NCBI GenBank assembly: GCA_943355045.1
Contig: CALRDY010000011.1
Coordinates: 1-11,962 of the forward strand
DNA length: 11,962 nt
Direction of reading: 5' to 3'
From: Candidatus Nomurabacteria bacterium
GTDB lineage: Bacteria > Patescibacteriota > Minisyncoccia > Phycocordibacterales > Phycocordibacteraceae
The notes beneath the pieces are model-generated. The model saw nothing but the letters and a program-made list of their open reading frames with translations. It had not been told where the DNA came from and made no database searches. Each line of letters begins with the position of its first letter. Positions within the stretch are counted from its first letter, which is position 1. Both the position numbers and the translations under genes were made by a program. Below, one piece after another: positions 1-11,962 of this stretch.

Positions 1-1640
1 CCGTACTCGTCGGTAATGGAGTACATGTCGTACTGCGTGATGAGCTTGCCGGTGCCTTTCGGATCGGGCTGCACGGGCGTCCATTCGATAAGCGGGGTCG
101 GCGCGACGACGACGCCCGCCGCATGCACGCCGACGTGCCGCACGCAGCCTTCGATGCGTTTCGCGAGGTCGAGGATCTGGCGGGCGTCGTCGTCTTCGTC
201 ATACAAGGTCTTCAGGTCCGGTTCCAGTTTGAGCGCATGGTCGATGGTCATCGGGAATCCTTGCGAGCCTATCGGTATGAGTTTCGCGATACGGTCGCCG
301 GTGGTGTACGCGTGGCCCAAAGCGCGTGCGACGTCGCGCACCGCCGCGCGCGCCATCATGGTGCCGAAGGTGCCGATCTGCGCGACGTGATCCTCGCCGT
401 ATTTCTGTTTCGTGTACGCGATCATATCGTCGCGGCGATCGTCGGCGATGTCCATGTCGATGTCGGGTGCTTTCGGACGCTCGGGGTTGAGGAACCGTTC
501 GAAGGGCAGCTTGTAGAACAGCGGGTCGACGTTCGTGATGCCGACGAGGTACGCGACGAGGCTGCCGGCCGCTGAACCTCGGGTGGTCGTGAGGATGCCT
601 GAGCGTCGCGCGAAGGCGAGCAGGTCGGCGACGATGAGGTAGTACACCGCAAATCCTTTGCCGATGATGATCTTCAGTTCGTACTCGATGCGATCGACGA
701 CTTCTTTCGACTCTTCGAGCTTCCTTGTAGCGATGCCGGCGTATGCTTTCGAGCGCAGTTCCTCGTCATGATTTTTAAAACCGAGCGAGACAGGGACTGC
801 TGGAAAGGTCCATTTCCCAAGATCGAAAGAGAGATTGCAACGGTCGGCGATCTTCCGCGTGTTGTCGACCGCTTCTGGAGTGTCCTTGAAAAGTTCGAGC
901 GCGCGCTTCTCGCTGATAAACGAGAAGTCCTCGTCTTCGTTTCTGCCGCGCGAACCCTGCTGGATGCGCCGCATGATCTCGGTCGCCTCGCGGTCGTCCG
1001 GGTTCAGGTAGTAGACGTCGTGCTGGGCGACGAGCGGGGTGCCGCTCGCGTGCGCGAGCTCGACAATCTTTTTCATGAGTGCTGCATGTCCGGCGATATT
1101 CGGGTGGTGGGTAATCTCGAGGAAGACAGTGTCTGCGCCAAAGATGTCTTTGAATTCCGCGAGCGCGCCCGCGGCGCCGTCAGCGTCGCCCGCACGGAGG
1201 CACTGCGCGATGTCGCCGGCAAATGACGGGATGAGTGCGATGACGCCGCGGGCGTGCTCGCGGAGCAGCGCCTTGTCCATGCGCGGACGCTCGAAGAATC
1301 CTTCCGTCCATGACTTTGTCACGAGCGCGAGAAGGTTTTTGTAGCCCTCGTTGTTTTCCGCGAGTAGGACGATGCGGGAGCGCTTCGTGTCGAGATTTTG
1401 ATCTCGATCATGGCGCGTGCGCGGCGCGAGGTAGGCGTCGACGCCGAGGATCGGCTTTACGCCCGCTTTCGTCGCCGCTTTGTAGAACTCGATCGCGCCA
1501 TGCATGTTGGCGCCGTCGGTCAGCGCGAGCGCGTCCATCCCTTCCTTTTTCGCTTTCTCCACCAATTCATCCACCTTCGGCAGCGCCTGGAGGAATGTGT
1601 AGTGGCTATGCGTATGGAGGTGTATGAAGCGACTTCTCAT
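1..1640 (-). CDS. dnaE: DNA polymerase III alpha subunit DnaE, N-terminal part (runs off left edge)
   Basis: Reads from ATG at 1640 to the window edge for 546 codons without a stop, about half of a typical DnaE. This is the catalytic subunit of the replicative C-family DNA polymerase. Residues 1 to about 270 are the PHP domain, starting FIHLHTHSHYT. The polymerase core follows, with TTRGSAAGSLVAYLVGIT and the catalytic motif APDIDMDIADD (D393 and D395, matching the Asp pair of E. coli PDFDVDF). HVGVHAAGVVVAP lies near the edge. No other ATG, GTG or TTG lies in frame between 1640 and the upstream stop. AGAGGA ends 1 nt before the ATG, too close for a normal Shine-Dalgarno, while TATTCT at 1653-1648 suggests a leaderless start. 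PHP metal ligands are largely lost (see findings), so proofreading by this domain is unlikely. Divergent from the Cas2/PaaX-like gene. Family assignment is very secure. Confidence 0.97.
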   Translation of the reverse strand, partial: MRSRFIHLHTHSHYTFLQALPKVDELVEKAKKEGMDALALTDGANMHGAIEFYKAATKAGVKPILGVDAYLAPRTRHDRDQNLDTKRSRIVLLAENNEGYKNLLALVTKSWTEGFFERPRMDKALLREHARGVIALIPSFAGDIAQCLRAGDADGAAGALAEFKDIFGADTVFLEITHHPNIAGHAALMKKIVELAHASGTPLVAQHDVYYLNPDDREATEIMRRIQQGSRGRNEDEDFSFISEKRALELFKDTPEAVDNTRKIADRCNLSFDLGKWTFPAVPVSLGFKNHDEELRSKAYAGIATRKLEESKEVVDRIEYELKIIIGKGFAVYYLIVADLLAFARRSGILTTTRGSAAGSLVAYLVGITNVDPLFYKLPFERFLNPERPKAPDIDMDIADDRRDDMIAYTKQKYGEDHVAQIGTFGTMMARAAVRDVARALGHAYTTGDRIAKLIPIGSQGFPMTIDHALKLEPDLKTLYDEDDDARQILDLAKRIEGCVRHVGVHAAGVVVAPTPLIEWTPVQPDPKGTGKLITQYDMYSITDEY

Positions 1641-1647
1641 TCCTCTT

Positions 1648-1653
1648 AGAATA
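1648..1653 (-). promoter_or_regulatory. Putative -10 box of dnaE (leaderless arrangement)
   Basis: TATTCT read on the minus strand, 7 nt before the dnaE ATG at 1640. That spacing would put the transcript start at or next to the ATG. No convincing -35 box is visible. The same geometry recurs at most genes in the window, which is the main support. Confidence 0.45.
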
Positions 1654-1665
1654 CCAAACCTGAGA

Positions 1666-1680
1666 CGGGTACGTTACCCG
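1666..1680. repeat. Small hairpin between dnaE and the Cas2/PaaX-like gene
   Basis: CGGGTA, loop CGT, TACCCG: a 6-bp stem with a 3-nt loop, just upstream of the dnaE -10 box. No T-run follows on either strand, so it is not a standard terminator. Role unknown; could be chance. Confidence 0.3.
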
Positions 1681-1716
1681 AGGAGGGTCTGCTTGCTCTC
1701 TGAGAAATAATCATGC

Positions 1717-1754
1717 TATCCACAACTTGTCGCTATAGCGACAAGTTGTGGATA
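1717..1754. repeat. 38-bp perfect palindrome A upstream of the Cas2/PaaX-like gene
   Basis: A perfect inverted repeat with no spacer, centred between 1735 and 1736 on TATA. The half site reads TATCCACAACTTGTCGCTA. It ends 10 nt before the TAGAAT box of the next gene and would overlap that gene's -35 region. A second palindrome of identical length and nearly identical sequence lies at 2387-2424 on the other side of the gene. The position fits an operator bound by a symmetric dimer, possibly autoregulation by the Cas2/PaaX-like protein. A mobile palindromic repeat is the alternative. Confidence 0.9.
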
Positions 1755-1764
1755 CCTTACTCGG

Positions 1765-1770
1765 TAGAAT
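1765..1770 (+). promoter_or_regulatory. Putative -10 box of the Cas2/PaaX-like gene
   Basis: TAGAAT, 6 nt before the ATG at 1777, implying a leaderless mRNA. The corresponding -35 region would lie in the right arm of palindrome A, so a protein bound to the palindrome would block RNA polymerase. Confidence 0.5.
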
Positions 1771-1776
1771 GAGCAG

Positions 1777-2364
1777 ATGGGAATAATGGAGAAAAGAGTA
1801 CGAAGTGAAAGGCGTTGGGGCGCATTTCAGAAAGCGATGCTTGCCGCAGTCGTGATTGGAGGTGTCGTTGTCGTAGCGGCGACGATACCGAATGCCGCCC
1901 GACTTCTCAAATATTTTCCAGGATATAAAAAAGGCGCGAAATTCAACTCTCAGGCGAAGTCGGCTCTCGGGCGTCTTGCGGCGAAGGGACTCGTTGTCTT
2001 CAAAGAAGAAGATGGCAAACGATATGCGCGTATTACCGAGAAAGGTGAGCGCGTGCTCCAGATGGAAACAGAGCGCGCGGCAATGGCGAAGAAGAGAAAG
2101 TGGGATCGGCGCTGGCGCGTGGTTGCGTTTGATATTCCGGAACGGCGTAAGAACGTGCGTACAAGACTTCGGCGTTTTATGGGCGAGTACGGATTTGTTC
2201 GCCTTCAAGACAGCGTGTGGATTTATCCGTACGATTGCGAAGACCTTATTGCGCTAGTGAAAGCGGATTTTCGAATCGGCGCCGATGTGCTGTATATGAT
2301 TGTGGAACATCTTGAGCGCGATACACACTTGCGCGAGCATTTCGCTCTTCCGATGGGGTCGTAG
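1777..2364 (+). CDS. Cas2/PaaX-like winged-helix protein
   Basis: 195 aa. Residues about 20-45 form a hydrophobic stretch (AAVVIGGVVVVAATIP), either one membrane segment or the buried first helix of a helix-turn-helix. Residues about 55-92 look like a winged helix (SQAKSALGRLAAKGLVVFKE, then ITEKGERVL). Residues about 107-185 resemble the Cas2-like C-terminal domain of PaaX regulators: WRVVAFDIPERR with D119 where Cas2 nucleases carry their acidic residue, then GFVRLQDSVWIYP. No cas1, effector gene or CRISPR array is nearby, so a regulator is more likely than an adaptation nuclease. The ATG at 1777 fits the -10 spacing; the ATG at 1786 is an alternative. Palindromes 22 nt upstream and 22 nt downstream suggest autoregulation and perhaps control of rnhB. 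Fold assignment is fairly secure; function is inferred. Confidence 0.8.
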   Translation: MGIMEKRVRSERRWGAFQKAMLAAVVIGGVVVVAATIPNAARLLKYFPGYKKGAKFNSQAKSALGRLAAKGLVVFKEEDGKRYARITEKGERVLQMETERAAMAKKRKWDRRWRVVAFDIPERRKNVRTRLRRFMGEYGFVRLQDSVWIYPYDCEDLIALVKADFRIGADVLYMIVEHLERDTHLREHFALPMGS

Positions 2365-2386
2365 CTATTAAAGATTTAGAGAAGGG

Positions 2387-2424
2387 TATCCAAGACTTGT
2401 CGCTATAGCGACAAGTCTTGGATA
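2387..2424. repeat. 38-bp perfect palindrome B between the Cas2/PaaX-like gene and rnhB
   Basis: A perfect inverted repeat centred between 2405 and 2406. The half site is TATCCAAGACTTGTCGCTA. It differs from palindrome A only at half-site positions 7-8 (AG instead of CA), with the matching change in the other arm, so symmetry is kept. It starts 22 nt after the Cas2/PaaX-like stop and ends 13 nt before the rnhB -10 box, a position suited to an operator for rnhB. It is not followed directly by a T-run, so a standard terminator role is unlikely. Confidence 0.9.
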
Positions 2425-2437
2425 GGGAGTCTTTTGT

Positions 2438-2443
2438 TATAAT
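2438..2443 (+). promoter_or_regulatory. Putative -10 box of rnhB
   Basis: A consensus TATAAT, 6 nt before the rnhB ATG at 2450, implying leaderless transcription. The -35 region would fall in the right arm of palindrome B, where no good TTGACA match is seen. Confidence 0.6.
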
Positions 2444-2449
2444 TGGCGC

Positions 2450-3088
2450 ATGAGATACATGCTCGGCGTGGATGAAGCGGGCAGAGGCCCTTTGGCGGGG
2501 CCGGTGTCGGTCGGGGTGGTTGCCGTACCGGAGGGATTCGATGTTGCGCAGGAGTTTCCGGGCGTTGCGGATTCGAAAAAACTCTCGGAAAAGAAACGGG
2601 AAAAGATTTTTGAAATGTTGGAAACCCGCGCCGCTCTGGGCGACGCGCGTTTCGTCGTCGAATTTGAAAGTGCCGAAACGATCGATAGGGAAGGCATCGT
2701 GCCCGCAGTACGCCGCGCGCTTGCGCGCGGCGTACGTACTCTTGCCCCGTTAGAGACAAGTCGTCGAGAGACGACTGGCGCCGTGTCCGGCGCGTCTCTA
2801 ACGGGGCTTGCTCCATCCGCCGCCAACACCTTTGTATATCTTGACGGGTCATTGCGCGCGCCGTCCGAATACTCCCAAGAAACCATCATCCATGGTGACG
2901 CACTCATCCCGATTATCTCGCTCGCGTCCATTGCGGCGAAGGTCCTCCGCGACCGGCTTATGGTTGAGCTTGCGGCGCAGTACCCCGAGTACGGCTTTGA
3001 AAAACACAAAGGCTACGGCACCAAAGCGCACTACGACATACTCGCAAAATGCGGCCCCTGTGCCATCCATCGCCGCTCCTTTCTATAA
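2450..3088 (+). CDS. rnhB: Ribonuclease HII
   Basis: 212 aa. RNase HII cuts the RNA strand of RNA-DNA hybrids, including single ribonucleotides and Okazaki primers in DNA. Motifs run in family order: GVDEAGRGPLAGPV (D8, E9), DSKKLSEKKRE, FVYLDG (D132), HGDALIPIISLASIAAKV (D150), then YGFEKHKGYGT and a C-terminal IHRRSF. All four acidic active-site residues are present. The ATG at 2450 lies 6 nt after TATAAT and gives a normal family N terminus. Residues 99-120 are a 22-residue insertion relative to E. coli RNase HII, encoded by a 64-nt palindromic element plus 2 nt (see repeat at 2744-2807). It sits before the strand carrying D132, probably in a surface loop, so activity may persist. Confidence 0.96.
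   Translation: MRYMLGVDEAGRGPLAGPVSVGVVAVPEGFDVAQEFPGVADSKKLSEKKREKIFEMLETRAALGDARFVVEFESAETIDREGIVPAVRRALARGVRTLAPLETSRRETTGAVSGASLTGLAPSAANTFVYLDGSLRAPSEYSQETIIHGDALIPIISLASIAAKVLRDRLMVELAAQYPEYGFEKHKGYGTKAHYDILAKCGPCAIHRRSFL
2708..2735. repeat. 28-nt hairpin within rnhB, next to the three-way-junction element
   Basis: GTACGCCGCGCGC, loop TT, GCGCGCGGCGTAC: a perfect 13-bp stem with a 2-nt centre. It encodes the normally conserved helix after GIVPAV, so it may be GC-rich coding sequence that is symmetric by chance. It ends 8 nt before the 64-nt element. Confidence 0.7.
2744..2807. repeat. 64-nt three-way-junction palindromic element inserted in frame in rnhB
   Basis: The outer stem is GCCCCGTTAGAGAC (2744-2757) paired perfectly with 2794-2807 (14 bp). 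Inside are two perfect hairpins. The first is AGTCGTC, loop GAGA, GACGACT (2759-2776). The second is GCGCCG, loop TGTC, CGGCGC (2778-2793). Only A2758 and G2777 are unpaired at the junction. TT lies on both sides (2742-2743 and 2808-2809), like a 2-bp target duplication. Removing 66 nt restores ACT CTT GCT CCA in frame and the usual RNase HII length. The structure is read directly; mobility is inferred. Confidence 0.85.
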
Positions 3089-3158
3089 GAGGAGGCTCAA
3101 AACCGAGTAAAATGCTGCTAGCTAAGGGGCGGGACTTTCTTTTTTAGCCGCTGCGTGG

Positions 3159-3164
3159 TAACGT
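3159..3164 (+). promoter_or_regulatory. Weak putative -10 box of rpmF
   Basis: TAACGT, 7 nt before the ATG at 3172. It matches the consensus only at the first, second and last bases, and is called mainly because the spacing repeats that of neighbouring genes. The 83-nt gap from rnhB holds no other gene. Confidence 0.3.
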
Positions 3165-3171
3165 ATTTCTC

Positions 3172-3525
3172 ATGTCAATCCGAATGCGCCACACACGAGG
3201 GCACACCAATAACCGCCGATCGCACCACGCGCTCGAGGGTACGAATGTGATCAAGGATAAAGAGAGCGGCAATCTCCGCCTCCCGCACCGCCTCGATGAG
3301 GCGACGGGCATGTATCGCGGCAAGCAGATCGCGCCACCGCGCGCGGCACGCGTGCAGACGAAGAAGGTAAAGGGTCCTTCGACCGTAGCTCCCGTCGAAC
3401 ACATCCACGAACACGCACATGCGGAACACGTGAATGCCGAAGCGAAAAGCTCGAAAGGCATTGCCGGCAAAGTCGCCACCGGCGGACGTCCGAAAGCGCG
3501 CAGCGGTTTCGGCGGAGGCGTCTAA
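3172..3525 (+). CDS. rpmF: Ribosomal protein bL32, cysteine-free, with C-terminal extension
   Basis: 117 aa, about twice the usual length of bL32. Residues 1-53 carry the family pattern: a basic N terminus, RRSHHAL (15-21), NLRLPHRL (34-41) and GMYRGKQI (46-53). In zinc-binding bL32 two CxxC pairs flank LPHR; here those four positions are D29, S32, D42 and T45, so no zinc ribbon can form. Residues about 54-117 are an extra tail: a basic part, a His/Glu/Ala-rich stretch (EHIHEHAHAEHVNAEAK), and a Gly/Arg/Lys-rich end. bL32 is a small protein of the large ribosomal subunit. The gene is probably monocistronic, with a weak -10 box before it and a terminator after it. The core identity is secure; the role of the tail is unknown. 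Confidence 0.88.
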   Translation: MSIRMRHTRGHTNNRRSHHALEGTNVIKDKESGNLRLPHRLDEATGMYRGKQIAPPRAARVQTKKVKGPSTVAPVEHIHEHAHAEHVNAEAKSSKGIAGKVATGGRPKARSGFGGGV

Positions 3526-3548
3526 TTTTTAAAATACACACAGTTGTT

Positions 3549-3580
3549 AACGGCCGCGCTCTTGCGCGGCCGTTTCTGTC
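3549..3580 (+). terminator. Intrinsic terminator after rpmF
   Basis: AACGGCCGCGC, loop TCTT, GCGCGGCCGTT: a perfect 11-bp GC-rich stem (3549-3574) followed by a short T-rich tail (TCTGTCT). It begins 23 nt after the rpmF stop. Confidence 0.8.
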
Positions 3581-3593
3581 TGGTACTCTGACG

Positions 3594-3599
3594 TATAAG
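3594..3599 (+). promoter_or_regulatory. Putative -10 box of nusB-Nudix
   Basis: TATAAG, 8 nt before the ATG at 3608 and just after the rpmF terminator. No clear -35 box. Confidence 0.45.
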
Positions 3600-3607
3600 T
3601 TCTTTCC

Positions 3608-4507
3608 ATGGCAAATCGACACCTAGCACGCTCCGTCGTCCTTCAGACACTCTTCGAGTGGGATACGACTCACGCGTCCGACAAAGAGGCGGCGACGATC
3701 CTCGCGCGCAACGTCGCGGAGTTTGGCGGAGACGATGTCGATCAGTCGTTCATGGACAATCTCCTTATCGGCGTGCTTGCGAAAAAAGAAGATATCGATC
3801 TCGTCATCGGGAAAGCCGCTCCCGAGTGGCCGCTTGAGCGCATCGCGCCGGTCGACCGCAACATTTTGCGTCTGGGGCTCTACGAGCTTCTTTTCGCCGA
3901 TCGCTCGCAAGTGCCGGCGAAGGTCGCTATTAATGAAGCCATCGAGCTTGCGAAGACGTTCAGCGGCGATTCGAGCGGCCGTTTCGTGAACGGCGTCTTG
4001 GGCGCGGTCTACAAAGAGCTCGGCGAGCCGGGCAAAGACGAACAGGGAGGAAAAAAAGCGAAGCGCGAAGAGCTGCCGCTCGAGAAGATGGGCGGCGCTA
4101 TCGTCTACGCTGAGCACAATGGCCAGTACTATCTCGCGCTCGTACACGATGTTTTCGGCCGTTGGACGCTCTCAAAAGGGCACATCGAAGAGGATTCGTC
4201 GCCGGAAGTGGGTGTGACGCGCGTGATCAAAGAAGAGCTCGGCCTCGATGCAAAAGTGGGGAATCAGATCGGGGAAAATGAATACATCGCTTCGCACCCG
4301 GAGAAAGGAAAGGTGCGCAAACACGTCTGGTTCTTCCTCGCTTCAAGCGAGTTCGAGCCGCTCATCCTGAAGAAGAGCGGCGGACTCGACGACGCGAAGT
4401 GGTTCCGCCTTCAGGACATCATCGACCTCAATTTCTATGACGACATGCTGCCGATTGTTACGGCTGCAGTGCAGAAATTATTGGATCGGGCGGGCACTCG
4501 GGTTTAG
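3608..4507 (+). CDS. nusB: NusB antitermination factor fused to a Nudix-fold domain
   Basis: 299 aa, about twice the length of NusB. Residues 1 to about 137 are NusB, an RNA-binding factor that with NusE binds boxA and supports rRNA transcription. Visible are ARSVVLQTLFEWD, ERIAPVDRNILRLGLYEL, VPAKVAINEAIELAKTF and GRFVNGVLG. A charged linker (about 140-157, KDEQGGKKAKREELPLEK) leads to a Nudix domain (about 158-295): GGAIVYAEHNGQYYLALV, WTLSKGH, a Nudix box at 191-213, then RKHVWFFLA and AKWFRL. The box keeps G191, R205, E209, E210 and G212, but has S197 and V206 where glutamates are expected, so hydrolysis may be weak or absent. The overall look is closest to Ap4A-hydrolase-type Nudix proteins. 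The frame is continuous across the junction, so this is a true fusion. The ATG fits the NusB N terminus. Confidence 0.92.
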   Translation: MANRHLARSVVLQTLFEWDTTHASDKEAATILARNVAEFGGDDVDQSFMDNLLIGVLAKKEDIDLVIGKAAPEWPLERIAPVDRNILRLGLYELLFADRSQVPAKVAINEAIELAKTFSGDSSGRFVNGVLGAVYKELGEPGKDEQGGKKAKREELPLEKMGGAIVYAEHNGQYYLALVHDVFGRWTLSKGHIEEDSSPEVGVTRVIKEELGLDAKVGNQIGENEYIASHPEKGKVRKHVWFFLASSEFEPLILKKSGGLDDAKWFRLQDIIDLNFYDDMLPIVTAAVQKLLDRAGTRV

Positions 4508-4544
4508 AAAAACCACAGCTTTTCTTTTCGTACTGTCTACCGCA

Positions 4545-4550
4545 TACTAT
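4545..4550 (+). promoter_or_regulatory. Putative -10 box of rnc
   Basis: TACTAT, 5 nt before the rnc ATG at 4556, within the 48-nt gap after nusB. It may start a separate leaderless rnc transcript, although read-through from nusB is also possible. Confidence 0.35.
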
Positions 4551-4555
4551 CTCTC

Positions 4556-5245
4556 ATGCCCGATTTTTCTTCCTTTGCAGAGCGGCTCGGCCTCTCATTT
4601 AACAACCCCGACCTCCTTGTCGAGGCTTTGACGCACCGTTCCTATCTGAACGAACACCGCGAATACGCGGGCAGCCACAATGAACGGCTGGAGTTTCTCG
4701 GCGACGCGGTCCTTGAGCTCGCCGTAACCAGTTTTCTTTTTAAGAAATTTCCTGCGACGTCTGAAGGCGAGCTTACGAGCTACCGCGCTGCTTTGGTAAA
4801 TACCGTCTCACTCGCCGCGACCGCACAGGCGCTTGGCGTGAATGACTTTCTCCTGCTCTCAAAAGGCGAGTCGAAGGACACGGGCCGTGCGCGCGAAGTG
4901 ATACGTGCGGATGCGCTCGAGGCGATCATCGGTGCCATCTATCTCGACTCGGGCTATGCCAGTGCCGAGGCATTTATCGCGAAAAATCTTTACAATAAAA
5001 TCGACGAGGTCATTTCAAAACGTTCTTACCAAGACGCGAAGAGTCACTTTCAGGAAATCGCGCAGGAGAAGCGCAACATCACGCCCAATTATGAGACGTT
5101 GTCCGAAGTAGGTCCCGACCACAATAAGCGCTTTACCGTCGGCGTCTTCATCGCTGATGAGGAGATCGCCCGCGGCGAAGGGCAGAGCAAGCAGGAAGCG
5201 GAACAATCCGCCGCTCACGCGGCACTTGACAAAACTGGTTGGTAG
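4556..5245 (+). CDS. rnc: Ribonuclease III
   Basis: 229 aa, normal family length. RNase III cuts double-stranded RNA and releases the rRNA precursors from the primary transcript. The catalytic domain spans about 1-150, with LTHRSYLNE, the signature HNERLEFLGD (E46, D50) and ADALEAIIGAIYLD (D119, E122), giving the full acidic set. The double-stranded RNA-binding domain spans about 155-229: DAKSHFQEIAQ, NYETLSEVGPDHNKRFTVGV, and GQSKQEAEQSAAHAAL. The start at 4556 gives the standard N terminus. It follows nusB by 48 nt, linking two rRNA-maturation functions. In many bacteria smc follows rnc directly; here a small membrane-protein gene lies between them. The -35 box of that next gene lies inside the rnc 3' end. 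Confidence 0.97.
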   Translation: MPDFSSFAERLGLSFNNPDLLVEALTHRSYLNEHREYAGSHNERLEFLGDAVLELAVTSFLFKKFPATSEGELTSYRAALVNTVSLAATAQALGVNDFLLLSKGESKDTGRAREVIRADALEAIIGAIYLDSGYASAEAFIAKNLYNKIDEVISKRSYQDAKSHFQEIAQEKRNITPNYETLSEVGPDHNKRFTVGVFIADEEIARGEGQSKQEAEQSAAHAALDKTGW

Positions 5246-5254
5246 GTGTATCAT
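5226..5254 (+). promoter_or_regulatory. Near-consensus sigma70-type promoter of the small membrane protein gene
   Basis: TTGACA at 5226-5231, a 17-nt spacer, and TATCAT at 5249-5254. The -35 box is perfect and lies in the last codons of rnc. The predicted transcript start near 5261 gives a leader of about 40 nt, unlike the other genes here. The leader contains GAAGT/ACTTC arms around AAGTTA. Confidence 0.8.
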
Positions 5255-5291
5255 ATATACGGAAGTAAGTTAACTTCGAACCTTATATTAC

Positions 5292-5297
5292 GGAGGT
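5292..5297 (+). promoter_or_regulatory. Strong Shine-Dalgarno before the small membrane protein gene
   Basis: GGAGGT, 6 nt before the ATG at 5304. It is the only well-placed strong Shine-Dalgarno in the window and fixes this start over the ATG two codons later at 5310. Confidence 0.85.
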
Positions 5298-5303
5298 GGT
5301 GAA

Positions 5304-5573
5304 ATGGAAATGAGAAGCAAGGTGTTCTGTGTCGCTACTGTTTTGGGCATGGCCGCTTTTGGAGCCCTGATGCACACGGTATCTCCAGGTAGGCATCTAT
5401 CCGATATTCTTGGGTATGTTGCGGCAGTAAGCATCGTGATGGCGATGGGAGCATTCGTTCTGCATCTCGTACGTAGTAGTGGTGAAGTTCTAATTACAAT
5501 GGCACTGACCTTTTTCTTTGTGAGTGTGATTAGTGTCGTTTCTGGTCTAATCACGTCTGCGATTCCGATGTAG
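5304..5573 (+). CDS. Small hypothetical membrane protein between rnc and smc
   Basis: 89 aa; not recognised. It has three likely membrane segments: about 8-25 (FCVATVLGMAAFGALM), 33-57 (LSDILGYVAAVSIVMAMGAF) and 64-86 (ITMALTFFFVSVISVVSGLI), with few charges and a basic N terminus. Expression signals are unusually complete: a near-consensus promoter, a strong Shine-Dalgarno and an intrinsic terminator. Its base composition is less GC-rich than its neighbours (79 G+C of 173 over 5401-5573, against 44 of 60 in smc 6541-6600). It interrupts the common rnc-smc order. Together these suggest a separate transcription unit acquired more recently, probably well expressed. The signals strongly support a real gene, but no function can be given. 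The topology resembles small accessory membrane proteins, and nothing points to a toxin. Confidence 0.75.
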   Translation: MEMRSKVFCVATVLGMAAFGALMHTVSPGRHLSDILGYVAAVSIVMAMGAFVLHLVRSSGEVLITMALTFFFVSVISVVSGLITSAIPM

Positions 5574-5596
5574 TCTGACGCAAAGAACACATAATG

Positions 5597-5630
5597 TACT
5601 GCCCCTCCACAGTGGGGGGCGGTATTTTTT
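5597..5630 (+). terminator. Intrinsic terminator after the small membrane protein gene
   Basis: TACTGCCCCTCC pairs with GGGGGGCGGTA around loop ACAGT, with one bulged T and one G-T pair, followed by TTTTTT (5625-5630). A textbook rho-independent terminator 23 nt after the stop. It also separates this gene from smc. Confidence 0.88.
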
Positions 5631-5636
5631 ATGCGC

Positions 5637-5642
5637 TATACT
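5637..5642 (+). promoter_or_regulatory. Putative -10 box of smc
   Basis: TATACT, 7 nt before the smc ATG at 5650. The -35 position falls within the preceding terminator stem and shows no match. AGGGA directly abuts the ATG and is too close to act as a normal Shine-Dalgarno. Confidence 0.5.
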
Positions 5643-5649
5643 TCAGGGA

Positions 5650-7872
5650 ATGTTGAAGCGATTAGAGGTTGTCGGATTTAAGTCATTTGCCAAGAAGACG
5701 GTCTTGGACTTTTTGAGTTCCACGACGGCGATCGTCGGGCCGAACGGGTCGGGCAAGAGTAATGTCGCGGAAGCGTTCCGCTTCGCGCTTGGCGAACAGT
5801 CGATGAAGAGTATGCGCGGCAAGCGCGCAGAGGATCTCATTTTCAACGGTTCGCACTCGGTACCACGCGCAAATCGCGCGGCGGTCGCCATCGTTTTTGA
5901 TAATCGACCGAAGGGCGCGCATCGCCCATTCAAGATCGACTTCGACGAAGTCGTGATCGAGCGAGCGGTGCTGCGCGACGGTACGAGCGAGTACTCCATC
6001 AATGGTTCCAAGGTGCGCCTGCGCGACATCGAGGAGCTTCTTGCGGGTGCGAACATCGGCGAGACAGGGCATCACATTATTTCTCAAGGGGAGGCGGATC
6101 GGATACTGCTCGCGTCGCCGCGCGACCGCCGCGCGATGCTCGAAGACGCGCTCGGGCTCAAGATCTACGAATTCAAGAAACAGGAGGCTGAGAAGAAGCT
6201 CGGAAAGACCGAAGAGAATATCGGCCAGATCAATTCGCTCCGGCGGGAGCTTGCGCCGCATCTGCGCTTCCTTGAGAGCCAGGTAAAGAAGCTTGAACGC
6301 GCGGATTCCCTGCGTACCGAACTCGTCGGTCTCGCGCAGACGTATTTTGCAATTGAAGATGCGTATCTGGCGCACGAAAAAGAAAAAGTCGCCGGAGAAA
6401 AACGAGACGCGGCGGAGCGGCTCGCGCAAGCGACTGCCGAACTTTCAGCTATCGAAGAGCGCGCGACGACCGATGCCGAGGGCGTAAAGCACCTCGACCT
6501 CGTGCGTCGGACGGAGCGCGAAGTCGAGCGTGTCGGCGGCGAGCGCGGGACTCTTGCGCGCAGCCTTGGGCGGGTCGAGGGCGCGCTTGCAGCGGCAAAG
6601 GAGCGCAGTGCGCGGGTCGCGCGCGAGCCGTATGCGAAAGTGCCGCGCGAGGATCTCTCGGCGCTCGCGCGCGAGATCGAGAAGCAGGCAGAGGAGGCGA
6701 CGACACCCGAAGCGATCTCTGCGGCGCTCTCCGCGATACGGAAAGCGGTAACGGCATTTGTCGGCCGGTTCATCGCCCCGGCCGACGACCTGCTCGCTGA
6801 CGAAGAGCGCGCCGCGTACGCGCTCGAGAACGAGCGGACGGAACTCCTCGCGAAGGACGCACGTTTCTCTGAAGAGCTCGAGCGGACGAAGTCTGCGCTT
6901 GCGCGGAGCCGCGAGGCCATGACCGCACATGACGAGACGGGTCGCGAGCTGCGCCGTCGCATCCTCGATCTTGCGCAGGCAAAAGCGCACGAAGAGGGTT
7001 CCGTTGCGAAGAGTGGTGCGCGCGAATACGAACTCAATTTGCTTTCCGAATCTCTTGAGCGCGAGAAGGGCGAAGTGCTCGCGCTCGGCGGCATCGCTAC
7101 CGTCTCGTATGCGCCGCTCGCTCAGCTGCCTGCCGAAGATCGCCAGACGCAGGATGCGCGCAAGCGCACGCTTGAGCGCACGAAAATCCGCCTCGAAGAG
7201 GCGGGCGGCACGGGCGAAGACATCCGCCAGGAGCATAAAGAAGTCTCTGAGCGCGAAACTTTCCTCGCGACCGAGCTCGAGGATCTCGCGAAATCGGCGG
7301 CGGGTCTGCGGGCGCTCATCAGCGATTTGGATACAGAGCTCGGCAAGCATTTCTCCGAAGGTCTTGCGAAGGTCAATGCGTCGTTTAGCGAATACTTCGC
7401 GCTCATGTTCGGCGGCGGCAGCGCGCGTCTCGCGCTCGAAGAAGCAGAGGAGCCGGAGGAGGGCTCTCTGGCATACGCCGAAGAAGAAACCGATGAAGCG
7501 CCGAAAGAAAAAGAACGGCTCGGCATCGAGATTGCGGTCAATCTGCCGAAAAAGAAAGTGCGCTCACTCATGCAGCTCTCGGGCGGCGAACGTGCGCTCA
7601 CGTCTATCGCGCTCATCTTTGCGATGAGTCAGGTAAACCCGCCGCCATTCCTTATCCTCGACGAGACCGATGCTGCGCTCGATGAGGCGAATAGCCGCCG
7701 CTACGGCGACATGATCGAAAATCTGGCGAAGAAGTCTCAGCTCATCGTCATCACGCACAACCGCGAGTCGATGAGCCGTGCGAACACGCTCTACGGCGTT
7801 ACTATGGGCGGCGACGGAGTAAGTAAGTTGCTATCGGTAAAATTTGAAGAGGCTGTAAGTGTCGCAAAGTAG
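5650..7872 (+). CDS. smc: Short SMC-family chromosome segregation ATPase, no evident hinge
   Basis: 740 aa, against roughly 1150-1200 for bacterial SMC. SMC proteins form ATP-driven DNA-loop complexes that organise chromosomes. The N-terminal head has GFKSFAKKT and the Walker A motif GPNGSGKSN (30-38), then an ISQGEADRIL stretch. Charged, Ala/Glu-rich coiled coil fills about 165-360 and 385-590. Between them lies only a short helical segment (about 345-385, including AISAALSAIRKAVTAFVGRF) with neither an SMC hinge nor a CxxC zinc hook. The C-terminal head has the signature LSGGERALTS (from L643) and Walker B FLILDETDAALDEAN (D671, E672). Both ATPase halves are intact, so it should bind and hydrolyse ATP, but dimerisation must differ from classical SMC. 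The frame is open throughout, so it is not a broken gene. A diverged duplicate of the last codons follows the stop. Confidence 0.93.
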   Translation: MLKRLEVVGFKSFAKKTVLDFLSSTTAIVGPNGSGKSNVAEAFRFALGEQSMKSMRGKRAEDLIFNGSHSVPRANRAAVAIVFDNRPKGAHRPFKIDFDEVVIERAVLRDGTSEYSINGSKVRLRDIEELLAGANIGETGHHIISQGEADRILLASPRDRRAMLEDALGLKIYEFKKQEAEKKLGKTEENIGQINSLRRELAPHLRFLESQVKKLERADSLRTELVGLAQTYFAIEDAYLAHEKEKVAGEKRDAAERLAQATAELSAIEERATTDAEGVKHLDLVRRTEREVERVGGERGTLARSLGRVEGALAAAKERSARVAREPYAKVPREDLSALAREIEKQAEEATTPEAISAALSAIRKAVTAFVGRFIAPADDLLADEERAAYALENERTELLAKDARFSEELERTKSALARSREAMTAHDETGRELRRRILDLAQAKAHEEGSVAKSGAREYELNLLSESLEREKGEVLALGGIATVSYAPLAQLPAEDRQTQDARKRTLERTKIRLEEAGGTGEDIRQEHKEVSERETFLATELEDLAKSAAGLRALISDLDTELGKHFSEGLAKVNASFSEYFALMFGGGSARLALEEAEEPEEGSLAYAEEETDEAPKEKERLGIEIAVNLPKKKVRSLMQLSGGERALTSIALIFAMSQVNPPPFLILDETDAALDEANSRRYGDMIENLAKKSQLIVITHNRESMSRANTLYGVTMGGDGVSKLLSVKFEEAVSVAK

Positions 7873-7877
7873 GCCTG

Positions 7878-7920
7878 CCCCGTAGCCAAACGGAGCGAAG
7901 CGGAGTTTGTGGTACTGGGG
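7878..7920. repeat. Imperfect hairpin just after smc
   Basis: CCCC-GTA-CC-AAAC on the left pairs with GTTT-GG-TAC-GGGG on the right: 13 bp interrupted by small bulges, with a 13-nt loop GGAGCGAAGCGGA. It starts 5 nt after the smc stop and has no T-run. Its ends (GCCCCGTAG ... TACTGGGG) resemble those of the rnhB element (GCCCCGTTAG ... CTAACGGGGC), so it may be a decayed relative; this is a weak inference. Confidence 0.5.
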
Positions 7921-7955
7921 TCAAATTCGACGAGACCGTCGCGGTGGCGAAGTAG
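7920..7955 (+). pseudogene. Diverged duplicate of the smc 3' end
   Basis: In another frame this reads VKFDETVAVAK and stop, against VKFEEAVSVAK and stop at the real smc end (7837-7872). By hand count 25 of 36 nt match, and most codons that differ do so at the third base. That indicates both copies diverged as coding sequence. It is best read as a leftover gene end after recombination with a diverged smc copy, not as a functional gene. Confidence 0.65.
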
Positions 7956-7959
7956 CATT

Positions 7960-7980
7960 TAGGGACTTACGATGTCCCTA
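7960..7980. repeat. Small hairpin between the convergent genes smc and 8004-8255
   Basis: TAGGGAC, loop TTACGAT, GTCCCTA: a perfect 7-bp stem with a 7-nt loop, between two converging genes. No T-run on either strand. It could help RNA 3'-end formation for one or both genes, but the evidence is only positional. Confidence 0.4.
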
Positions 7981-8003
7981 GTATCCAGAATCAGAGAAGA
8001 AAT

Positions 8004-8255
8004 TCAAGGGCGTTGTTCAGCGGATGGCATCTGCCAGCGTTGGTAGGCGAGTGCGAGCCATTGGATGCCGACGATAGTCTGAGATATTGCTGGGAGCCAC
8101 AAATGTAGAGTCGAGAAAATCGCTGCGGAGATGAAGAGTGTCAGTCCGGTCGAAATGCTTGACGCGAGCGGCGGTTTTTCTTTTGCGATAAGCATCGGGA
8201 TAAGGGTGATGCAGAAGAAGACTTGAACCACCGTGAGTACATAGTCCTGCCACAT
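8004..8255 (-). CDS. Small hypothetical membrane protein downstream of rnr
   Basis: 83 aa with three likely membrane segments: about 5-24 (YVLTVVQVFFCITLIPMLIA), 34-54 (SISTGLTLFISAAIFSTL) and 56-72 (WLPAISQTIVGIQWLALAY). A short charged loop KEKPP follows the first, and the tail is polar. The ATG at 8255 comes one base after the rnr stop, so the two are almost surely cotranscribed and translationally coupled; no other ribosome-binding site is visible. Size and three-helix pattern resemble SemiSWEET/PQ-loop half-transporters, but no diagnostic motif is clear, so no function is assigned. It ends with TGA, showing UGA is a stop here. Cotranscription with RNase R might reflect convenience, not shared function. 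Confidence 0.72.
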   Translation of the reverse strand: MWQDYVLTVVQVFFCITLIPMLIAKEKPPLASSISTGLTLFISAAIFSTLHLWLPAISQTIVGIQWLALAYQRWQMPSAEQRP

Positions 8256-8256
8256 A

Positions 8257-10206
8257 TTACGCTACGGGCACGAAATCTAATTCTTTTTCGGCAAGACGAG
8301 CAGCGGTCAATTTGACGCGGATAGGGTCGCCAAGGCGGAAGGACTTGCGGGTACGGCGGCCGAGGAGTTGGTAATTCTTTTCGTCGTATTCAAAATAATC
8401 GTCGCCGACATCTTTGATGCGGATCATGCCGTCGGCGTGCGTCGTCTGCTCTTCGACGTAGAGGCCGCGCTCGGTAACGCCCGAGATGACGGCGTCGAAG
8501 ATTTCGCCGACGCGCTCGGCGAGGAACTCCACCTGCTTCATCTTGATCGAATCGCGCTCGGCGCTCGCAGCGGCGACTTCGCGCTCGGATGCGTGGAGCG
8601 CGAGCGCGTCGAATGCGCGCATCTCGTGCGTAGTGATCGGGTCGCCGCCCGCATGTGCCTTGATGAGTCGGTGCACGACGAGGTCGGGATAGCGACGGAT
8701 CGGCGACGTGAAGTGCGTATAGAAATCGAAAGCGAGGCCGAAGTGACCGATGTTGCGCGTCGCGTAGACGGCTTTGCTCATCGAACGCAGCGCTGCGGTC
8801 TTCACGAGATATTCCTCAGGCTTACCTTTCACTGATTCGAGCAGTTTGTTCAATTCCGCACCGGTAACGGTGCCAGCACCTGACGTCTTCAGGTGGTAGC
8901 CCATGATGCGGAGCAGGTTTGCGAGGTTTTCGATGCGGTCGGTGTCTGGAGCATCGTGGATGCGATAGAGCGAGTAGAAATGTTCGCCGCCGTTCTTCGT
9001 GAGTTTGGAAAGGTGTTTGGCGACCGCTTCGTTCGCGAGAAGCATGAAGTCCTCGATGAGGAGATTCGTCGCTTTGCGTTCTTTCAGGCGGACAGCGATC
9101 GGTTTGCCTTCGGCATTGAGCTCGACTTTCACTTCGGCCGTATCAAATTCGATAGCACCTTTGGCCTGGCGGCGGGCGCGAATCTTCAGCGAGAGATTGA
9201 GGAGGAGCGAGAGCTCTTCGTGCATGGTGCCGGTACCCGCGTCGAGCACCTCCTGCGCATTTTCATACGTAAAGCGCTTGTCGGAGTGAATGACGGTTTC
9301 GCCGAACCAAGTGTCTTTGATATTTGCATCGCTATCGAGCGTGAAGACTGCTGAAACGGCGAGTCGATCCTCGTTCGGCTTCAATGAGCAGAGATTGTTC
9401 GACAGGACTTCAGGAAGCATTGGTATGGTGCGGTCGACGAGGTAGACGCTGGTCGCGCGTTCGATGGCCTCTTTGTCGAGCTGTGTGCCCGGCTTCACGA
9501 AGAAGGAGACGTCAGCGATGTGCACGCCGACCTCGATAGTTCCATCGGGAAGTTTTTGTATGGAAAGGGCGTCATCGAAATCTTTCGCGTCGAATGGGTC
9601 GATGGTGCACGTTGCGACGTTCCGGAAATCGCGCCGCTTCGGACTCGCCGCTTCTGTAGCGAGTATCGCCGCGCCATTCTTCTCGAGCATTTCCGCGTCG
9701 CTGACGACGCCGGGAGGGAAGTCGCTGGAGAAGCCTTGCCCGAGCGCGAGCGCGCGCATCTCAGTCTCATGCACACCGACTTTACCAATGACTTCTTCAA
9801 CGACGCCCCACGGGTACTGCGCGCCTTCATCCCATCCCTGCAGACGGACGAGCACTTTGAAACCGAGCTGCGCGCCTTTCGTGTCGCGCACTTCGATGGG
9901 CGTGTACATCTTCTTGTAGTCGGGCGCGAGGAGCGTCTTGCCGCCCTCTTCGACAAATGAACCGACGAAAGTCTCTCGAGCGCGCGAGATGATCTCGACG
10001 ACCTTACCTGCTTCGCGTGGGGGCATGCGGCTTGAAGGGTCGCGATAGGCACCCATTGGAGCAACCTTTACGATGTCTCCCGAGAGGGCGTGATTGGTCC
10101 ATTCGATCGGAATGAGCAGGTCTTCTTTGTCGTCCCCTATGGCGAAAAAGCCGAACCCTTTCCGGGTCATCGTTATCGGTCCTTCGAGGAGAGTCTCCGC
10201 TGGCAT
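8257..10206 (-). CDS. rnr: Ribonuclease R (RNB-family 3'-5' exoribonuclease)
   Basis: 649 aa from the ATG at 10206. RNase R degrades structured RNA from the 3' end and helps mature and turn over rRNA and mRNA. An N-terminal OB/cold-shock domain covers about 8-50 (GPITMTRKGFGFFAIGDD, LSGDIVKV), followed by a second one to about 150. The RNB catalytic domain (about 190-520) carries TIDPFDAKDFDDALS with D203, D209, D211 and D212, the spacing of the RNase II/R active site, then VHIADVSFFV, ERATSVYLVDRTIPMLP and HFTSPIRRYPDL. An S1 domain follows (about 565-645, AVISGVTERGLYVEE). It lacks the N-terminal helix-turn-helix and basic C-terminal tail of E. coli RNase R. The frame stays open 10 codons upstream to a TTG at 10236, but that start would fall inside the promoter. 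Divergent from rpsP. Confidence 0.95.
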   Translation of the reverse strand: MPAETLLEGPITMTRKGFGFFAIGDDKEDLLIPIEWTNHALSGDIVKVAPMGAYRDPSSRMPPREAGKVVEIISRARETFVGSFVEEGGKTLLAPDYKKMYTPIEVRDTKGAQLGFKVLVRLQGWDEGAQYPWGVVEEVIGKVGVHETEMRALALGQGFSSDFPPGVVSDAEMLEKNGAAILATEAASPKRRDFRNVATCTIDPFDAKDFDDALSIQKLPDGTIEVGVHIADVSFFVKPGTQLDKEAIERATSVYLVDRTIPMLPEVLSNNLCSLKPNEDRLAVSAVFTLDSDANIKDTWFGETVIHSDKRFTYENAQEVLDAGTGTMHEELSLLLNLSLKIRARRQAKGAIEFDTAEVKVELNAEGKPIAVRLKERKATNLLIEDFMLLANEAVAKHLSKLTKNGGEHFYSLYRIHDAPDTDRIENLANLLRIMGYHLKTSGAGTVTGAELNKLLESVKGKPEEYLVKTAALRSMSKAVYATRNIGHFGLAFDFYTHFTSPIRRYPDLVVHRLIKAHAGGDPITTHEMRAFDALALHASEREVAAASAERDSIKMKQVEFLAERVGEIFDAVISGVTERGLYVEEQTTHADGMIRIKDVGDDYFEYDEKNYQLLGRRTRKSFRLGDPIRVKLTAARLAEKELDFVPVA

Positions 10207-10213
10207 TTCTCGT

Positions 10214-10242
10214 ACTCTAGCCCCGTTACACATCAAAGTAAA
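10214..10242 (-). promoter_or_regulatory. Putative promoter of rnr
   Basis: On the minus strand, TTTACT (10242-10237), a 17-nt spacer, and TAGAGT (10219-10214), with the -10 box 7 nt before the ATG at 10206. Predicted to give a leaderless transcript. It supports choosing 10206 as the start. Confidence 0.6.
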
Positions 10243-10308
10243 TGGCTTGCTCGCAATAATCTTGTGCGCCGCTCTCGAGTCTTCGAAGATATAGTTGAGG
10301 TCGGTTGT

Positions 10309-10337
10309 TTGCGGTTTTAGGCTGGTTCTGGTACTGT
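10309..10337 (+). promoter_or_regulatory. Putative promoter of the rpsP-khpA operon
   Basis: TTGCGG (10309-10314), a 17-nt spacer, and TACTGT (10332-10337), 10 nt before the ATG at 10348. The transcript would begin about 3 nt before the ATG, so it is nearly leaderless. Confidence 0.55.
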
Positions 10338-10347
10338 GCCTCTACAT

Positions 10348-10854
10348 ATGTTGATGATTCGTTTTCAGCGCATCGGCCGGACTAATGCTCCGGCATTTCG
10401 CATTGTCGTTTTGGAGAAAGAGCGCGCCGCAAAGGCGGGCAACATCGTCGAGCTGCTCGGCACCTACAATCCGAGAAGCAAAGCCCTCACGCTTGATGAG
10501 GCGCAGGTAAAGGCTTGGATCGCGAAGGGCGCCCAGCCGACGGACTCTATCCGTAACCTCCTTATCAATAAGGGCGTCATCACGGGAAAGAAAGTGAACG
10601 TGCTTCCGAAGAAGACTCCGCAGAAGAGCGAGGAGGCAATAGCGGCAGAAGCAGCAGCAGCCGCGGCAGTGATTGAGGAGGCGAAGGCAGCTAAGGCAGC
10701 AAAGGCGGCTGCGGAAGCAGCAGAGGTCGCCGCCGCAGCGGCAGCGATTGAAGCGGCGAAAGCAGCGGAAGCCGCGCCAGTCGTAGAAGCTCCAGCAGAA
10801 GCAGAAGCTATCGTGGAGGCGGCACCAGCAGCAGAGGAGGTTCCCGTAGCCTAA
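10348..10854 (+). CDS. rpsP: Ribosomal protein bS16 with alanine-rich C-terminal extension
   Basis: 168 aa from the ATG at 10348, about twice the usual 80-90. Residues 1 to about 80 are bS16, a small-subunit assembly protein: MIRFQRIGRTNAPAFRIVVL, then IVELLGTYNPRSKALTLDEA, VKAWIAKGAQPTDSIRNLL. From about 88 to the end is an Ala/Glu/Lys-rich low-complexity tail (repeats like EAAKAA and AKAAKAA), probably helical and then Pro/Val/Ala-rich and flexible. It has no cysteines or aromatic residues. A GTG at 10336 also opens the frame but lies inside the -10 box, and the next ATG gives the proper S16 N terminus. It is first in the order rpsP-khpA-(rimM position)-trmD. The tail's role is unknown. Confidence 0.93.
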   Translation: MLMIRFQRIGRTNAPAFRIVVLEKERAAKAGNIVELLGTYNPRSKALTLDEAQVKAWIAKGAQPTDSIRNLLINKGVITGKKVNVLPKKTPQKSEEAIAAEAAAAAAVIEEAKAAKAAKAAAEAAEVAAAAAAIEAAKAAEAAPVVEAPAEAEAIVEAAPAAEEVPVA

Positions 10855-10861
10855 CCTTACC

Positions 10862-10876
10862 TCCGCCAGTGGCGGA
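10862..10876. repeat. Short hairpin between rpsP and khpA
   Basis: TCCGCC, loop AGT, GGCGGA: a 6-bp stem with a 3-nt loop in the 39-nt gap. No T-run follows, so it is unlikely to stop transcription. It may be an RNA-stability hairpin or a dispersed short palindrome. Confidence 0.5.
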
Positions 10877-10893
10877 CATAACCAATACCCCCT

Positions 10894-11211
10894 ATGGAAC
10901 CAGACCAGGCATTTCTCGAATACGCGGTGAAGGCACTCGCCGATCACTCGGAGGCGGTCGAGACGACTCGTACCATCGACCAGATGGGCGTCCTACTCAC
11001 TCTTTCCGTGCATCCTGAGGACATGGGGAAAATCATCGGCAAGAGCGGAAAGACCGCCGAGGCACTCCGCATCCTTCTGCGTGTCGTCGGCATGAAAGGA
11101 AATGCAAGGGTCAATCTCAAGATTAATGAGCCGCTCGGCGGCAAGCGTCTGCCTATCCAGGAACATGGGCCAGAAATAAAGACTGTCGATCAGGTAGTTG
11201 ATGAGATATAA
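10894..11211 (+). CDS. khpA: KH-domain RNA-binding protein (KhpA/YlqC family)
   Basis: 105 aa, somewhat longer than the usual 75-80. The single KH domain shows VLLTLSVHPEDMGKIIGKSG with the GxxG loop at G49-G52 (GKSG), then KTAEALRILLRVVG, the binding-groove helix, and ARVNLKI. The N-terminal 20 residues (QAFLEYAVKALADHSEAVET) match the family helix. The C-terminal about 20 residues (KRLPIQEHGPEIKTVDQVVD) are an added tail. KhpA binds RNA broadly and, in several Gram-positive bacteria, works with KhpB in cell-size control and sRNA binding. Position after rpsP is conserved in many bacteria. No Shine-Dalgarno precedes the ATG (CCCCCT abuts it) and no promoter is seen, so it is probably read from the rpsP promoter. 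Its stop overlaps the -10 box of the next gene. Confidence 0.92.
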   Translation: MEPDQAFLEYAVKALADHSEAVETTRTIDQMGVLLTLSVHPEDMGKIIGKSGKTAEALRILLRVVGMKGNARVNLKINEPLGGKRLPIQEHGPEIKTVDQVVDEI

Positions 11212-11212
11212 T
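11207..11212 (+). promoter_or_regulatory. Putative -10 box of the deoxyribosyltransferase-like gene
   Basis: A consensus TATAAT overlapping the khpA stop codon, 6 nt before the ATG at 11219. Implies a leaderless transcript that would also carry trmD. No clear -35 box. Confidence 0.55.
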
Positions 11213-11218
11213 TGCCGT

Positions 11219-11584
11219 ATGAAAATCTTTGTTGCCCATTCAAGCAATTTCGACTTCAAGAATAAACTCTATGTTCCTTTGCGCGGGTCGGAGCTTAACA
11301 GTCAGCATGAAATTCTCTTGCCTCAAGAGGGAGCTATTGAAGAAATAACGCGAGAAATGATTAATGGCTGTGATGTGCTGGTCGCAGAAGTTTCTGCGCC
11401 TTCACTTGGCGCTGGCATTGAAATCGGATGGGCCGATGCGGCTGGTGTGCCAGTTATCGCGATGTACGAGAAAGACTTACGCCCGTCATTTTCTATTGAT
11501 AATGCCGTTACAGACCGTTTCGAATACGAAAATTCAAGCGACATGCTCACTCAACTGGCCGCCTCTCTCAGTAAGTTTCAGTAA
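11219..11584 (+). CDS. Nucleoside 2-deoxyribosyltransferase-like protein
   Basis: 121 aa from the ATG at 11219. The fold family is suggested by the N-terminal strand MKIFVAHSS and by CDVLVAEVSAPSLGAGIEIGWADAAGVPVIAMY, which matches the DNPH1/nucleoside 2-deoxyribosyltransferase pattern, including the glutamate after SLGAG that acts as nucleophile in that family. Members break or exchange the N-glycosidic bond of deoxynucleosides or deoxynucleoside monophosphates, so salvage or pool cleaning is plausible; the substrate cannot be told from sequence. The reading frame extends upstream to 11198, but the TATAAT spacing favours 11219. Its stop TAA overlaps the trmD ATG by one base, so the two are coupled. 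Base composition is lower in GC than its neighbours (28 G+C of 60 over 11341-11400). It sits where rimM is usual. Confidence 0.75.
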   Translation: MKIFVAHSSNFDFKNKLYVPLRGSELNSQHEILLPQEGAIEEITREMINGCDVLVAEVSAPSLGAGIEIGWADAAGVPVIAMYEKDLRPSFSIDNAVTDRFEYENSSDMLTQLAASLSKFQ

Positions 11585-11962
11585 TGAAATTCCATCTAAT
11601 AACTCTTTTTGAAGAAGCCTGCGACGCATACCTCTCGGCGTCGATTATCGGCCGCGCACGAAAGGAGAAGAAAATTTTTGTACAGTATCAGACCCCGCGC
11701 GATTTCGTCGACAACAAGTGGGGCAAGGTAGACGAGCGTCCCTACGGCGGCGGTCCTGGGATGGTTATGACCGCGCTTCCGGTTATCAGAGCTGTCGAAA
11801 AAGCACTTGGAGGCCGGGCCTCCAAGTTGAAGACTCGCGGCGGTGCGGAGCGCCGCCGCGTCATTGTCTGGTTCTCCCCGAGTGGGAAGCAATTTACAAA
11901 CAAAGACGCCGACGCGCTCCTGAAGTATGACGACGTCGTGCTCGCCTGCGGCCGTTATGAGG
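11584..11962 (+). CDS. trmD: tRNA (guanine-N1-)-methyltransferase TrmD, N-terminal part (runs off right edge)
   Basis: 126 codons are visible of a usual 230-250. TrmD methylates N1 of G37 in tRNAs using S-adenosylmethionine, which prevents +1 frameshifting, and acts as a trefoil-knot dimer. Diagnostic motifs are MKFHLITLFEEACDAYL, VDERPYGGGPGMVMTALP (49-66), VIVWFSPSGKQF and LACGRYE at the edge, part of the cofactor-binding knot. The ATG at 11584 overlaps the previous stop as TAATG, indicating translational coupling. Between GMVM and the VIVWFSPSG strand there are about 30 residues against about 21 in E. coli TrmD. The extra residues coincide with two perfect or near-perfect hairpins in the DNA (11805-11827, 11834-11862 region). 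The gene is open to the edge, and nothing suggests it is broken. Confidence 0.96.
   Translation, partial: MKFHLITLFEEACDAYLSASIIGRARKEKKIFVQYQTPRDFVDNKWGKVDERPYGGGPGMVMTALPVIRAVEKALGGRASKLKTRGGAERRRVIVWFSPSGKQFTNKDADALLKYDDVVLACGRYE
11805..11827. repeat. 23-nt perfect inverted repeat inside trmD
   Basis: ACTTGGAGGCC, a single central G, then GGCCTCCAAGT: 11 bp of perfect symmetry in coding sequence. It encodes part of the linker (ALGGRASKL) where TrmD is longer than its E. coli counterpart. Confidence 0.75.
11836..11860. repeat. 25-nt hairpin inside trmD, 8 nt after the previous one
   Basis: CGCGGCGG pairs with CCGCCGCG, and the inner TGC/GCG adds one G-T and two Watson-Crick pairs around loop GGA. 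It encodes the TRGGAERRR stretch in the same elongated linker as the preceding repeat. Confidence 0.65.

Follow-up and report, generated by a model that had tools for sequence, protein, structure and literature searches.

A palindromic element inserted in frame in rnhB of a Candidatus Nomurabacteria genome, its relatives in several phyla and a candidate GIY-YIG nuclease partner

MITEs are short elements with terminal inverted repeats and a target duplication, matched by a larger coding element with similar ends, and their usual partner is a DDE or HUH transposase. REP/REPIN sequences are small palindromes mobilised in trans by RAYT, a Y1 HUH transposase. Penelope-like retroelements are mobile and carry a GIY-YIG endonuclease, while GIY-YIG nucleases in general are, to our knowledge, known from repair, restriction and homing, and not as sole transposases. 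Rickettsia palindromic elements (RPEs) are approximately 150 bp long and inserted in frame (PMC10969869). In rRNA genes of CPR bacteria, GIY-YIG insertions matching no intron were described at poorly conserved sites, together with mostly short (<200 bp) uncharacterised inserts (PMC11270868).

The window analysed here is a stretch of 11,962 nt, contig C11 of a Candidatus Nomurabacteria genome of 452,166 bases in 51 contigs (87.78% complete). It carries a 62-nt palindrome in rnhB that belongs to a repeat family resembling MITEs: the copies are short, with terminal inverted repeats, a target duplication and a larger coding element with similar ends, and perfect 13-nt arms, a CTTG duplication and empty sites (rnhB, gatB) were found. 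Unlike MITEs, which depend on DDE or HUH transposases, the candidate partner is a GIY-YIG nuclease, the interior often has a conserved branched fold, and the lengths keep the reading frame. REP/REPIN sequences are likewise small palindromes, but the GTAG or CGTC tag of REP elements (PMC3733652) was not seen at the ends of this family, a duplication is present, and the candidate partner is a GIY-YIG nuclease, the only kind of ORF found between matching ends 150-6000 nt apart. GIY-YIG homing endonucleases and the CPR rRNA inserts share the nuclease superfamily; homing endonucleases differ from the present elements, which are not part of an intron, occupy many unrelated sites and are bounded by inverted repeats with a target duplication, and homing to one cognate allelic site is ruled out by the many different flanks and host genes. 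The CPR rRNA inserts of PMC11270868 are possibly the same family, with which their position outside introns and at poorly conserved sites would agree. In contrast to Penelope-like retroelements, there is no reverse transcriptase and the whole element is about 0.28 kb. No description of the family was found in the open-access literature, preprints lying outside that scope. The features of the locus are as follows.

2450..3088, + strand: rnhB (RNase HII), 212 aa including the insert (ORF; Pfam PF01351)
2741..2744, + strand: target-site duplication CTTG, left copy (direct repeat; empty-site comparison)
2745..2806, + strand: palindromic element, 62 nt, three-way junction (folding; empty site in relatives)
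2745..2757, + strand: left terminal inverted repeat CCCCGTTAGAGAC (most frequent arm in the examined copies of 55-71 nt)
2759..2776, + strand: inner hairpin 1, 7 bp, loop GAGA, arms 2759-2765 and 2770-2776 (folding; equivalent hairpin covaries across copies)
2778..2793, + strand: inner hairpin 2, 6 bp, loop TGTC, arms 2778-2783 and 2788-2793 (folding; equivalent hairpin covaries across copies)
2794..2806, + strand: right terminal inverted repeat GTCTCTAACGGGG (13-bp stem with the left arm)
2807..2810, + strand: target-site duplication CTTG, right copy (direct repeat; empty-site comparison)

The rnhB product scores 116.3 bits against PF01351 in two stretches, the best of which stops at residue 98, directly before the insert. 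The RNA fold of 2730-2820 has an energy of -51.8 kcal/mol (z = -5.98), equalled by 0 of 200 dinucleotide-preserving shuffles, and an Rfam scan of the whole window gave nothing at the gathering threshold. The two perfect hairpins with 4-nt loops and two unpaired junction bases (2758 and 2777) that a sequence-only reading had proposed are borne out by folding. Its 14-bp outer stem holds for the 13 bp of the element, while the outermost pair, G2744-C2807, belongs to the duplication; the element measures 62 nt (2745-2806) instead of the 64 nt first given, and the TT taken as a flank and 2-bp duplication is part of a 4-nt CTTG repeat of the YNNR class. The proposed 66-nt insertion with an intact frame agrees with the measurement, as the element plus one CTTG is exactly 66 nt, or 22 codons gained by rnhB.

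In relatives, the site is empty. A protein search with RNase HII gave a match in 93 of 98 genomes, many of them split around residues 100-119. The segment from ID..GI to LDG.L, measured in 17 of the relatives' 29 rnhB loci, has 36 residues in 12 relatives and 38-51 in five, compared with 58 (36 + 22) in the window, so that the empty sites expected in related RNase HII proteins exist. Once the element and one CTTG are removed, the window DNA aligns gap-free across the junction to all nine relatives displayed, including G002, whose two RNase HII parts flanking the insert are 89% and 93% identical. A second empty site concerns gatB of G002 (L116), with an element at residues ~339-359: many orthologues align as two parts omitting approximately these residues, and some single matches have DNA shorter than the query span by about the insert length. 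These empty sites and the copies found elsewhere sustain the earlier claim that an inserted palindromic element is tolerated in frame in rnhB.

Other symmetrical sequences occur in and around this gene. The rnhB loop differs in length among relatives and is tolerant of inserts, and since several relatives (L006, L007, L008, L011, L013, L015 and L024) carry other palindromic inserts in the same loop, e.g., GAAGTCNGACTTC, the loop is a hot spot where different kinds of insert are tolerated; GAAGTCNGACTTC has eight matches in 1.86 Mb of loci, all within five of those rnhB loci. Just 5' of the element, a perfect 13-bp hairpin lies in rnhB at 2708-2735, and some relatives that lack the element (L003, L016) have DNA resembling it; judged from these sequences, it is probably coding symmetry. 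In addition, perfect 38-bp palindromes with the core CTTGTCGCTATAGCGACAAG are located at window positions 1717-1754 and 2387-2424, on either side of an ORF (1777-2364) with a PaaX_M/Cas2-like domain, and a third, less perfect palindrome of this type stands in the same genome (L037, ~6754-6791) just before a long ORF that by eye resembles a UvrD-type helicase. The CTTGTCGCTATAGCGACAAG palindromes are possibly operators of the PaaX_M/Cas2-like regulator, or another element.

Further copies of the element and its arms were sought in the window's own genome and in relatives, as had been suggested, and were found. With the 62-nt element as query in 55 genomes (E <= 0.001), other copies were identified only in G004 (four) and G013 (one), followed by numerous weaker hits on arms or incomplete copies. 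All 51 contigs of the window's own assembly were covered, and 22 arm pairs are listed there, 18 of them with a 4-nt direct repeat; lengths of 78-80 and 102-118 nt are commonest, one is a 277-nt element, and only the window copy is 62 nt long. A pattern scan of a species-genome collection gave 113 stretches, of which the 80 listed with names come from several phyla: records named Kaiserbacteria and other Patescibacteria, Omnitrophota, Phycisphaerae and other Planctomycetes, Nitrospirae, Deltaproteobacteria/Desulfobacteria, Cloacimonadota and one Nanoarchaeota record, where phyla with a single record are weak evidence because bins can be contaminated. The short pattern had no match in virus contigs. 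The sequence-only reading was thus right in expecting a palindromic repeat family, which extends beyond the lineage to which it had assigned it. Among the unique sites of up to ~150 nt, 118 of 183 have an exact 4-nt repeat and 65 have none, and all 118 repeats are YNNR (a quarter by chance); the 183 sites were gathered with given arms, so that arm conservation is no evidence here, and related sites were counted as independent. Two relatives have 62-nt copies in the same gene (DUF4147/MOFRL) at different places (L062, 3919-3980; L073, 1612-1673), apparently independent insertions as far as their sequences indicate.

The larger coding element was found at 277 nt in the window's genome (L049, 5457-5733) and in G069 (L115, 3285-3561). 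Both have TCCCGTTAGAGAYA ends, TTCA/TGAA repeats and one 94-residue protein (MNPVRD...SLTG), whose first and last residues are encoded by the arms. A total of 2862 proteins match this nuclease at E <= 0.001, among which 91 of the 120 listed begin M.PVR and end L[TS]G, and homologues at E <= 1e-12 exist in 119 of 297 genomes of the order. At the 30 best loci of these 297 genomes, a matching arm pair is present in 27, 271-285 nt apart, with an exact repeat in 14 of the 27 at first-found coordinates. Altogether, 38 loci, including other genomes, yielded 31 unique elements of 265-285 nt, each with one recognised ORF, the GIY-YIG nuclease; exact repeats flank 20 of the 31 (19 of the 20 YNNR), and 11 are without an exact repeat. 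The same layout with somewhat different ends, TCCTGTTAGACC or TCCCGTTAGACC, is found in L298 (Omnitrophota) and L297 (Planctomycetes). At the best Pfam-scoring GIY-YIG genes of relatives, the arm pair was found at 0 of 30 loci, and an earlier motif test on 23 of those 30 gave a single arm-like stretch in one (L241).

The nuclease G000:C19 scores 57.6 bits, above the PF01541 cut-off. Over 35 rows, Y13, Y24, G26, R34 and E70 are invariant and N84 is nearly so; Y13, Y24, R34, E70 and N84 are presumably the catalytic residues of the GIY-YIG nuclease. Its predicted structure has a mean pLDDT of 85.9, and the closest folds in Foldseek are 1zg2 and Slx1-Slx4 (probability 1.00, with no match at E <= 0.001), while 1zg2 is the sole match at E <= 1 in a PDB sequence search (4.7e-5). 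Slx1-Slx4 is concerned with the processing of branched DNA, per the structure entry titles. Plasmid records contained no match at E <= 1e-5, and phage records contained two entries of one Vibrio phage with 38% identity over 76% of the query. Furthermore, the 16 nt on the inner side of the right arm can pair with a stretch in the interior of the element, with a mean of 13.6 of 16 pairs vs 12.3 +/- 0.14 when partners are swapped (29 elements; L297 and L298, without the feature, were left out); fixing the partner by protein motif instead of best match gave the same outcome, reached by 0 of 5000 swaps. Conserved residues are encoded by these stretches too, so the evidence for structure is limited to the excess over swapped partners, part of which comes from relatedness.

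The nuclease elements and the short copies have in common approximately the first ten bases of their ends and the duplication type. We put at roughly three in four the probability that the 62-nt element belongs, as a non-autonomous (MITE-like) copy, to a family with YCCCGTTAGARAY ends and a 4-bp YNNR duplication, in which the GIY-YIG nuclease mobilises both kinds of element. From sequence comparison we infer that the family is mobile and that the short palindromes would be non-autonomous derivatives moved by the nuclease. A GIY-YIG match at E <= 1e-6 was found in 15 of the 16 genomes with short copies, and an arm-flanked nuclease in seven of them (G016, G002, G013, G358, G354, G351 and G350, the last having both arms without an exact repeat). 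Short exact-arm copies are present in 19 of the 297 genomes, and strong homologues (E <= 1e-25) occur in 8 of these 19 vs 34 of the other 278, a moderate co-occurrence with P = 0.002, or 0.006 minus the window's own genome, relatedness being uncorrected.

The most serious competitor, which we consider unlikely, is that the short palindromes owe their movement to another transposase, which perhaps acts on the GIY-YIG elements as well, so that the GIY-YIG gene is a passenger or moves its own element only. Such an enzyme would agree with the end details, which differ (mostly GAGATA in nuclease elements, GARAC in short copies), and with the 9 of 16 short-copy genomes in which no arm-flanked nuclease was found at the loci inspected (30 of 43 listed), including G007 and G004, the latter rich in short copies. 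However, between matching arms 150-6000 nt apart with an exact 4-nt repeat, the finds were limited to the two 277-nt GIY-YIG elements and a pair made up of two short copies, with no larger element carrying another ORF, in loci of up to ~20 kb, a size at which larger ones could be missed; the nuclease's own ends, moreover, are encoded by the arms.

The nuclease-mobilised reading is extended by the sites at which the nuclease elements are found. Start codons stand on both sides of 20 of the 31 elements; in these 20, the nuclease ORF starts at the host ATG upstream (GTG in one case) and has 90-95 codons in 18, and the downstream repeat yields the TGA that is the nuclease stop, overlapping the rebuilt host ATG. 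A start is rebuilt at the right junction in 26 of the 31, 25 of them with an ORF of at least 50 codons, and the same start-plus-ORF test is passed by 215 of 4625 YNNR sites drawn at random from the window's genome, on both strands. Such start-codon placement was seen for 31 of 40 copies longer than 71 nt and 33 of 135 copies of 55-71 nt; this bias may reflect targeting or survival of the least harmful insertions, and both may act.

As a mechanism, the nuclease would recognise the extruded folded ends and cut at their base; action on extruded branched ends is suggested by the closest folds, which include Slx1, a branched-DNA nuclease. The element would then enter a staggered break made at YNNR; the sites found for nuclease-bearing copies are chiefly start codons (A|TGNN), and host repair or replication over the gap is assumed to join the strands. 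Expression of the nuclease would rely on the ATG and ribosome-binding site of the host, its translation would stop at the duplicated TGA, and the host gene would start again from the overlapping ATGA. On balance, we favour the view that this represents a new class of DNA transposon in several bacterial phyla, in which an autonomous element of ~0.27-0.28 kb with a 90-95-residue GIY-YIG nuclease as its sole protein lands in start codons, borrowing the host start and ribosome-binding site, taking its stop from the duplication and rebuilding ATGA, and also moves frame-keeping three-way-junction palindromes.

The interior of the short copies is conserved in shape. Inner pairing, scored at the inner positions of one of four structures with orientation free, is at least 0.85 in 60 of 86 unique 62/65-nt copies vs 0.07% of shuffled interiors given the same freedom; it falls below 0.7 in 15 of the 86, and thus the three-way junction is not present in every copy. 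In the 65-nt class (n = 40), 174 cells changed on both sides vs 59.7 +/- 10.0, with five of five measures beyond all 500 shuffles, and in the 62-nt set (n = 22), 71 vs 20.9 +/- 3.6, with four of five measures beyond all shuffles and 15 of 500 shuffles attaining the fifth (further pair types). For these comparisons, rows were sorted and oriented by fit beforehand; seven poorly fitting 62-nt copies and 17 copies of a second 65-nt class were left out, 21 68-nt copies were unfitted, and the window row, with its 4-nt loops, is slightly shifted relative to the structure applied to the 62-nt set. The comparison of copies shows that the predicted three-way-junction fold is kept by compensatory changes, the inner stems varying in sequence yet pairing. 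A group of 62/65-nt copies (L194, L195, L213 and L230) have the usual arms and a different common interior, ATATTACGAT or its complement, with no fit to the three-way junction.

The lengths of the short copies also relate to the reading frame. Among copies of 60-70 nt, the length is 2 mod 3 in 107 of 129, namely 27 of 49 outside predicted ORFs and 80 of 80 inside them, where copies are in frame by construction of the ORF calling; copies of at least 71 nt have no frame preference (18, 12 and 11 for 0, 1 and 2 mod 3). The first element base of the 80 in-ORF copies is at codon phase 2 in 53 and phase 1 in 27, and never at the third phase, which would place TAG in frame; a predicted start is at most 10 nt away for 13 of the 80. 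For the 107 unique copies of 62, 65 and 68 nt, 3.20 of the six frames are open, vs 2.53 in shuffles. GatB, MraW-type and Mur-ligase genes are among the hosts of inserts. A short copy can survive in a gene, as in rnhB, when its length plus four is a multiple of three.

Action at the RNA level, with the insert cut from the mRNA or hopped by the ribosome and the 4-nt repeat serving as matched take-off and landing codons, has very little likelihood in our judgement. It would suit the covarying three-way junction, the duplication, by which identical bases flank the insert in identical frame, and the hosts of GatB, MraW-type and Mur-ligase kind. Yet an insert removed in this way has no need for frame preservation, against a length plus four divisible by three in 107 of 129, nor for codon phases 1 and 2 in 80 of 80, avoiding an in-frame TAG, although ORF-based calling favours such copies; frame preservation and phase bias together fit plain translation.

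A Rickettsia palindromic element or near relative is scarcely credible. The resemblance lies in palindromic repeats in frame in many coding and housekeeping genes, here rnhB and 80 in-ORF copies of 60-70 nt; however, at 62-68 nt (62 in the window) the element is under half the ~150 bp given in PMC10969869, it has a 4-nt YNNR duplication and a candidate mobilising nuclease as partner, and its relatives appear Kaiserbacteria-like, not Rickettsia. The distinction from RPEs drawn by the sequence-only reading stands on size and duplication. Chance symmetry in an ordinary host loop, for which the variable, insert-tolerant rnhB loop of relatives might speak, is ruled out by the fold (z = -5.98), the exact duplication and the empty sites, and refuted by the copies elsewhere. 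Integron attC sites, considered for the GTTAG..CTAAC ends, have the opposite arm order and were dropped, a 4-nt duplication being present as well.

The novelty of the system depends on its nuclease-only partner and not on the palindrome half, as the in-frame MITE half alone is a variation on a known type; it is subject to the inferred link between the two kinds of element and to the open-access literature. If the proposal is true, a self-mobile element of 0.28 kb with borrowed start codons would rank among the smallest autonomous transposons known and bring their lower size limit very far down, and many of the small GIY-YIG proteins of Patescibacteria would be explained by it. The system would further show how genomes short of room for selfish DNA carry it, in and at the start of needed genes, and how conserved enzymes gain new peptide segments from inserts.
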